The position numbers and the translations under genes are program-made. Positions 1 to 64,000 of a DNA stretch of 64,000 nt are shown one piece after another; within the stretch, counting starts at the first letter, position 1, and each line of letters opens with the position of its first letter. The notes under the pieces were generated by a model. The model ran no database searches, was not told where the DNA came from, and saw nothing but the letters and a program-made list of their open reading frames with translations. Source of the DNA: Thermomicrobiaceae bacterium (GTDB taxonomy: Bacteria; Chloroflexota; Chloroflexia; Thermomicrobiales; Thermomicrobiaceae). The stretch spans positions 38,104 through 102,103 of the forward strand of contig JADBJL010000023.1 in the NCBI GenBank assembly GCA_014874455.1, written 5' to 3'.

Positions 1-2
1 TC

Positions 3-1451
3 TGGCCGGGCGCCTCGATCATCGGCGTGCTGACGGTGGCGATGATCCTCGGCCTGTTTCACGCGTACACCTACGCGTCGATCGGGGCCGCGATGCCTCG
101 CTCCGGTGCCGACTACGTGCTCGCCAGCCGGATTCTCAACCCGACCCTGGCCTTCGGGGCGAGCTGGGTACTGGCCCTCTTCAGCGGCGTGGTCGCCGGC
201 GGCCTGATCGCCTGGATCCCCGGTACGGCGCTCCCGACGCTGCTCCGGACGATCGGCATCCTGTTCGACAACCAGACGGCGACAGACCTGGCGACCTGGT
301 CGGCTTCCCCGACCGGCATCCTCGTCATCGGCACCGCCTGCGTCCTGCTGACCTGGGCCACCATGCTCTTGCCTACCCAGACCATCGTGCGCATCCTGGA
401 GGTCGGCTTCTTCCTCGGCCTGGCAGCCTGGGCGGTGATCTACTTCGCGCTGGCGACCGCCTCCGGGCCGGAGGCGTTCCAGAGCGCCTGGGATCGCTTC
501 ATGGGAGCTGGCTCCTTCGCCAGCCGCATCGACCTCGCGCTGCAGGCCGGCATGGAGTACTCGCCCAACGTGGCCATCATGACGCTCGCCGGGCTGATCA
601 TGGGCTTCTGGATCTACTACGGCTACTACATCCCCACCTTCTTCGCTGGCGAGGTGAAGGAAGCCCACCGTAACCTGCTGATCGGCGCGTGGTCGGCGCT
701 CATCATCACCTGGCTGATCTTCTCCGCGGCCGACCTGCTGCTGGAGCGGCTGGTACCGCTGGAGTGGATCGCGGCCGAGGGATACCTCTACAACAACACC
801 GACACGTTCGCGATGCCCTGGATTACCTTCTATGCCTCGATCCTGCGGCCGAACGTGCTGGTGGTGGGCTTGATCACCATCGGCTGGGTCTACACGTTGA
901 TCAACCTGGCCCAGACCTACTTCTTCTACACCAGCCGGATCATCTTCTCCTGGGCGTTCGACCGGATCATCCCCAGCGGGATCGCCTACGTCCACCCGCG
1001 CGTCGCCAGCCCGGTGGTGGCGGTCACGCTGATCGCGATCCTGGCCGAGATCGGCGTGCTCGACGCCGCGACGCGCGGCATCCTGGCGACCCAGCTCCAC
1101 TTCGTCTTCTTCGCGGTGATCACCCAGATCGTCCCGGTGCTCGCCATCACGCTCTTGCCCTTCCTGAAGCCTGACCTGTTCGAGACGGCACCGCGCATCG
1201 TGCGGGCCAAGCTGGGCTCGCTGCCGGTGGTGACGCTGATCGGGGCGATCACGCTGGTCTACCTGGGCTGGATGATCCTCGCCTCCTTCCTCTTCCCAGC
1301 GGTGGGCGGTGGTATCGGCCGTGGCACGATCCTGACCTTCCTGCTGATCTTCCTGATCGGTATCGCCGTCCACGTGGCCAGCCGGCTCTACCGGCTGCGG
1401 CGTGAGGGCGTGGATCTCGCCTGGACGTTCCGTGAGATCCCGCCGGTGTAG
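3..1451 (+). CDS. APC-superfamily amino acid permease, 5' end cut by window
   Basis: Polytopic inner-membrane transporter of the amino acid/polyamine/organocation (APC) superfamily. Roughly ten hydrophobic helices are visible. The early segment 'GAAMPRSGADYVLASR' is the conserved helix 2-3 region of APC permeases, where a broken helix helps form the substrate site. The reading frame is open to the left edge (W-P-G-A-S before the GTG at 27), so the ORF-track start is an artefact and the N-terminal helix lies outside the window. The C-terminus ends in a short basic tail. Substrate cannot be told from sequence. It is followed after 56 nt by a metallophosphoesterase on the same strand, with no obvious functional link. 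Confidence 0.85.
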   Translation, partial: WPGASIIGVLTVAMILGLFHAYTYASIGAAMPRSGADYVLASRILNPTLAFGASWVLALFSGVVAGGLIAWIPGTALPTLLRTIGILFDNQTATDLATWSASPTGILVIGTACVLLTWATMLLPTQTIVRILEVGFFLGLAAWAVIYFALATASGPEAFQSAWDRFMGAGSFASRIDLALQAGMEYSPNVAIMTLAGLIMGFWIYYGYYIPTFFAGEVKEAHRNLLIGAWSALIITWLIFSAADLLLERLVPLEWIAAEGYLYNNTDTFAMPWITFYASILRPNVLVVGLITIGWVYTLINLAQTYFFYTSRIIFSWAFDRIIPSGIAYVHPRVASPVVAVTLIAILAEIGVLDAATRGILATQLHFVFFAVITQIVPVLAITLLPFLKPDLFETAPRIVRAKLGSLPVVTLIGAITLVYLGWMILASFLFPAVGGGIGRGTILTFLLIFLIGIAVHVASRLYRLRREGVDLAWTFREIPPV

Positions 1452-1507
1452 GAGGCGGACGCTGGAGGTGACGGCGCGATAGCTCGGCAGTGCTGGAGGA
1501 GTGGCCG

Positions 1508-2464
1508 GTGAAGCTGTTCCGGATCGTGTACTCGTCGGACTTCCATGCCTCAGAGCTGGTCTTCCGCAAGTTCCTGAGCGCCGGGCTGATGTACCAGGCG
1601 CAGGCGCTGGTGGTCGGCGGCGACCTGACCGGGAAGGCGCTGGTGCCGCTGATCCGGGTCGACGGGCGCTACGAGGCGGTCATCGCTGGTGTCCGTCGAG
1701 AGGCGGAGACCGAGGCCGAACTGAAGCAGCTCCGACGGCTGATCGCCAACGTGGGCTACTACGCCCAGGAGATGACCCCGGACGAGGCCCGCTACTATGC
1801 CGAGCACCCGGCCGAGCAGCTTCAGCTCTTCCGGCGCGGGATCGAAGAGCAGCTCACGCGCTGGCTCGAGCTGGCCGAGCAGCACCTGCGGCCCCGTGGC
1901 ATCCCGCTCTACCTGATCCCGGGCAACGACGACCCGCTCTTCGTCGACGAGATCCTGGGTCACAGCTCCAGCAGCATCGTCAACGTCGATCGACGCCGGA
2001 TCGAGCTGGCCGGCGGGGAGTACACGCTCGTGGGCCTCGGGGTGAGCAACGAGACCCCCTGGCGCTGCCCGCGCGACTGGCCAGAGGAGCGAATCGAGCT
2101 GGAGCTGCGCCAGCTCCTCCAGCCGGTGCCAGCTTGCGAGCGGGCTATCCTGCTGGTGCACGTGCCGCCGTACGACTCCGGGCTCGATACGGCACCGGCG
2201 CTCGACCAGGAACTGCGCATCCGCTATGCCGGCGGGCAGGTGCTGATGGAGCCAGTCGGGTCGCGTGCTGTCCGGCGCGTCATCGAGGAGTTCCAGCCGC
2301 TGCTCGGGCTGCACGGCCACATCCACGAGTCGCCGGGCTTCCGGAAGCTGGGCCGGACGCTGTGCGTCAACGTCGGGAGCGAGTACGCCGAGGGTATCCT
2401 GCGGGCGGCGATCGTCAACCTGGAACGTGGCAGGGTGAAAGGGTACCTCCCGATCTCGGGCTAG
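1508..2464 (+). CDS. Calcineurin-like metallophosphoesterase
   Basis: Predicted cytosolic di-metal phosphoesterase of 318 aa. All five family blocks are present in order: 'SDFHASE' (D-x-H), 'GGDLTGK', 'GNDD', 'LVHVPP' and C-terminal 'GLHGHIHES' (GHxH). The region between blocks two and three carries an insert of about 80 aa, mostly charged and helical, probably a cap over the active site. The ORF track starts at GTG 1490, but GGAGGAG at 1495-1501 sits six bases before GTG 1508 (protein start VKLFRIVY), which is the better start. The substrate is unknown; members of this family cleave phosphomonoesters, phosphodiesters or nucleotides. Confidence 0.85.
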   Translation: MKLFRIVYSSDFHASELVFRKFLSAGLMYQAQALVVGGDLTGKALVPLIRVDGRYEAVIAGVRREAETEAELKQLRRLIANVGYYAQEMTPDEARYYAEHPAEQLQLFRRGIEEQLTRWLELAEQHLRPRGIPLYLIPGNDDPLFVDEILGHSSSSIVNVDRRRIELAGGEYTLVGLGVSNETPWRCPRDWPEERIELELRQLLQPVPACERAILLVHVPPYDSGLDTAPALDQELRIRYAGGQVLMEPVGSRAVRRVIEEFQPLLGLHGHIHESPGFRKLGRTLCVNVGSEYAEGILRAAIVNLERGRVKGYLPISG

Positions 2465-2514
2465 CGGCCGGCCCGGCGTCAGGTCGTCGCGCGCAGCGTC
2501 AGAAGGAGCCGGAT

Positions 2515-3996
2515 ATGGACGTCGTTCTCGGCATCGATCACGGCACCACGCGCACCAAGGCGCTGGCCCTCGACCGCAACATGCGGATTGTCGCGGAGGG
2601 AGCTGCCGAACTGCCCCAGCACTTTCCCCGGCCCGGCTGGGTCGAGCAGAGCCCGCAGGACATCCTGGAGACGACGCGGGCCGCGATCGCGAGTTGCCTG
2701 GCGGCGCTGCCGGCTGAGGCGAGCATCGCTGGGCTGGGGCTGGCGAACCAGGGCGAGACCGTCCTGGTCTGGGATCGCGAGACCGGGCAACCGGTCTACC
2801 CGGCCATCGTCTGGCAGGATCGGCGCACAGCCGACCGCTGCGCCGAGCTGGCTGCGGCCGGCCACGACCGGCTGGTGCACGAGCGTACCGGGCTCTACCT
2901 CGATCCCTACTTCTCGGCGACCAAGGTCTGGTGGATTCTCACCCACGTGCCGGCCGCGCAGCGCCTGGCCCGCGCCGGCCGGCTGCTCGTGGGTACGACC
3001 GATGCCTGGATCCTCTGGAACCTCTCTGGCCGCCGCCTGTTCGTGACCGACACGACCACCGCTTCCCGTACCGCGCTGCTCAACCTGCGCACCCTGACCT
3101 GGGATCGCGACCTGCTCGACCTCTTCGAGATCCCGCGAGCGGTGCTGCCGGATATCGCGGCGAGCACCGGCGTCGTCGGCGCGGTGGAGTTGCCCGGCTG
3201 GCCGGAGCCGGTGCCGGTAGCCGGGCTGGCGGTAGACCAGCAGGCGGCGCTCTTCAGCCACGCCTGCCTGGAGCCGGGGATGGTCAAGGCGACCTACGGT
3301 ACCGGCACGTTCGTGCTGATGCAAATCGGGCCGGAGCCACGCCTCTCCCAGCACGGCCTGGTGACGACCGTCGCCTGGACGCTCGACGGCGAGTCGAGCT
3401 ACGCGCTCGACGGCGGCATCTACACCACCGGCGCGGCAGTGCAGTGGCTCGTCGAAGGCTTGCGCATCCTGGAGCGGCCCGAGCAGAGCGCCGAGGTGGC
3501 GCGCTCGGTTCCCGACAGCGACGATGTCTATGTCGTCCCGGCCTTCTCCGGCCTGGCCGCGCCCTACTGGGATCCGCGAGCCCGCGGGCTGATCATCGGG
3601 CTGACCCGCGGCACGAGCTGGGCGCACGTGGTACGCGCTACGCTGGAGGGGATCGCCTACCGGGTGCGGGATGTGGTCGAAGCGATGGAAGCCGACGCCG
3701 GGGCACCGCTCCAGGTGCTCCGGGTAGACGGCGGGCCGACCCGCAACCCCTTCCTTATGCAGTTCCAGGCCGATGTGCTGGGAGTTCCGGTCGAAGTCGC
3801 CGAGACGACCGAGGCGACGGCGCGGGGTGCGGCGCTGCTGGCCGGGCTCGGCCTGGGCTGGTGGACGACAGGCGACGTGGCGGCGAGCTGGCGGCCGGCG
3901 GCACGTTACGAGCCAGCAATGAGCGAGGGCGAGCGCGAGCGCCGTTACGCGCGATGGCGGCGCGCCGTCGGGCGTGCCCGCGAGTGGGCCGGGTAG
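2515..3996 (+). CDS. FGGY carbohydrate kinase, glycerol-kinase-like with altered substrate pocket
   Basis: ATP-dependent polyol/sugar kinase of 493 aa, collinear with glycerol kinase: phosphate loop 'GIDHGTT' (6-12), 'GWVEQSP' (41-47), 'AIVWQDRRT', 'DPYFSATK' (Tyr132), catalytic Asp241 in 'VDQQAALF', and C-terminal 'LRVDGGPTRNPFLMQF'. The Arg that binds glycerol in E. coli GlpK (R83 in NQRET) is Gly80 here ('NQGET'), and the E. coli GDQQ block reads VDQQ. Glycerol may therefore not be the substrate. Start ATG 2515 follows AAGGAG at 2503-2508; the 831-aa ORF in the track is a GC-rich open frame extending upstream. Next to an FCD-GntR repressor and a sugar-acid dehydratase, so a sugar or polyol catabolic role is likely. 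Confidence 0.85.
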   Translation: MDVVLGIDHGTTRTKALALDRNMRIVAEGAAELPQHFPRPGWVEQSPQDILETTRAAIASCLAALPAEASIAGLGLANQGETVLVWDRETGQPVYPAIVWQDRRTADRCAELAAAGHDRLVHERTGLYLDPYFSATKVWWILTHVPAAQRLARAGRLLVGTTDAWILWNLSGRRLFVTDTTTASRTALLNLRTLTWDRDLLDLFEIPRAVLPDIAASTGVVGAVELPGWPEPVPVAGLAVDQQAALFSHACLEPGMVKATYGTGTFVLMQIGPEPRLSQHGLVTTVAWTLDGESSYALDGGIYTTGAAVQWLVEGLRILERPEQSAEVARSVPDSDDVYVVPAFSGLAAPYWDPRARGLIIGLTRGTSWAHVVRATLEGIAYRVRDVVEAMEADAGAPLQVLRVDGGPTRNPFLMQFQADVLGVPVEVAETTEATARGAALLAGLGLGWWTTGDVAASWRPAARYEPAMSEGERERRYARWRRAVGRAREWAG

Positions 3997-4020
3997 CCGC
4001 CGCTCGTCGTGGTCGCGCCG

Positions 4021-4782
4021 CTAGCCGCTCGCCTGCTCGCGGATGGCGACCTCCTGCGGGAGGAGGTCTTCGCGGATATCCTTCTCGAACTGCTCCAGGT
4101 GGCAGCGCATCGCCTCGCGCGCCTGCGCGGGGTCACCCCGAGCGATAGCGGCATAGATCGCTTCATGCCCCTCCAGCGACCGCCGCACGCGCTCGGGCGT
4201 CCGGCCGGTCAGGCGCCAGCCGCTGAAGAGCACCTGCGAGAGCGGGCGGCGCGCCTCGCGCAGCAGCCGGTTGCGCGCTGCGGCCATGATCGCCTCGTGG
4301 AACGCCACGTCGTGCTGCACGAAGGTCGAGGAGTCGTGCACGACCTCACGCATGGCCCGGAGCTCGGCCTCCATCGCCTCCAGATCGGCCGGCGTGCGCC
4401 GCAGCGCGGCCAGCTCGGCGGCGGCCAGCTCCAGCACCTTGCGGAGTTCGAGCACCTCGTCCAGCCAGTCCACCGCTTGACCCGAGCGGACGCGCTCGAA
4501 GAGGATCAGCGGGTCGAGGTGATCCCAGGAATCGGGCGGTTGGATCCACATGCCGCTCCCGTGCCGAACCGTAATCAGACCTTTCGACGCCAGCACCCGT
4601 ACCGCCTCGCGGATGACGGTTCGGCTGACGCCGAACTGCCGCGCCAGCTCAGGCTCGGTCGGCAGTGCTGTCCCCGGCTGCAGGGCGCCGCTGACGATCT
4701 GCTGCGCGATCTGCTGCACGACGCCTTCGTGCAGGCGCGCCTGGTTCACCGGGCGGTAGGTCGTGGATCGGGAAGCGCTCAA
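4021..4782 (-). CDS. FadR/GntR-family transcriptional regulator with FCD ligand domain
   Basis: Repressor of 253 aa. The N-terminal winged helix (about 18-85) contains 'PGTALPTEPELARQFGVSR', the GntR recognition segment. The C-terminal FCD domain keeps its metal/ligand residues: Asp and His in 'DVAFHEAI', then His in 'EGHEAIYAA' and His in 'MRCHLEQF'. Members usually sense sugar acids, hydroxy acids or fatty acids and repress neighbouring catabolic genes. It lies tail-to-tail with the FGGY kinase and is divergent from the enolase-superfamily dehydratase. The 298-nt intergenic region holds a sigma70-like promoter with an inverted repeat at its start point, a plausible binding site. Confidence 0.9.
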   Translation of the reverse strand: MSASRSTTYRPVNQARLHEGVVQQIAQQIVSGALQPGTALPTEPELARQFGVSRTVIREAVRVLASKGLITVRHGSGMWIQPPDSWDHLDPLILFERVRSGQAVDWLDEVLELRKVLELAAAELAALRRTPADLEAMEAELRAMREVVHDSSTFVQHDVAFHEAIMAAARNRLLREARRPLSQVLFSGWRLTGRTPERVRRSLEGHEAIYAAIARGDPAQAREAMRCHLEQFEKDIREDLLPQEVAIREQASG

Positions 4783-4955
4783 GGTTGGCCCCGCTTTCTG
4801 CGATCCTCTCTCAGGCCATGCCTAGCCGGGGTCGAGTCACTTCGCTCTGACCACGAGCCGGGCGTTCATGGCCGGTGTCCTCTCCCCTGCCTGACAGTAT
4901 CGCACATTCGCTGATCTCTCGCCGGAAATGCCGCGATCGCTCGCGGCTTTCCCGC

Positions 4956-4984
4956 TTGACGCGCGCGACGCCGGCCACTATGCT
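4956..4984 (+). promoter_or_regulatory. sigma70-type promoter for the enolase-superfamily gene
   Basis: TTGACG at 4956-4961, a 17-nt spacer, then TATGCT at 4979-4984. It reads toward the dehydratase gene at 5081, giving a leader of about 90 nt. Found by eye, not scored computationally. Confidence 0.6.
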
Positions 4985-4991
4985 GAACTAT

Positions 4992-5014
4992 ACTCATCGT
5001 ATCACTCGATGAGT
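4992..5014. promoter_or_regulatory. Candidate operator for the FCD-GntR repressor
   Basis: Perfect inverted repeat ACTCATCG-N7-CGATGAGT. It begins about 8 nt after the predicted -10 box, so it would cover the transcription start. A repressor bound there would block the dehydratase promoter. Assignment to the adjacent GntR protein is inference. Confidence 0.5.
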
Positions 5015-5080
5015 CGCCCTCCTTCGTGTTGACAGGAACCGGACTCGGGCAGCCGATCAGCGGCTGGAGCGAGGTGCGAG

Positions 5081-6292
5081 GTGAAGGTCACGGCGATCGA
5101 AACGATTCGGCTGGGCGAGTTCCCCAACCTGCTCTGGGCGCGCGTCCATAGCGATGAGGGGCTCATTGGACTCGGGGAGGCATTCTACGGGGCTCAGGCG
5201 GTCGAGGCGTACATCCACGAGACCGTCGCGCCGTATCTGCTGGGCAAGGATCCACTCCAGATCGATCGTCATGCCCGGGCCTTGATCGGCTATGTCGGCT
5301 TTCGCAGCAGCGGCGTCGAGACGCGCGGGAACTCGGCGATCGAGCTGGCGCTCTGGGACATCTTCGGCCAGGCCACCGGCCAGCCGCTCTACCAGCTCCT
5401 CGGCGGGCTCAGCCGCGAGCGGATCCGGGTCTACAACACCTGCGCTGGCTACCGCTATGTGCGCGCCCGGCCCAGCGAGCGGCTGACTGCCGGCTGGGGG
5501 CTCCCGGAGGGGGAGCCGGAAGGCCCGTACGAAGACCTCGACGCCTTCCTCCACCGAGCCGACGAACTCGCCCGGAGCCTTCTCGAGCAGGGGATCACCG
5601 GGATGAAGATCTGGCCCTTCGACCCCTACGCCGAGGAGAGTGGCGGGCTCTCCATCTCTCCGGAAGGGCTGGAGCGAGCGCTGGAGCCCTTCCGCAAGAT
5701 CCGTGCCGCCGTCGGCGACCGGATGGACATCATGGTCGAGCTGCACTCGCTCTGGAGCTTGCCGGCTGCTATCCGGATCGCGCGGGCGCTGGAGCCCTTC
5801 GAGCCGTTCTGGTTCGAAGACCCGATCAAGATGGAGAGCCTGGCTGACCTCGCCCACTTCGCCCGCAGCACCCGCGTGCCGGTCTGTGCCAGCGAGACGC
5901 TGGGGAGCCGCTTCGCCTTCCGCGAGCTGCTCGAGCAGCACTGCGTCGGCGTGGTGATGCTGGATATCGGCTGGGTCGGTGGCCTGGGCGAGGCCAAGAA
6001 GATCGCCGCGATGGCCGAAGCGTACCACCTGCCCATCGCCCCGCACGACTGCACCGGGCCGGTCCTGCTGACCGCCTCGGTTCACCTCTCGGTCAACGCG
6101 CCCAATGCCCTGATCCAGGAGATCGTGCGCGCGCACTACTGGGGCTGGTACCGGGAGTTGGTGACCGATCTCCCGCCGCTCGAGGGTGGCTTCATCGCGC
6201 CCCTGCACGGCCCCGGGCTCGGCACGCGCTTGCGGCCGGAAGTGCTCGAGCGGCCCGACGCCGCGATCCGGCGACAGGAACTCGCGCACTGA
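5081..6292 (+). CDS. Enolase-superfamily (mandelate racemase/MLE) enzyme, probable sugar-acid dehydratase
   Basis: Barrel enzyme of 403 aa that abstracts a proton alpha to a carboxylate. N-terminal capping domain is about 1-130. In the barrel: 'GMKIWPFD' with the K-x-W position of the catalytic strand, Mg2+ ligands in 'VELHSLW', 'WFEDP' and 'CASETLG', and the general-base His in 'IAPHDCTGP'. 'HDCTGP' and 'VELHS' resemble galactonate/mannonate-type dehydratases rather than muconate cycloisomerases. Start GTG 5081 lies behind a purine-rich stretch. Together with the FGGY kinase and GntR gene it suggests a sugar-acid route, but the substrate cannot be named. Confidence 0.85.
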   Translation: MKVTAIETIRLGEFPNLLWARVHSDEGLIGLGEAFYGAQAVEAYIHETVAPYLLGKDPLQIDRHARALIGYVGFRSSGVETRGNSAIELALWDIFGQATGQPLYQLLGGLSRERIRVYNTCAGYRYVRARPSERLTAGWGLPEGEPEGPYEDLDAFLHRADELARSLLEQGITGMKIWPFDPYAEESGGLSISPEGLERALEPFRKIRAAVGDRMDIMVELHSLWSLPAAIRIARALEPFEPFWFEDPIKMESLADLAHFARSTRVPVCASETLGSRFAFRELLEQHCVGVVMLDIGWVGGLGEAKKIAAMAEAYHLPIAPHDCTGPVLLTASVHLSVNAPNALIQEIVRAHYWGWYRELVTDLPPLEGGFIAPLHGPGLGTRLRPEVLERPDAAIRRQELAH

Positions 6293-6312
6293 CGCGCTGA
6301 GCGCCGCCTGGC

Positions 6313-8808
6313 TCAGGCGCAGCGCCGCCGGAGCACGCAATAGAGCGCGATGGCCAGCGCGGCCCAGGAGAGCACCAGCGGCGCATCTGGCAGCTCGGAC
6401 GGCAGCAGGTAAGCCATGATCAGGATGGCTGAGGTGATCGCGAACTGGCGAGCGCGTACGCTGCCGGAGAGCCGGCCTGCCGCCAGCGCGGCGGCGATGA
6501 GGACTCCCGCAGCCAGCGCGGGTTCGTCGGTCGGCGGGTCGGCCGGAAACAGGGAGAGGCCGAGCCGCTCGGGGGAGAGCGCCGAGCTGAGCGCGTGGAG
6601 CAGGGCGAGGACGACGCCGGCCACCATCGGCAGGTAGAGCGGGCTCGGCGATCCCCATCGCACGTGCCACCCGGAACCGAGCCCCGTTCGCCGCTCCAGA
6701 GCGACCGCCAGCACGAAGACGAGGGCCCAACCGGCGGTCAGTGCCACCCCGGAAGTCTCGAACGGCAGGACGTAGATCGTCAGCAGCAGGCTGGCTGCCG
6801 CCAGGCACGAGCGCACCGGGAGCGAGCGGACGAAGTATCCGGCCACCAGGAGCGCGCCGAGGAGGGCGGCGAAGGCGCTGCTCTCCGGGCCGATGAACGG
6901 CGTCTCGTGCTCCAGGCCGGCCATGAGCTGCTCTGGAGGGTACTCGACGACCACCAGGTGCCCGAGGGCGAGCGCGCCGAGGGTCAGTGCGGCGACCCCG
7001 GCGTAGCCATGCCGCCGCTCGTCGTAGGCCCAGGCGAGTGTCACCGCCAGAGTCGCCCAGCCGACCGCGACCAGCGGCCCGTCGAGCCGGAGCGGAAAGA
7101 CGAGCGCCAGCGCCGCCACTCCTGCTCCGATCCCGGCCAGTGCGACCGGGTGACGCTCGCCTCCTGCGCGCAGGGCGTAGCCACCGAGCAGCCCGGTCGC
7201 CAGCGCGACCGCCAGGAGAAACAGCCCTCGGTAGCGTGCGGCTTCACCCGTGAGGAGCGAGAGGCCAGCCCAGACCAGGAAGGCGGTGCTCGCCAGCAGG
7301 AGCAGGGTCGACCAGCGTGCCGGGCGGCGCGGCTGCGGAAGCAGCGCCTCGACCGTGGCCGCGAACGCGTTCAACGCCCAGAAGCCGGCCAGGAGAGGCA
7401 GGCCGAGCCACAGCGAGATGCCCTGCGTGACCCAGCGGGCGAGTTGAGGGGTAACCAGCGCGAAGGCCACCAGCGGCAGCCAGGCCCAGCGCTGCCGTGC
7501 GGCAGCGAGGGTCGCCATGGTCAGGGTGGCTGCCAGGAAGGTGGCCGTCGCCGGGGTGAGCGCCAGACCGAGCAGCACGGGTGTTGCGAGCGCCAGGGCC
7601 AGCGCCAGCCCGGCTGCTGGTTCTGATCCGGCCCGGGCGGCGAGCGCGCCGGCAGCCACAGCCAGCGCCAGCATCGCAGCGAGGCTGGCTTCCACCGGGA
7701 TCAGCTCGTAGAGCCGCACGCCTCCGAGCAGCGCCAGGCTGCCGGTCAGAAGCCCGGCGAACAGGAGCACGTGGCCGAGCCCTCTCCTCCGGCGCCCGAA
7801 GGCCCAGGCGCTACTTGCCAGGAGCAGCGTGCTCGCGGTCATCTCAGCGAGAAGCGCGGAGATGGGGCCGGCCCACCTTTGGGCAAGCGCGAGCGCGGCC
7901 AGCCCGAGCGCGCCGAGCGCGAGCGCTACGGCGCCGAAGCGGGTCAACCACCGGCCAGCCGCCGGCCTCGCCGCAGTCGCTGGCTCGGCCGCAGCCGCGT
8001 GCCACCGCGGGGACTCTTCCCAGGTGACGATCTCTTGCCAGGGCTCAGGCTCATGCGCTGGTGGCGCTCCTGCTTCAGCAGGCTCGAATGGCGCGAGAGG
8101 AGGCGCCGGCGTTGGCGCGGCCTGCGCCTCGACCTGAGCGATAGGAGCAGGAGTCGTCACAGCGCTGGCCAGGAGCTGCTGGAGCTGGGTCTCGAGGCGA
8201 CGCAGCCGCTCCTCGAGCAGGGCCATCCGCTCCGGTTCGGTCAGCGGCGGCGCCTCCGGCTCGGGGAGACGACTCGCTGGTGGCTCTTCTTGTTCCGGCG
8301 GGTGATCCGGCCCGGGTGGCAGCGGGGGTTCCGGGAGTCGCGCCGGACGCAGCTCGTCCTCGCGGGGCGTCGTCAGCGCGAAGTCGGCCCGGGCACCGTT
8401 CTCAGCGGCCAGGCGGATCGCCTGGAACAGGTCTTCCGGCCGGATGCTCTTGACCAGGTAACCTTTGGCCCCGGCTCGAGCGGCGTGGTGCCGGTACTCG
8501 TCGTTGTGGTACATCGTCAGCATGACCACGTGGGTGTCGGGGAAGTGGCGGACAATCTGCTCGGTGGCGCGGATCCCGTCCAGCCCCGGCATGCTGATGT
8601 CCATCAGCACCACGTCGGGGTGGAGTTCCCGGACACGCTCGATCGCCTCAATGCCGGTAGCTGCCTCGCCGACGACTTCGATGGAGTCGTCGGTCTGGAT
8701 AAGCTGACGGAGACCTTCGCGGAACAGATCGTGGTCGTCCACGATCAGAACGCGGATGCGCTGCTCGTTGTCCTTGGCCGCTTCTGGCCCGTTTGCACCT
8801 GGCGGCAC
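6313..8808 (-). CDS. Receiver domain fused to a polytopic DUF2339-like membrane protein
   Basis: One continuous 831-aa frame. Residues about 17-140 are a NarL-type receiver: acidic pair D24-D25, phosphoacceptor D70 in 'VLMDISMPG', T98 and K120 ('YLVKSIRP'). The usual LuxR DNA-binding domain is absent. Instead comes a Pro/Glu-rich linker (about 145-190), a probable coiled coil (about 190-216), a second Pro/Ala linker, and from about residue 290 to the end an array of some 18-20 hydrophobic helices of the DUF2339 type. Start is GTG 8808 with GGGAAGG upstream. No histidine kinase is nearby. The output is presumably a phosphorylation-controlled membrane function, but nothing shows which one. Confidence 0.8.
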   Translation of the reverse strand: MPPGANGPEAAKDNEQRIRVLIVDDHDLFREGLRQLIQTDDSIEVVGEAATGIEAIERVRELHPDVVLMDISMPGLDGIRATEQIVRHFPDTHVVMLTMYHNDEYRHHAARAGAKGYLVKSIRPEDLFQAIRLAAENGARADFALTTPREDELRPARLPEPPLPPGPDHPPEQEEPPASRLPEPEAPPLTEPERMALLEERLRRLETQLQQLLASAVTTPAPIAQVEAQAAPTPAPPLAPFEPAEAGAPPAHEPEPWQEIVTWEESPRWHAAAAEPATAARPAAGRWLTRFGAVALALGALGLAALALAQRWAGPISALLAEMTASTLLLASSAWAFGRRRRGLGHVLLFAGLLTGSLALLGGVRLYELIPVEASLAAMLALAVAAGALAARAGSEPAAGLALALALATPVLLGLALTPATATFLAATLTMATLAAARQRWAWLPLVAFALVTPQLARWVTQGISLWLGLPLLAGFWALNAFAATVEALLPQPRRPARWSTLLLLASTAFLVWAGLSLLTGEAARYRGLFLLAVALATGLLGGYALRAGGERHPVALAGIGAGVAALALVFPLRLDGPLVAVGWATLAVTLAWAYDERRHGYAGVAALTLGALALGHLVVVEYPPEQLMAGLEHETPFIGPESSAFAALLGALLVAGYFVRSLPVRSCLAAASLLLTIYVLPFETSGVALTAGWALVFVLAVALERRTGLGSGWHVRWGSPSPLYLPMVAGVVLALLHALSSALSPERLGLSLFPADPPTDEPALAAGVLIAAALAAGRLSGSVRARQFAITSAILIMAYLLPSELPDAPLVLSWAALAIALYCVLRRRCA

Positions 8809-8965
8809 TGTCTACAGCCTTCCCGGCACCGCGGCCGCTCGTGGCTCGGACGCTCGACAGTATTCCAAGCACAGCGGTGCACTGTCATTCTCTCACTCTC
8901 GCCGGTGCTCCTGGTAGGGAAATGAACCAGTGATAGAAGCCACGAGGCTACGGGCTCGGGCTCGG

Positions 8966-8992
8966 CGTCGAAATTTCAGCTCCTCGTTCGTC
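8966..8992 (+). promoter_or_regulatory. Weak candidate ECF42-type promoter
   Basis: CGTCGA at 8966-8971 followed after 17 nt by CGTC resembles the TGTCGA / CGTC-type motif described for ECF42 sigma factors. It lies 64 nt upstream of the DGPF gene start. Offered only because of the linked sigma gene. Confidence 0.25.
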
Positions 8993-9055
8993 GTCTCGAT
9001 GAAGACGGTGAGCGGGCCCGCAGCGCGTAATACAAGAAGCGAAAGGAGTCAGGAG

Positions 9056-9406
9056 ATGCGCTACATGCTCTTGATTTACAGCGATGAGCAGGCGGAGGCA
9101 GGGTTGTCTCCGGAGGAGTTCAACGAGCTGGTTCAGGCCTATTTCCGCTACGACGACGAGCTGCGGCAGGCCGGCAAGTACGTCTTCGCCGAGGCGCTCC
9201 AGCCGAGCTCGACGGCTACAGTCGTGCGAGTTCGCGAGGGTAAGACCCTGGTCACCGATGGCCCCTATGCCGAGACGAAGGAACAGCTCGGCGGCTTCTA
9301 CGTGATCGAGGCAGAGAGCCTCGACGAGGCCCTGAGGTGGGCTGCCAGGATCCCTGGGGCCGCGACCGGCACGATCGAGGTCAGGCCAGTTATGGAGTTC
9401 GATTAG
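9056..9406 (+). CDS. YCII-related (DGPF) protein
   Basis: Small cytosolic protein of 116 aa with the ferredoxin-like YCII fold. It shows the diagnostic 'MRYMLLIYSDE' start, 'VTDGPYAETKEQLGGFYVIE' and C-terminal 'IEVRPVME'. In-frame upstream sequence in the track has no coding character; ATG 9056 has GGAG close by. DGPF proteins are the standard genomic partners of ECF42 sigma factors, and such a sigma gene is two genes downstream. The biochemical role of DGPF proteins is not established. Confidence 0.85.
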   Translation: MRYMLLIYSDEQAEAGLSPEEFNELVQAYFRYDDELRQAGKYVFAEALQPSSTATVVRVREGKTLVTDGPYAETKEQLGGFYVIEAESLDEALRWAARIPGAATGTIEVRPVMEFD

Positions 9407-9466
9407 CCCTTCCTGTGGCTGCTCGACGAGAGGCGATGATCGGCAATCGAGCGGGCGAGAGACGCG

Positions 9467-9682
9467 ATGCTGGATCCGATGATTCCGGAGCTAGGTGAGT
9501 TGCACCGCCGCGAGCTGCTGGCAGAGGCCGAGCGCCGACGCCTGGCTCGGACCCTGGACCGGGATCAGAGCCTGTGGTGGGCAGTGCGCCGGACGCTCGG
9601 CGGTGTGCTGATCCGGGCAGGCTGCTGGCTCGCGCGAGTGCCGGCTGAGCAGGCCGTGCCTGCCTCGCCGGTCGAGTTGTAG
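9467..9682 (+). CDS. Small basic hypothetical protein between DGPF and ECF42 genes
   Basis: A 71-aa frame, mostly charged and helical, with an Arg/Glu-rich N-terminal half ('LLAEAERRRLARTL') and an amphipathic C-terminal half. Codon usage matches neighbours and it lies in line with the DGPF and sigma genes, so it is probably expressed. The ribosome binding site is weak. No family recognised. It could be a small partner of the sigma factor, but nothing proves it. Confidence 0.5.
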   Translation: MLDPMIPELGELHRRELLAEAERRRLARTLDRDQSLWWAVRRTLGGVLIRAGCWLARVPAEQAVPASPVEL

Positions 9683-9784
9683 TACGCTGCGTGGCAGTTC
9701 TCCTGCTGTGTGCCGCGCATCCGGGGTCGGTGACGCGCGAGCGCTGGTCCGCGAGAGCGGCCGCTGTGCAGAGGTCGGGCGTCG

Positions 9785-11053
9785 ATGGCGAGCGTGGCCG
9801 ATGTCGTGGCGAGCGTCTTCCGGAACGAGTACGGGCGCATCATCGCGGCTCTGATCCGTGACCTGGACGACTTCGACCTGGCAGAAGAAGCGATGCAGGA
9901 TGCGCTGGCTATGGCACTGGAGCGCTGGCCGGTCGACGGCGTCCCCGGCAACCCGGCAGCCTGGATCATGACCGTCGCCCGGCGCAAGGCGATCGATCGC
10001 GTTCGCCGCGAGCGTCTGGGCGTGGCCAAGTACCAGGATCTGGCGCGGGGCGCGATCGTGCGCGCCGGAGAGGATGACATGCTCGATGAGGATACGCAGT
10101 CCGCGCTGCAGGACGACCGGCTCCGGCTGATCTTCACTTGCTGCCACCCGGCGCTCAGCCTGGAGGCGCAGGTAGCGCTGGCGCTGCGCACCCTGGGTGG
10201 GCTGACCACGGCCGAGATCGCCCGCGCCTTCCTCGTCCCCGAGGCAACCATGGCGCAGCGGCTAGTGCGGGCCAAGCGGAAGATTCGCGATGCCGGTATC
10301 CCCTATCGTGTGCCGCCGGACGAGGAGCTGCCCGAGCGGCTGAGTGCGGTGCTGGGCGTCATCTATCTCATCTTCAACGAGGGCTACTCGGCGACGGCTG
10401 GGGATGAGCTGATCCGTCGCTCGCTCTGCGCTGAGGCGATCCGGCTCGGCCGGGTGCTGCGGGAGCTGATGCCAGCCGAGCCAGAGGTGCTCGGCCTGCT
10501 GGCACTGATGCTGCTGCACGATTCCCGTCGCGAGGCTCGGATCAGCCCAGCGGGCGAGCTGATCACCCTAGAGGAGCAGGACCGCTCGCGCTGGGATCGA
10601 GACCAGATCGCCGAGGGTATCGGGCTGGTCGAGCAGGCGCTGCGGATGCGACGGCCCGGCCCCTACCAGGTACAGGCGGCCATCGCGGCGCTCCACGCCC
10701 GGGCGGCATCGCCGGAGCAGACCGATTGGGCGCAGATCGCGGCGCTCTACGGAGTACTGGCTCGGATGACGCCTTCACCCGTCGTGGAGCTGAACCGGGC
10801 AGTTGCGATCGCCATGGCTGAGGGGATCGAAGCCGGGCTTGGCCTGATCGAGCGATTGGGCTCGTCGCGAGAGCTCAAGGGGTACCACCTCTACCATGCC
10901 GCGCGTGCCGACCTGCTGCGACGCCTGGGCCGCTGGGGCGAGGCGGCCGAGGCCTACCGGCGCGCACTGGAGGGTGCGGCCACGGAGCCGGAGCGCCGCT
11001 ATCTGCTCCGGCGGCTGCGCGAGGTGGAAGAGCGAGCTGCCGGAGCCGAGTGA
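9785..11053 (+). CDS. ECF42-type RNA polymerase sigma factor with C-terminal helical extension
   Basis: Sigma factor of 422 aa. Region 2 (about 8-75) includes '[16 protein letters not shown]' and '[18 protein letters not shown]'. Region 4 (about 110-170) includes '[27 protein letters not shown]'. The remaining ~240 aa is the DUF6596/TPR-like extension typical of ECF42, with 'YLIFNEGY' and repeated helical pairs ending in '[12 protein letters not shown]'. ECF42 factors have no classical anti-sigma factor; the extension is thought to control activity. Linked DGPF protein upstream fits the standard ECF42 module. Confidence 0.9.
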
Positions 11054-11283
11054 GCGGCCAGAGGGGCTCGCACCTCTCCCTACTACTCCATGGCGAGATC
11101 GATTGCTCGGAGACCCTGGAACGGCCGGCTTCGCGCCGAGCCGGCTTCATCCAGCGTGCGCCGTGCTGCTCGCGGCAGTGCCGGCGGAGCTACCGGCCGG
11201 GGCAATGCGGGCAGGTCGGATCGCTCCAGCGTGCTCCTGATCCACGCAGCGACGAGATCGAGCGGGTCGGTTCGCGCTCTGGG

Positions 11284-11306
11284 GAGTGACAAGTATGTTG
11301 TCACTC
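11284..11306. promoter_or_regulatory. Candidate MarR operator
   Basis: Perfect 9-bp inverted repeat GAGTGACAA-N5-TTGTCACTC. It overlaps the -35 box (GTGACA 11286-11291) of the promoter for the MarR gene that starts at 11366. The layout fits negative autoregulation. Confidence 0.6.
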
Positions 11307-11315
11307 TGATATGCT
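11286..11315 (+). promoter_or_regulatory. sigma70-type promoter of the MarR gene
   Basis: GTGACA at 11286-11291, an 18-nt spacer, TATGCT at 11310-11315. The same TATGCT -10 box occurs in the dehydratase promoter at 4979. Confidence 0.55.
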
Positions 11316-11365
11316 GCTTGTCATCATGGCTGGGCTGGACGCTGGCTGCGTGGAGCGAGGCGTCG

Positions 11366-11890
11366 ATGAGTGGAGACCTGACGAGGAGCAGCACGGATCC
11401 ACCAGGCCCGTCGGCTGCCTGGAGCGAGGCCGCGCTCGTGCTGGATCTCCTCGAGGAGGTAGTGGCGCTCTACCTCGTGCTGCGGGCTGTGGTGGCACGG
11501 GTTCATGGCCAGGGACCGGTGACGGGCGCTGTGCGTGGCCTGCTGCGCGACCTCGACCGCTTCGGGCCGCAGACCGTGCCCCAGCTTGCCTGGCGTCGGG
11601 CAGTGTCGCGCCAGGATCGCCAGGCGCTGGTGAACCGGCTGCGCGACCAGGGGCTGGTCGAGCTGATCGGGAACCCGGCTCACCGGCGCTCGCCGCTGGT
11701 GCGGCTGACGCCGCGCGGCAAGGCACTGGTGGATGAGATGACGCAGCGCGAGTCTGAGCTTCTGGCGGCGCTCGGAATTCACCTGCCCGAGGCCGACCTG
11801 CGGATCGCCGCGGACGTACTGCGGGCGATCCGGGAGCGGCTGCAGAGTCCGGAGTCCCGGCGGCTGCTGGAGCAGATACGGGAGGCGTAG
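11366..11890 (+). CDS. MarR-family transcriptional regulator
   Basis: Winged-helix regulator of 174 aa. The C-terminal two thirds shows the MarR pattern: a helix ending 'LLRDLDRFGPQTVPQLAWRR', recognition helix 'SRQDRQALVNRLRDQGLVE', and wing 'SPLVRLTPRGKALVDEM'. The track's longer frame begins at 11090, but ATG 11366 has GGAGCGAGG just upstream and the extra residues look non-coding. It is preceded by a promoter whose -35 is embedded in a perfect palindrome. A class I methyltransferase follows 134 nt later and may be co-regulated. The ligand is unknown. Confidence 0.8.
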   Translation: MSGDLTRSSTDPPGPSAAWSEAALVLDLLEEVVALYLVLRAVVARVHGQGPVTGAVRGLLRDLDRFGPQTVPQLAWRRAVSRQDRQALVNRLRDQGLVELIGNPAHRRSPLVRLTPRGKALVDEMTQRESELLAALGIHLPEADLRIAADVLRAIRERLQSPESRRLLEQIREA

Positions 11891-12024
11891 TCGTCGCCGT
11901 CGGCACCTCGCTTCCTGGCCGGCAGGCCGTATCCGGGCGGCCGTCACTGCGCTGGGGTAAGACGTTCTGCCCGGCGTAGCGAGCGCCGGGGCGTATGAGG
12001 ATGACCGCATGAGGGAGGTGGGCA

Positions 12025-12660
12025 GTGAGCCAGGAGAACGTTGTGGAGCCGGTCGGCCAGTTCGGGCGGCCCAGGGGGGTGCTGGGCCGGTTGGCCGGCT
12101 GGCTCATGGCGCTCACTAACCGGCCGCTCAACCGCTGGGCGGTCGAGGTGCTCGAGGTTCGGCCGGGGGATCATATCCTGGAGATCGGCTTCGGGCCTGG
12201 CCATCTGATCCAGTTGCTGGCCGAGCGAGCCACCGAAGGCTTTGTGGCCGGCATCGACCTCTCGGAGGTAATGGTGGAGCAGGCCGCGCGGCGCAACCGG
12301 CGGACCGTGCGGCAGGGTCGGGTGGAGCTGTGCCAGGGGAGCGTCTCCAGCCTTCCCTACGAGGATGGCCGGTTCGACAAGGTGGTTGCGGTCAACACCT
12401 TCCAGTTCTGGCCCGATCCGGAGAATGACCTGCGGGAGGTTCGGCGGGTGCTCAAGCCGGGGGGAACGCTGGTGCTTGGCCTCCGGCTGAAGAACCCGGC
12501 CCGGCGGTTCCTGGGTGGGCTGGGCCATACCGGGGACGAGGTCGCGGCGATCGGGACATTGCTGGCTGAGGCCGGCTTCACTGGCATCTCGACGCGGGGG
12601 TATCAGCAGGGGCAGGAGCGGGTGGCCTACCTGGTCGCCGCCCGCCCGCTCACCGGCTGA
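12025..12660 (+). CDS. Class I SAM-dependent methyltransferase
   Basis: Cytosolic methyltransferase of 211 aa of the Methyltransf_11 type. SAM-binding motif I is 'ILEIGFGPGHLIQLLA', motif II 'VAGIDLSEVMVEQA', then 'GSVSSLPYEDGRFDKVVAVNTFQFW' and post-motif 'VLKPGGTLVLGLR'. N-terminal 'LMALTNRPLNRW' is typical of small-molecule methyltransferases of this group. GTG start follows GGGAGGTG. Substrate unknown. Lies downstream of the MarR gene on the same strand. Confidence 0.85.
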   Translation: MSQENVVEPVGQFGRPRGVLGRLAGWLMALTNRPLNRWAVEVLEVRPGDHILEIGFGPGHLIQLLAERATEGFVAGIDLSEVMVEQAARRNRRTVRQGRVELCQGSVSSLPYEDGRFDKVVAVNTFQFWPDPENDLREVRRVLKPGGTLVLGLRLKNPARRFLGGLGHTGDEVAAIGTLLAEAGFTGISTRGYQQGQERVAYLVAARPLTG

Positions 12661-12819
12661 CGTGCCTCCCGCGAGGGCCTTCCCTCTCGGCCGGGTAGCC
12701 GGGATCCAGTGTCCGGACGCCCGGTACCGTTGCGTTTTGGCAATGCGATCGTGATGATCTCCTGGTTGCCGGCAGGACGCTCGCGCGGCCCTACTGCGGC
12801 GACGAGGAGATGTTGCGGG

Positions 12820-12839
12820 GGCCACGCCCATCCGTGGCC
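12820..12839. terminator. Hairpin downstream of methyltransferase gene
   Basis: GGCCACG-CCCATC-CGTGGCC, 7-bp stem with 6-nt loop, followed on the plus strand by TGGTTCTGT. The T content is weak, so a terminator role is only possible. The rest of 12661-12904 shows no gene. Confidence 0.35.
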
Positions 12840-12904
12840 TGGTTCTGTGTATTCACGCTCGTGAAATTAGGACGCTGCGCTATTTTCGCCAAGCCCGTGA
12901 AGTG

Positions 12905-13330
12905 CTAAGAGTAGTCCGGCAAGGGCGTTCGCTCGGCATCGCCTAACGCTCGCAAGCGCGCGCGGAACGCCCCGTCCGGCGGCTCGCTGTCGAGCATGCG
13001 GGCCTGGACGCCCCGGATTGCGCTCCGGTATTCCACTGTCACGCCGTCGACGAGCACGCGGTGGAAGGCGCGGTTGCGCGCCTCCGGTGTGGAGCCTCCA
13101 GGGCTGGTGAGCTTGCGGAACGCGTCCTCCAGCGCATCGTAGGGCAGATCCGGGTTGAGCCGGATCAGGGCATCCTGCAGGCACTGCTTGAGAACGACCT
13201 CGCGGTAGTCGGCGCGCTCGGCGAACGGCTCCCCCGGCGCAATGTCCGGGCCGTGCTTGATCTCCCAGCCGAGTGATTCGAGCCAGGCGAGGGCGGCGGA
13301 TTCGACGAGGGGTTCTGTCAGGTATGCCAG
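12905..13330 (-). pseudogene. N-terminal fragment of type I restriction subunit HsdR
   Basis: About 100 aa match the conserved N-terminus of HsdR: '[18 protein letters not shown]', '[10 protein letters not shown]', '[17 protein letters not shown]' and '[20 protein letters not shown]'. The frame then leaves the family and stops after about 40 more residues ('[12 protein letters not shown]'), so the nuclease and helicase parts (some 900 aa) are missing. Where homologues start with Met the codon is CTG (13328-13330), behind a perfect GGAGGA inside the end of the transposase gene. No hsdS or hsdM is present in the window. A remnant, possibly cut by mobile-element activity. Confidence 0.7.
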
Positions 13331-13935
13331 AGTTCCTCCGGTTTGAAGGTGGCCGCCTGCGGGTTTTCCGGGTCGCACGCCCAGCGCATCGGGTTTTCAA
13401 TGATGTATTGTCGAATGCGGGCCAGGGATTGGTCGTTTCTAATGATGTGTTCGTAGTAGTTGCGTTGCCACAATCGCCCAGGGAACGATGGCCAACCATG
13501 TCGTTTTACGCCCTCAATGTACCGTCGTGTGGTTAATGTTTTGAACCGTTGCACTACGTCCCCCAGCGAGAAGACGGTAGGGGCAACCCCCTGTGGTTGC
13601 CCGTGCCCCTCGGCATCGGGGCGGACACAGGGGTCCGCGGCATCGGGGCGGACACAGGGGTCCGCCCCTACAAGGACGATGATGCCGTGGATGTGATTCG
13701 GCATGACGACGAATGCATCAATACCGACCCCCGGGTAAAATGCCGGCATTTCTTCCCATACGGTCTTTACCATGTGCCCAGCGGCGTTCAACCGCATTTC
13801 CCCATCCACAATGCCACCAAACACACAGGCGCGGCCTTGAGTGACGATGGTCACAAAATAGGCCCCTGCCTGCGCGTAATCGTGTCCTTTCAGGCGGATC
13901 GATCGGCGATGGTGGCATTCCGGATTGAAAGTCAT
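13318..13935 (-). CDS. REP-associated tyrosine transposase (RAYT, Y1/HUH family)
   Basis: Single-strand DNA transposase of 205 aa related to IS200/IS605 TnpA. It has '[15 protein letters not shown]' with the HUH motif (81-83) and '[15 protein letters not shown]' with the catalytic Tyr (about 160). Between them residues 91-108 are two copies of 'ADPCVRPDA', encoded by a 27-nt tandem repeat that is itself a REP-like palindrome. ATG 13935 is chosen because the protein's conserved start '[11 protein letters not shown]' follows; the track frame runs 79 codons further. The stop overlaps the start of the HsdR remnant. RAYTs mobilise or maintain REP sequences of their host genome. Confidence 0.85.
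13581..13602. repeat. REP-like palindrome inside the RAYT gene (copy 1)
   Basis: GGGCAACC-CCCTGT-GGTTGCCC, 8-bp stem with 6-nt loop, preceded by GTAGG. It lies within the transposase coding frame, just downstream (in the gene's own direction) of the tandem copies. Confidence 0.6.
13612..13668. repeat. Tandem REP-like palindromes inside the RAYT gene (copies 2 and 3)
   Basis: A 27-nt unit repeats exactly at 13612-13638 and 13639-13665. Each holds GCGGAC-ACAGGG-GTCCGC; the second extends to a 9-bp stem GGGGCGGAC/GTCCGCCCC ending at 13668 and is followed by TACA. The unit length keeps the reading frame and encodes ADPCVRPDA. Confidence 0.75.
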
Positions 13936-14183
13936 AACCCCCGCTCCGCGAGGAACCGGTCCACATGCTTCATCCGGATCGCTCCACGACTCGAGCGAAC
14001 CGAGAACCCGTACGCAGCTCTGGGCCTGCACGGAGAGCGTACACCCCTCTCGAAGGAGAATACCCAACGATTCCTCACGACCCTCGCCGGTTCCGTCCTG
14101 CCCCGGCCCGACCAGCCGAAGCCCGGAATGAAGGTGACCTACCTTCCTCGACGCCGATAAAGGGGACCGCATCGGAGCCCGAT

Positions 14184-14205
14184 GGCAGGCGCGCCGGCGC
14201 CTGCC
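14184..14205. repeat. REP-like hairpin at the 3' end of alr
   Basis: GGCAGGCGC-GCCG-GCGCCTGCC, 9-bp stem with 4-nt loop, immediately after the alr stop codon (minus strand). It could terminate alr transcription. Its nearness to the RAYT gene and the abutting GTAGGGCAGG sequence also make it a possible REP. Confidence 0.5.
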
Positions 14206-15423
14206 CTACGGGCGCTCTTCGACCAGGCCGGCGAGATCGCTGACCGCTACTGGTTGGCCGCCGCGCAGGAAGATGCGCGGCACACGAGCCGCCAGCGCCG
14301 TCACGACCTCGTAGGGGATCGTTCCGCACAGCTCGGCGATGTCGACTGCCGTCATCTCCCCGCTTCGCCCGTCGCCGAGCACGAGCGCCGGCTCACCCGC
14401 CTCGACTCCACCCACCCGGCTGACCTCGATGACCGTCTGATCCATGCACACCCGCCCCCGGATGGGGCAGCGCGCACCCCGGACGACGAACCAGCCGCGG
14501 TTGGACAGCAGCCGGAACAGCCCATCGCCGTAGCCGATCGGCGCCAGGCCGCAGCGCATCGCTCGCTCGGCCACGAAGGTATGGCCGTAGGAGATCCCCT
14601 CGCCGTCCGCCACGGTGAAGACCCGCGCCAGCCGGGTTACCAGCCGCAGGGCCGGCCGGACATCCGGCGGCGCTGGCACCGGGGCGGAGGGTGGCAGCCC
14701 GTAGAGGACGATCCCGGCGCGCACGAGCCGCTCGCCGGGCAGGTCGGCGTCGCCGACGACGCCCCGGAGCGTGGCCGCGCTGTTCGCCTGATGGACGACG
14801 CGCGGGGCGATACCGTGCCTCGCCAGGAGGTGCCGTACCTGACGGATGCGGCGCGCTTGCTCCTGGAGAAAGCCGGGGTCGGGCTCGTCGGCAGTGGCGA
14901 AGTGGGTGAAGAGGCCCTCCAGCTCCAGCCGCGGGTCGGCAGCGATCGCCTGCGCGAGTTCCAGGGCCTGATCCATCGCTACGCCGAACCGGCGCATCCC
15001 AGTGTCGACCTTGAGGTGCAGCCGCGCCGGGCCAAGATTCCCGCTGGCGGCCCGGGCGACGGCCGCGACGTCGGCCGCCGAACCCACCGCCAGCGCCAGG
15101 TCGGCGTCGAGCGCCGGCTGGAGCAGGGCGTAGTTCGGCGGGCCGAGCACCAGCACCGGCGCGGTGATGCCAGCGCCGCGGAGGGCCAGCCCCTCCTCGA
15201 TCCGCGCTACCCCCAGCCAGCGCGCTCCGGCGGCGAGCAGCGCCCGGGCGCAGGGGATCAGCCCGTGCCCGTAGGCATTCGCCTTCACGATGCCCATCAG
15301 GCCCACGTCGTCGGGCAACCGCGCCCGCACGGCCTGGACATTGCCGGCCAGCGCATCGAGGTCGACCAGCGCGTGGGTGCCGGCCTGCGCTGCCGCTAGC
15401 CGGTCGGCGAATGTCAGTGCCAT
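14206..15423 (-). CDS. alr: Alanine racemase
   Basis: PLP enzyme interconverting L- and D-alanine for peptidoglycan synthesis, 405 aa. The N-terminal barrel holds the PLP lysine in 'GIVKANAYGHG'. The C-terminal beta domain carries the catalytic Tyr block 'GISYGHTF' and 'GYGDGLFRLLSNRG', then 'CMDQTVIEV'. Substrate-side 'KVDTGMRRFG' and 'THFATAD' are also conserved. The ORF track extends to 15924, but ATG 15423 fits the family start and follows GGGGACAGGGG. Divergent from the phosphodiesterase gene. Confidence 0.93.
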   Translation of the reverse strand: MALTFADRLAAAQAGTHALVDLDALAGNVQAVRARLPDDVGLMGIVKANAYGHGLIPCARALLAAGARWLGVARIEEGLALRGAGITAPVLVLGPPNYALLQPALDADLALAVGSAADVAAVARAASGNLGPARLHLKVDTGMRRFGVAMDQALELAQAIAADPRLELEGLFTHFATADEPDPGFLQEQARRIRQVRHLLARHGIAPRVVHQANSAATLRGVVGDADLPGERLVRAGIVLYGLPPSAPVPAPPDVRPALRLVTRLARVFTVADGEGISYGHTFVAERAMRCGLAPIGYGDGLFRLLSNRGWFVVRGARCPIRGRVCMDQTVIEVSRVGGVEAGEPALVLGDGRSGEMTAVDIAELCGTIPYEVVTALAARVPRIFLRGGQPVAVSDLAGLVEERP

Positions 15424-15503
15424 CCCCTGTCCCCCGCTCCCGCTACCTCCAGCGTGCCCCCTGCCGATCGTATGCGCTGAGGTAGGTCTCTGCCAAGCGG
15501 GCC

Positions 15504-15533
15504 CCGACCCGCACGAGGGCAGCGGGCTATACT
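15504..15533 (+). promoter_or_regulatory. Candidate promoter for the alkaline-phosphatase-superfamily gene
   Basis: CCGACC at 15504-15509, an 18-nt spacer, TATACT at 15528-15533, about 85 nt before the GTG at 15622. Strong -10, poor -35. Confidence 0.4.
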
Positions 15534-15621
15534 GGGCCTGGTGGCCGTTCTCGGGCTGCTGAGTCGGGACGGGGCCTGAGGGATCGAGCGAGCTGGGCCC
15601 TTGCTTGGAGAGGAGGAGACC

Positions 15622-16881
15622 GTGCAGCCAGACGAGAGCGCCGAGCAGCGTGTCCTGCGCCAGGTTCGCTTCGGCGACGAGCAGCCCACCTGGATCCGCC
15701 CCAGCTACGATGGCTTCGGCATCGCCAACCTCCCCTGGTCGCTCCTCGGCGCACTCGGCGGTGAACCCCAAGGGCCGCCGGTCTCTGCCGAGGTCTGGCC
15801 GCAGCCGCTCGCCGCTGGGGTCGAGGCCGTCCTGCTGCTCATCGTCGACGGGCTGGGCTACCGGCGCCTCCAGGAGACGATGGCCGAAGGGATCACTCCG
15901 GCGCTGGCCCGGCTGCGCGAGCAAGCCGCCTGGTTCCCGCTCACCTCGATCTTCCCCTCGACCACCGCGGCGGCCTTGACCACGCTAGCGACCGGCCAGC
16001 CGCCGGCCCGGCACGGGCTGGTCGGCTTCACCTGCTACCTGCGCGAGTTCGGGATGCTGAGCAACCTGCTCTTCTGGACTCCGCTCGGCAAGTTCCCCAG
16101 CTATGCCAGCCAGGGGCTCGACCCGCGTGCCTTCCTCCCGGTGCCCACCATCGCTGGGCTGGCTACTCAGCAGGGGATCGACTCCGTCGTGGTGGCCCCG
16201 GAGACCTTTCGGGAGACACCGCTGACGCGCATGCACTCCGCGGCGGCCCGCTACCTCGGCTACCGGACGGCCGGCGAGTTCGTCGCGCACGTGCACCTGG
16301 CACTGGCCAGGCCAGGCCCGCTCCTGGTCACGGCATACTGGGACACGATCGACAACCTGGGGCACTTCTCCGGGCCGGATCACCCAGCGACCTTGGCCGA
16401 GCTGCGGCTGCTCGACCGGCTCCTCGTCGATGAGCTGCTGGCGCGCTTGCCCCGGCGCGACGTGCTCGTCGTCCTCACCGCCGACCATGGCATGGTCGCG
16501 CTCGACTCCGCGCGCGAGCACCGGCTGAACGGGCTGCCGCTCCTCGAGCGGGCCGCGGTTCCCCCGGGAGGCGAGCGGCGGGCCGTCTACTGGTATGTCC
16601 GCTCGGAGGAGCGGGAGGCGCTCCGGCAGGAGCTGCTGGAGCTGGCCGGTGAGGACGGCTGGCTCGCCGGCGGCGAGGCGCTCCTGCGCGAGGGGCTGCT
16701 CGGCCCGCCGCCGCACCACCCCGAAGCAGCCTGGCGGGTAGGAGACTTCGTCCTGATCGCCCGCGGCGGCGCCAGTTTCCCCTATGACCCACCCGGCATC
16801 ACCCCGCGCCCCTCGTTCGGCGCGCATGCCGGCCTGGAAGCCGAGGAGCAGCTCGTCCCCTGCCTGGTCTGGCGGCCCTAA
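15622..16881 (+). CDS. Type I phosphodiesterase/nucleotide pyrophosphatase-like protein
   Basis: Alkaline-phosphatase-superfamily hydrolase of 419 aa. Metal ligands and nucleophile can be placed: Asp in 'LLIVDGLGY', Thr in 'FPSTTAAALTTLATG', Asp/His in 'DTIDNLGHFSG', 'LTADHGM' (D-H) and the last His in 'GAHAGL'. No signal peptide or membrane helix is seen, so it is probably cytosolic. Start GTG 15622 follows GGAGAGGAGGAG; the track start at 15601 adds seven residues upstream of that site. Substrate unknown; relatives act on nucleotide, phosphonate or lipid phosphodiesters. Confidence 0.85.
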   Translation: MQPDESAEQRVLRQVRFGDEQPTWIRPSYDGFGIANLPWSLLGALGGEPQGPPVSAEVWPQPLAAGVEAVLLLIVDGLGYRRLQETMAEGITPALARLREQAAWFPLTSIFPSTTAAALTTLATGQPPARHGLVGFTCYLREFGMLSNLLFWTPLGKFPSYASQGLDPRAFLPVPTIAGLATQQGIDSVVVAPETFRETPLTRMHSAAARYLGYRTAGEFVAHVHLALARPGPLLVTAYWDTIDNLGHFSGPDHPATLAELRLLDRLLVDELLARLPRRDVLVVLTADHGMVALDSAREHRLNGLPLLERAAVPPGGERRAVYWYVRSEEREALRQELLELAGEDGWLAGGEALLREGLLGPPPHHPEAAWRVGDFVLIARGGASFPYDPPGITPRPSFGAHAGLEAEEQLVPCLVWRP

Positions 16882-16932
16882 GCCCTACTGCCGTCCGGCC
16901 ATCGCGACGAACCAGGAGCCTCGCTGGCGATG

Positions 16933-18489
16933 CTACTCGCCCTTCGACTGGGGTGCGGTAACCTGTGGCGCTCGGGTGGGGATCGGCTGGCGAGGGAAGC
17001 TGAGCACGACCAGCGCGAACGCGAGCACGACCGCGATCAGGATGCCGAGGTAGACCGCGCCGAGCGCATCGGCCAGGGCCGCGCGCAGGGTGGCGAGCTG
17101 GGCAGGATCGAGCGCGGCTCGCAGTTCGGGGTTGAGCAGTGCGTTGCTCGATGTCTCCGAGGTAGCCATGCCCAGCCGCGAGCGCATGGCAGCGCTGAGC
17201 ACCGTCCCCAGCGCGGCGACCCCGACCGCCCCGCCGATAGTGCGCGAGAACCCGACGAGCGCGGTGACGATGCCCCGCTCCTCCCAACCGACCGCGTTCT
17301 GCACCGCGATGATGAACGCCGTCGAGCTGAAGCCCATCCCGATCCCGAAGAGCGCCGCTACCACCACCGGCCAGAGCAACTCCGCGCGGCCCGGCACGAA
17401 CTGGAGGAGCAGCCCGGCCAGGAGCATCGCAGTCATCCCGGCCACGACCGATGTCCGGAAGCTGAAGCGCAGGATGATCCGGCCCGAAGCTGTCGAGGCC
17501 AGCGACCAGCCGAGCGCGAACGGCATCACGACGGTGCCAGCGGTGATCGCGGTGCCGCCGAGCACGCCCTGGACGAAGAGCGGCAGGTACGAGGTGACAC
17601 CGAACATCCCGGCACCGATCAGGACGCCACCGGCGAAGACGACACCGATCAGGCGCCGCCGGAAGAGCCGCAGCGGCAGCACCGGCTCCCCGGCCCGCGA
17701 TTCGACGCGGAGGAAGACCCCGAGCAGAAGAGCGCCGACTGCCAGGCTCCCAACAACATCGGGTGCCGCCCAGCCCCGGCCCTCACCCGCCCGCAGCAGG
17801 CCGAGCAGGAGCAGCGCCAGCCCCGCTGTCAGCGCGAGCGCACCGGCGTAGTCGATGCGGTGCGGCCGCCGCACGATGCGCTCGCGCAACGCCAGGCCGA
17901 TCAGGAGCAAGGAAGCGAGCCCGAAGGGGATGTTGACGTAGAAGACCCAGCGCCAGCTCAACGTGTCGGTGATGAAGCCGCCGACGATCGGCCCGGCCAC
18001 GGCCGAGGTGCCCCAGACCGCGCTGGTCAGCCCCTGGAGGCGGGCCCGCTGCTCGATCGAGAAGAGATCGCCGAGGATGGTCAGCGTGACCGGGATGATC
18101 CCGCCTGCCCCCAGGCCCTGCAACATGCGGAAGAGCACGAGCTGGGGCATCGATTGGGCGAGGCCGCACAGGATCGAGCCGAGCAGGAAGAGCAGCGTGG
18201 CGACGACGAACAGCCGCCTCCGCCCGTACAGGTCGGCCAGGCGGCCGTAGAGTGGCACCGTCGTGGTCGACGTCAGCAGGTAGCCCGAGAAGACCCAGGG
18301 ATAGAGCGCCAGCCCGCCGAGCTGGCCGACGATGGTCGGCATGGCTGTGCCCACGATGCTGGTATCCAGCGCCGCCAGGAAGGTGCCGAACAGCACGCCG
18401 GTGACCACGGCGATCTGCCCGCCGCGGCTAAGTTCGCGCGGTGGCTCCTCGTGGGTCGAGATCTCCGGCGCGCGCAGCGGACGTCCCAT
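16933..18489 (-). CDS. MFS drug exporter, DHA2/EmrB-QacA type (14 TM helices)
   Basis: Proton-coupled multidrug exporter of 518 aa. Signature blocks: 'FLAALDTSIVGTAMPTI' in helix 1, motif A 'GRLADLYGRRR' between helices 2 and 3, motif C 'AVAGPIVGGFI' in helix 5 (antiporters), and 'WRWVFYVNIPFGL' in helix 6. Helix count by eye is about 14. ATG 18489 is preferred over the longer track frame because the upstream residues are low-complexity Arg-rich. Convergent with the phosphodiesterase gene, 51 nt apart. No dedicated regulator is adjacent. Confidence 0.88.
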   Translation of the reverse strand: MGRPLRAPEISTHEEPPRELSRGGQIAVVTGVLFGTFLAALDTSIVGTAMPTIVGQLGGLALYPWVFSGYLLTSTTTVPLYGRLADLYGRRRLFVVATLLFLLGSILCGLAQSMPQLVLFRMLQGLGAGGIIPVTLTILGDLFSIEQRARLQGLTSAVWGTSAVAGPIVGGFITDTLSWRWVFYVNIPFGLASLLLIGLALRERIVRRPHRIDYAGALALTAGLALLLLGLLRAGEGRGWAAPDVVGSLAVGALLLGVFLRVESRAGEPVLPLRLFRRRLIGVVFAGGVLIGAGMFGVTSYLPLFVQGVLGGTAITAGTVVMPFALGWSLASTASGRIILRFSFRTSVVAGMTAMLLAGLLLQFVPGRAELLWPVVVAALFGIGMGFSSTAFIIAVQNAVGWEERGIVTALVGFSRTIGGAVGVAALGTVLSAAMRSRLGMATSETSSNALLNPELRAALDPAQLATLRAALADALGAVYLGILIAVVLAFALVVLSFPRQPIPTRAPQVTAPQSKGE

Positions 18490-18774
18490 CGTGCCTGCCG
18501 CCCCCCTTCGCGCTCGACTCCCAGGTCGGCAGTGAGGCATCCTCCGGATCGAGGGCACGGCTCAGTATAGGCCCCGCCCCGCTCGGCGGCTATCTTCTGC
18601 GAGGCAGGCGAGGGTGCCAGCACTGCTCGGCCGAGCGCAGCCAGCGCAACGGACGCCAGAGCAGCACAGAGTGCAGCCAGTACTGGCCGAGGCAAAGCCA
18701 CTGTGGAGCGCCCGCTGGGGCTACGATAGGCCAGCAGGCCGCTCGGGAGCGGATTCTGGCGACCTGGAGGGATC

Positions 18775-19210
18775 TTGTCGCGGGCGGATGCGCTGATCCT
18801 GGAGGCCGCGATGGGCGTGCGAGCGCTCATGCATGCTGAGCTGCAGGAGGTGCTCGCGCACGTGGCGCAGGCCGGTTTCGACCCGAGACCGGACAAACGG
18901 GGGAGGACGAACGCCGAGGCGCACTACCGCAAGCATGTTGAGCGATTTCGGGAGTGGCCACCGGGAACCACACTCGAGACCTACCTCGAGAGTGCTCGGC
19001 GCGTCATCCTGGATCGGCGAAGCAGCATCTTTACGAGTCGCTATGCAGGCTATGGCAGCTCGCTGTGATTCGAAGAGCGGACGAGCTGCGCGGGCCAGGA
19101 GGGTCGAACTCGGGCACTGGACGACGGTATTCCAGCCAAGGGATCTTGAGCACGATTTCCTTTATGCCACGAAGCGGGAGCACCTGCGACGGCTACGGCG
19201 GCGGAGCTGA
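18775..19210 (+). pseudogene. Frameshifted remnant of an unidentified protein gene
   Basis: A TTG start behind GGAGGGATC opens a 97-aa frame ending 'TSRYAGYGSSL'. Protein-like sequence then continues in a second frame ('LWQLAVIRRADELRGPGG', about 19053-19110) and a third ('VELGHWTTVFQPRDLEHDFLYATK', to the stop at 19208-19210). Joined, they make a plausible protein of about 140 aa with one continuous pattern. Each step moves the frame in the same direction. I do not recognise the family. Either a decayed gene or sequencing indels. Confidence 0.5.
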
Positions 19211-19500
19211 AGCGATCGATCGATCTCAATCTGGATATCGTCGACTTCGAGATCAAGGACGTTTCGGAGCTTGCCCCGACCTGGGATGATGAGCCCGGCG
19301 ATATCCACGCCGCGGAAGAGCTGGCGTGGAACTCGACCATGTCCCGGCTGCGGCTCGACCTCGACCCTGCTTACCGCTTGGGCCAGATGACGCCCGAGCA
19401 GGCCGAGCGCTATCGCCGGCTGCTCCGGCGCCTCGAGGATCTCCTTCCGGTCATCGAGCGGCTCGGCTTGACCAGGCCACCGGTGCCGCTCCAGCCCTAG
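19207..19500 (+). CDS. Hypothetical protein overlapping the frameshifted gene (not in ORF track)
   Basis: A frame of about 97 codons from CTG 19207 to TAG 19498-19500. Begins 'LKRSIDLNLDIVDFEIKD', continues 'DDEPGDIHAAEELAWN' and ends 'RLLRRLEDLLPVIERLGL'. Charge pattern and codon use look real. No ATG/GTG/TTG occurs at the natural start, so translation would need CTG, or the internal ATG 19339 (53 aa). It may be the damaged second gene of a pair with 18775-19210. Family unknown. Confidence 0.4.
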   Translation: MKRSIDLNLDIVDFEIKDVSELAPTWDDEPGDIHAAEELAWNSTMSRLRLDLDPAYRLGQMTPEQAERYRRLLRRLEDLLPVIERLGLTRPPVPLQP

Positions 19501-19806
19501 GCTGCCCCGCGACCCACCTGCTCACCACCCGTTACCCCTCCCTGCTGGCAAGGCTTTCGCCGTCGCGCGGCTCTTTCCACTCTTACCTCGATACTGCCGC
19601 TGATTCGGATGGCGGTGTCGTTCGGCCATGGCGTTTCGGCGCCAGCCGGTTCGCCTGTCGGCGTTGCTCTCCGGAGTGCAGGGATTGCCGGCAGTGAAGG
19701 GCCCCTTCTGCTGGGTGGTCACTCGGCCAGGCAGCACCCTCCTTGCGGAAACCGCGCGAGCGGGGCAAGATGCTCGGGCAGGTACGTCAGCGGAGGAGGT
19801 CGCGCG
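19501..19806. other. Intergenic region without recognised gene
   Basis: Only short GC-rich frames are open here. An imperfect inverted repeat around 19690-19715 (GTGAAGGG...CCCTTCTG) could fold but has no T-run. No promoter could be assigned with confidence. Confidence 0.4.
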
Positions 19807-20403
19807 ATGGTTCTAGAGCATCTGCTCGCCGACGAGCGGGCCCGGCCCGTGCTCGACCGGCTCCACGCGCTGGATCAGGCGCAGCGCCAGGCCGGGCTCC
19901 CGCCCGGGCAGCGGATTCGCAGCGTCACGCCATCGACCGGGGCGTTTCTCTACGCCACAGCCCTCGCGCTGCGGCCGGCCAGGGTCTTCGAGATGGGCTC
20001 GTCTGTCGGCTACTCGACGATCTGGCTGGCGCTGGCCGCCCGCGAGTACGGTGGCCGGGTGATCGGGAGCGAGCTGCGACCCGAGCGGGTCGAGGAGGCG
20101 AACCGCCACCTCCGCGAGGCTGGCCTCGATGCTGTGGCCGAGATCCGTGAGGGCGACGCGGCCGCGATCGCGCAGGCGCTCGACGGGCTGGGCCTGGTCT
20201 TCATCGATGCGGAGAAGGACGACTACACGCGCCTGTTCCAGGCTGTGATCGACCACGTCCTGCCCGGTGGGCTCCTCCTCACCGACAACGTGGTCTCGCA
20301 CGACTGCTCCGACTACCTCGCCTTCCTGCGCCAGCGGCGCGACGTGACCACGGTCACGCTGCCTTTCGAGCGAGGGATCGAGTGGACGGTCAAGCGGTGG
20401 TGA
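19807..20403 (+). CDS. O-methyltransferase (OMT-3/caffeoyl-CoA OMT-like)
   Basis: SAM-dependent, usually Mg2+-dependent O-methyltransferase of 198 aa. SAM motif I 'VFEMGSSVGYSTIWLALA' is followed by acidic 'GSELRPERVEEAN', 'EGDAAAIAQAL', 'LVFIDAEKDDYTRLF' (metal/SAM-side Asp) and 'DHVLPGGLLLTDNVV'. ATG 19807 has GGAGGAGG 8-15 nt upstream; the track's 264-aa version adds an unlikely N-terminus. Substrate unknown. Convergent with the thioredoxin-like gene. Confidence 0.88.
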   Translation: MVLEHLLADERARPVLDRLHALDQAQRQAGLPPGQRIRSVTPSTGAFLYATALALRPARVFEMGSSVGYSTIWLALAAREYGGRVIGSELRPERVEEANRHLREAGLDAVAEIREGDAAAIAQALDGLGLVFIDAEKDDYTRLFQAVIDHVLPGGLLLTDNVVSHDCSDYLAFLRQRRDVTTVTLPFERGIEWTVKRW

Positions 20404-20519
20404 GCGCACCCTTCGGTTGCCGGCGAGATCCCGGCCGGTCTGCCCCGGGGACGCCACTCCCTACAGGGTCAAGCTCCTCTCGGCTATGCGCTTCTGGCGG
20501 AGCGAGCGACAAGAGGGGG

Positions 20520-21122
20520 CTATGAGCGCAGACCGAGCCGCTGGAGTTCGCGCTCGAGTTCCTGGCGACTGAGCGGCCCCAACCACGACTTGACGATCTT
20601 CCCCTCACGGTCGATCAGGTAGCTCTGGGGAATGCCCAGGACGCCCCAGCGCTGGCTCACTGCGCCGTCCTGGTCGAGGGCGAAGAGCCAGGTGAGCTGG
20701 TACTCATCGACGAAGGCGCGCACCTCCGGCTCCGGCTCGAGCTGGTTCACGCCGATGGCGACGAAGCCGGTGTCCTGGTAGGCGCGATAGACATGCTCGA
20801 TCTCCGGCATCTCGGCCCGGCAGGGCCCGCACCAGCTCGCCCAGAAGTTGACTAGCACGACCTGGCCGCGGTAGTCGGAGAGCCGGACGTCCCCGCCGCC
20901 GAGCCTTGGCAGCGTGAAGTCCGGGGCCGGAGCGCCTACCTGGATCGCCTGGCCGACCAGGCGTGGCTGAGGGGTATTCGCCCGCTCGAGGTACCAGCGG
21001 AGGAGGTAGACGCCGCTGACCAGCGCGGTGGCCAAGGCGACGTTGAGCAGCAAGATCAGCCAGATCGGGCGATGGCGCTTCCCCGGTGCTGACGTTGGTG
21101 GCTCGTGCTCGGCTGGCATCAC
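20520..21122 (-). CDS. Membrane-anchored thioredoxin-like protein (TlpA/ResA family)
   Basis: Extracytoplasmic thiol-disulfide protein of 200 aa. One N-terminal membrane anchor (about 20-42, 'WLILLLNVALATALVSG'), then a redoxin domain starting 'GAPAPDFTLPRLGG' with active site 'WASWCGPCRAEMPEIE' and cis-Pro loop 'GIPQSYLIDREG'. ResA-type proteins keep apocytochrome c heme sites reduced; whether this one does is open, since no cytochrome maturation genes are nearby. GTG 21122 and ATG 21119 are both possible starts behind AGGAG. Confidence 0.88.
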   Translation of the reverse strand: MMPAEHEPPTSAPGKRHRPIWLILLLNVALATALVSGVYLLRWYLERANTPQPRLVGQAIQVGAPAPDFTLPRLGGGDVRLSDYRGQVVLVNFWASWCGPCRAEMPEIEHVYRAYQDTGFVAIGVNQLEPEPEVRAFVDEYQLTWLFALDQDGAVSQRWGVLGIPQSYLIDREGKIVKSWLGPLSRQELERELQRLGLRS

Positions 21123-21240
21123 GACCCACTCTCCTGCCGGGTAACTCTCGGTGCTCTGCGCCTAGGCCCGCGTGCGCGGGGTGGAGCGCTCATCCGCCGT
21201 AATGATGCCTGAGCGGGAGAAGGTGGGCCAGGGCCAGCGC

Positions 21241-21726
21241 TCATCCCCACGCCAGCTCCTGGAACGTGCGACCGTAGTAGATGAGTGGATCGTCGCTGGG
21301 GCCGAGTTCGAGCGCGGCGACCTCACCGACGAAGATCGTGTGGTCGCCACCGTCGTAGGCGGCCCAGGGGCGACACTCGATCCAGGCCAGGCAGCCCTCG
21401 ATCAGCGGCGGGCCGAGCGTGCCGATGCGGTGAGGTACTCTGCTGAAGGTCGGATCGGCCAGCGGCGCCCGGCCGGAGAACTGCTCGGCCAGGAACTCCT
21501 GGTCGCGAGCCAGCACGTTGATGACCCACGCCGGTGCTTCGGCGATCAACCCGTGGCTCTGGATCGCGCGGTCGATGCAGATCAACACGAGCGGGGGTTC
21601 GAGCGAGACAGAGCAGAAGGCGGTGACGGTCACGCCGTGGTAGCCGCGCGCGCCGGCCGTCGTGACGACCGTCACGCCACTGGCGAAGCGCGCCATCACG
21701 TCGCGGAAGAGATCTGGATCGACCAC
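21241..21726 (-). CDS. Flavin reductase-like FMN-binding protein
   Basis: Split-barrel flavin reductase of 161 aa. Family blocks are 'FRDVMARFASGVTVVTT', 'GVTVTAFCSVSLEPPLVLICIDR', 'WVINVLARDQEFLAEQFSG' and 'HTIFVGEVAALE'. Such proteins reduce free FMN/FAD with NAD(P)H to feed monooxygenases. No partner monooxygenase is in this window. GTG 21726 is the family-like start with AGAGG upstream; the track frame to 21861 has an Arg-rich non-coding extension. Confidence 0.85.
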   Translation of the reverse strand: MVDPDLFRDVMARFASGVTVVTTAGARGYHGVTVTAFCSVSLEPPLVLICIDRAIQSHGLIAEAPAWVINVLARDQEFLAEQFSGRAPLADPTFSRVPHRIGTLGPPLIEGCLAWIECRPWAAYDGGDHTIFVGEVAALELGPSDDPLIYYGRTFQELAWG

Positions 21727-21903
21727 AGCTCGAGCACCTCTTGACCCAGCGCGGTGCCTTTCGAGATAGAGTATGGACGAGGGCCTGGAGCGGGGCCAGG
21801 GCGAACGCTGCTCGACGAGGCTTCCGTGTTGCGCTGCCCCTGGATATTGGGGGGTGGGCAAGAGCCTGCGCTACGCCATGCGGCGGGTTTCGCCACCAGG
21901 GAG

Positions 21904-21932
21904 TTGACAGGCGGCGCACTGCTGCCGACAAT
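21904..21932 (+). promoter_or_regulatory. sigma70-type promoter for the ureohydrolase gene
   Basis: Perfect -35 TTGACA (21904-21909), 17-nt spacer, GACAAT (21927-21932). About 60 nt before the GTG at 21995. Confidence 0.55.
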
Positions 21933-21994
21933 AGGCTCGCGCGAGCGTTTCACTGCGTGATCGGCGCCTCGCTGGTGCCTGCGGGGAGTATCCG

Positions 21995-22960
21995 GTGACC
22001 ACCCTTATCCAGCCAGTTCCGCCTGGACGCCCGTCCTTTCTCGCTATGCCGCGGCTCGAGCGGCTCGATGAGCTCGAGGCGGATGTCGCGATCCTGGCCG
22101 TGCCCTACGGCGTTCCTTATGATATGGAAGGCTCCCGCTTCGCGTCGGCCCCCGCGCCCTGGGCTATCCGCGAGCAGTCGCTGTGGTTCCGCCGGTACCT
22201 GGGCCACTACGAGGTCGACTTCGGCGGCGACCTCTTCGCCGGTCGCGAGGTGCGCATCGTCGACTGTGGTCAGGTTGCCATGGAGCCCGGGCAGTACCTG
22301 GAGAACATGCGGCGGGTGACCGAGTCGGTGCAGGTGATCCTCCGGCGCGGCGCGGTGCCGATCGTGCTGGGTGGCGACCATGCGGTGCCGATCCCGGTGC
22401 TGCGGGCCTATAAGGACTTCGGCCCCATCTTCGTCGTGCAGATCGATGCCCATCTCGACTGGCGTGACGAGGTGAACGGTGTGCGCGAAGGGCTAAGCAG
22501 CCCGATGCGGCGCGCCTCGGAGATGCCCTGGGTCTGCGGCATGGCCCAGGTCGGCCTGCGGGGGGTGGGCAGCGGCCGGCAACAGGAGTTCGACGATGCC
22601 CGTGCGTACGGGAGCATCCTGATCCCCGCGCGCGAGGTACACCAGCAGGGCATCTCTGCCGTGCTGGAGCGGATCCCGGTGGTCGAGCGCTACTACGTGA
22701 CCTTCGATGCCGATGGGCTTGACCCGGCGATTGCCCCCGGCGTGAACGCGCCAGCACCCGGCGGACTCACGTACTACCAGGCCTTCGACCTGCTGCGCGG
22801 GCTGGCCGAGCGGGGCCGAGTGGTGGGCCTCGACGTCGTGGAAGTCGTGCCGGCACGCGATCCGGCCGGGATCACCAGCCTGCACGCGACCCGGTTGATT
22901 CTCGACTTCATCGGTGTGCTGGCGCATACTGGCCAGATCGGCCGGGAGAAAGCCGGCTGA
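21995..22960 (+). CDS. Agmatinase/arginase-family ureohydrolase
   Basis: Binuclear Mn2+ hydrolase of 321 aa that removes urea from a guanidino compound. All ligand motifs are intact: 'VLGGDHAVPIP' (His), 'VQIDAHLDWRDE' (D-x-H-x-D) and 'YVTFDADGLDPAIAPG' (D-x-D). The N-terminal segment 'VPYDMEGSRFASAPAPWAIRE' matches agmatinases more than arginases. True substrate (agmatine, guanidinobutyrate and similar) is not determined. Nearby Lrp regulator, class III aminotransferase and alcohol dehydrogenase suggest an amine or guanidino-acid breakdown set. Confidence 0.88.
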   Translation: MTTLIQPVPPGRPSFLAMPRLERLDELEADVAILAVPYGVPYDMEGSRFASAPAPWAIREQSLWFRRYLGHYEVDFGGDLFAGREVRIVDCGQVAMEPGQYLENMRRVTESVQVILRRGAVPIVLGGDHAVPIPVLRAYKDFGPIFVVQIDAHLDWRDEVNGVREGLSSPMRRASEMPWVCGMAQVGLRGVGSGRQQEFDDARAYGSILIPAREVHQQGISAVLERIPVVERYYVTFDADGLDPAIAPGVNAPAPGGLTYYQAFDLLRGLAERGRVVGLDVVEVVPARDPAGITSLHATRLILDFIGVLAHTGQIGREKAG

Positions 22961-23134
22961 GTATGGCCGGCGAAGGGGATAGGCGGTGATGCCGACGCCC
23001 ACACGCAGACAGTCTTCCGATCGCCGCTCGCCTGTGTCGTTTCCTCCTTCGGCTGTGCCAGCGGAACACCCCCTCAGGAAACATCGCCAGAGCGTGGTGG
23101 GAGCGTCAGCCTGTCACCGGAATCGGAGGTCGTG

Positions 23135-23497
23135 ATGCGAGACCGCGAGCGGCTCGGGCCTCTCGAGCCGGCGACACCGGCCATGGCTGGCAAGGTGCTC
23201 GTCACGGGTACGGCCTTCCTGGTGACCGGTGCCGCGTGGGCGCTGATGAGTTATTACCAGTTCGTCGGTGGGAACCGGTCGATCGGGACGATCGATACAC
23301 TGCTGGCGGTGATCCACGTGTTCGCTGGCCTGTTGCTCTACCGCCGGGTGCCGTATAGCGTGCTGCTGGGTCTCGTGGTGGTGCTCCTCGGGCTGGCCGC
23401 GGCGTTCCTGAACGAGTACCTCTTCCTGCTCGTGCCGGATGGGCTGAGCGGCCTGCTCTTGATCCTCGGGTATCGGGAGCCGAGGAGGACAGGATAG
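23135..23497 (+). CDS. Small integral membrane protein of unknown function
   Basis: 120 aa with four hydrophobic segments: 'LVTGTAFLVTGAAWALM', 'TLLAVIHVFAGLLLY', 'SVLLGLVVVLLGLAAAF' and 'EYLFLLVPDGLSGLLLIL'. GGAGG at 23125 supports the GTG-ATG pair at 23132/23135. No family recognised. Confidence 0.65.
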   Translation: MRDRERLGPLEPATPAMAGKVLVTGTAFLVTGAAWALMSYYQFVGGNRSIGTIDTLLAVIHVFAGLLLYRRVPYSVLLGLVVVLLGLAAAFLNEYLFLLVPDGLSGLLLILGYREPRRTG

Positions 23498-23552
23498 AGC
23501 TGGGTCTCCGCTGGCCCGAGAGGGGGAAAGGTGCTCGTTCGTCTTCGAAACC

Positions 23553-23561
23553 TGCTAGAAT
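23553..23561 (+). promoter_or_regulatory. Possible extended -10 promoter upstream of the Lrp gene
   Basis: TGCTAGAAT, a TGn extension plus TAGAAT, about 145 nt before the Lrp ATG. No good -35 at the usual distance. A second AT-rich box, GATAAT, is at 23608. Confidence 0.3.
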
Positions 23562-23705
23562 CGGACAGTTCGCGCCGAAACTCGAACGCCATCCGGCAAC
23601 GATCGGTGATAATGTGTACCGAGCTCGGACGATGGCGAGTCCGAGACCCGCGAGGCCGCGCGTCCAGTGGTCACAGGCGACCGTAGTGCGAGGAGCGATG
23701 GGGCT

Positions 23706-24305
23706 ATGAGCCGACCGATCGACGAACTGGATCTCGCGATCATACGTTTGCTGCAGCAGGACGGCCGCATGCCGAGCGCCGAGATCGCACGCCAGCTTGC
23801 AGTCGCTGAGCGGACAGTGCGGGCCCGGATCAATCGCCTCGTGCAGGATGACGTGATCAAGCTCGTCGCCGTCCTGAACCCGGCGGCGCTCGGCTATGAG
23901 GTGGTGGCTGACATCTTCCTGGAAGTGGAACACACCCGCCTGGAAGAGATCGCCGCTCGTCTCGCCCAGATGCAAGAGGTCAGCTACGTCGGCCTGACGA
24001 CAGGGGAGCGGGACATCAGTGTCCAGGTCTTCGTCCCCTCGATCGATGCGCTCTACCGGTTCATCACCGAGCGGCTGAGCACCATCCCCGGAGTGCTCAA
24101 TACGACGACCTACATCGTACCCCGGGTACTCAAGTGGCTGCACCACTGGACGCTGCCCGACCATCTCCTGACGCAGGAGGCCGCGCGGCCCGCCAGGCGG
24201 CGGCGGGCTGGCCGCGAGCGAGCCGAGCGGGCAGGGGATGGCGGCCGCCAGGACGGAAAGCGACAGCGAAGCCGGAAGACGATGGAGATAGGAGCCGAAT
24301 CATGA
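23706..24305 (+). CDS. Lrp/AsnC-family transcriptional regulator with basic C-terminal tail
   Basis: Feast/famine regulator of 199 aa. HTH (about 5-55) reads 'DELDLAIIRLLQQDGRMPSAEIARQL' and 'AERTVRARINRLVQDDVIK'. A RAM effector domain follows ('VADIFLEVEHTRLEEIAARL', 'EVSYVGLTTGERDISVQVFV'). After the RAM domain there are about 40 residues very rich in Arg/Lys, which is unusual. Its stop overlaps the start of the aminotransferase gene (ATGA), so the two are translationally coupled and probably functionally linked. ATG 23706 chosen over the longer track frame. Confidence 0.85.
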   Translation: MSRPIDELDLAIIRLLQQDGRMPSAEIARQLAVAERTVRARINRLVQDDVIKLVAVLNPAALGYEVVADIFLEVEHTRLEEIAARLAQMQEVSYVGLTTGERDISVQVFVPSIDALYRFITERLSTIPGVLNTTTYIVPRVLKWLHHWTLPDHLLTQEAARPARRRRAGRERAERAGDGGRQDGKRQRSRKTMEIGAES

Positions 24306-25603
24306 CCGCGACCGCACGGAGCAGCACGCATCAGGCATGGCTGGAGCGGGCGCGTTCGGCGCTCGGTGGTGCGGTCACCAGCTTCAAGCCGCCGGACGAG
24401 CTGGCGATCGTGATCTCGCACGGGCTCGGGAGCCGGATCTACGATGTGGATGGCCGGGAGTACATCGACTACGTGATGGGCTCCGGCCCCCTGATCATCG
24501 GCCATGCGCACCCGGCCGTGGTCGAAGCGGTTTCCCGCCAGGCGGCCCTCGGCTCCACCTTTTACTGGCTGACCGTCCCGGCGATCGAGCTGGCGGAGAA
24601 GATCATCGAGGCGGTGCCCTGCGCCGAGCAGGTGAAGTTCGTGTCCTCCGGTTCAGAGGCGACCTTCCACGCCCTGCGGATCGCTCGCGCTTACACCGGC
24701 AAGCCGAAGATCCTCAAATTCGAAGGTGGCTTTCACGGCGTCAACGATTACGCCATGATGAGCGCCTTGGCCTCGGAGCCCACGCCCTATCCACACCCGA
24801 TCCTCGACTCCGACGGCATCCCTCCCCAGATCGCTGAGACGGTGCTGGTGTCCCGGTGGAACGACCTGGAGCTGACCCAGCGGCTCATCGAGGAGCACGC
24901 GCACGAGCTAGCGGCGGTCATCTGCGAGCCGCTGCAACGCGCGCTCGTTCCGGCACCGGGCTTTCTCCAGGAGTTGCGCCGGCTGACCGAGCAGCACGGC
25001 GTGCTCCTGATCTTCGACGAGATCGTCACCGGCTTCCGGCTGGCCTATGGCGGCGCCCAGGAGCGCTACGGCGTCGTGCCCGACCTGGCCACGTACGGGA
25101 AGGCAGTCAGCGGTGGGTATCCACTGGCGGCCATCGCCGGCAAGGCGGACATCATGGCAGTGACCGATCCCTCCCGCCGCGGTCGTGGCGAACCGGTTGC
25201 CCACCTGAGCGGCACGCTCAATGGCAACCCGGTAGCCGCGGCTGCCGGGCTCGCGACCCTGAGCGTGCTGCGCGAGCCGGGAGTGTACGAGCAGCTCTAT
25301 CGCACCACCGAGCTGCTGAAGTCGGGCCTGCGTGAACTGGCGGCCGAGCGCGGCATTTCGGTGCAGGTGCTGGGCGAGGGCCCGCTCTTCCAGGTACTGT
25401 TCGGGGACGAGGAGCCGAAAGACCATCCGGGCGTGCTGGCGACCGACCGGGCGCGGGCCCGTCGCTTCGGGCTTGCCTGTTTGGAGCGCGGGCTGTTCGT
25501 CAACCCTGGCGAGAAGTTCTACGTCTCGCTCGCTCACTCCACCGAGGACGTGGAGCGCACGCTCGACGTCTTCGAAGCCGCGCTGGATGCCGTCCGCGAC
25601 TGA
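24302..25603 (+). CDS. Class III aminotransferase, glutamate-1-semialdehyde aminomutase-like
   Basis: PLP enzyme of 433 aa. N-terminal 'ALGGAVTSFK' and 'YIDYVMGSGPLIIGHAHP' follow GSAM-type enzymes. Phosphate/cofactor contacts: 'VSSGSEATFHALRIARAYTG', 'LLIFDEIVTGFR' (Asp to pyridine N) and the Schiff-base Lys in 'ATYGKAVSGGYPLAAIAG'. It differs from HemL in the C-terminal region, and no other heme genes are near, so a role as an aminotransferase on an amino acid or amine is more likely. Translationally coupled to the preceding Lrp gene. Confidence 0.82.
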   Translation: MTATARSSTHQAWLERARSALGGAVTSFKPPDELAIVISHGLGSRIYDVDGREYIDYVMGSGPLIIGHAHPAVVEAVSRQAALGSTFYWLTVPAIELAEKIIEAVPCAEQVKFVSSGSEATFHALRIARAYTGKPKILKFEGGFHGVNDYAMMSALASEPTPYPHPILDSDGIPPQIAETVLVSRWNDLELTQRLIEEHAHELAAVICEPLQRALVPAPGFLQELRRLTEQHGVLLIFDEIVTGFRLAYGGAQERYGVVPDLATYGKAVSGGYPLAAIAGKADIMAVTDPSRRGRGEPVAHLSGTLNGNPVAAAAGLATLSVLREPGVYEQLYRTTELLKSGLRELAAERGISVQVLGEGPLFQVLFGDEEPKDHPGVLATDRARARRFGLACLERGLFVNPGEKFYVSLAHSTEDVERTLDVFEAALDAVRD

Positions 25604-26105
25604 GGCGCTCGTACTCCCGTTTCGGGTCTGGCCGCGCCTGCCCGCCTGACGCTGGCCTGCCTGACGCGTGACGCGTGGTTCGCCCTCTCGCTGCACCCCC
25701 GCGCCTGCCGTGACACCCTCAGAACTCGAATGAGCCGCTGCCTGGCATGCGGCCTTCCATGCTGTCGGACGTGGTGCGCTGCAGCAGCCGCGTGCCGCAT
25801 CACCGATCTACCTCGGCGCGGCTCGTCGAGGCCAGTGAGCACTTCGTACACGCGTCTAGAGAAGCGAGTGACGCCACCGTTCGTGTTAGCGCCCAGCTCC
25901 GCCGCCTTCAATTGATGGTCGCGGTGAATCTCGTCCTCGTGCTCGGGCTGCTCGCCGCGGTGCTGATCGCGCTGCGGTGATGCCGGCTCGCCGGGGCTGG
26001 CGAGCTGATGAGCGATATCGCCTGCCTTGCCCGTCGTTCGGCTGCTCGCTACGCTTGCCCTGCGAGCGCATCTGGTTCACCTGCGGGACAGAACGGAGAG
26101 TTCTC
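25604..26105. other. Intergenic region containing one doubtful small ORF
   Basis: No strong promoter, repeat or RNA seen. The only frame with protein character is 25747-25980, listed separately. Confidence 0.4.
25747..25980 (+). CDS. Possible small tail-anchored protein
   Basis: 77-aa frame whose C-terminus is one clear hydrophobic helix ('LMVAVNLVLVLGLLAAVLIAL') after an amphipathic stretch. The N-terminal part is less convincing and no good ribosome binding site is visible; ATG 25759 is an alternative. Weak candidate. Confidence 0.35.
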   Translation: MRPSMLSDVVRCSSRVPHHRSTSARLVEASEHFVHASREASDATVRVSAQLRRLQLMVAVNLVLVLGLLAAVLIALR

Positions 26106-27071
26106 ATGCGCGCAGCGCGGTTCTTCGGCCCGGGAGACTTCCGGCTGGTCGAGATCGCGCGCCCGTCGCCCGGCCCGGGCGAGATGCTGCTTCGGGTGCG
26201 GGCGGCCGGACTGTGCCATTCGGATCTCCATCTCATTTATGACGAGCTCGGAGGGTATCCCTTCCCCACACCACTGACGCTCGGCCAAGGCGTCGATCCG
26301 TCGCTGCTCGGGCGACGTTTCGCTGTCTTCGGCCCGGCTGGTTGTGGCCAGTGCGCGTTCTGCCGAACCGAGCGCGACAACCTCTGCACCGAAAGCCAGG
26401 CTATCGGTCTGGAACGGGACGGCGGGTACGCCGAGTTCGTGGTCGTGCCGGCGCACGCGCTGGTGCCGGACGGCGTCGGCGACGCCGAAGCCGCCGTCGC
26501 GACCGATGCCGTGCTGACCTCCTTTCACGCGCTCACACACGTGGCGCGAGTACAACCCGGCGAGACCATCGTCATCATCGGGGCTGGTGGGCTGGGCTTG
26601 AACGCGATCCAGGTCGCCAAATCGCTCGGAGCCTACGTGGTCGCGCTCGACGCCCAGCCGCGCAAGCTGGAGCTGGCGCGCCAGTTCGGGGCCGACCTGG
26701 CGCTCGACAGCCGCGGCGTCGACCCGGAGAAGCCGCTGCTCGACCGGCGGATCGACGTGGTCGGCGACTTCGTGGGCAACGACGCGACGAAGCTGCTGGC
26801 CCAGCGGCTGGTGGGCCGGGGTGGCCGCGTGGTGCTCGTCGGCCTGGGCAGCGTGGGCGGGCCGTTACTCGGCCTGCGGGTCGTTGCGGACGAAGTCGCG
26901 ATCCTGGGCAGCTCCTGGGGCACCCGCGCGGAGCTGGCGACCGTGCTCGACTTGATCGCTCGGGGGATCCTGCGACCGCCGGTCGAGACGCACCCGCTGG
27001 ACGAGATCCTTACCTGGGTGCAGCGGCTGCGCGAGGGAGCGGTCGAGCACCGGGTCGCTCTGGTACCCTGA
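26106..27071 (+). CDS. Zinc-type alcohol dehydrogenase (MDR) lacking the catalytic GHE segment
   Basis: NAD(P)-dependent MDR-family protein of 321 aa. Catalytic Cys37 in 'GLCHSDLH', structural zinc cysteines at 80, 83, 86 and 94 ('CGQCAFCRTERDNLC'), Rossmann 'IIGAGGLGLNAIQVAKSLGA'. Where relatives have LGHE plus about 10 residues before 'GVDPSLLGRR', this protein reads 'TLGQGVDPSLLGRR'. The GHE zinc ligand and adjoining loop, about 12 residues, are absent in frame. The catalytic zinc site should be impaired, so the protein may be inactive or altered. Start ATG 26106 with GGAGAG upstream. Confidence 0.8.
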   Translation: MRAARFFGPGDFRLVEIARPSPGPGEMLLRVRAAGLCHSDLHLIYDELGGYPFPTPLTLGQGVDPSLLGRRFAVFGPAGCGQCAFCRTERDNLCTESQAIGLERDGGYAEFVVVPAHALVPDGVGDAEAAVATDAVLTSFHALTHVARVQPGETIVIIGAGGLGLNAIQVAKSLGAYVVALDAQPRKLELARQFGADLALDSRGVDPEKPLLDRRIDVVGDFVGNDATKLLAQRLVGRGGRVVLVGLGSVGGPLLGLRVVADEVAILGSSWGTRAELATVLDLIARGILRPPVETHPLDEILTWVQRLREGAVEHRVALVP

Positions 27072-27153
27072 GCTGGGCACGGATGGTCGCGGTAGTTCGC
27101 GGTGTGACGGCTCCCTGGGTGGATCGCTTCGCGCGGGAACCAAGGATGGGCAG

Positions 27154-27591
27154 ATGAGCGAAGGAATAAGGGATCTTCGATCACGAGCATACCTCCGGCC
27201 GGGCTTTCTGATGCGACGGGTCGTTAACCCGCTGATCGCGCGCCTGGGGATGGCAACGATACTGGCGGTACGAGGGCGGAAGACCGGCCGCTGGCACACT
27301 GTGCCGGTTCACGTCCTCGAGTACGGCGGTCAGCGGTACCTGCTTGCGCCGCGGGGCGAGACCGACTGGGTGCGTAACCTCCGGGCAGCAGGCGGTGGCG
27401 AGCTGCGCTGGCGGGGCCGGATCGAGCGCTTTCAGGCGGTCGAGGTGCCGGATGCGGAGAAGCCGCCGCTGATCCAGGCGTACCTGCAGCGCTGGGGCGC
27501 GCAGGTGCGGGTACAATTCGTTGCGCTGCCCGACCCTGCTCATCACCCGGTCTTCCGTATCGAGCCGGTCAAGGCCGCGTCGGTATCCTGA
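27154..27591 (+). CDS. Deazaflavin (F420)-dependent nitroreductase family protein
   Basis: Ddn/Rv3547-like split-barrel protein of 145 aa. Family blocks: 'FLMRRVVNPLIARLG', 'LAVRGRKTGRWHTVPVHVLEYGGQRYLLAPRGETDWVRNL' (cofactor side) and 'GGELRWRGR'. Relatives use reduced F420 to reduce quinones or nitro compounds. Implies that the host may make F420, as many Chloroflexota and Actinomycetota do. No F420 genes are in the window. Confidence 0.82.
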   Translation: MSEGIRDLRSRAYLRPGFLMRRVVNPLIARLGMATILAVRGRKTGRWHTVPVHVLEYGGQRYLLAPRGETDWVRNLRAAGGGELRWRGRIERFQAVEVPDAEKPPLIQAYLQRWGAQVRVQFVALPDPAHHPVFRIEPVKAASVS

Positions 27592-27694
27592 TCCGAACTC
27601 GGTGCCGCGCGTTCGCGCCGCTACCCACCGACTCCGGCGTCCGAAGCGGGTAGAGGGTTACCTGGCACATCGGCATGGGAAGAAGGGATGCAGC

Positions 27695-28537
27695 ATGGGC
27701 CGCCGATTCCAGCTCGTGGACGTGTTTCACGATGGGCCGTTTTCCGGTAACCCGCTCGCGGTCGTTCTCGATGCCGAGGGGCTCTCGACCGAGGAGATGC
27801 AGCGGATCGCTCGCTGGCTGAACCTGTCGGAGACGGCGTTCCTCCTGCCGCCGACGACGAGGGCTGCCGACTACCGTGTCCGGATCTTCACGCTGGAGCG
27901 GGAGCTGCCGTTCGCCGGCCACCCGACGCTGGGGAGCTGCCACGCCTGGCTCATGGCTGGCGGCAGGCCGCGGAGCGAGGATGAGATCGTCCAGGAGTGC
28001 GGAGCGGGGCTCGTGCGCATCCGCCGCCGCGAGGGTCTCCTGGCGTTCGCCGCGCCGCCGCTCGTTCGCAGCGGGCCGGTCGATGAGCCCACCCTTCGGA
28101 CGATCGAGATGGTTCTTCGCATCGACCGGTCGCGCATCGTCGATGTCCAGTGGGCCGACAACGGGCCTGGTTGGGTCGCCGTCCTCCTCGCGTCGGCGGA
28201 AGAGGTGCTGGCCCTCGAGCCCCTCAGGCAGTTTCCGAGCCGCGTCGAGATCGGCGTGGTCGGCCCCTACCCAGCAGGTAGCCCCGTCACCTTCGAGCTG
28301 CGCGCGTTCTTCAGCGATCACAAGGGCAGCGTGGTCGAGGATCCGGTCACGGGTAGCCTCAACGCGTCGGTGGCGCAGTGGCTCCTTTCCACGGGTCGTG
28401 CCAGGGCACCGTATGTCGCTTCCCAGGGGACACGTCTCGGTCGCGCTGGCCGGGTCGTGATCGACCAGGATCGCGAGGGCACCGTCTGGGTCGGTGGCAG
28501 GACGACGACGTGCTTCGCTGGCGAATACCTGCTCTAG
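27695..28537 (+). CDS. PhzF-family isomerase/epimerase
   Basis: Diaminopimelate-epimerase-fold protein of 280 aa. Conserved blocks: 'QLVDVFHDGPFSGNPLAVVLDAEGLS', catalytic Glu in 'LNLSETAFLLPP', 'YRVRIFTLERELPFAGHPTLGSCHAWL' and C-terminal 'SVVEDPVTGSLNASVAQWL' (Asp). No phenazine genes are near, so a housekeeping or unknown isomerase role is likely. ATG 27695 fits the family start; the track frame begins 58 codons earlier without coding character. Confidence 0.85.
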   Translation: MGRRFQLVDVFHDGPFSGNPLAVVLDAEGLSTEEMQRIARWLNLSETAFLLPPTTRAADYRVRIFTLERELPFAGHPTLGSCHAWLMAGGRPRSEDEIVQECGAGLVRIRRREGLLAFAAPPLVRSGPVDEPTLRTIEMVLRIDRSRIVDVQWADNGPGWVAVLLASAEEVLALEPLRQFPSRVEIGVVGPYPAGSPVTFELRAFFSDHKGSVVEDPVTGSLNASVAQWLLSTGRARAPYVASQGTRLGRAGRVVIDQDREGTVWVGGRTTTCFAGEYLL

Positions 28538-28656
28538 GCACCTGGCCTTGCACGGTACGAGGGAAGACCTGGTGGATGGAATCGCTGGTGATGCGAGCAT
28601 GGCGGGCCGACGGTGCCCGGCAGGTACTGGACGTGCGGAAGCAGGAGGCAGCTCGG

Positions 28657-29010
28657 ATGAGACGGGTACGGGTCTGGGCGCTGCTGCTGGCTGGCCTGAC
28701 GGTCGTAGTGCCGATCGGGGTACCGCTCCTGGTACGTGGGACTGGTGATCCAGGGGTGTGGTCGGCTATTGAGTTAGTCCTCATGCTAGGTGTCCCGGGG
28801 GTGCTGGCCGGGTTGCTCCTGGCGCTGAGCGAGGCGCGCTGGGCTCGCTGGAGCGCGCTAGCCCTTTCCCTGCTCTTCTTGTTCGTTGCCCTGGCCACGG
28901 CAGGCTTCCTCGCTGGCTATCTTTACCTGCCCATGGCGCTCGGGCTGGTGATCCTCTCGATCGTTGCGCTCCGGTATGGCCGCACCCGCACGGCTGGCGC
29001 AGGCGCCTGA
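28657..29010 (+). CDS. Small integral membrane protein of unknown function
   Basis: 117 aa with four hydrophobic helices ('VWALLLAGLTVVVPIGVPLL', '[21 protein letters not shown]', 'ALALSLLFLFVALATAGFLAG', 'LALGLVILSIVAL'-like end). GGAGG at 28643 supports ATG 28657. No family recognised. Confidence 0.65.
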   Translation: MRRVRVWALLLAGLTVVVPIGVPLLVRGTGDPGVWSAIELVLMLGVPGVLAGLLLALSEARWARWSALALSLLFLFVALATAGFLAGYLYLPMALGLVILSIVALRYGRTRTAGAGA

Positions 29011-29286
29011 CGGGGTTGACCGCTGCCCCGCCGGCTGCTGAGTTGGTCGTGGCGGCGGCCGAACGGCACCCGGCACCCGGGTCGTGGAGCCGACCGCGGC
29101 ATCGCTCCAGAATCGCTGCGCGCCGGCTTCATAGCGCTGGGCCTGGTCGGCCGCAGCGATCATGGACGGCGACGGAGCGCCCCATGCTCGCCTCGGCGTC
29201 CGGCCGCGAGCGTGGCTCGTTTCCCTCATGCTCCCACGGAGATCCTCGCTGCCGGTGAGTGGTGCCCTGAGATGGCTCGTGCCCGC

Positions 29287-29316
29287 TGGACACAACCGGC
29301 CGGGTTCTGGTAGGCT
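29287..29316 (+). promoter_or_regulatory. sigma70-type promoter of parAB
   Basis: TGGACA (29287-29292), 18-nt spacer, TAGGCT (29311-29316), about 44 nt before the parA ATG. The rest of 29011-29286 shows no gene. Confidence 0.5.
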
Positions 29317-29326
29317 AGAGAGGCGG

Positions 29327-29338
29327 CTGTACGTACAG
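29327..29338. promoter_or_regulatory. Perfect palindrome in the parAB leader
   Basis: CTGTACGTACAG, 12 bp, centred on ACGT like parS but otherwise different. It lies 10 nt after the predicted -10 box and 21 nt before the parA ATG. Candidate operator for ParA/ParB autoregulation. Confidence 0.4.
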
Positions 29339-29359
29339 ATTCGCAGGGGGACGATCTCG

Positions 29360-30142
29360 ATGACGCCGGCTGTCGCCTTCTTCAATCAGAAGGGTGGGAC
29401 TGCCAAGACGACCAGTACCCTCAACGTCGGGGCCGCCATGGCCGAGCAGGGGCTCCGCGTCCTGGCCTTCGACCTCGATCCCCAGGCCAGCCTGACAATG
29501 GCGCTCGGCATCGACGTCCAATCGCTCCCGCTCTCCGTCTACGACCTGTTGGTCGACGAGACGGTGGCGCTGGCCGAGGTGGCGCAACCCACCCGCATCC
29601 CCGGGTTCGACCTCGTGCCGAGCCATCCGGATCTGGCGGCCGCCGAGCTGGAGCTCCTGAGCGAGCTCGAGCGCGAGCGCAAGCTGAGCCTCAAGCTCCG
29701 GGCCGCCCAGCCGCTCCCGTACGACGTGATCCTGATCGACAGTCCGCCGTCTCTGAACATCCTGAGCATCAACATCCTGGTGGCTGCTGACACGCTGGTG
29801 ATCCCGATCGAGCCGCACCCCCTCTCGCTGATGGTGCTGCGCCGGCTCTTCGAGACCGTCAACCGGGTACGCCGGCTCAACCCGCGGCTCGAGGTGCTGG
29901 GTTTCCTGCCCACGAAAGTTCATCACTCCTCGCGCCTGGCGGCCGACATGCTGGCGACGCTGCGCGAGCAGTTCCCGGAGCTGCCGCTCCTGCCCTCGAT
30001 CCCGCTCTCGGTCAAGGGCGCCGAGTCGGTGGCCGAGCATAGCTCGATCCTGCAGTACCAGCCGCGGTCGCCGCTGGCCGCGGCCTACCGGCAGGCAGCG
30101 GCCGAGATCGCTCGACGCGTAGGGAGCCCCAGCCATGTCTGA
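29360..30142 (+). CDS. parA: ParA-family partition ATPase
   Basis: Deviant-Walker-A ATPase of 260 aa. '[20 protein letters not shown]' carries the KGGxxKT signature Lys, '[15 protein letters not shown]' the A' motif and '[13 protein letters not shown]' Walker B. No N-terminal HTH, so it is of the chromosomal/type Ib size. It binds DNA non-specifically as an ATP dimer and moves ParB-bound DNA. ATG 29360; the track frame runs 66 codons upstream. parB follows with an 8-nt overlap. No gidA, rnpA or dnaA is seen nearby. Confidence 0.9.
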
Positions 30143-31202
30143 AGCTCGCCCGCTCCAGGAGCCGGTGCCGTCGCTGAGGAACCTCCCCGGTGACCAACCA
30201 GCCCCAGGCAGCCAGCCGCCGCGCCGGCGTCGCCGCTTCACGGTGGACGCGCTCTTCGCCGACACCTCGCCGCGGGCGGTCGGCACGCGCGAGCTGGCGA
30301 CGGCCAAGGAGATCCGGCTGGACCGGATCGAGCCCGACCCCGACCAGCCGCGGCGCTCCTACGACGAAGAGCGGCTGGAGGAGCTGGCAGCCTCGATCCG
30401 CCTCGAGGGGGTCTTGCAGCCGATCGCCGTGCGCTACGACCCCGGGCGCGACCGCTACGTGATCATCCACGGCGAGCGTCGCTGGCGAGCGGCCCAGCTC
30501 GCCGGGCTGGAGAGCATCCCGGCGATCGTCCGCGAGGTGGGCGACGAGCAGCGGCTGATCCAGCAGCTCATGGAGAACATCCTGCGCGAGGATCTGAACG
30601 CGCTGGATCGGGCCGCCGCGCTGCGCCGGCTGAAGCGACAGATGGGTGATGCGCCCTGGGAGCGGGTGGCCGAGGCGGTCGGGATCAAGCGTAGCCGGCT
30701 CTTCCAGCTCCTGGGCACCGAGAAGCTGCCGGAGCCGGTGCAGGCAGAGATCCGGGCCGGCCGGCTCTCGGAGAAGCAGAGCCGGCCGCTGCACGGCTTG
30801 CCGGAGCGGGCACAGGCGGCGCTGGCCGAGCTGATCGTCGAGGACGGGCTCGAGCAGCGAGAGATCGAGCGGCTGGCCCGGGCGCTGCGGGCGAATCCCG
30901 CGCTGGCGCAGGAAGACGTGGAGTCGCTGCGCGAGCAGCTCCGCCGCATGCGGGCAACGCTCGCCGCCAGTCAGGTTCGTCGGGGCCGCCTGGCCGAGCC
31001 GGCGGCCCGGCCAGGCCCGCCGCAGCCGGTGAGTGCCGCTGGCCCGGCGATGGCCGTGCTGGAGCAGGTGAGGGTGCTCGGGGAGACACTGACCTGGCTC
31101 GACGCCGCCTGCCTGGCCGGAGACGAGCGTGCCAGGCTCGCGACCGAGTTGCGCGGCCTGGCCCAGCAGATCCGGCGCACGCTGCGCGCGCTGGAGGACT
31201 GA
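30135..31202 (+). CDS. parB: ParB/Spo0J-family partition protein
   Basis: DNA-binding CTPase of 355 aa. CTP-binding N domain: 'LEELAASIRLEGVLQPIAVR', 'IIHGERRWRAAQLAGL' (the GERRxRA box) and 'QQLMENILREDLNALDRAAALRRL' (ENxxR). Central HTH: 'VAEAVGIKRSRLFQLLGTEKLP'. The C-terminal region is Arg/Ala-rich and helical, for dimerisation. Overlaps parA by 8 nt, so they form one operon. No canonical parS (TGTTTCACGTGAAACA) was found in the window. Confidence 0.9.
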   Translation: MSEARPLQEPVPSLRNLPGDQPAPGSQPPRRRRRFTVDALFADTSPRAVGTRELATAKEIRLDRIEPDPDQPRRSYDEERLEELAASIRLEGVLQPIAVRYDPGRDRYVIIHGERRWRAAQLAGLESIPAIVREVGDEQRLIQQLMENILREDLNALDRAAALRRLKRQMGDAPWERVAEAVGIKRSRLFQLLGTEKLPEPVQAEIRAGRLSEKQSRPLHGLPERAQAALAELIVEDGLEQREIERLARALRANPALAQEDVESLREQLRRMRATLAASQVRRGRLAEPAARPGPPQPVSAAGPAMAVLEQVRVLGETLTWLDAACLAGDERARLATELRGLAQQIRRTLRALED

Positions 31203-31238
31203 CCTTCTCACCTGCCGTGCCAGTCTCTCGGCGACGTT

Positions 31239-31292
31239 GAGCGCGGGACCGAAGCCCCGCGCTCGAGTTCCGAAGCCGGCTTCAAGCCGGCT
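31239..31292. terminator. Double hairpin downstream of parB
   Basis: Stem 1 GAGCGCGGG-N8-CCCGCGCTC (31239-31264). Stem 2 AGCCGGCT-TCA-AGCCGGCT (31274-31292), overlapping the perfect palindrome GAAGCCGGCTTC. It lies between convergent parB and pxpA; could stop transcription both ways or be an interspersed repeat. No T-run follows. Confidence 0.45.
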
Positions 31293-31711
31293 CACTGAGA
31301 AGCGATCCCGGTGCCCCAGCGGCGAGTCATGCCCGTGCACACACTGCTCGACCCTGAGCCGTATGGCCCCTGGTCTGCGCTGCCTGAGCCGCTCACCGGT
31401 ACGAGCGCGCTCTTCGATGAGCGCTGCGACTGGTACCTCCGGTGCGGCGGGGGCTTCGGGCCGGCAGCCATCGAGGGGAACATATACGGCGCTAGGCTGC
31501 TCCAGGCGAGGGGAAGGTCGTCGCTCCAGGCCGCCGAACCGGTTGTGCTGTCCGGCAGCCTGCCCTTGCTGGCTCCACTCTCAGCCTACCCGCTGGCGCA
31601 GGGCTCAAGCGGCGCGCTCGCCTCAGAAAGCCGGCCGAGCGAGACGCTGGACGTGGAGGGTGCTGGTTTCTGCCCGTATCGCGTAGATGGCCTGGTCGCC
31701 GGGAGCTGGTC
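31293..31711. other. Intergenic region without recognised gene
   Basis: A plus-strand frame (31311-31973 in the track) starts here, but it runs into pxpA antisense and has no family features. No promoter or repeat noted. Confidence 0.4.
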
Positions 31712-32482
31712 TCAGCGGCGCGCCAGGATCTCGCGGAGCGGCCGGACCTCCACGCCAGCCTGGGATAGCCGCTCGCGCACCCGCCGGGCGACGTCCGACG
31801 CGTTAGGCGCGTCGCCGTGGATGCAGATCGTCTGCACCTCGGCGCGCAGGTCGGGCCCGTCGATCGTCCGGATGCGCCCCTCGAGCACCAGCTCCTCGGC
31901 GCGCCGGGCGACCTCGTCCGGGTCCCAGGCCTGCTTGCGCCGCTCCAGCACGAGCTGCCCCTGCGCGTTGTAGTTCAGGTCGACGTACCCTTCCGCCGCG
32001 TGGGGCACGCCGACGGCAGCCGCCGCGCGAGGGGCCACCTCGCCCATCATCACCAGGGCCACGTCCTCGCCGAGCGCCTTGATCGCCTGGCAGAGCGCCT
32101 GGCACAGCTCCTCGTTCTGGGAGCACATCACGTAGAAGGCGCCGTGCGGCTTCACGTGCTGCAGCCGCGAGCCGGCGGCCTGGGCGAAGGCCTGCAGCGC
32201 CCCGGCCTGGTAGAGCGTGTACTCGTACACCTCCTCGGGGCTCACGTCCATCCGCCGGCGACCGAAGCCGAGCAAGTCGGGGAAAGCCACGTGGGCGCCG
32301 ATACCGACGCCGTGCTCGACCGCCAGCCGGACGGTCTCGCGCATCGTCGCCGGGTCGCCAGCGTGCCAGCCGCAGGCGATGTTGGCCGAGGTGATCAGCG
32401 GCATCAAGGCCGCGTCGTTGCCGAGCGTCCAGCGCCCGAAGCTCTCGCCCATATCGCAGTTGATGTCGATGGCGCGGGCCAT
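31712..32482 (-). CDS. pxpA: LamB/YcsF family, 5-oxoprolinase subunit A-like
   Basis: 256 aa, the metal-barrel subunit of ATP-dependent lactam opening. Conserved: 'IDINCDMGESFGRWTLGND', 'SANIACGWHAGDPATMRETV', 'GAHVAFPDLLGFGRR', 'HVKPHGAFYVM' and 'TICIHGDAPNA'. In E. coli PxpA works with PxpB and PxpC to hydrolyse 5-oxoproline to glutamate. Here it is the last gene of a minus-strand operon and starts 3 nt after pxpC. Linkage to a biotin carrier and biotin carboxylase points to the biotin-dependent variant, whose natural lactam may not be 5-oxoproline. Confidence 0.9.
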   Translation of the reverse strand: MARAIDINCDMGESFGRWTLGNDAALMPLITSANIACGWHAGDPATMRETVRLAVEHGVGIGAHVAFPDLLGFGRRRMDVSPEEVYEYTLYQAGALQAFAQAAGSRLQHVKPHGAFYVMCSQNEELCQALCQAIKALGEDVALVMMGEVAPRAAAAVGVPHAAEGYVDLNYNAQGQLVLERRKQAWDPDEVARRAEELVLEGRIRTIDGPDLRAEVQTICIHGDAPNASDVARRVRERLSQAGVEVRPLREILARR

Positions 32483-32485
32483 GGC

Positions 32486-33478
32486 TCAGCTCCTCTCCAG
32501 GTTCTCCTCGCTGATGGTCGTGTCCTGCCTGGCCAGCAGGTCGATTGCCTGCTCGAGGGAAACCTCCTTGAAGTGGATGTAGCTCCAGCCGGGAACCATC
32601 TGTCCCAGCTTCCACATCGCCGCCTTAGCCACCACCGCGTTGCAGATGAAGCCGCCGAGCGTCGGCCCGTCGACGCAGAGGATGATCGGCTGGTCGCCAC
32701 AGACGTTGACCGCGCCGACCGGGTAGCCGTTGTCGATGATGTTCGAGGGGTGCCCGCCACCGGCGCCGCCGCTCGTCCGTGCCCACTGCCACCTGTAGAT
32801 ATCGAGCCGGTAGCCGGTGCGGTTAGAGGCAGCGTCCAGCTTCCAGTGGTGGGCGAAGAAGGCGTCCATGTCCTCGCTCGTCATGTAGTCGGGGTCGGCC
32901 TGCGGCCCGCGGGTGGCCTCGACCTCCCAGACCTCGTTATAGCCGGGGTAGCCCGGCACCAGGTTGGCCCGCACCCGCCGGTCGATCACCCGGCCGAGGT
33001 CGACGCTCGGCTCGCCCAGCGGCAGTCGGTCGCCGGCCTGGAGCTTGCGGCCGTCGAGGCCACCGACGCTGCCGGGCAGGTAGGTCGCGCGGCTGTCGAG
33101 CACCGGCGGCACCTCGATCCCCCCGCTGACCGTGAGGTAGGTGCGGAAGCCCGGCCCCTGCAGGTAGTCGAGCTCGAGCAGGTCGCCTGGCCGTGCCCGG
33201 TAGCTGCGCCAGAGCTCGATCCGTTGCCCGTTGAGTCGCGCGTCCATATCGGCGCCGCAGACGGCGAAGGCCCGCTCGTCGTGGAAGGCGACCGCGAGAC
33301 CCCCAGCGGTGATCTCGAGCCCCGCCGCCCCGGGTGGGTTACCGACCAGCACGTTGGCGAAGCGGAACGCGTAGTCGTCCATCGGCCCAGCCGGGGCGAA
33401 GCCGAGCGAGAGCATCCCGATCCGACCCGGGTAGTCCTGCACCGTCGTCTCGAACCCGCCGTTGCGCACTTCCAGCAT
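32486..33478 (-). CDS. pxpC: Biotin-dependent carboxyltransferase family, PxpC/KipA-like
   Basis: 330 aa, carboxyltransferase (urea-amidolyase-like CT_A_B) domain. Blocks: 'NGGFETTVQDYPGRIGMLSLGFAPAGPMDDYAFRFANVLVGN', 'CGADMDARLNGQ', 'RTYLTVSGGIEVPPVLDSRATYLPGSVGGLDGRKL' and 'CVDGPTLGGFICNAVV'. Pairs with PxpB to form a heteromeric CT active site. Second-last gene of the operon, 45 nt after pxpB. GTG/ATG start at 33478 as in the track. Confidence 0.88.
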   Translation of the reverse strand: MLEVRNGGFETTVQDYPGRIGMLSLGFAPAGPMDDYAFRFANVLVGNPPGAAGLEITAGGLAVAFHDERAFAVCGADMDARLNGQRIELWRSYRARPGDLLELDYLQGPGFRTYLTVSGGIEVPPVLDSRATYLPGSVGGLDGRKLQAGDRLPLGEPSVDLGRVIDRRVRANLVPGYPGYNEVWEVEATRGPQADPDYMTSEDMDAFFAHHWKLDAASNRTGYRLDIYRWQWARTSGGAGGGHPSNIIDNGYPVGAVNVCGDQPIILCVDGPTLGGFICNAVVAKAAMWKLGQMVPGWSYIHFKEVSLEQAIDLLARQDTTISEENLERS

Positions 33479-33523
33479 CGCCCAGTTCTCCTCCCTGTCG
33501 TTGCGCCGCGCTCCCTCGAGCCG

Positions 33524-34519
33524 TCAGGGGATGGGGACGCGCGTGGCCGCCTCGGCCTGGTGGCGGCGGAACGCCTCCGCCTCTTCGCGCACGCTGTCGA
33601 GGAAACGCAGGTACTCGCCGACGTCGAAGGTCGCTGTCTCGTCGATCACGTACTGGTAGGTGCCGTCGTAGACGGCCTGGATCATCGCTTCCAGCTCTTC
33701 GTCGGTGACGCGTGGGCGGAAGCGCAGCCGGTCGCCGGGCCGGAGCAACACTGGGCTCTCGCGGAAAGCGGGGTTGCGCTGCTGCGGGTCGTAGATCGGC
33801 ACGGTGTGCGCGAAGATCTGGTAGCCGCCGGCCGACTCGACCGGGTAGATGGCGAGGCATGGCCCGGCGATGCCGATGGTGCCTGCCGGCGTCCAGTGCC
33901 GGGTGGGGTTGTACTTGGGGATGACGACGGCCCGGCGCGGGTCGAGCGGGTAGGCGAAGGGGAGGCCAGGGAAGAAGCCGAGGGCCGCGTTCCACCAGTC
34001 GGTGGCCATGATGTACTCGAAGAACTCCTCCTTGTCGCGCAGGCCGTTGTACCTGGCCGCGTACTCGGAGTTGGTGCCGTTGATGATGTTGGGGGCGTCG
34101 GCGCGCTGGTACTGGACGTAGCGGGCGATCGCCTCGCGCGTCCACTTGTCGTCGAAGGCGATCGGCAGCTCGACGATCCGGCTGGGGACGACCAGGTCGT
34201 GGAACGGCGGCAGCTCGTCGTACTGGGCCTGGACGAACTCGATGAGCCGCTTTGTCGGCAGCACGCGGCTGTCGTAGTTGATGAGCACGCTGCGCAGTGC
34301 CGGGATCACCTCGATCAGCCCCTCGGGCTGGTGGCGCTTGATGGCGTCGTCGAGCCCGAGGACGCGGAAGCTCATGGTGAGGTCGAAGACCATCTCCCCG
34401 AACTCGACGAGCAGGAAGCTATCGCCAGCGTTCCGGTAGACCACCCCTGGCCGGCCGTTGCGCTCGGGGAACGTGGCCAGGATCACCCCGGATGGCTGAG
34501 CGGCGGTGTGCTCGGTCAT
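33524..34519 (-). CDS. pxpB: Carboxyltransferase subunit, PxpB/KipI-like (long form)
   Basis: 331 aa, longer than typical KipI/PxpB (about 220-240). Core blocks: 'VVYRNAGDSFLLVEFGEM', 'PEGLIEVIPALRSVLINYDSRVLP', 'ALGFFPGLPFAYPLDPRRAVVIPKYNP', 'VPAGTIGIAG'-like 'TPAGTIGIAGPCLAIYPVESAGGYQIFAHT'. An extra helical region of about 70 aa follows the first domain. ATG 34519 with AGGAG upstream; the track start at 34624 is in non-coding sequence. Partner of PxpC and, by context, of the adjacent biotin carrier. Confidence 0.86.
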   Translation of the reverse strand: MTEHTAAQPSGVILATFPERNGRPGVVYRNAGDSFLLVEFGEMVFDLTMSFRVLGLDDAIKRHQPEGLIEVIPALRSVLINYDSRVLPTKRLIEFVQAQYDELPPFHDLVVPSRIVELPIAFDDKWTREAIARYVQYQRADAPNIINGTNSEYAARYNGLRDKEEFFEYIMATDWWNAALGFFPGLPFAYPLDPRRAVVIPKYNPTRHWTPAGTIGIAGPCLAIYPVESAGGYQIFAHTVPIYDPQQRNPAFRESPVLLRPGDRLRFRPRVTDEELEAMIQAVYDGTYQYVIDETATFDVGEYLRFLDSVREEAEAFRRHQAEAATRVPIP

Positions 34520-34562
34520 GACGCGCTCCTTCCGCTGAGAGTACTGCGGGCCGGCGGGCGAG

Positions 34563-34817
34563 CTACTCGGTGCCGGCGTCGGTGAGCACGACGATCTCCT
34601 GGCCAGGCCGGATCGGCTCCTCATTCTCGACCAGGAACCGCACCACGCGCCCGCCGGAGTCGGCCGTGATCTCGTGGAACGTCTTCATCACGCCGACGAG
34701 GCCGATCACCGCTCCCGGCTGGATCACGTCTCCTTCTTTGACGAACGGCTCGGCGTCGGGGCTGGGCCGCCGGTAGAAGATGCCGGGAAGCGGCGACCGG
34801 ATCGTTCGCTCGGCCAT
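34563..34817 (-). CDS. Biotin carboxyl carrier protein
   Basis: Lipoyl/biotinyl domain of 84 aa. 'IRSPLPGIFYRRPSPDAEPFV' begins the barrel and the biotinyl Lys lies in 'GLVGVMKTFHEI' (V-M-K-T, as in urea-carboxylase-type carriers, rather than A-M-K-M). ATG 34817 has GGAGGAG 7-13 nt upstream; the longer track frame starts in the intergenic region. It would carry carboxybiotin from the divergent biotin carboxylase to the PxpB/PxpC pair. Confidence 0.88.
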   Translation of the reverse strand: MAERTIRSPLPGIFYRRPSPDAEPFVKEGDVIQPGAVIGLVGVMKTFHEITADSGGRVVRFLVENEEPIRPGQEIVVLTDAGTE

Positions 34818-34913
34818 CGCGGACTCCTCCCTCTTCCCTCCATGCACGACAGACAGGTCGTCTCCAGTGGCTCCTGGCTCATCCGACTTCGCTGGTGTGG
34901 CTGGCTGCATGCG

Positions 34914-37265
34914 CTAGCTGTGCCCGACGGCTTCGACGATGCGCTCGGGTGTCAACGGCAGGCGTTCGATGCGCGCATCGAACGGGGCCAGCGCGTCGAG
35001 CACCGCGCCAGCTACCGAGGCCGGCGTCGCCAGCAACCCTCCTTCGCCGATCCCCTTGATGCCGCCGATGGTGACCGGCGACGGCGACTCTAGGTGCTCG
35101 ATCGTGAGCGGTGGCACCTCGGCCGCGCCCGGCAGCAGGTAGTTCACGAACGTGTCGGTCATGAGCTGGCCGCCCTCGTCGTAGGCCATCTGCTCGTAGA
35201 GCGCGCCGCCGATCCCCTGGGCGATGGCGCCCATCACCTGCCCCTCGACGATCATCGGGTTGAGCATCGTGCCGCAGTCCTCGACCGCGACGACCCTGTC
35301 CAGCCGTACCAGCCCTGTCTCGACATCGACCTCGCACACGGTCACGATGCAGCCGTTCGAGTAGGTCGCCCGGGGGTCGTAGAACTTCGTCGCGCTCAGC
35401 AGAGGTTCCTCGCCTTCGGCGCGCACCCGGTTGTCGAGGTAGGCGGCGAAGGCGACCTGGAACATCGAGAGCGAGCGGTCGGGCGCGCCCTTGACGAAGA
35501 CCGTCCCGTCCTGGATATCCAGGTCTTCGGGCGCGACCTCGAGCAGCCGGCTGGCCACCCGCAGCACCTTCTGGCGTACCTCTTGGGCGGCCAACGCGAC
35601 CATCCCACCCCCGATCACCGCGCTGCGGCTGGCGTAGGTGCCCATCCCCCAGGGAGCGCGATCGGTGTCGCCGTGCTCGACCACGACGTCCTCGATCGAC
35701 ACGCCGAGGATCTCGGCTGCCACCTGAGCCAGCGTCGTCTCGTGCCCCTGCCCGTGGCTGTGCACGCTGACCGCGACGCGCACCTTGCCGGACGGGTCGA
35801 TGGTGACGGTGGCGTTGTCGTGCGAGGGGAAGGGGAAACCGGCCTGGAGCGCGATCTCCGATCCCCAGGCCGTCGGCTCGACGTAGAGGCTGATGCCGAC
35901 CCCGAGGTACCGTCCCTGCTGGCGGAGTTCCGCCTGCCGGCGCCGCAGCTCCTCGTAGCCGACCAGCTCCAGCGCCCGTTCCAGCGACTCCCGGTAGGTG
36001 CCGCTGTCGTAGACCATGCCGGTGCATGTCGTGTAGGGGAACTGCTCTGGTGAGACCACGTTGCGGCGGCGCAGTTCGGCCGGGTCGAGGCCCAGGTCGC
36101 GCGCGATCTCGTCGAAGAACAGCTCGCGCGCCGTCTGCGCGGCTGTCCACCCGACTGCCCGGTAGGCACCGACCGGCGACTTGTTCGTGCAGACGGCGAT
36201 GACCTCGTGCTGGTAGTGCTGGATATCGTAGACACCGGGGATCAGGGCGGCACCGGCGAGCGGCTCGATCAGCGCGCTGGCCGTGTTGAACGAGTAGGCG
36301 CCGCCGTCGCCGATCAGCCGCGCCTTGAGCCCGAGGATCCTGCCGTCGCTGCGCACGGCGGCTTCCAGCTCGATGATCTGCTCCTTGGCGTGCGTGGCCG
36401 CGGCCAGGTTCTCCCGGCGGTCTTCGACCCACTTGACCGGGCGGCCGAGCACCTTGCCGAGGTAGGCCACGACGACCTCTTCAGGGTAGATCGTCATCTT
36501 CTGGCCGAAGCCGCCGCCCACCTCGGGCGAGATGACGCGTACCTTGTGTTCGGGGATGCCCAGGAACAGGGCCAAAAAGAGCCGCAGCATGTGCGGCATC
36601 TGGGTCGAGGCGTAAAAGGTGAGGTGGCCCGACGCGCGCTCGTAGACGCTGATGCAGCCGCGGGTCTCCATCGGCGCGGCGACGAAGCGGTTCGTGTGCA
36701 GGCGCCGCCGGAAGACGTGGTCTGCCTGGGCGAAAGCTCCCTCGATGTCGCCGAGCGTCGTGGTCTTCTGGTAGACGATGTTGCTCCCCAGTTCCTCGTG
36801 GAGGATCGGCGCATCCGGCTGCATGGCACGTTCGGCGTCGACCACCGCCGGCAGCGGCTCGTAGTCGACGGTGACCTGCTCGGCGGCATCTTCGGCCAGG
36901 TATCGGCTCTCCGCCACCACGGCGGCCACCGCCTCGCCGACGAAGCGGACTTTCTCCCTTGCCAGCACGGGCTGCGGTGTCGGTTTCAGCCCCTCGACCG
37001 GGAGCCCGCTGGCCAGCGGCGGCAGCGGGGCGACGTCGTCGGCGGTGAAGACGGCGAGCACGCCCGGCATCTCTTTTGCTGCCGCGGTGTCGATCCTCCT
37101 GATACGGGCGTGCCCGTGGGGGGAGCGGACGAAGGCGACGTGGACGGTGCCCGGCAGAGTGATATCGGCCAGGTACTTGGCCTCGCCGGTCAGGAGGCGC
37201 GGGTCTTCCACGCGCTTCACTCGGGCACCGAGCCACTTTCCCCGGGGCAAGACCTGGAGTGTCAT
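34914..37265 (-). CDS. Molybdenum hydroxylase large subunit (xanthine dehydrogenase/CoxL family)
   Basis: 783-aa molybdopterin-cytosine-dinucleotide-binding subunit. N-terminal 'VKRVEDPRLLTGEAKYLADI', Moco contacts 'EVGGGFGQKM' and 'GAYRAVGW', C-terminal 'GIKGIGEGGLLATPASVAGAV' with the catalytic Glu. The active-site loop lacks the AYxCSFR of true (form I) CO dehydrogenase, so the substrate is more likely an N-heterocycle, aldehyde or other C-H compound. Third gene of the operon after the FAD and FeS subunits, 96 nt before the biotin carrier gene. Confidence 0.9.
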   Translation of the reverse strand: MTLQVLPRGKWLGARVKRVEDPRLLTGEAKYLADITLPGTVHVAFVRSPHGHARIRRIDTAAAKEMPGVLAVFTADDVAPLPPLASGLPVEGLKPTPQPVLAREKVRFVGEAVAAVVAESRYLAEDAAEQVTVDYEPLPAVVDAERAMQPDAPILHEELGSNIVYQKTTTLGDIEGAFAQADHVFRRRLHTNRFVAAPMETRGCISVYERASGHLTFYASTQMPHMLRLFLALFLGIPEHKVRVISPEVGGGFGQKMTIYPEEVVVAYLGKVLGRPVKWVEDRRENLAAATHAKEQIIELEAAVRSDGRILGLKARLIGDGGAYSFNTASALIEPLAGAALIPGVYDIQHYQHEVIAVCTNKSPVGAYRAVGWTAAQTARELFFDEIARDLGLDPAELRRRNVVSPEQFPYTTCTGMVYDSGTYRESLERALELVGYEELRRRQAELRQQGRYLGVGISLYVEPTAWGSEIALQAGFPFPSHDNATVTIDPSGKVRVAVSVHSHGQGHETTLAQVAAEILGVSIEDVVVEHGDTDRAPWGMGTYASRSAVIGGGMVALAAQEVRQKVLRVASRLLEVAPEDLDIQDGTVFVKGAPDRSLSMFQVAFAAYLDNRVRAEGEEPLLSATKFYDPRATYSNGCIVTVCEVDVETGLVRLDRVVAVEDCGTMLNPMIVEGQVMGAIAQGIGGALYEQMAYDEGGQLMTDTFVNYLLPGAAEVPPLTIEHLESPSPVTIGGIKGIGEGGLLATPASVAGAVLDALAPFDARIERLPLTPERIVEAVGHS

Positions 37266-37296
37266 CTGGGCCTCCTTCTCGACGTCGGCCGCGGCG

Positions 37297-37773
37297 TCAA
37301 GACGCTGCGGCCAGCTTCCCGGCCGCAGCGCGCACGGCGGCCACGATGTTCTGGTAGCCGGTGCAGCGACAGAGGTTGCCGGCCAGGGCCTCCCGGATCT
37401 CTTCGTCGCTGGGATCCGGTCGCTCCTGCAAGAAGGCGTAGGCCGTCAGCACCATGCCGGGGGTACAGAAGCCGCACTGCAACCCGTGGTGTTCCCAGAA
37501 CGCTTCCTGCACCGGGTGCAACCCGTTGTGCGAGAGACCCTCGATCGTGAGGACATCGGCCCCTTCGGCCTGGACGGCGAGCATCAGGCAGGAGCGGACA
37601 GCCGCACCGTCGACGAGCACGGTACAGGCGCCGCAGACGCCGTGCTCGCAGCCGAGCTTCGTCCCGGTCAGGCCGAGTTCGTCGCGCAGGAAATCGGCGA
37701 GCGTCACCCGGGGCTCCACCTCGGCGCTCACGGCTTGCCCGTTCACGGTCAAGCCGATCGATACTCGTGCCAT
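37297..37773 (-). CDS. Molybdenum hydroxylase small subunit, two [2Fe-2S] clusters (CoxS family)
   Basis: 158 aa. Plant-type cluster: 'LGCEHGVCGACTVLVDG' plus Cys in 'RSCLMLAVQAEG'. C-terminal four-helix domain: 'GLQCGFCTPGMVLTAY' and 'LAGNLCRCTGYQNIV'. Passes electrons from Mo to FAD. Lies between the FAD and Mo subunit genes with about 30-nt gaps. Confidence 0.93.
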   Translation of the reverse strand: MARVSIGLTVNGQAVSAEVEPRVTLADFLRDELGLTGTKLGCEHGVCGACTVLVDGAAVRSCLMLAVQAEGADVLTIEGLSHNGLHPVQEAFWEHHGLQCGFCTPGMVLTAYAFLQERPDPSDEEIREALAGNLCRCTGYQNIVAAVRAAAGKLAAAS

Positions 37774-37805
37774 GGCTGCGATCCCTTCGCTCTGCTGTCC
37801 GCTCG

Positions 37806-38678
37806 CTACGTGCCAGCGCGCCGGTTTGCCTCCTCCAGCGCACGGCGTGCTACCACTTCGGCCATCCGCTGGCGGTAGGCGGCCGAGCCGTGCACGTCGG
37901 AGAGTGGCTCGTCGATGGCCTCGACGGCGAGCGCGGCGGCCTCGCGGATCGACTCGGCGGTCAGGGGCTGGCCGGTGAGGGCGTGCTCAGCCGCCGTCAC
38001 GCGTAGCGGCCTGGTCGCCACCCCGAAGAGCGCGATGGCCGCGTGCTCGCAGGTACCATCGCCCGTCTTGCGCAGCAGGACAGCCGCCCCGGCCAGGGCG
38101 AAGTCGCCGTGGCGCCGGGCGATCTCCTGGATCGCCCAACCGGTGCCGGGCGGTGGCACAGGAATTCGCACGGCGGTCAGCAGCTCGCCGGGCGCAAGGG
38201 CAGTCGTGAAGAGGTCGACGAAGAAATCACGGGCCGGGACGACTCGCTCGCCGCTGGCGCTCCGGACGACGAGCTCGGCGTCGAGCGCGAGAGCGATAGC
38301 CGGGTATTCGGCCGAAGGGTCGGCGTGGGCGAGACTGCCGCCGACGGTGCCGCGGTTGCGGATCGGCGGGTGGCCGACCAGGCGGGTGGCCTCGGCGAGC
38401 AACGGAACTCGCTGGGCGATCAGCGCATCGCGCTCGACAGCCCGTTGCCGCACCATCGCGCCGAGCACGACGGTGCCGTTCTCAGCCTGTACGTCGGCCA
38501 GACCGGGGATGAAAGCGAGGTCGACGAGCAGGCTCGGCCGGGCGAGCCTGAGGTTGAGCAGCGGGATCAGGCTTTGGCCGCCGGCCAGCGGCCGGGCATC
38601 GGGGCCATGTGTAGAGAGGGTCGCCAGGGCTTCGTCCAGGCTCCGTGGACGGGTATAGCCGAACGGCGGGGGCTTCAT
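37806..38678 (-). CDS. Molybdenum hydroxylase medium subunit, FAD-binding (CoxM family)
   Basis: 290 aa. FAD motifs 'ARPLAGGQSLIPLLNLRLARP' (AGGQS) and 'IRNRGTVGGSLAHADPSAE' (TxGG). C-terminal CO-dehydrogenase flavoprotein domain includes 'RRHGDFALAGAAVLL'. ATG 38678 has GGGAGGAG upstream; the track start at 38942 lies across the divergent promoter. First gene of the seven-gene operon. Confidence 0.92.
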   Translation of the reverse strand: MKPPPFGYTRPRSLDEALATLSTHGPDARPLAGGQSLIPLLNLRLARPSLLVDLAFIPGLADVQAENGTVVLGAMVRQRAVERDALIAQRVPLLAEATRLVGHPPIRNRGTVGGSLAHADPSAEYPAIALALDAELVVRSASGERVVPARDFFVDLFTTALAPGELLTAVRIPVPPPGTGWAIQEIARRHGDFALAGAAVLLRKTGDGTCEHAAIALFGVATRPLRVTAAEHALTGQPLTAESIREAAALAVEAIDEPLSDVHGSAAYRQRMAEVVARRALEEANRRAGT

Positions 38679-38803
38679 CCGACTCCTCCCTTCCCTGCTT
38701 ACCGGGAAAGTGACCAGTGCGAGCGTCTGGCTGGTCAGCGTATCGGTCGGTGAGCGACGCCCTCGATCTCGATCGGCTCCCACGCTCGGGGGGTCTGTCC
38801 CGT

Positions 38804-38833
38804 ATGCTAGGAGCTGGTCGAGGAGGCTGTCAA
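38804..38833 (-). promoter_or_regulatory. Promoter of the Mo-hydroxylase/PxpABC operon
   Basis: On the minus strand: TTGACA (38828-38833), 18-nt spacer, TAGCAT (38804-38809). The plus strand reads TATGCT at 38803-38808, so the two divergent units may share the -10 region. Confidence 0.55.
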
Positions 38834-38916
38834 GCACATCTGCGGCGCTCGCAGCTCGGACGCCGACAGGTAACCTCGCGGGCGCGAGGTGGATCCCAGA
38901 GAGGGGCAACAGGGGC

Positions 38917-40251
<1,335 letters not shown>

Positions 40252-40269
40252 CCGAGGCTCCTATCGTCT

Positions 40270-40539
40270 TTACGCTTCCTCGAGGAGCTGTGGTTCCCGT
40301 TTGCCGTGTCGTTTGGGCAACCCCGTCGACGAGTAGTAGAGGCATCCCAGCATACACCGTATAGGCTCGGACGAACGCGCCGCGCCACCTTCTGTCGAGT
40401 TTAGGCCGAAATAGCCGAGGACGGCGTGGAGAAACGGCTCGACCGCGAGCTGCGTCGCCTCCACCAGCGGCGAGAGGCGAAACCGGTGGCCTGGAGCGAG
40501 CAGCGTCTCCAGCGTGTCGGCGACCTGCTGCACAGCCAT
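40270..40539 (-). CDS. Small hypothetical protein downstream of DUF1848 gene
   Basis: 89 aa from ATG 40539, with GGGGAGG directly upstream. N-terminal half 'QQVADTLETLLAPGHRFRLSPLVEATQLA' looks like folded protein; the C-terminal half has two cysteines ('RCMLGCLYYSSTG') and a basic end. Follows the DUF1848 gene on the same strand after 29 nt. No family recognised. Confidence 0.45.
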   Translation of the reverse strand: MAVQQVADTLETLLAPGHRFRLSPLVEATQLAVEPFLHAVLGYFGLNSTEGGAARSSEPIRCMLGCLYYSSTGLPKRHGKREPQLLEEA

Positions 40540-40568
40540 CCCCTCCCCGTACCAGCCTGTCGAGTGTT

Positions 40569-41747
40569 CTACGCCTCCCCTTTCTCTCGACGCACTGATC
40601 GGTAGTACCGGTGGTTCGGGTTCGCGTAGCAGTAGACGCAGGCGTAGCCGCACTCCTGCCAGGCGTAATCGCCGATGTCGGCGTGGCGGTGGCAGCCGCA
40701 GGCCTCGCGCCCGGCCATCTGCACATCAGTCGCTGGGGGCGGCGCACCCTGGCGGTGCTCCCAGCGAGGATCGAGCAGCCGCGCGTCGATGCAGGAGGCG
40801 GCGCAGAAGCCAGGCTGGCTCGCCAGCGCCGATTCGGTACACGCCTCGAGCCGCATGCCGTAGCGCTGGCCGATCTCGACCATGGCGCCTGTAATGGCGG
40901 CCAGCTCCTCGGGGTGTGGCTGGCGCAGGCGCCGGTGGGGAAAGTGGCGCCGCATGCGGAGCTGGAACTTCCGATAGTGGTCGGCGATGCTGGTGATGCA
41001 GCGGCGGATGCCGAGCGTGCCGAGATGCTGGCACATGTCTTCGAAGAAGTCCGGATCCCAGTTGCTGAGCGGTTGGCCGTCCTCTTCCCAGAAGACGAGC
41101 GGGTCGTAACGCCAAGCCACCATCTCAGGGTCGAAGCGTTCGGCCAGCGCGCGGAACTGGCGCAGCGCCTCGTCGAGGGGCGGCACGTCCGGCTCGAGCC
41201 AGCGGAGATCGCCGCGGCGCGGGTTGACGGTGAAGTGGAAGAACTGCCGCTCGTACTGAGCGAAGCGGTCGGCGTGGCGCAGGTAGACCGCGTAGTTCTT
41301 CGACCACCAGACGATGGCGACCACGTGCTCCGGCCGTAGCGAGACGTGGGTGAAGAGGCGGGCGAGCCGCCGGTCGACCTCCGATGGCAAGTCGGAGCGG
41401 GCCAGCACCCGGTCGAGTGCGGCCCGGCTCGGTGGGCCGGCAACTCGCCCTGGCACTGCCTGGTCGTCGTACGGCGCGATCGCTTGAAGGATCGGCTGGG
41501 TGAAGAGCGGGTTCGGCACATCCACCCAGCCGAGCTCTATCCGCCGCAGGAGCCAGGGGAGGTAAAACGCGGGGATATCGGTGCGCTTGCTGGCCGAGAG
41601 GATGCGCGGCCGCTCGTTCAGGCCGAAGCCGGTACGCCCGTGGGGGCAGCACGGGTGGGGAGCTCGATGGGCGTTTCTCTCGTCGAGGGGTATCAGCTCC
41701 GAGATCGGGAATCCGAGTTGCTCTACGGACTCGCGTTCGCTCTCCAT
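40569..41747 (-). CDS. DUF1848 family protein with C-terminal CX3CX2C motif
   Basis: 392 aa. Family features: 'SASKRTDIPAFYLPWLLRRIELGW' near the start, 'VWWSKNYAVYL', 'WRYDPLVFW', 'LGIRRCITSIADHYRKFQLRM', 'ACTESAL' and a Cys-rich C-terminus 'ACGCHRHADIGDYAWQECGYACVYCYANP'. The end contains C-x3-C-x2-C, the spacing that binds the radical-SAM cluster, but at the wrong end for classical members. About 50 extra N-terminal residues precede the family start. ATG 41747 (GAGG upstream) preferred over TTG 41768. Function unknown. Confidence 0.78.
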   Translation of the reverse strand: MESERESVEQLGFPISELIPLDERNAHRAPHPCCPHGRTGFGLNERPRILSASKRTDIPAFYLPWLLRRIELGWVDVPNPLFTQPILQAIAPYDDQAVPGRVAGPPSRAALDRVLARSDLPSEVDRRLARLFTHVSLRPEHVVAIVWWSKNYAVYLRHADRFAQYERQFFHFTVNPRRGDLRWLEPDVPPLDEALRQFRALAERFDPEMVAWRYDPLVFWEEDGQPLSNWDPDFFEDMCQHLGTLGIRRCITSIADHYRKFQLRMRRHFPHRRLRQPHPEELAAITGAMVEIGQRYGMRLEACTESALASQPGFCAASCIDARLLDPRWEHRQGAPPPATDVQMAGREACGCHRHADIGDYAWQECGYACVYCYANPNHRYYRSVRREKGEA

Positions 41748-42204
41748 GTCGAACGCCTCAGCCAGCAACGTCAGGGCGTATGATGAGCGGTTGTAGCCGC
41801 ATCATGCCCGTTCGGCCTTGCCTTCGCCTCGCCGCCCATCCACGGGTAGGCAATGCTGTGAGCGGCACTATACCGAATCATCGTCACGAACACAAGAGGA
41901 AGCGCGCACGCCGCCGCTCGGTGGTCGTCGAGTGGGAACCGGGCATGCGCCCCTGGCATGAGTCTCACCACTGCGGCCGGATGTGCTGCCTCTTGGATTC
42001 CCGCCGGCCATCGCCCCGCGCTCTCTCCAGGGCCGGCGATCGGCAGGCAACACCCCTGCCAGGCGAGCAGGAAGGAGCCGTTCGCAGTGGCTCGGCCTGC
42101 ACCCTTACCTTGTCGTCACGGTCGCCGCGCAGTGGGGCCGGTCGTGATTCCGACTCGCACCTCGTTCCCTCGGTCGGTGGCGAGAGCGTTTCGGTCGGAA
42201 TGCC
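41748..42204. other. Intergenic region without recognised gene
   Basis: Only Arg/Ser-rich open frames without family features (for example 41780-42208). No repeat or promoter was identified. Confidence 0.4.
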
Positions 42205-42438
42205 CTAGCCGACGACGACGTGGGTGCTGGTAGCCGTCACTCCGCTGGTCGCGTGGATATGCTCCATGACGAGCTTCCCCAGCTCCTCGGTCGTCGCCTG
42301 CTCGATGGCGACGATCAGGTCGTAGTCCCCGGTCACGATGTCAGCGCTGCGCACTCCGGGGAGATTCGCCAGCGCCTCCTTGACCGCCTTCGCCTTACCG
42401 ACCTCGGCCTTGACCAGGACGTAGGCGCGTGCTGCCAT
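42205..42438 (-). CDS. Stand-alone RAM domain (Lrp/AsnC ligand-binding) protein
   Basis: 77 aa, the entire length being an Lrp effector domain: 'AYVLVKAEVGKAKAVKEALANLPGV', 'SADIVTGDYDLIVAIEQATTEELGKLVMEHIH', 'GVTATSTHVVV'. No DNA-binding part. Such small proteins form ring oligomers and bind amino acids; their output is unclear. Could interact with the Lrp protein at 23.7 kb, which is speculation. Has its own promoter. Confidence 0.85.
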   Translation of the reverse strand: MAARAYVLVKAEVGKAKAVKEALANLPGVRSADIVTGDYDLIVAIEQATTEELGKLVMEHIHATSGVTATSTHVVVG

Positions 42439-42485
42439 GGCTCTGCTCCCAGCGCTTACGGGCGTCTACCGAGAATGCTGCAGTG

Positions 42486-42514
42486 ATTATCGGCTTGATT
42501 CGCCATAAGATCAA
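42486..42514 (-). promoter_or_regulatory. Promoter of the RAM-domain gene
   Basis: Minus strand TTGATC (42509-42514), 17-nt spacer, GATAAT (42486-42491), about 45 nt before the ATG at 42438. Confidence 0.55.
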
Positions 42515-42570
42515 CCCAGAGTGGAGTGGGCCAGCACCGGCGCGTGGTGCCGACGACTCGTGTCGCGCGG

Positions 42571-42599
42571 TTGGTTCTCGCTGAAACTGTCGGTATACT
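42571..42599 (+). promoter_or_regulatory. Promoter of the sortase gene
   Basis: TTGGTT (42571-42576), 17-nt spacer, TATACT (42594-42599), 50 nt before the sortase ATG. Confidence 0.5.
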
Positions 42600-42648
42600 G
42601 AGCATACTACCGGATCTCTCCGTTCACCCCCGACTGGCCGGAGGTGGA

Positions 42649-43431
42649 ATGACCAGCGATCTGACCCCGACCAGGCGTAGATGGCGCCGCTGGAGCGCCG
42701 GCAACCTGTTGATCGTCCTGGGAATCCTCCTCCTGGGCGCGGCCCTGGGTACGGCCGCATTCGATCCTCCAGCCGTCAACCGGCAGCCACCACCTGACCA
42801 GATCGCGACCCCCTCGAGTTCGTTAGCGTCGCGCTGGCCGGCGCTGGTGCAGGCGCCGGTCTCCACGCCTACCCCCATACCCTCGCCGACACCACGCCCT
42901 CAGCCGACGCCGTCTGTGGGAGCGACGGTAGAGCCCACCCCGGTTCCCAGCCCCACCCCGACGCCGGTACCGGATATGCCCCCGCCGACGCACATCCGCA
43001 TCCCCTCGGTCGGAATCGATGCCCCGGTCGTCGAGGTCGGCTATGAGGTCGTCGAGATCGAGGGCCAGCAGGTGATCCAATGGCAGGTGGCCGACTACGC
43101 CGCTGGTCACCACAACACGTCGGCCAGCCCGGGCGAGGGCGGCAACATCGTCATCTCTGGCCATAACGACTGGCGTGGTGAGGTGTTCCGCACCCTCGAG
43201 TTCGCCAAGATCGGCGACGAGGTGATCCTGACGACCGCCAACGGCGAGTACCGTTACCGGATCGTCGAGATCCACTACCGCAAGGAGGTCGGCGTCCCGC
43301 TGGAGGAGCGGATCGCGACTGGCCGGTTCCTCGATCCGATGCCGGAGGAGCGAGTCACGCTCGTCACCTGCTGGCCTTACGGTGTGGACGACCACCGGAT
43401 CATCGTCGTGGCGAAGCCGATACAGCAGTAA
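42649..43431 (+). CDS. Sortase (transpeptidase), membrane-anchored with Pro/Thr stalk
   Basis: 260 aa. An N-terminal membrane helix ('LLIVLGILLLGAALGTAAF', about 19-38) is followed by a Pro/Thr/Ser stalk of about 60 residues (repeated PTP) and a sortase barrel from about 110. Catalytic triad: His in 'IVISGHNDW', Cys in 'RVTLVTCWPYG', Arg in 'DDHRIIVVAK'. Attaches proteins with a C-terminal sorting signal to the cell envelope. A candidate substrate is the protein at 57436-57969. ATG 42649 follows GGAGGTGG. Confidence 0.9.
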   Translation: MTSDLTPTRRRWRRWSAGNLLIVLGILLLGAALGTAAFDPPAVNRQPPPDQIATPSSSLASRWPALVQAPVSTPTPIPSPTPRPQPTPSVGATVEPTPVPSPTPTPVPDMPPPTHIRIPSVGIDAPVVEVGYEVVEIEGQQVIQWQVADYAAGHHNTSASPGEGGNIVISGHNDWRGEVFRTLEFAKIGDEVILTTANGEYRYRIVEIHYRKEVGVPLEERIATGRFLDPMPEERVTLVTCWPYGVDDHRIIVVAKPIQQ

Positions 43432-43585
43432 GGCGCGCCGCGCCCGGTTCGGCTCTCTGCCGGTCAGCCCCGCACGCTGCCACCAGGAGCGTGCGAGCAC
43501 ACATGCGGTTTTGTTCTGTCGAGCACTGTGGCGAGGCGGCTCCTCACAGCCCGTACGGCCTACACCTAGACGGGAGACGTGCGCG

Positions 43586-43616
43586 TTGGGAAACACCCTC
43601 GCCCAGGCCGTACAAT
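43586..43616 (+). promoter_or_regulatory. Candidate promoter of the Ser/Thr kinase gene
   Basis: TTGGGA (43586-43591), 19-nt spacer, TACAAT (43611-43616), about 60 nt before TTG 43675. Spacer is long. Confidence 0.35.
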
Positions 43617-43674
43617 CCAGTGGGTGCTGGACGATGGCCTGTCAGGTGCTTACTGGAGAACTCGAGGAGGACGC

Positions 43675-45381
43675 TTGCCGCCGACCGGATCACGCGTCAT
43701 CGCCGGACGCTACCACCTGCTCCAGCGGCTGGGCGATGGCAGCACCGCCACCACCTACCTGGCCGAGGACGAATTGCTCGGCCGTCGCGTGGCGGTCAAG
43801 CTCTTCCGATCGGAATACCTCGTCGATCCGCGTGACCGGGCTCGCTTCGAGCGGGAGGCCCGGGCCGCGGCCGCTGTCTCCCACCCCAACGTCGTCCAGG
43901 TCTTCGACGTCGGCCAGGAGGGCGACACACGCTATCTGGTCATGGAGTGGGTGGACGGCACTGACCTCAAGCGCCTGATCCGCGAGCGGGCGCCGCTGCC
44001 GGCGGAGGAAGCTGCGCGGCTTATGCTCGACCTCCTCCGCGGGTTAGCCGTGATCCACCATGCCGGCATCATCCACCGCGACGTCAAGCCGCAGAACGTG
44101 CTGATCGATCGCTCGGGCCACGCGAAACTTACTGATTTCGGCATCGCCCGCACGGTGCGCGACACGGGCCTGACCGAGACCGGCTCGGTGATCGGCACCG
44201 CGGCCTATATGGCGCCCGAGCAGGCGACTGGCCGGGGAGTCTCACCGGCGACCGATCTCTACGCGGCCGGCGTCATCCTCTACGAGTTGCTCACCGGCCG
44301 GCTCCCCTTCGCGGGCGAGAACCCCCTCGAAGTGCTCTACCAGCACGTGCACGAGCCGCCGATCCCGCCCCGGCGCCACAGCCCGGCTATCTCCCCAGCG
44401 CTGGAGGCGGTGGTGCTCCGGGCGTTGGCGAAGAACCCCAACGAGCGGTTCCGCTCGGCCGAAGCGATGGCCGCGGCGCTGGAAGCTGCCATCGCCTCGC
44501 CGCAGAAGCTGCCACCGGGAGTCGCGCCCGCGCCAGCGCGTGCGCGCCGTGGCACGGGTCGAGTGGCAGCCCGGTCGGCCCAAATGGTCACTGGCCGTGG
44601 TGGATGGCCACCAGTGTTGATGGCCGGCGGCGTAACGGCGCTGGCGCTGATCCTGGTGCTGGCCCTGACCCTGGCCTCCTCCGGCGGCGGTGACCCTGGG
44701 ACGACGCCGACGCCAGCCCCGGAGCCGACTGCGACCGTCCCCGTCGTCGTCCCTGCGCCGTCTCCGACCCCGACCGCGACGCCAGCTCCGACTGCTACGC
44801 CGATGCCTTCTCCCACGCCTTCACCGACGGCGACGCCGGAGCCGACACCGACCCCGCGGCCGACCGCGACCCCGACGCCGGAGCCGCGGCCGCCGGTCGA
44901 ACTCGTGCTGCCGCCCGAAGTGCGGCGATTCCTCCAGCGGCTAGGCAACGGATTGGAGAAACAGGACTTCAATCCGAACGATCTGGCGGGTGCCTACGTG
45001 CCCGATCGTGACGGTGCGCGTGGCTTCCCCAGAGAGCTGCGAGACGCGGCGCTGTTGTTCGGAGAGCCGAGCGGCTTTCACACCGGCACGGTGACGATGC
45101 CGGTGGCGGACACCCGAGGGCCGCTGCTCGTCGAGATCGAGGGGCTGAGCAGCAAAGGTGCTCCCTTCCAGCTCCTCGTGAACGGGACGGTCGTCTGGGA
45201 GGGCGAGGCTCCCTTCTCGGATCGCCAGTGGGAGCGCGTCGTCTTCTCGCTCGCCGCGATCCCACCGAGTTCCGACGGCACGCTCACGGTCGCGATCCGA
45301 AACACGAGCCCCCGGGGAGATATCGCCGAGGAGCCCTGGATCGCTGTACAGGCACTTACCCTCTACGTCCAGGGCGACTGA
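43675..45381 (+). CDS. Transmembrane Ser/Thr protein kinase (Hanks type)
   Basis: 568 aa. Kinase domain about 10-265: P-loop 'RLGDGSTATTYLAED', 'RVAVKLF' (Lys), 'GIIHRDVKPQNVLID', 'KLTDFGIA', 'GTAAYMAPEQ'. A juxtamembrane Ala/Arg region, one membrane helix ('LALILVLALTLASSGG'), then a Pro/Thr stalk of about 75 residues and a beta-rich extracellular domain of about 150 aa starting 'RRFLQRLGNGLEKQDF'. It has no PASTA repeats. The TTG at 43675, with GGAGGA 4 nt before, is preferred to the longer track frame. Probably senses an envelope signal. Confidence 0.88.
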   Translation: MPPTGSRVIAGRYHLLQRLGDGSTATTYLAEDELLGRRVAVKLFRSEYLVDPRDRARFEREARAAAAVSHPNVVQVFDVGQEGDTRYLVMEWVDGTDLKRLIRERAPLPAEEAARLMLDLLRGLAVIHHAGIIHRDVKPQNVLIDRSGHAKLTDFGIARTVRDTGLTETGSVIGTAAYMAPEQATGRGVSPATDLYAAGVILYELLTGRLPFAGENPLEVLYQHVHEPPIPPRRHSPAISPALEAVVLRALAKNPNERFRSAEAMAAALEAAIASPQKLPPGVAPAPARARRGTGRVAARSAQMVTGRGGWPPVLMAGGVTALALILVLALTLASSGGGDPGTTPTPAPEPTATVPVVVPAPSPTPTATPAPTATPMPSPTPSPTATPEPTPTPRPTATPTPEPRPPVELVLPPEVRRFLQRLGNGLEKQDFNPNDLAGAYVPDRDGARGFPRELRDAALLFGEPSGFHTGTVTMPVADTRGPLLVEIEGLSSKGAPFQLLVNGTVVWEGEAPFSDRQWERVVFSLAAIPPSSDGTLTVAIRNTSPRGDIAEEPWIAVQALTLYVQGD

Positions 45382-45637
45382 CGGCGCTGGTCGCGCGGCG
45401 GAGAAGCCCGCGTACCGGCGAAGCGCTGGTCTCGTGCTTTCTGTCTGGCTTACTCGCCGCGTCACGTCGTGTTCGCGGTCGTTGCCTTTCGCCACGCGAT
45501 GACGTTCCTACCGCCATAGGTTACGCAGCGTACGCGTGATCACGGTCGCTGCTCGAAGCGGTGTGATACGCTGGAGCCACGGCGCGGCTCGGTGGCCGCG
45601 CTGGCGCGTACTCGCTCGCTGATAGACAGGCGCGGAC

Positions 45638-46498
45638 ATGTTCGAGATCACCATCGGGATCGATCCGAACATCGCCCAGCTCGGGCCGTTCCTCTTGACC
45701 TGGCACGGCGTGTTCACCGCGCTCGCGATCCTGGCCGCGCTGCCGATCGCGCACCGCGAGCTGCGCCGCCGTGGCCTGGAGCTGCCGAACTTCGATACCT
45801 TCGCCTTCTTCACCGTGATCGGCGGGGTTATCGGTGCCCGGCTCTTCTACGTCCTGGATCACCCCGAGCTGTTCGCCGACGACCCCCTGCGGGCCCTGGC
45901 CGTGCAGGAAGGCGGCCTGGCGATCTATGGGGCGGTCTTCGGCGGCTTCGTCACCGTACTCCTGCTCAGCCGGATCTACCGGCAACCCTTCGGCGTGCTG
46001 GCCGACTCGATCGCCCCTGGGCTGCTCCTCGCCCAGGCCATCGGTCGGATCGGCTGCGTGATCAACGGCGACGCCTGGGGTGGCCCCTGCACCTGCCTCG
46101 CTTGCGCGGGTGCCCAGGCCGCGGCCCCGACAGGTGGTGGGCTGGGCTACTGCCCCTTCGCCTTTACCTACACCAATCCCGACGCGATCATCCCCCACGA
46201 CCTGCTCGGCGTACCGACCCATCCCTACCCCGTCTACGACATCGCCGTGAACCTGCTGGTACTCGCGGTGATCTGGCGGCTGCGCGGTCGCTCGCTGCCC
46301 TCCGGCGCGCTGTTCGCCCTCGCGGCCGTGCTCTATTCAGTGGGCCGCTTCTTCATCAGCTTCGTGCGCCAGGAGCGCGTCTGGTTCTGGGGGCTCCAGC
46401 AGGCACAGGTCGTCGCGATCGCCGCCGGGATCGCCGCTCTGATCGCCCTGATCTGGCTGCTGCGCCGCCCGTCTCCGGCGACCACTCCGGCCGCCTAG
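45638..46498 (+). CDS. lgt: Prolipoprotein diacylglyceryl transferase
   Basis: Polytopic membrane enzyme of 286 aa with about seven helices that adds diacylglycerol to lipobox Cys. Lgt pattern 'GARLFYVLDHPELF', 'EGGLAIYGAVFGGF' and signature 'QAIGRIGCVINGDAWGG'. Compared with E. coli Lgt the signature reads GRIGC-VINGD instead of GNFINGE, and the 'HG' of block two is 'YG', both of which occur in divergent Lgts. C-terminal 'SVGRFFISFVRQER' is typical. ATG 45638. Confidence 0.87.
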   Translation: MFEITIGIDPNIAQLGPFLLTWHGVFTALAILAALPIAHRELRRRGLELPNFDTFAFFTVIGGVIGARLFYVLDHPELFADDPLRALAVQEGGLAIYGAVFGGFVTVLLLSRIYRQPFGVLADSIAPGLLLAQAIGRIGCVINGDAWGGPCTCLACAGAQAAAPTGGGLGYCPFAFTYTNPDAIIPHDLLGVPTHPYPVYDIAVNLLVLAVIWRLRGRSLPSGALFALAAVLYSVGRFFISFVRQERVWFWGLQQAQVVAIAAGIAALIALIWLLRRPSPATTPAA

Positions 46499-46662
46499 CG
46501 GGGTGCGCCCGCCGCTCAGAGGGCTCGGATCGAGGCGATCCGCGCGTCATCGCCTTGAGCCTCGCGCCCCTCTCGCTTACGCTTGGCGTGAACGGCGTGG
46601 CCCCCGCGGGCAATCGCCGCGAGGGCGGATCGGGCCAGCAACGGGGTAGGAGGGATGCTCGG

Positions 46663-48312
46663 GTGAAGGTCGCCGACGCTGTGGCCGAGATCCTCAAGCG
46701 CGAGGGCGTCGAGTTCCTCTTCGGGTACCCGGTCAACCCGATCATCGAGGCTGTCGCGAGGGCAGACATCCGCACAGTCATCGTGCGCCAGGAGCGAACC
46801 GGCATCCACATGGCCGACGCTGTCAGCCGGGTCACCTCCGGCGAGCGGATCGGCGTCTTCGCCATGCAGCACGGGCCGGGCGCCGAGAACTCGTTCGGCG
46901 GTGTGGCCCAGGCCTATGGCGACTCCGTGCCGATCGTGGTGCTGCCGGCCGGCTATCCCCGCCGGCTCACCAACATCCCACCCAACTTCAACGCGTTCTT
47001 GAACTACCAGCACATCACCAAGTGGGCCGAGCAGGTCACCGTGGCTGCGGCTGTGCCGGAAGCCTTGCGGCGCGCCTTCACCCAGGCCCGGAACGGCCGG
47101 CCTCGCCCGGCCCTGGTCGAGATCCCGACCGACCTCTTCGCCGAGGAGGTGCCGGAGCCGCTCGACTACCGCCCGGCGCCGCGGCTGCGCACTGCGCCCG
47201 ACCCGCAGGCGGTGGAGGAGGTCGCTGGCGTGCTGGTGGCGGCCGAGCGGCCGGTGATCTACGCCGGTCAAGGAGTCCATTACGCGCGTGCGTGGAGCGC
47301 CCTGCGCGAGCTGGCTGAGCTGCTGGAGGCGCCGGTCACCACCAGCCTCCAGGGGAAGAGCGCCTTCCCGGAAGACCATCCCCTCGCGCTCGGCTCGGGC
47401 GGCCGGGCCATCCCGAAGACCGTGCACCATTTCCTGCAGCGGGCCGACGTGATCTTCGGCATCGGCTGCAGCTTCGCAACGACCAACTATGGGGTGGCGA
47501 TCCCGGCCGGCAAGACGATCGTGCATGCGACGCTGGATCCGGCCGACATCAACAAGGACGTGGCGGCCGACTACGCGCTGCTGGGCGATGCCGGCCTCAC
47601 GCTGGAGGCGCTGGTCGAGGCGGTGCGCGAGCGGCTCGGCGGGCGACCGCGGGGCCGGGTCGAGGCAGTGGCTGGCGAGATCCGCGCCGTGCGGGCGGAG
47701 TGGCTGCGGGAGTGGATGCCTCTTCTCACCTCGGATGAGAAGCCGCTCTCGCCGTACCGGGTGATCTGGGATCTGATGCACACGGTCGACGTCGCTAACA
47801 CGATCATCACCCACGATGCCGGCAGCCCGCGGGATCAGCTCTCGCCGTTCTGGGTGTGCCGGGAGCCGCTGACCTATATCGGCTGGGGCAAGACCACGCA
47901 GCTCGGCTACGGGTTAGGCCTGGCGATGGGGGCCAAGCTCGCCCGGCCGGAGAAGCTGTGCATCAACGTCTGGGGCGACGCGGCGATCGGCTTCACCGGC
48001 CTCGATTTCGAGACCGCTGTGCGCGAGCGGATCCCGATCCTGTCGGTGCTGCTCAACAACTTCTCGATGGCGATCGAGCTGCCGGTCATGCCAGTGGCTA
48101 CGGAGAAATTCCGAGCGACCGACATCAGTGGCAACTACGCCGCGTTCGCGCGGGCGCTGGGCGGCTACGGCGAGCGCGTGACCGAGCCAGGCGAGATTGT
48201 GCCGGCGATCCGGCGGGCGATCCGCCAGGTCGAGGACGGCACGCCTGCCCTGCTCGAGTTCATCACGGCCAAGGAGATCCGCTTCTCGCTTCCACCGGTG
48301 GCAGCGCCATAA
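46663..48312 (+). CDS. ThDP-dependent enzyme, acetolactate-synthase-like
   Basis: 549 aa, three-domain POX/ALS family. Pyr domain: catalytic Glu in 'IVRQERTGIHMADA', then 'MQHGPGAENSFGGVAQAYGDSVPI'. Central domain 'RPVIYAGQGVHYARAWSALRELAELL'. PP domain: 'WGDAAIGFTGLDFETAVRERIPILSVLLNN' (GDA...NN, where the family usually has GDG). Start GTG 46663 behind AGGAGG; the 906-aa track frame is lgt antiframe plus this gene. FAD binding and true substrate are unknown; no small ALS subunit is present. Confidence 0.85.
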   Translation: MKVADAVAEILKREGVEFLFGYPVNPIIEAVARADIRTVIVRQERTGIHMADAVSRVTSGERIGVFAMQHGPGAENSFGGVAQAYGDSVPIVVLPAGYPRRLTNIPPNFNAFLNYQHITKWAEQVTVAAAVPEALRRAFTQARNGRPRPALVEIPTDLFAEEVPEPLDYRPAPRLRTAPDPQAVEEVAGVLVAAERPVIYAGQGVHYARAWSALRELAELLEAPVTTSLQGKSAFPEDHPLALGSGGRAIPKTVHHFLQRADVIFGIGCSFATTNYGVAIPAGKTIVHATLDPADINKDVAADYALLGDAGLTLEALVEAVRERLGGRPRGRVEAVAGEIRAVRAEWLREWMPLLTSDEKPLSPYRVIWDLMHTVDVANTIITHDAGSPRDQLSPFWVCREPLTYIGWGKTTQLGYGLGLAMGAKLARPEKLCINVWGDAAIGFTGLDFETAVRERIPILSVLLNNFSMAIELPVMPVATEKFRATDISGNYAAFARALGGYGERVTEPGEIVPAIRRAIRQVEDGTPALLEFITAKEIRFSLPPVAAP

Positions 48313-48317
48313 CGCGA

Positions 48318-48750
48318 GGCTGACCAAGCCGGGCGTGGCGGCCGACTCCGAGGCATCCGGTCGCCGGGGCTTGATCGCGGTCTCGTCCCAGCCGCTGATC
48401 CCTGGCAGCAGGGTCGCCGGGCCGGTGCTCACCGTGCTGCCCGGGCAGGGCGACAACCTGCTGGCGCACCACAGGATGAAGCTGTCTCCACCACCAGCGC
48501 CGTACTTATGACCACGATGCCGGGCCCTGAGCCGGTAGCGCTGGTGGGCCAGCTCTCTGCCATCCAGTCCGAGGCACGCAGGGCGGCCGCGCTGCTGGTG
48601 GACGCGGCCGTGCGGGACGTGGACGAGCTGCGGCGGATGGGGTTGCCGGTATGGACGCGCTTCATGCGGGTGCGCGGCGCGGCCGGCGAAATAGTCTGTG
48701 CCATTATGTCTACGAGCCTGGCGGCCCCGGGTCGAGACTGGCGGTCCCAG
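48318..48750 (+). pseudogene. Decayed RraA-like gene
   Basis: Two family fragments in different frames. Frame A (to the stop near 48511): 'PLIPGSRVAGPVLTVLPGQGDNLLAHH'. Frame B (from about 48520): 'VALVGQLSAIQSEARRAAALLVDAAVRDVDELRRMGLPVWTR' then a garbled 'VRGAAGEIV...'. This is the order of the RraA / HMG-aldolase-like fold, but the linking segment and the C-terminal substrate part are missing or shifted. No start codon fits. Lies between the convergent ThDP-enzyme and fabF genes. Confidence 0.6.
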
Positions 48751-48774
48751 AGCGCGGCTGGCAGGGCTAAGCTC

Positions 48775-50013
48775 TTACCCCTCGTAGCGGCGGAAGACGG
48801 CGACGGCGTTCTGGCCGCCGAAGCCGAAGGCGTTGGCGATGGCCGCGTTCACCGGCATCCGGCGCGCCACATTCGGCACGTAGTCGAGGTCGCATTCCGG
48901 ATCCGGGTTCTCCAGGTTGATCGTCGGCGGCACGATGTTGTCGCGGATCGCCAGCACGCAGACGACGCCGGACACCGCGCCGGCTGCCCCGACGAGGTGG
49001 CCGATCATGCTCTTGGGCGAGCTGATCGCGACCCGGTAGGCATGCTCGCCGAAGGTCGTCTTGATCGCCACCGTCTCCGAGACGTCGTTCAGCGGGGTCG
49101 AGGTGCCGTGCGCGCAGATGTAGTCGATCTCTTCCGGCCGCAGGCGCGCGTCGGCGAGCGCCAGCTCCATCGCCCGGGCCGCCCCGGCCCCGTTGGGCGC
49201 TGGAGCGCTGATGTGGAACGCGTCGCCGGTGACCGCGCCACCGGCCAGTTCGCAGTAGACGCGAGCGTCGCGCTGACGCGCGTGCTCCTCGGTCTCCAGC
49301 ACCATCACCGCGCAGCCCTCGCCGAAGACGAAGCCGTCCCGGTCGCGGTCGAAGGGCCGGCTGGCCTTCTGCGGCTCGTGGTTGCGCCGGGAGAGGGCGC
49401 CCATGTTGGCGAAGGCGGTCACAGCGACCGGCTCGAGCCCGGCCTCGGTGCCACCGGCGATCATGACGTCCACCTCGCCGAGCCGGAGCAGGCGCAGCGC
49501 ATCGACGAACGCCTGGGCACCAGCGGCGCAGGCAGCCACCGAGGCCATAATCGGCCCGGTGATCCCGTAGACGATCGAGACCTGGCAAGCGCCCATGTTG
49601 GGCGCGAACATCGGCACGAAGAACGGGCTCACCCGGCTCGGCCCGCGCTGGTAAAAGTTCAGTACCTCGCGCACCATGCTGTGGATACCGCCACCGCCGG
49701 TGTTGAGCATGACGCCGATCCGCTCGGCGTTCTGCGGAGTGATCGTCAACCCGGCGTCCCGGATGGCCTGCCCGGCTGCTGCCACGGCGAACTGGGCGAA
49801 CCGATCCATGCGGCGAGCGGCTTTGAAGTCCATGAAGTCCTTGGGGTCAAACCCCTTCACTTCAGCAGCAATCTGCACCTCGAGGTCGCTCGGGTCGAAG
49901 CTGGCGATGCGGTCGATGCCGGATTCTCCGCTCAACAGCCGTGACCAGAATGTTTCGGTGTCCAGACCCAGCGGGGTGATCACGCCGAGCCCGGTGACGA
50001 CGACGCGATGCAC
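48775..50013 (-). CDS. fabF: 3-oxoacyl-ACP synthase II
   Basis: 412-aa condensing enzyme of fatty acid elongation. Cys-His-His triad: Cys in 'ASVAACAAGAQAFVDALR', His in 'ICAHGTSTPLNDVSE', His in 'KSMIGHLVGAAGAVSGV'. N-terminal 'RVVVTGLGVITPLGLDTETFWSRLLSGESGI' and C-terminal 'NAFGFGGQNAVAVFRRYE' are standard. GTG 50013 behind GAGGATGAGGA. Downstream of fabD on the same strand. Confidence 0.93.
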   Translation of the reverse strand: MHRVVVTGLGVITPLGLDTETFWSRLLSGESGIDRIASFDPSDLEVQIAAEVKGFDPKDFMDFKAARRMDRFAQFAVAAAGQAIRDAGLTITPQNAERIGVMLNTGGGGIHSMVREVLNFYQRGPSRVSPFFVPMFAPNMGACQVSIVYGITGPIMASVAACAAGAQAFVDALRLLRLGEVDVMIAGGTEAGLEPVAVTAFANMGALSRRNHEPQKASRPFDRDRDGFVFGEGCAVMVLETEEHARQRDARVYCELAGGAVTGDAFHISAPAPNGAGAARAMELALADARLRPEEIDYICAHGTSTPLNDVSETVAIKTTFGEHAYRVAISSPKSMIGHLVGAAGAVSGVVCVLAIRDNIVPPTINLENPDPECDLDYVPNVARRMPVNAAIANAFGFGGQNAVAVFRRYEG

Positions 50014-50130
50014 TCCTCATCCTCCCGCCGGAACCCAGCGGTCAGCCGGGCGCCGACTATCGCGAACCTCCTACCCCGTGTGAGTCTAGCGCATGTTGCC
50101 GGCCGAGGCCGACTGTGCGAGTCGCTCAAG

Positions 50131-51081
50131 CTATGGTTCGAAGCCGAAGTCTTGCACCGAGTATGCCTCGACGTCCTGGCGGATCTTGCGCACCAGCCCG
50201 GTCAGTACCTGTCCCGGCCCCACTTCGAGAAACGTGGTCGTGCCGCGGTTGGCCATCTCGCGCACCGCTTCAGTCCACTGCACCGGTGAGACGACTTGCT
50301 GCGCCAGCTCGTGCCGGATCTCCTCGACCGTCGACAGGATCTTGCCGGTGATGTTGGCTACGATCGGGATCTCCGGCTCGCGCAGCGGGACGCGACCCAG
50401 CAGCTCGCTCAGCGCATGCGCTACCCGCTCCATCAGCGGCGAATGCGAGGCAATGGTCACGCCGAGGCGGACGACGCGCCGGGCGCCCCGCTCGTGCGCC
50501 AGCTCCATCGCCCGTCGCAGTGCCGCCTCCTCGCCGGAGATCACGAGCTGCCCCGGGCAGTTGTCGTTCGCCACCACAACCAGCCCCAGCTCGCTCGCCT
50601 CCCGGCAGACCTGCTCGAGCGCTGCCCGATCCAGCCCGATGACGGCCGCCATCCCGCCGGGCCGCTCCCGCCCGCTCTCCTTCATGAGCCGGCCACGCTC
50701 ACGCACCAGCGCCAGCGCGTCCTCGAAGCTGAGCACGCCGGCCGCCACCAGCGCAGTGAACTCTCCCAGGCTGTGCCCGGCCACGAAGCTCGGCTGGATG
50801 GTCTGCCCCAGCTCGCGCAGGCGTTCGCGCAGGGCCTCGAGATACGCCAGGCTGACGGTCAGGATCGCTGGCTGGGCGTTGAGGGTGTCGGCCAGCTCGT
50901 CGGCCGGGCCTTTGAAGCAGAGCTGCGACAGCGGGAAGCGCAAGATCTCGTCGGCCTGGCTGAAGATACGTCGCGCAGCGGACGAGACCTCGTGGATCCG
51001 CTGGCCCATACCTACGTGCTGGCTTCCCTGGCCAGGGAAGATCAGGGCCAATCGCTTGCCGACGAGCGCCGAAAGCTCCAT
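50131..51081 (-). CDS. fabD: Malonyl-CoA:ACP transacylase
   Basis: 316 aa. 'LALIFPGQGSQHVGMGQ', nucleophile Ser in 'FVAGHSLGEFTALVAAG', 'GGMAAVIGLD', 'ANDNCPGQLVISG', catalytic His in 'VTIASHSPLM'. Loads malonyl groups on ACP. ATG 51081 gives the family start; the track frame extends 40 codons upstream. fabF follows after 117 nt; no acpP or fabG gene is present in between. Confidence 0.93.
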   Translation of the reverse strand: MELSALVGKRLALIFPGQGSQHVGMGQRIHEVSSAARRIFSQADEILRFPLSQLCFKGPADELADTLNAQPAILTVSLAYLEALRERLRELGQTIQPSFVAGHSLGEFTALVAAGVLSFEDALALVRERGRLMKESGRERPGGMAAVIGLDRAALEQVCREASELGLVVVANDNCPGQLVISGEEAALRRAMELAHERGARRVVRLGVTIASHSPLMERVAHALSELLGRVPLREPEIPIVANITGKILSTVEEIRHELAQQVVSPVQWTEAVREMANRGTTTFLEVGPGQVLTGLVRKIRQDVEAYSVQDFGFEP

Positions 51082-51228
51082 AGGCGGTCGCTTCTCCCCT
51101 TCCCCAGGTATTCGCCATGCGCATTGTCGCCGTATCTTACCAGTTGGCAGCCAGTTGCGCGCTGGTCGACACGCGCTCGAACAAGGCGCCGTTTCGGTCA
51201 CGCCAGCCGCGCGCAGCGCGCCGTGCCG

Positions 51229-51972
51229 CTACTGCTCCAGCCGGAAGGGGGAGAGGCTGACGCCGTAGTCGTAGGTGTCGATCCCCTCGACCCGCTTGAG
51301 AGCGTTCACGACTGCATAGGTCAGCGGGGTGGCGAGCGCCTCGTAGGCCGACTTGACCAGCCAGGCCGTGACGATGGTGCGCAGGAGGTCGCCGCCAGCG
51401 ACGCTGCCGATGAAGGCGACGGTCACGAAGACCAGCGAGTCGAGCCCCTGCCCCACCAGGGTGGAGCCGATGGTGCGCGTCCAGAGCCAGCGGCCTCGGG
51501 TCAGCAGTTTCATCCGCGAGAGGACAGCAGCGTTGGCGAACTCGCCGACCAGGTAGGCCAGGAACGAGGCGGCCAGCAGGCGTGGCGTGTAGCCCAGGAT
51601 CCGTTCGTAGGCTGCCTGCCCGTCCCAGAAGGCGGCCGGCGGCAGATGCTGGGTGACGGCGATAGCGATGACCGCCAGCAGGTTACAGGCGAACCCGAGC
51701 CAGATGACCACCCGCGCCCGGCGGTAGCCGTAGACCTCGGTCAGGACGTCGCCGAAGATGTAGCTCAAGGGGAAGACCGTCACCGTGCCGGCCGGGACGA
51801 CCAGCCCGCCGATGTCGACGATCTTTACCGCCACGATGTTGGACGTGATGAGTGCGGTGACAAAGACGGCGGTAATCACGACGAACCACGGGCTATACCC
51901 CCGGGCCGTGCTGAGGCTGGGCATCGCCGTGCGCGCCTCGGGCCGCCTCGCCTCGAGCGGTTCCTGCGCCAC
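51229..51972 (-). CDS. Queuosine precursor transporter (VUT/YhhQ family)
   Basis: 247 aa with six or seven hydrophobic helices. Family blocks: 'LITSNIVAVKIVDIGGLVVPAGTVTVFPLSYIFGDVLTEVYGYRRAR', 'FLAYLVGEFANAAVLSRMK', 'RTIGSTLVGQGLDSLVFVTVAF'. Imports queuosine precursors such as 7-deazaguanines for tRNA modification. Lies immediately downstream of ftsH, 15 nt from its stop, so co-transcription is possible. Confidence 0.87.
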   Translation of the reverse strand: MAQEPLEARRPEARTAMPSLSTARGYSPWFVVITAVFVTALITSNIVAVKIVDIGGLVVPAGTVTVFPLSYIFGDVLTEVYGYRRARVVIWLGFACNLLAVIAIAVTQHLPPAAFWDGQAAYERILGYTPRLLAASFLAYLVGEFANAAVLSRMKLLTRGRWLWTRTIGSTLVGQGLDSLVFVTVAFIGSVAGGDLLRTIVTAWLVKSAYEALATPLTYAVVNALKRVEGIDTYDYGVSLSPFRLEQ

Positions 51973-51987
51973 AGGCTCCCTCCAGCG

Positions 51988-53979
<1,992 letters not shown>

Positions 53980-54053
53980 TCACGATCCTCGATGTGCTGA
54001 GCCACGGCCACGCTCGCCGGTCGAGCGGGCACATGGACGGTGAACTACCGTGA

Positions 54054-54082
54054 TTGTACCCAGCGGGTGCGAGCGATGTCGG
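54054..54082 (-). promoter_or_regulatory. Promoter of ftsH
   Basis: Minus strand CCGACA (54077-54082), 17-nt spacer, TACAAT (54054-54059). The leader of about 70 nt includes a small stem ACGGT-GAACT-ACCGT near 54039-54052. Confidence 0.5.
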
Positions 54083-54105
54083 CCAGCACCATGGCCCGAA
54101 CCGCA

Positions 54106-54134
54106 CGAGGCAGCCGATCGACTCGGCTGCCTCG
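54106..54134. repeat. Strong 12-bp inverted repeat between ftsH and the M24 gene
   Basis: CGAGGCAGCCGA-TCGAC-TCGGCTGCCTCG. It lies just upstream of the ftsH -35 box. On the plus strand it is followed by AGGAGGAG-ATG and a 40-codon frame to 54271, too short to call. Could be an operator, a bidirectional barrier or a leader hairpin. The rest of 53980-54407 shows no gene. Confidence 0.5.
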
Positions 54135-54407
54135 CACGTGAGGAGGAGATGAGACTGGTGTGCTCGGTTAGGGCGGGAGGGCTTTCTGCTCTCCCAGCAG
54201 TTCTTAGTATGCCTCAACCGGCTCGGCCTGTCCAGGGCCAGCGGCGGTACCGTTGTATGAATTTCTGGTGACCCTCAGCTCCCAGCGGGCATGGCCTGTC
54301 CCCCGGACACGGCGTGAGCGGCATCGGCCTCCCTTGGCAAACAGCTCCTGGCCGGGCAAGATGGACGGTGCCAAGTCGGCGGGACGACCCGGGATGAGGA
54401 GGGCACC

Positions 54408-55544
54408 GTGGTGCTGGGGGAAGCCTTTCACCGTCAGGTCGTGTCCGCGCTCGCTGCCCGGCTGAGCGAGCTGAACCGGCAGGCCGTGCTCCTGTTCGAT
54501 CCGGCCAATGTCCGCTATGTGGCTGGCGTGCGCCTCGCCCTGTCGCCGCTGCCGACGGCTGCCTGCATCTGGGCCGATGGCAAAGTGGCGCTGCTGGTGC
54601 CGGCGTCCGCTCTGGAGCTGGCTGGGCAGAGCTGGGTGCGAGACGTGCGCCACTACGACGACGCCATCGACGATATCGAGCCCTTCCGCTGGATGGCCCG
54701 CGAGGCCGGCGGGCCGCTGCTGATCGATTCGCTTCCGGCTGCGGCCTGGCAGGCGGTGGCGGCTGAGATCGAGGACGCCGTGCTCCACGATCTGGCCGGC
54801 GAGCTGCGCCGCGTGAAATCTCCGGCAGAGCTGGCCTTGATCGAACGCGCGGCTGAGTACGCCGATATCGCGCTCGAGCGGACATTCGCCCGGCTGGCGA
54901 GCGGGAGCACCGAACTCGAGATCCTGGCCGATGTGGTGCATTCGGTGACCACGCTGATGCGCGACGAGCTGGGTGAGTACTTCGAGCTGGTGGAGCCAGC
55001 GTTGATCGGCGTCATCCAGAGCGGGACGCGCGCCGCGCTGCCGTCGGCCCCGGCCAGTACCCGGCGGCTCAGCCGGGGCGACGTGGTGGTCGCCGAGTTC
55101 ACGGCCTGCGTCGCTGGCTATCATGCCCAGGCTGGCTGCACCTTCTTCGTCGGCGATCCGTTGCGCGATGTGGTGAGCTGGGTCGAGACGGCGGTGCAGG
55201 CACAAGCCGCGGCGCTCGAATCGGCTGTCAGCGGTGCGACGGCCGCGACAGTCGACCGGGCAGCGCGCCGGGTCATCGAGCGGGCCGGCCTGGCCAAGGC
55301 CGCTAAAGGAGTCACCGGGCACGGGATCGGGCTGGCGCGCTGGGAAGCACCGTGGCTGCGCGCGAGCGACCAAACACCGTTAGTCGAAGGCATGGTACTG
55401 GTGCTTCGTCCCGGCCTGAGCATCACCGGGCGCACTGGCGCGCGTCACGCGCAGACGGTGGTCATCGAAGCCGAGGGATCGCGCGTCCTCAATCCCCGGC
55501 AGGAGCGCTGGGCCAGGCTCGAGGATCGCCTCAAGGAGTTCTAG
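54408..55544 (+). CDS. M24 (pita-bread) fold protein with degenerate metal site, creatinase/Xaa-Pro peptidase-like
   Basis: 378 aa. N-terminal domain 'VLLFDPANVRYVAGV' and C-terminal pita-bread domain as in aminopeptidase P/creatinase. Of the five usual metal ligands, the two Asp positions read 'VVVAEFTACVAGYHAQAGCTF' (E and Q), the first Glu position reads 'VLVLRPG' (R) and the second reads 'GARHAQTV' (H). Only the His in 'VTGHGIGLARWE' is kept. This pattern resembles metal-free creatinase-type members more than peptidases. GTG 54408 follows GAGGAGG. Genuine map in this window (58182) keeps all ligands. Confidence 0.75.
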   Translation: MVLGEAFHRQVVSALAARLSELNRQAVLLFDPANVRYVAGVRLALSPLPTAACIWADGKVALLVPASALELAGQSWVRDVRHYDDAIDDIEPFRWMAREAGGPLLIDSLPAAAWQAVAAEIEDAVLHDLAGELRRVKSPAELALIERAAEYADIALERTFARLASGSTELEILADVVHSVTTLMRDELGEYFELVEPALIGVIQSGTRAALPSAPASTRRLSRGDVVVAEFTACVAGYHAQAGCTFFVGDPLRDVVSWVETAVQAQAAALESAVSGATAATVDRAARRVIERAGLAKAAKGVTGHGIGLARWEAPWLRASDQTPLVEGMVLVLRPGLSITGRTGARHAQTVVIEAEGSRVLNPRQERWARLEDRLKEF

Positions 55545-55554
55545 CGGGGCGAGC

Positions 55555-55962
55555 TCAGGGGCCGGTCTGCCGGACGAACTCGATGAGTGCTGCCAGGTCG
55601 AAGTAGCAGGCCTGGCGCACGATCAGCCCTTCGCGCACGGTGTAGAAGGCAGCCATCGGCTGGGCGACCCGCTGGCCGTTGTGGGTGGCGACCGCCACCA
55701 GCTCTACCGCAACGTGCTCGCCGTCGACCACCACCGTCTTCACGGCGCTCCACATGTCGGGCCACTGTGCCTCGCTCGCCTCGAGCAGGGCGCGGAGCTG
55801 TTGTTTCCCCTTGATTTCCTGCCCGTCGAGCTGCGGGCTCGGCACCCAGACCACGATATCGTCAGCGCAGTAGCGGAGCGCGTCCTCGATGTCGCCGCGG
55901 TTCAGCGCGGCGATCGAGGCGCGGACGACCTCGGACGGCGTGCGCGCTCGCTCCTCGACCAC
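55555..55962 (-). CDS. NTF2-like/SnoaL-like polyketide-cyclase-fold protein
   Basis: 135 aa, one cone-shaped NTF2-like domain: 'VVRASIAALNRGDIEDALRYCADDIVVWVPSP' start, 'GKQQLRALLEA', and final strands 'AFYTVREGLIVRQACYFDLAALIEF'. Family members are small isomerases, cyclases or binding proteins. Role unknown. Confidence 0.85.
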   Translation of the reverse strand: MVEERARTPSEVVRASIAALNRGDIEDALRYCADDIVVWVPSPQLDGQEIKGKQQLRALLEASEAQWPDMWSAVKTVVVDGEHVAVELVAVATHNGQRVAQPMAAFYTVREGLIVRQACYFDLAALIEFVRQTGP

Positions 55963-56065
55963 GGATCCGATACCGCCTCCGTGCTCCCCACCGTCTTGTG
56001 GCGTCCTATCATACTCGTGTCGTGCTGGCCTGGGGTACCAGAGGTGACCCAGATCAGGGTGAGAC

Positions 56066-56761
56066 CTACGCCCCGCTGACCGTCACGACGAGACGATCCT
56101 GCTCCAGGGTGACCGCCTCGACGGTGGCTCCCTCGGCAGCCAGGCGCCGTTGGAGTTCCTCCGTGAGCCGTGCGCGTAGCTCGTCAGCGTCGAGAAACAG
56201 CCCCAGCGGCCCCTCCACGCGGGCGTCCTCGAGCTCGATCGTGCCGTTGTGCGCGACCGGCCGGGCACTGAAGGCTCCGCCCAGCCCGTACGCTGAGAAG
56301 CGCAGCGTGATGCCAGTCGGGTCGATCTCCGCCCGCACACTGCGAGTGGGGCCGAAGGACTGCGAGTTCTCGGCGATCTCCCGGTTGAGTTCCTCCTCGG
56401 TGATCACCACCTGGCCAGCCGCGGTGCCGGGAGTCACCTCGGCCGGTTCGGACTGAGGGGACGGTGGCGGAGCAGACGAACCCGAGCTCGCGGGCGTCAC
56501 GGTCGCCGGCCGCTCCGCTTGCGAGCTCAAAAACGCCGCCAGCGCGACCAGGATGAGCGCGCTCGACACGGTGGTCATCAAGCAGCCCAGCGCCCGACCG
56601 CCGACTCTGCCTCTGCGCTCCCACCGCGTGCCGGGCTGCGGGCGACGGCCGGCCGATAGTGGTCTCTGGGGTCGGCCGGTCTGGACGTGAGTGAAGGAGG
56701 CGCCACAGGCCACGCACCGACGTCCAGGAGGTTGACGCGTGCCGCAGTATGGACAGTACAT
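56066..56761 (-). CDS. Zinc-ribbon membrane protein with extracytoplasmic LmeA/DUF2993-like domain
   Basis: 231 aa. N-terminal zinc ribbon 'MYCPYCGTRQPPGRRCVACG' (two C-x2-C pairs), basic linker, one membrane helix ('LMTTVSSALILVALAAFL', about 60-80), Ser/Pro linker, then a domain of about 110 aa ('VVITEEELNREIAENSQSFG') that looks like lipid-binding DUF2993/LmeA folds. Probably inside-out topology with the ribbon in the cytosol. ATG 56761 puts the ribbon at the extreme N-terminus; the longer track frame is unlikely. Confidence 0.65.
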   Translation of the reverse strand: MYCPYCGTRQPPGRRCVACGASFTHVQTGRPQRPLSAGRRPQPGTRWERRGRVGGRALGCLMTTVSSALILVALAAFLSSQAERPATVTPASSGSSAPPPSPQSEPAEVTPGTAAGQVVITEEELNREIAENSQSFGPTRSVRAEIDPTGITLRFSAYGLGGAFSARPVAHNGTIELEDARVEGPLGLFLDADELRARLTEELQRRLAAEGATVEAVTLEQDRLVVTVSGA

Positions 56762-56888
56762 CTCGCGGCTTTCTCCCTCGGTAGCGCTCGCGGTCGAGCG
56801 CCGGGCAGTGGACAGAACCACGCCCGGCGCTCAAGGATACCTGACCGGGGAGGTGACGGCCGCGAGCCGGCTCGACAGGGTTGCCCCG

Positions 56889-57395
56889 CTAGCGGACGAT
56901 GACTTTCCCCTCCATATTCGGATGGAGCAGGCACCAGTACGCGTACTCGCCAGGCGTCTCGAACGTCATCTGGTAGCGCTGCCCCTGCTGCATGAAGCCG
57001 GAATCCCAGCGTCGCTCCTTGTCGGTGACGGTGTGGGTCGTCGGGCTCGTATTGACCCAGACGACGGTCGTCCCCGGCGAAATCGTGATCTCAGCAGGCC
57101 GGAAGCCGAAGTTGAATACCTCTACTTCGACCTGTTGCCCGCCGGCCGGGCTCGCGCCCGCTGCCGGAGCCTGGGCCGGCGTTGCGGTCGCCGTCGCTCC
57201 ATAGCTCCCGCTGGAGGGCTGGTCGTAGCTGTATGAGCGGTTGCCCGGTGTGGCCGCTGCGGCAGGCGTTGTCCCACCCATCGTCGAGCTACCAGTCCTC
57301 GGGCCATAGCCGCCACCCAGCCTGCCGCAGGCGGCCGCAGGCAGCGCCAGCGCAAGCATCAGGGCGATGAGCACGAGCGTCCGAGTGTGAGCCAT
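56889..57395 (-). CDS. Secreted or lipid-anchored cupredoxin (plastocyanin-like)
   Basis: 168 aa. Signal peptide ending 'ALALPAAACGRLGGG' with a possible, atypical lipobox Cys; then a Gly/Ser/Ala/Thr linker of about 70 residues; then a blue-copper domain. Type 1 copper ligands: His in 'SPTTHTVTD', and Cys-His-Met in 'AYWCLLHPNMEGK'. Electron carrier outside the membrane. ATG 57395 has GGAGGTCGGGAC upstream. Neighbouring CHRD-like surface gene is in the same direction, 40 nt upstream. Confidence 0.87.
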   Translation of the reverse strand: MAHTRTLVLIALMLALALPAAACGRLGGGYGPRTGSSTMGGTTPAAAATPGNRSYSYDQPSSGSYGATATATPAQAPAAGASPAGGQQVEVEVFNFGFRPAEITISPGTTVVWVNTSPTTHTVTDKERRWDSGFMQQGQRYQMTFETPGEYAYWCLLHPNMEGKVIVR

Positions 57396-57435
57396 GTCCC
57401 GACCTCCGAGTGAGGGGCGAGGGCCGCCGCGGCGC

Positions 57436-57969
57436 TCAGGCGCGGACGCGGCGCAGGGCGATCCCGGCGCCGACGGCCACGAGGGCGAGCGCAGCCAGCC
57501 CACCGATCAGCGGGAGCTGGGCCGCGCCCGCGCGCGGGTACCCGGTCGCCGGAGCCACCTGGGCCCGCGCCGGGATATTGCCGCAGGCCACGTAGACGGA
57601 GATTTCCTGCCCCGACTTATGGACGTTGATCGCGAAGTTCCCGGTGAGCAAGTTCGCCAGCGGGACGTCGACCACCGTCTCCGACGTGCCGTTGACGACG
57701 TTGTTGAGCGGATACTGTGGCTTCGGGTTCAAGTTCGCGCAGGTGCCCGGGTGGATGTGCGCCGGTTGGGGCGTGTCGGCCGGCGGGTTGCTCAACTGGA
57801 TCGTGACCCGCGTCTGGTTGCCCACCGCCGTCAATGTGGCTGTCCCCGATTGGCCTGAGCCGCTCTGCTCCGACAGGGTAACCGTGACGGTCTCCTGCGC
57901 GGCTGCGGCCAGGGCTGCCGCTGCCGCCCCCAACAGCGCGATCACGAGCGCGAAAGCAAGCCGTCGCAT
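57436..57969 (-). CDS. Secreted CHRD-like protein with LPxxG-type wall anchor
   Basis: 177 aa. Signal peptide 1-24 ('LVIALLGAAAAALAAAA'), beta-rich domain with 'SGTATLTAVGNQTRVTI', 'AHIHPGTCANLNPKPQYPLNNVVNG' and 'FAINVHKSGQEISVYVACGNI' as in CHRD-type domains (two Cys, probable disulfide). The C-terminus is 'LPLIGG', a hydrophobic helix, then 'RRVRA', the layout of a sortase sorting signal. Candidate substrate for the sortase at 42.6 kb; a plain membrane anchor is the alternative. Confidence 0.75.
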   Translation of the reverse strand: MRRLAFALVIALLGAAAAALAAAAQETVTVTLSEQSGSGQSGTATLTAVGNQTRVTIQLSNPPADTPQPAHIHPGTCANLNPKPQYPLNNVVNGTSETVVDVPLANLLTGNFAINVHKSGQEISVYVACGNIPARAQVAPATGYPRAGAAQLPLIGGLAALALVAVGAGIALRRVRA

Positions 57970-58181
57970 GCAGCTCTCCTTTCCTGAGCGATACGACTCC
58001 TCGTGTCCGGGCGACTGGCATCCTCGCCCGGACTCTCGACAGCAATACGAGCGCGGCTGCCGTTCGGATTGCGCAGATCAAGCGCGGACTCGTGGTACAC
58101 TTCTCTGTTGGCCTGGCCGCTGGTCGCTCCTGACCCTCCGGCGCGGGCGAGATCGAACTCGAACACCGGCGAGGGAACGCT

Positions 58182-58931
58182 GTGCCGATCCTTCTCAAAC
58201 GACCCGAGCAGCTCCGGCTGATGCGCGAGGCCGGTAGGATCGTCGCCGAGACGCTCCTCCTTCTGCAGGAAGCTGTTCGCCCCGGCATCACGACCGCCGA
58301 GCTGGACGCCCTGGCCGAGCGCCACATTCGCCGGCGCGGCGCTGTCCCCTCGTTCAAAGGCTACCGTGGCTTCCCGGCCACGATCTGCGTCGCGGTCAAC
58401 GACGAGGTCGTCCATGGCATCCCCGGCTCACGGGTGCTGCACGAGGGCGACATCATCGGGATCGACATCGGGGCGCGCTACCGCGGCTTCCACGGCGACG
58501 CCACCGTCACCGTCCCGGTGGGGCGGGTCTCCCCCGAAGCCGAGCGGCTGCTGCGGGTCTGCCGTGAGGCGCTGGACATCGGCATCGAGCAGGCGCGGGC
58601 CGGCAACCGGCTGACCGACATCTCCGCGGCGATCCAGCGACACGTCGAGGCGGCCGGCTTCTCGGTGGTGCGCGACCTGTACGGGCACGGCATCGGCCGC
58701 GCCCTGCACGAGGAGCCGATGCTCCCGCACTACGGACCTCCGGGGCAGGGGCCACTGCTGCGACCCGGGATGGTGCTCACGATCGAGCCGATGATCGCGG
58801 CCGGCAAGCCGGATACCCGCCTGCTCGACGACCACTGGACCATCGTTACCGTCGACGGCAGCCTCTCGGCCCAGTTCGAGCACACGGTGGCCATCACCGA
58901 CAACGGCCCGGAGATCCTGACCCTCCCCTGA
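58182..58931 (+). CDS. map: Methionine aminopeptidase, type I
   Basis: 249 aa. Removes N-terminal Met. Metal ligands all present: 'GDIIGIDIGARYRGFHGDATVT' (two Asp), 'YGHGIGRALHEEP' (His), 'MVLTIEPM' (Glu), 'AQFEHTVAITDNG' (Glu). 'VPSFKGYRGFPATICVAVNDEVVHGIP' is the type I substrate region. GTG 58182. Not in the usual rpsM/infA ribosomal context here. Confidence 0.93.
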   Translation: MPILLKRPEQLRLMREAGRIVAETLLLLQEAVRPGITTAELDALAERHIRRRGAVPSFKGYRGFPATICVAVNDEVVHGIPGSRVLHEGDIIGIDIGARYRGFHGDATVTVPVGRVSPEAERLLRVCREALDIGIEQARAGNRLTDISAAIQRHVEAAGFSVVRDLYGHGIGRALHEEPMLPHYGPPGQGPLLRPGMVLTIEPMIAAGKPDTRLLDDHWTIVTVDGSLSAQFEHTVAITDNGPEILTLP

Positions 58932-58948
58932 GGTGCCACTGGTACGGC

Positions 58949-59869
58949 CTACAGTTTCGCCACGCCGACCGGCCTCCGTCGCGGCCGCCGCAGCGGGATC
59001 GGAACCCTGCCCTGCACTACCGCTAGCCCGGCCAGGATGCCGATGACACCGACGACTGTACGCCAGCCGACCGGCTCGCCGAGGACGAGCCAGCCCAGCG
59101 TCACGCCGACCGGTGGCATGAGATAGGTCGAGAGCGAGGCATTCACCGCCCCTACCTGGGCAATCAGGCGATAGTAGAGGATGTAGGCCAGCCCGCTGCT
59201 CACTGCACCCAGCCCGACCCAGGCCGCCAGGCGGGGCAGCGTGAGCTCGAGCGCCGCCAGGTCGCTCAGCAGGAAGGCCGGTGGGGCCAGGAGCGCGCTG
59301 GCGAGGAGGATCTGCCCGGCCGAGAGCGCCAGCGGCTCGCCGCGCAGGCGCGCACGGGCGTAGGCGAAGCCGAAGCCGTAACAGGCGCTCGAGAGCAGGA
59401 TCGCGAGTTGCCCCTGGGCCGACGAGCTGGCCAGCGCTGCCAGGTCGGTGCCGGTGAGCACGAGCACGCCGCCGAAGCCGAGCAGCAGCCCGGCCAGCTT
59501 GGCGCGGCTGAACCGCTCGGCACGGAAAGCGAGGACGGCGAACAGCAGGGCGAAGAACGGTGTCGTGGCGTTGAGCACGGCCGCCAGCCCGGAGTCGATG
59601 TGCTGCTCTCCCCAGGCGATCAGCAGGAACGGGGCGATGTTGCCAGCCAGCGCCATCACCGCGACGTGGGCCCACGTGGCTGGGCGGCGCGGCAGCCGGA
59701 TGCCTCGCAGGGCCAGCACCGCGAGTAGCGTGGCGGCGCCGAGCATCAGCCGGCCGCCGACGAGCGGGAGGGGCGGGATGCCAGCGACGGCGACCTTGAT
59801 CATCAGGTACGAACTGCCCCAGATCGTGCCGAGCAGCACGAGCTGGAGGAGTTGCCCGAGCGTCATCAC
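58949..59869 (-). CDS. EamA/DMT-family transporter
   Basis: 306 aa, ten hydrophobic helices in two EamA repeats. 'LGTIWGSSYLMIKVAVAGIPPLPLVGGRLMLGA' starts repeat one; 'VNASLSTYLMPPVGVTLGWLVLGEPV' ends repeat two. Probably exports metabolites such as amino acids. Ends with a basic tail. Starts directly after the following hypothetical gene's stop on the same strand. Confidence 0.88.
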   Translation of the reverse strand: MMTLGQLLQLVLLGTIWGSSYLMIKVAVAGIPPLPLVGGRLMLGAATLLAVLALRGIRLPRRPATWAHVAVMALAGNIAPFLLIAWGEQHIDSGLAAVLNATTPFFALLFAVLAFRAERFSRAKLAGLLLGFGGVLVLTGTDLAALASSSAQGQLAILLSSACYGFGFAYARARLRGEPLALSAGQILLASALLAPPAFLLSDLAALELTLPRLAAWVGLGAVSSGLAYILYYRLIAQVGAVNASLSTYLMPPVGVTLGWLVLGEPVGWRTVVGVIGILAGLAVVQGRVPIPLRRPRRRPVGVAKL

Positions 59870-59871
59870 GC

Positions 59872-60279
59872 TCAGCTCGCCAGGAGTTGGAAGCGGGGCG
59901 CCCGCTGCTCGATCAGCGCCTTGACCTGCTCAGGAGTATGCTGGCGGAAGCTGGCGATCTCTTCGGTATTGTGCACGTAGACCTTGATCTCGAAGGGGAG
60001 AGCGTCGCGGCGCTGGGCCTCGCGCCACCAGCGGTACAGCGCATCGATCCATCCCAGTCCGGTCGCCTCGACGCGGAAGAGCGAGACCCCCTGCCCCTTG
60101 AGGTAAGCCAGCGCCTCGCCGAAGTAGACCCGCGCCTCGCCGGTGGACTCGATCACGTCCTTGATGTCCCAGTAGTGGTGAGGCACCGAGCGGAGCGTGA
60201 CCAGCCAGGCCCCCGGCATCGTCGGCGCGCTCGCCTTCTGCTTGGGCTGGAAAGGACGTCCCCGGCCGAACTCCGGCAT
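59872..60279 (-). CDS. Conserved-looking hypothetical protein
   Basis: 135 aa. Starts 'PEFGRGRPFQPKQKASAP' (basic), then 'WLVTLRSVPHHYWDIKDVIESTG' and 'EALAYLKGQGVSLFRVEATGLGWIDALYRWWREAQRRD'. Soluble alpha/beta pattern. ATG 60279 has GGAGGAG upstream. Two nt before the EamA gene, so they share an operon. Family unknown. Confidence 0.6.
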   Translation of the reverse strand: MPEFGRGRPFQPKQKASAPTMPGAWLVTLRSVPHHYWDIKDVIESTGEARVYFGEALAYLKGQGVSLFRVEATGLGWIDALYRWWREAQRRDALPFEIKVYVHNTEEIASFRQHTPEQVKALIEQRAPRFQLLAS

Positions 60280-60809
60280 CTCCGCTCCTCCCTCGTCAGG
60301 CGCCTCGCTCCGCCGTCGCCTGCGCCGTGGCGACGGCCACCGCAGCCGATTGTACCGGAGAGACACCAGTGCGCGTGATCACCCGTGCCGCTGTCCCCTC
60401 GAGCCGAGCCGGTCGCGGCCGGACAGCGGAGAGACTCGACTACTCCCACGCGAACCGCAGGCGCCACTAGCCGGTATCGATCACTCCCAGGCCCAGCTCG
60501 ATCTCCGGCGCAGCCGCTGCCTGCTGCGCCAGTCACGGTCAGGGCATCGAACGACGTCCGGCCCGCGGCATGCTAAGCATCGAGCGCGTCTCGTCCATCG
60601 GCATCCTCCCCTCGTCTCGTCGCTACATGCCTGGCATCGCTCCGCACCCGGCCTGTCAGACTGGAGGAGCAGCCGGCCGGTCGCCCCTACCCTTGGTCAG
60701 GTCGAGGCATTGCTGTGCTGTGACGGTAGCCAGCCTCCTCGGATTGGAGCAGCGCGTCCGGTTGTCGAGGTGGTGCGCCGGGGCCGGGCAGGGAGTGTCT
60801 CCTGTCAGG
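60280..60809. other. Intergenic region without recognised gene
   Basis: No coding frame with protein character. Minus-strand TACAAT at 60349-60354 may be a -10 box for the hypothetical gene below, with no good -35. Confidence 0.35.
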
Positions 60810-61310
60810 TCAGACATCCGGCCGGATGCGGGCCATCGCGTGGGCGTCCACGTAGCGGCCGTCGCGCAGCGCGAAGTCGCGCAGGGTACCCTCGATCACG
60901 AAACCGAATCGCTCGTAGAGCCGGATCGCGCGCTGGTTGTCGGTGTAGACCTCGAGCTCGAGCCGGTGGAGTCCCAGCCAGCGATCGGCCAGCTCGATCG
61001 CGGCCGCCATCAGGGCGGTGCCGATACCTCGACCCTGGTAGTCGTCGTGCACCGCCATGCCGAGCGAGCCGGCGTGGCGTCGCCGGTCGGCCTGCTGCCG
61101 GTGGAGCGTGAGCATGCCCACGACCCGGCCGTCCAACTCGGCCACCAGCGGGTGCCGGTCGGGCGAGCGGCGGGCCAGGCGCTCGCGCCACTCCTCGATC
61201 GAGCGGTAGGGGAGCTGCAACGTGCCGTGGATCACGCCGGGGCAGCGGAAGATCTCGGCGATCGCCTCGAGGTCGCCCTCCTCGGCGGCGCGCACCCAGA
61301 TGCCCTCCAT
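60810..61310 (-). CDS. GNAT-family N-acetyltransferase
   Basis: 166 aa. 'IWVRAAEEGDLEAIAEIF' start, 'RVVGMLTLHRQQ', acetyl-CoA loop 'VHDDYQGRGIGTALMAAAIELAD' and 'LHRLELEVYTDNQRAIRLYERFGFVIEGTLRDFALRDGRYVD', closest to the PhnO/RimJ-like L-amino-acid or peptide acetyltransferases. ATG 61310 has AAGGAGG; the track frame of 455 aa is an artefact of an open frame over the next gene. Confidence 0.88.
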   Translation of the reverse strand: MEGIWVRAAEEGDLEAIAEIFRCPGVIHGTLQLPYRSIEEWRERLARRSPDRHPLVAELDGRVVGMLTLHRQQADRRRHAGSLGMAVHDDYQGRGIGTALMAAAIELADRWLGLHRLELEVYTDNQRAIRLYERFGFVIEGTLRDFALRDGRYVDAHAMARIRPDV

Positions 61311-61342
61311 TACGTTTCCTCCTTCCGTGCGGGCGAATCGCG

Positions 61343-62803
61343 TTACCGCGTCTCCAGCGCCGTCCGGCCCGGTCTGCGGGCGACGCGCTCGGGCGGGCCG
61401 ACCAGCAGCAGCGCCAGGAGCAGGGCGACCGCGGCGACCAGGGCCGCCAGCAGCCGCTCGTCCAGCGGGGCCTCGGCGTACGGCTGGAACGGCACCAGCC
61501 AGCGGCCCAGGTCGACCCCAAGCCATCCGGAGACGACGCCGACCAGCTTGTTGACGCCGTCCGGGTGGTGGTAGAAGCGCTGCGGGTCGAGGTAGCCGAT
61601 GGCCGTCAGCATCGCTCCCCAGCCCCAGAGCAGGGCGGTCGCCAGCCAGCCGGGCCAGCGGGCGCGGGCGAGCCAGGCGCCGAGCGGAGCCGCTGCCAGC
61701 GGGACGACCGGCACGAGATACCGGGCGGGTGGCCCCCACTCGCCCCACCAGACCTTGTAGGCGGCCACCAGCGCCAGGTAGGGCGTGACCGCCGCCAGGG
61801 CGATCCAGAAGGATCGCCGCGCGGTCTCCAGCCACCAGGGTAGGGCTGCCAGCGCCAGGATCGTGACCGGAGCGGCGACCCAGAGGCCCCACTGGGCGTC
61901 TAAGAGCAGCCCGGCCGCCCCGTTGAGGGCGCCGGCCAGGCCGTTGAACCCGGCGTGATCCTCGGTGCGCTGCCAGGGTACCCCGTAGAGCCAGAGGTTG
62001 TAGCCGAGCAGCGCCAGCCCGCCGGCCATCGCGGGCGCTACCGTCAGGGCAACCGGCCAGCGCGGCCGCGTGCGCAGCCAGCGACCGAGCGCGACGACGC
62101 CGAGCACGGCGGCGGTGAAGACGAAGCGCTGGTGGAGCCAGGGCAGGAAGCCGATCGCGCCGCCGACCAGCAGCCACTGCCAGGGACGGTTGGCCGGCGC
62201 GGCCAGCCGCCGGACGGCGTAAACGAGGCAGAGCGCCGCCGGCACCTCGGGGAACAGCAGGAGCGCGTAGGGGCCGACCGGCATCGCCAGGGCGAGCCCG
62301 AGCGCGACCACGCCAGCGATGATCGACGGGGCGCCGCTTTCCCGGGCGAGGAGGAACATCTGGCCGGCCAGCAGCACGCCGCAGGCCAGCGGCACCAGCA
62401 CGGCGCCGGGCCGGCCGAGCGCGGCCCAGGGGAGGGCGATCAGTAGAGTGAGCCCGAGGCCGTGCTTGGTGTGGAGGCCGGGCAGGCGGGAGTGGGCGGG
62501 GTGTGGCGGCAGCTCGCGCGGGAAGCTGGGCCAGCCCTGCCAGCCCGGCGGCAGCGGGTCGGGCGGGTAGAACTGCTCGTAGTCGCGCTGGGCGTAGTTG
62601 TTGGACTCGTCGAGGTCGCCGTCCTGAAGGAGGCTGATGGCGGTCATCACGTAGAAGGGCTCGTCGCCGGTCAGCGGGTCGAGGCGGGTGAGCAAGTGAG
62701 GCAGCAGAGCCAGCCAGGCGAGCAAGGCCAGCCCGCAGACGACGAGCAGGCCGCTCGAGCGCGGCCTGTGGACGGTAGCAGCGTGTGCGGCCGGTCGGGT
62801 CAT
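61343..62803 (-). CDS. Polytopic glycosyltransferase-like membrane protein (GT-C/GT39-like)
   Basis: 486 aa, about eleven membrane helices. The first extracytoplasmic loop begins 'LTRLDPLTGDEPFYVMTA', with the D-E pair of GT-C/ArnT-PMT-type enzymes, followed by a Pro-rich loop 'FYPPDPLPPGWQGWPSF'. Such proteins transfer sugars from polyprenyl phosphate to lipids or proteins. ATG 62803 behind GAGAGGAACGCG. Upstream 62804-62967 has no gene. Confidence 0.75.
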   Translation of the reverse strand: MTRPAAHAATVHRPRSSGLLVVCGLALLAWLALLPHLLTRLDPLTGDEPFYVMTAISLLQDGDLDESNNYAQRDYEQFYPPDPLPPGWQGWPSFPRELPPHPAHSRLPGLHTKHGLGLTLLIALPWAALGRPGAVLVPLACGVLLAGQMFLLARESGAPSIIAGVVALGLALAMPVGPYALLLFPEVPAALCLVYAVRRLAAPANRPWQWLLVGGAIGFLPWLHQRFVFTAAVLGVVALGRWLRTRPRWPVALTVAPAMAGGLALLGYNLWLYGVPWQRTEDHAGFNGLAGALNGAAGLLLDAQWGLWVAAPVTILALAALPWWLETARRSFWIALAAVTPYLALVAAYKVWWGEWGPPARYLVPVVPLAAAPLGAWLARARWPGWLATALLWGWGAMLTAIGYLDPQRFYHHPDGVNKLVGVVSGWLGVDLGRWLVPFQPYAEAPLDERLLAALVAAVALLLALLLVGPPERVARRPGRTALETR

Positions 62804-62967
62804 CGCGTTCCTCTCGGGTGAGGATAGCATGCTCGGGAAGGAGCCAGGAGCCTGCGGCGAGGAGCGGGCGATCGGTCGGCGGGCCTCCCTCACTCTCGGC
62901 TCGGCGCGCAGGCGACTCCCTGCACCGGGCGTGCGAGCGGAGCCTGCTGAGGAGGATTCATCGGTAG

Positions 62968-63165
62968 GCGCATAGGTACGGAAGTACCTAGCGCATCCTA
63001 GCATTTCCGGGCTAGACTAGCCATAGAGGGTGACTAGCCCTCCGGTACCGGCATCGGTACCAGAACCAAAGAGTGACCGAGAGCGTTGAAGCGCGGGCTG
63101 TAGCTGGGCGCCTGGCCCGCGTGGAGCGAGTGGCGCAACCGGCCGGCGAGTTCTCGGCCGGTTTT
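62968..63165 (+). ncRNA. Candidate structured leader RNA with intrinsic terminator
   Basis: Five successive stems before the surface-protein gene: GCGC(A)TAGGTAC-GGAA-GTACCTAGCGC (62968-62994); GGGCTAG/CTAGCCC (63009-63040), which excludes the alternative pair GGCTA/TAGCC plus GAGGG/CCCTC; GGTACCG-GCAT-CGGTACC (63044-63061); CGCGGGC/GCCCGCG (63092-63121); and a terminator. No known riboswitch consensus was matched by eye. No clear promoter identified. Confidence 0.45.
63137..63165 (+). terminator. Intrinsic terminator 87 nt upstream of the surface-protein gene
   Basis: AACCGGCCG-N9-CGGCCGGTT with TTTT at 63162-63165. The best terminator in the window, and it lies before a gene rather than after one. 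Confidence 0.7.
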
Positions 63166-63251
63166 CTGTCCGAAGGGGTGCTGTGCGGGGTGTTGTCTCG
63201 ACTGGATGAGAGCTGTGTCTCAAGGCGAGACATTTACGAAAGGTACAAGCG

Positions 63252-64000
63252 ATGAGCGGGCGTGGTTCACGATCGAATGTACAGCGCAGGCGTGGTGGCT
63301 GGCCCTTCTTGTTCTGGACTGTCGCAGTGACGGTCGCCGTGCTGCTGTGGGCGAGTGTGGCGTCGTCAGTTGGGCCTTCGCCACAGTTAGTCGCGGCTAA
63401 AGCCGGCGGACGTACAGAGTGCTCCGATCATCGAAGTGGCCTGCTCTTCCTCGTGAAGTTCGAGAACGAGAACTGGGAGCACGGAGACACCGTGTCTGGT
63501 TCCGGTGTCCAGGTTACCCTCTACGACACCGACAATAACGGTGAGGTGGAGAGCTTCAGTTGGACGTCGGTGACACCGATCGACGCCGTCTACGTAAAGA
63601 GTGGTGTCGGCGCTTCTCGTTGGTATGACTACAACGAGGCTACCTCTGGGAGCGGTTCGACGATCGGTGGCAAAGAGATCAGCCATATCACGTTCTGCTA
63701 CGACGAGGATCTGACTCCGACGCCGACGGCCACCCCGACGGCGACGCCGACCGCGACTCCCACGCCGACTGAGACCCCGACGGAGACGGCGACCCCGACG
63801 GAGACGCCGACAGAGACCCCGACGGTGACGACGACGCCGGAGGGTACGCCGGAGCCGACTGAGACGCCGATCCCGACGGCCACGCCGACGGCGACGCCCA
63901 CGGCCACCCCGACGACCCCGACGGCGACGCCCACGGCCACCCCGACGGCCACGCCCACGGCCACCCCGACGGCCACGCCGACGGCCACCTCGACGACCCC
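63252..64000 (+). CDS. Secreted surface protein with Thr/Pro repeat stalk, 3' end cut by window (not in ORF track)
   Basis: ATG 63252 behind AAAGG; no stop before the window end (at least 249 codons), which is why the ORF list omits it. Signal-anchor '[21 protein letters not shown]' (about 19-39), then a small domain of about 100 aa with two Cys ('[22 protein letters not shown]', '[12 protein letters not shown]'), then from about residue 155 a run of TPT/ATPTE repeats. Same stalk type as the sortase and kinase here. Likely long cell-surface protein. Confidence 0.8.
63715..64000 (+). repeat. Degenerate CCGACGGCC(A/G)C(C/G) repeats encoding the Thr/Pro stalk
   Basis: Short tandem units of 6-12 nt (ACG-CCG-ACG-GCC type), continuing off the window. 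Codons vary (ACC/ACG, CCG/CCC), so the repeat is kept at protein level more than DNA level. Confidence 0.8.

Follow-up and report, generated by a model that had tools for sequence, protein, structure and literature searches.

A very probable class II c-di-GMP riboswitch with a terminator platform, predicted to be an ON switch for a stalked surface protein in Thermalbibacter-like Thermomicrobiaceae

A cluster of hairpins in front of a gene for a stalked surface protein raises the question of which kind of regulatory RNA, if any, is encoded at this locus. The preliminary description of the analyzed window (the whole stretch of 64,000 nt) proposed a possible new cis-regulatory RNA, for which no known class could be matched, and named an Rfam match beforehand as a refuting result. 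We searched the window with cmscan against Rfam 15 and obtained a sole match, i.e., RF01786 (c-di-GMP-II) at positions 63070–63153 (+). The match reached 63.7 bits (E-value 7e-12; gathering cut-off 53.5 bits) and covered model positions 1–84 of 84. This match rules out a new RNA class: the pseudoknotted aptamer, which is the defining unit, belongs to RF01786, and the hairpin cluster is a further instance of a described switch and not a new kind of RNA. Other parts of the preliminary description agree well with this assignment, including the layout of a riboswitch or attenuator before a stalked surface protein, here a c-di-GMP-II aptamer with an overlapping terminator, and c-di-GMP as a ligand to try. 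The hairpins themselves are present as well, and the 216-nt region folds better than 200 of 200 shuffles (z-value = −3.75).

According to the RF01786 alignment, the aptamer on the + strand comprises P1 (63070–63080/63143–63153), P2 (63082–63084/63126–63128), P3 (63091–63098/63115–63122), and a pseudoknot (63108–63112/63132–63136). P2, P3, and the pseudoknot are all intact, and P1 is weak, with 6 of 11 model pairs and the core CCG/CGG; among relatives, P1 is paired in 59.7%. Of 61 related genomes, 28 carry RF01786; all 14 control genomes lack it. Covariation among homologues was analyzed for 40 Thermomicrobia aptamers using the structure including the pseudoknot, with shuffles and slid versions as controls. 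It was strong, as indicated by 81.8% paired cells (shuffles 65.9%, slid versions 33–41%) and a covariation score of 0.467 versus 0.18. The paired fraction was 89% for P2, 97% for P3, and 100% for the pseudoknot, and compensatory changes were observed in all three, for the pseudoknot in two of its five pairs. The window shares with RF01786 the full-length aptamer, P2, P3, the pseudoknot, the GCAACCGG core, the terminator platform, and a surface-protein gene downstream, but differs in its weak P1, an A-G at model positions 11/12, and its host, a member of the Thermomicrobiota. The known c-di-GMP-II members with experimental work are mainly clostridial.

The ligand site bears on whether c-di-GMP is the likely ligand. 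Positions 69, 70, and 73, read from GCGCAACCGG, are the canonical A, A, and G in the window; we take A69, A70, G73, and A13 (model position 12) to follow the numbering of the solved aptamer. Variants of this fold occur in the order of the host, and the window aptamer also exceeds the cut-off of the c-di-GMP-II-GAG model RF03169 (53.2 bits versus 40), which would be consistent with a variant of either Rfam type (-GAG or -GCG), or with a genus-specific A11/G12 form, that senses another cyclic dinucleotide. We regard such a change of ligand as highly improbable. RF01786 outscores both variant models, and the c-di-GMP-II-GCG model (RF03170) gives 47.2 bits, which is below its cut-off of 47.9 bits. 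The two variant families are alike in fold but have a consensus G69 with A or C at position 70, whereas the window keeps A/A/G where these families differ; RF03169 is characterized by G69, A70, and G73, and the window has A69. The remaining argument for a changed ligand concerns model positions 11/12, which read A-G in the window and in both orthologues but G-A in most relatives, so that a conserved A at position 12 is replaced by G. This A is the commonest nucleotide at position 12 in the Rfam consensus and not an absolute family requirement. Same-genus paralogues carry C or A at position 12, which argues that it is not strictly constrained, and those with C also pass the RF01786 cut-off. Furthermore, if P1 were one pair shorter, A11 would adjoin it and take the place of the consensus A, which would account for the A-G swap. 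As a separate observation, an A69/C70/G73 core (GCACCCGG, GAACCCGG, or GTACCCGG) recurs in Thermomicrobia c-di-GMP-II RNAs (loci L038, L040, L050, L051, L023, L025, L026, L027, L030, and L043). It is intermediate in sequence, with the canonical A/A/G on one side and the -GCG variant of Rfam on the other, and some of these RNAs precede (TP)n surface proteins.

The c-di-GMP-II aptamer overlaps an intrinsic terminator at 63137–63170 (+), with a stem formed by 63137–63146/63154–63163 and followed by UUCUGUC. The stem bears out the clear terminator of the preliminary description: its free energy is −16.5 kcal/mol, and the three orthologues, i.e., the window and two relatives, Thermalbibacter longus (G001) and G003, each retain 10 of 10 pairs. 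The U-run fared less well, as it is short and interrupted (UUUUCUGU), two of its U are paired in the stem, and a simple terminator scan gave no call at 63137–63170; the homologous positions in G001 read UUUUUUGU. The terminator 5' arm AACCGGCCGG (63137–63146) coincides with the aptamer strand bearing the ligand-contact adenines and with the 3' side of P1. Of the 24 copies that were analyzed, most are predicted to have such an overlap. Since the same strand is used twice, the bound aptamer and the terminator are mutually exclusive, and an ON switch is predicted. With c-di-GMP bound, the pseudoknot, the ligand site, and P1 would hold 63132–63147, the terminator would be blocked, and RNA polymerase would read through into the gene at 63252. 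In the absence of the ligand, the strand would pair with 63154–63163, and transcription would end near 63165–63170.

An OFF switch, or a terminator indifferent to the ligand, would be in line with the ligand-free minimum-energy fold, which yields the terminator. Both are hardly credible, however, because the terminator uses up the ligand-site strand, so that the bound state must oppose it. Moreover, all four class II c-di-GMP riboswitches of C. difficile are ON switches, and for three of them, the controlled genes encode known or putative adhesins (PMC6200980). They resemble the window in class, in the inferred ON direction, and in the surface or adhesin target, but belong to a different phylum, and the window switch is predicted from sequence. 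We consider it very probable that the locus combines a class II c-di-GMP riboswitch with a transcription-terminator platform and serves as an ON switch for a stalked surface protein in Thermalbibacter-like Thermomicrobiaceae. This reading draws on the full aptamer match, on the conservation of the pairings and the pseudoknot, and on the use of the aptamer's AACCGGCC strand as the 5' arm of the terminator; from these features, we infer the ON direction.

The sequence upstream of the aptamer was assessed separately. The preliminary description had taken a GGAA stem and two alternative pairings of GGGCTAG as diagnostic RNA features. The stem, H1 (62968–62994), is present: its 11 bp are interrupted by a single bulge, it is capped by a GGAA loop, and it folds at −18.0 kcal/mol (z-value = −5.3). 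GGGCTAG (63009–63015) is indeed able to pair with CTAGCCC (63034–63040) or CTAGCC (63017–63022). In addition, 62960–63069 folds strongly (z-value = −4.54). The hairpins at 62968–63061 could thus represent a second, new co-transcribed regulatory RNA domain and, together with the aptamer reading, with which this is compatible, form a two-input switch; we consider this unlikely. H1 forms in three of three orthologues, and its outer arms vary in sequence and register among them yet remain complementary, which favors a transcribed hairpin. Beyond the two known congeners, no relatives of the 5' block turned up in GTDB genomes, and this covariation therefore rests on three sequences. The inner arms, however, are conserved in sequence: the core of H1 is an inverted repeat, AGGTAC-GGAA-GTACCT (62974–62989), whose arms are unchanged in the two congeners, and a related genus carries AAGTAC-N4-GTACTT comparably placed with respect to a TAGATA box, as would be expected of a DNA site. 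The AGGTAC-N4-GTACCT palindrome is probably a protein-binding (activator) site adjoining the −35 position, which is more likely than an RNA stem. An exact ARGTAC-N4-GTACYT palindrome is present at a single genomic position, and allowing one mismatch gave 11 copies versus 6 in the reversed control, so that a wider operator regulon is unsupported.

A putative promoter lies at 62989–63018 (+), with the −35 position at 62989–62994 (TAGCGC), an 18-nt spacer, and the −10 box TAGACT at 63013–63018, which lies inside GGGCTAGACT and overlaps GGGCTAG. The −35 sequence is poor in the window and reads TTGATC in both congeners, where a conserved block, CCTAGCATTTYCGGGYTAGACT, overlaps the TTGATC box 18 nt from TAGACT. 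TTGATC-18-TAGACT is the top upstream promoter in G001 and G003, and about 0.01 of shuffles reach its score. The promoter score of the window itself is weak, being reached by about 0.58 of shuffles, and the poor −35 leaves room for a transcribed hairpin. In the congeners, TAGACT is located 58–59 nt ahead of the aptamer, and similar −10 distances are found at several other loci. The promoter assignment rests on these two relatives. A transcription start near 63025 appears rather likely, driven by a promoter that has a palindromic activator site on its upstream side; this is the least certain step of our reading. With this start, the GGAA stem and GGGCTAG would sit in promoter DNA.

In both congeners, a good promoter separates H1 from the aptamer, which speaks against a second RNA domain, as does the poor conservation of the other hairpins. 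The short leader from the predicted start to the aptamer (63025–63069, +) contains hairpins at 63026–63042 and 63044–63061 and folds at −21.9 kcal/mol, and G001 folds differently. The second leader hairpin keeps two of seven pairs in G001, and one GGGCTAG pairing retains two of six in G001 and five of six in G003, i.e., it is lost in the former. Upstream of 63070, no + strand Rfam match was obtained at E-values up to 5, and matches on the opposite strand were chance-level and far under the cut-off. Upstream DNA also differs at most other c-di-GMP-II loci of the family. The features first taken as diagnostic of an RNA are therefore probably parts of a promoter. A unit in which the upstream hairpin or palindrome acts as a second sensor, either as RNA or as activator-bound DNA, and A11/G12 shifts the ligand preference is very unlikely.

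The gene behind the switch starts at 63252, 88 nt past the terminator stem, and extends to 64000 (+) as an ORF of 249 aa that is open at its 3' end, where it is cut by the contig end. AAAGG at 63239–63243 (+), 8 nt before the start codon, is the probable ribosome-binding site as read from the sequence. An inverted repeat, TGTCTCGACTGGA/TCAAGGCGAGACA, is located at 63194–63232 between the terminator and this site. The encoded protein comprises a membrane anchor or signal segment, a domain of about 100 aa without a relative in Pfam, NCBIfam, or PDB, and a (TP/TE)n stalk. The G003 orthologue (C36) of the (TP)n gene is likewise cut by a contig end; stalk repeats perhaps break the assembly.

It is known that cyclic di-GMP acts as a "settle and stick" signal, and the genes behind the c-di-GMP-II copies suit its control. 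(TP)n-stalked surface proteins follow the switch in the window, G005, and G014, and a protein with a SpaA_4 domain follows it in Thermalbibacter longus. Tandem switches precede genes for sugar transferases (Bac_transf), and the remaining genes encode a TadE-like protein, a family 2 glycosyltransferase, and a response regulator. The genome of the window contains a second c-di-GMP-II copy before a family 2 glycosyltransferase gene, and it encodes four GGDEF-domain proteins, so that c-di-GMP can be made. The riboswitch is of a known class, its context is plausible and ordinary, and the number of RNA classes stays unchanged. It ties a so far uncharacterised surface protein with a (TP)n stalk, from a thermophilic member of the Thermomicrobiota, to c-di-GMP control, and together with the related copies it delineates a small c-di-GMP-II regulon in the family, comprising stalk proteins, exopolysaccharide, Tad-type pili, and glycosyltransferases. 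A literature search of partial coverage returned no paper linking Thermomicrobium, riboswitch, and c-di-GMP. Tandem riboswitches in Thermomicrobiota have already been noted (PMC12452182), and tandem c-di-GMP-II riboswitches have been described (PMC9481103). The latter resemble copies in a related genus, each with a terminator, whereas the window copy is single. These tandem aptamers, each with its own terminator, are found at L042:2070-2319, L044:1372-1621, and L045:4098-4355, where they precede an exopolysaccharide-type sugar transferase (Bac_transf) gene.
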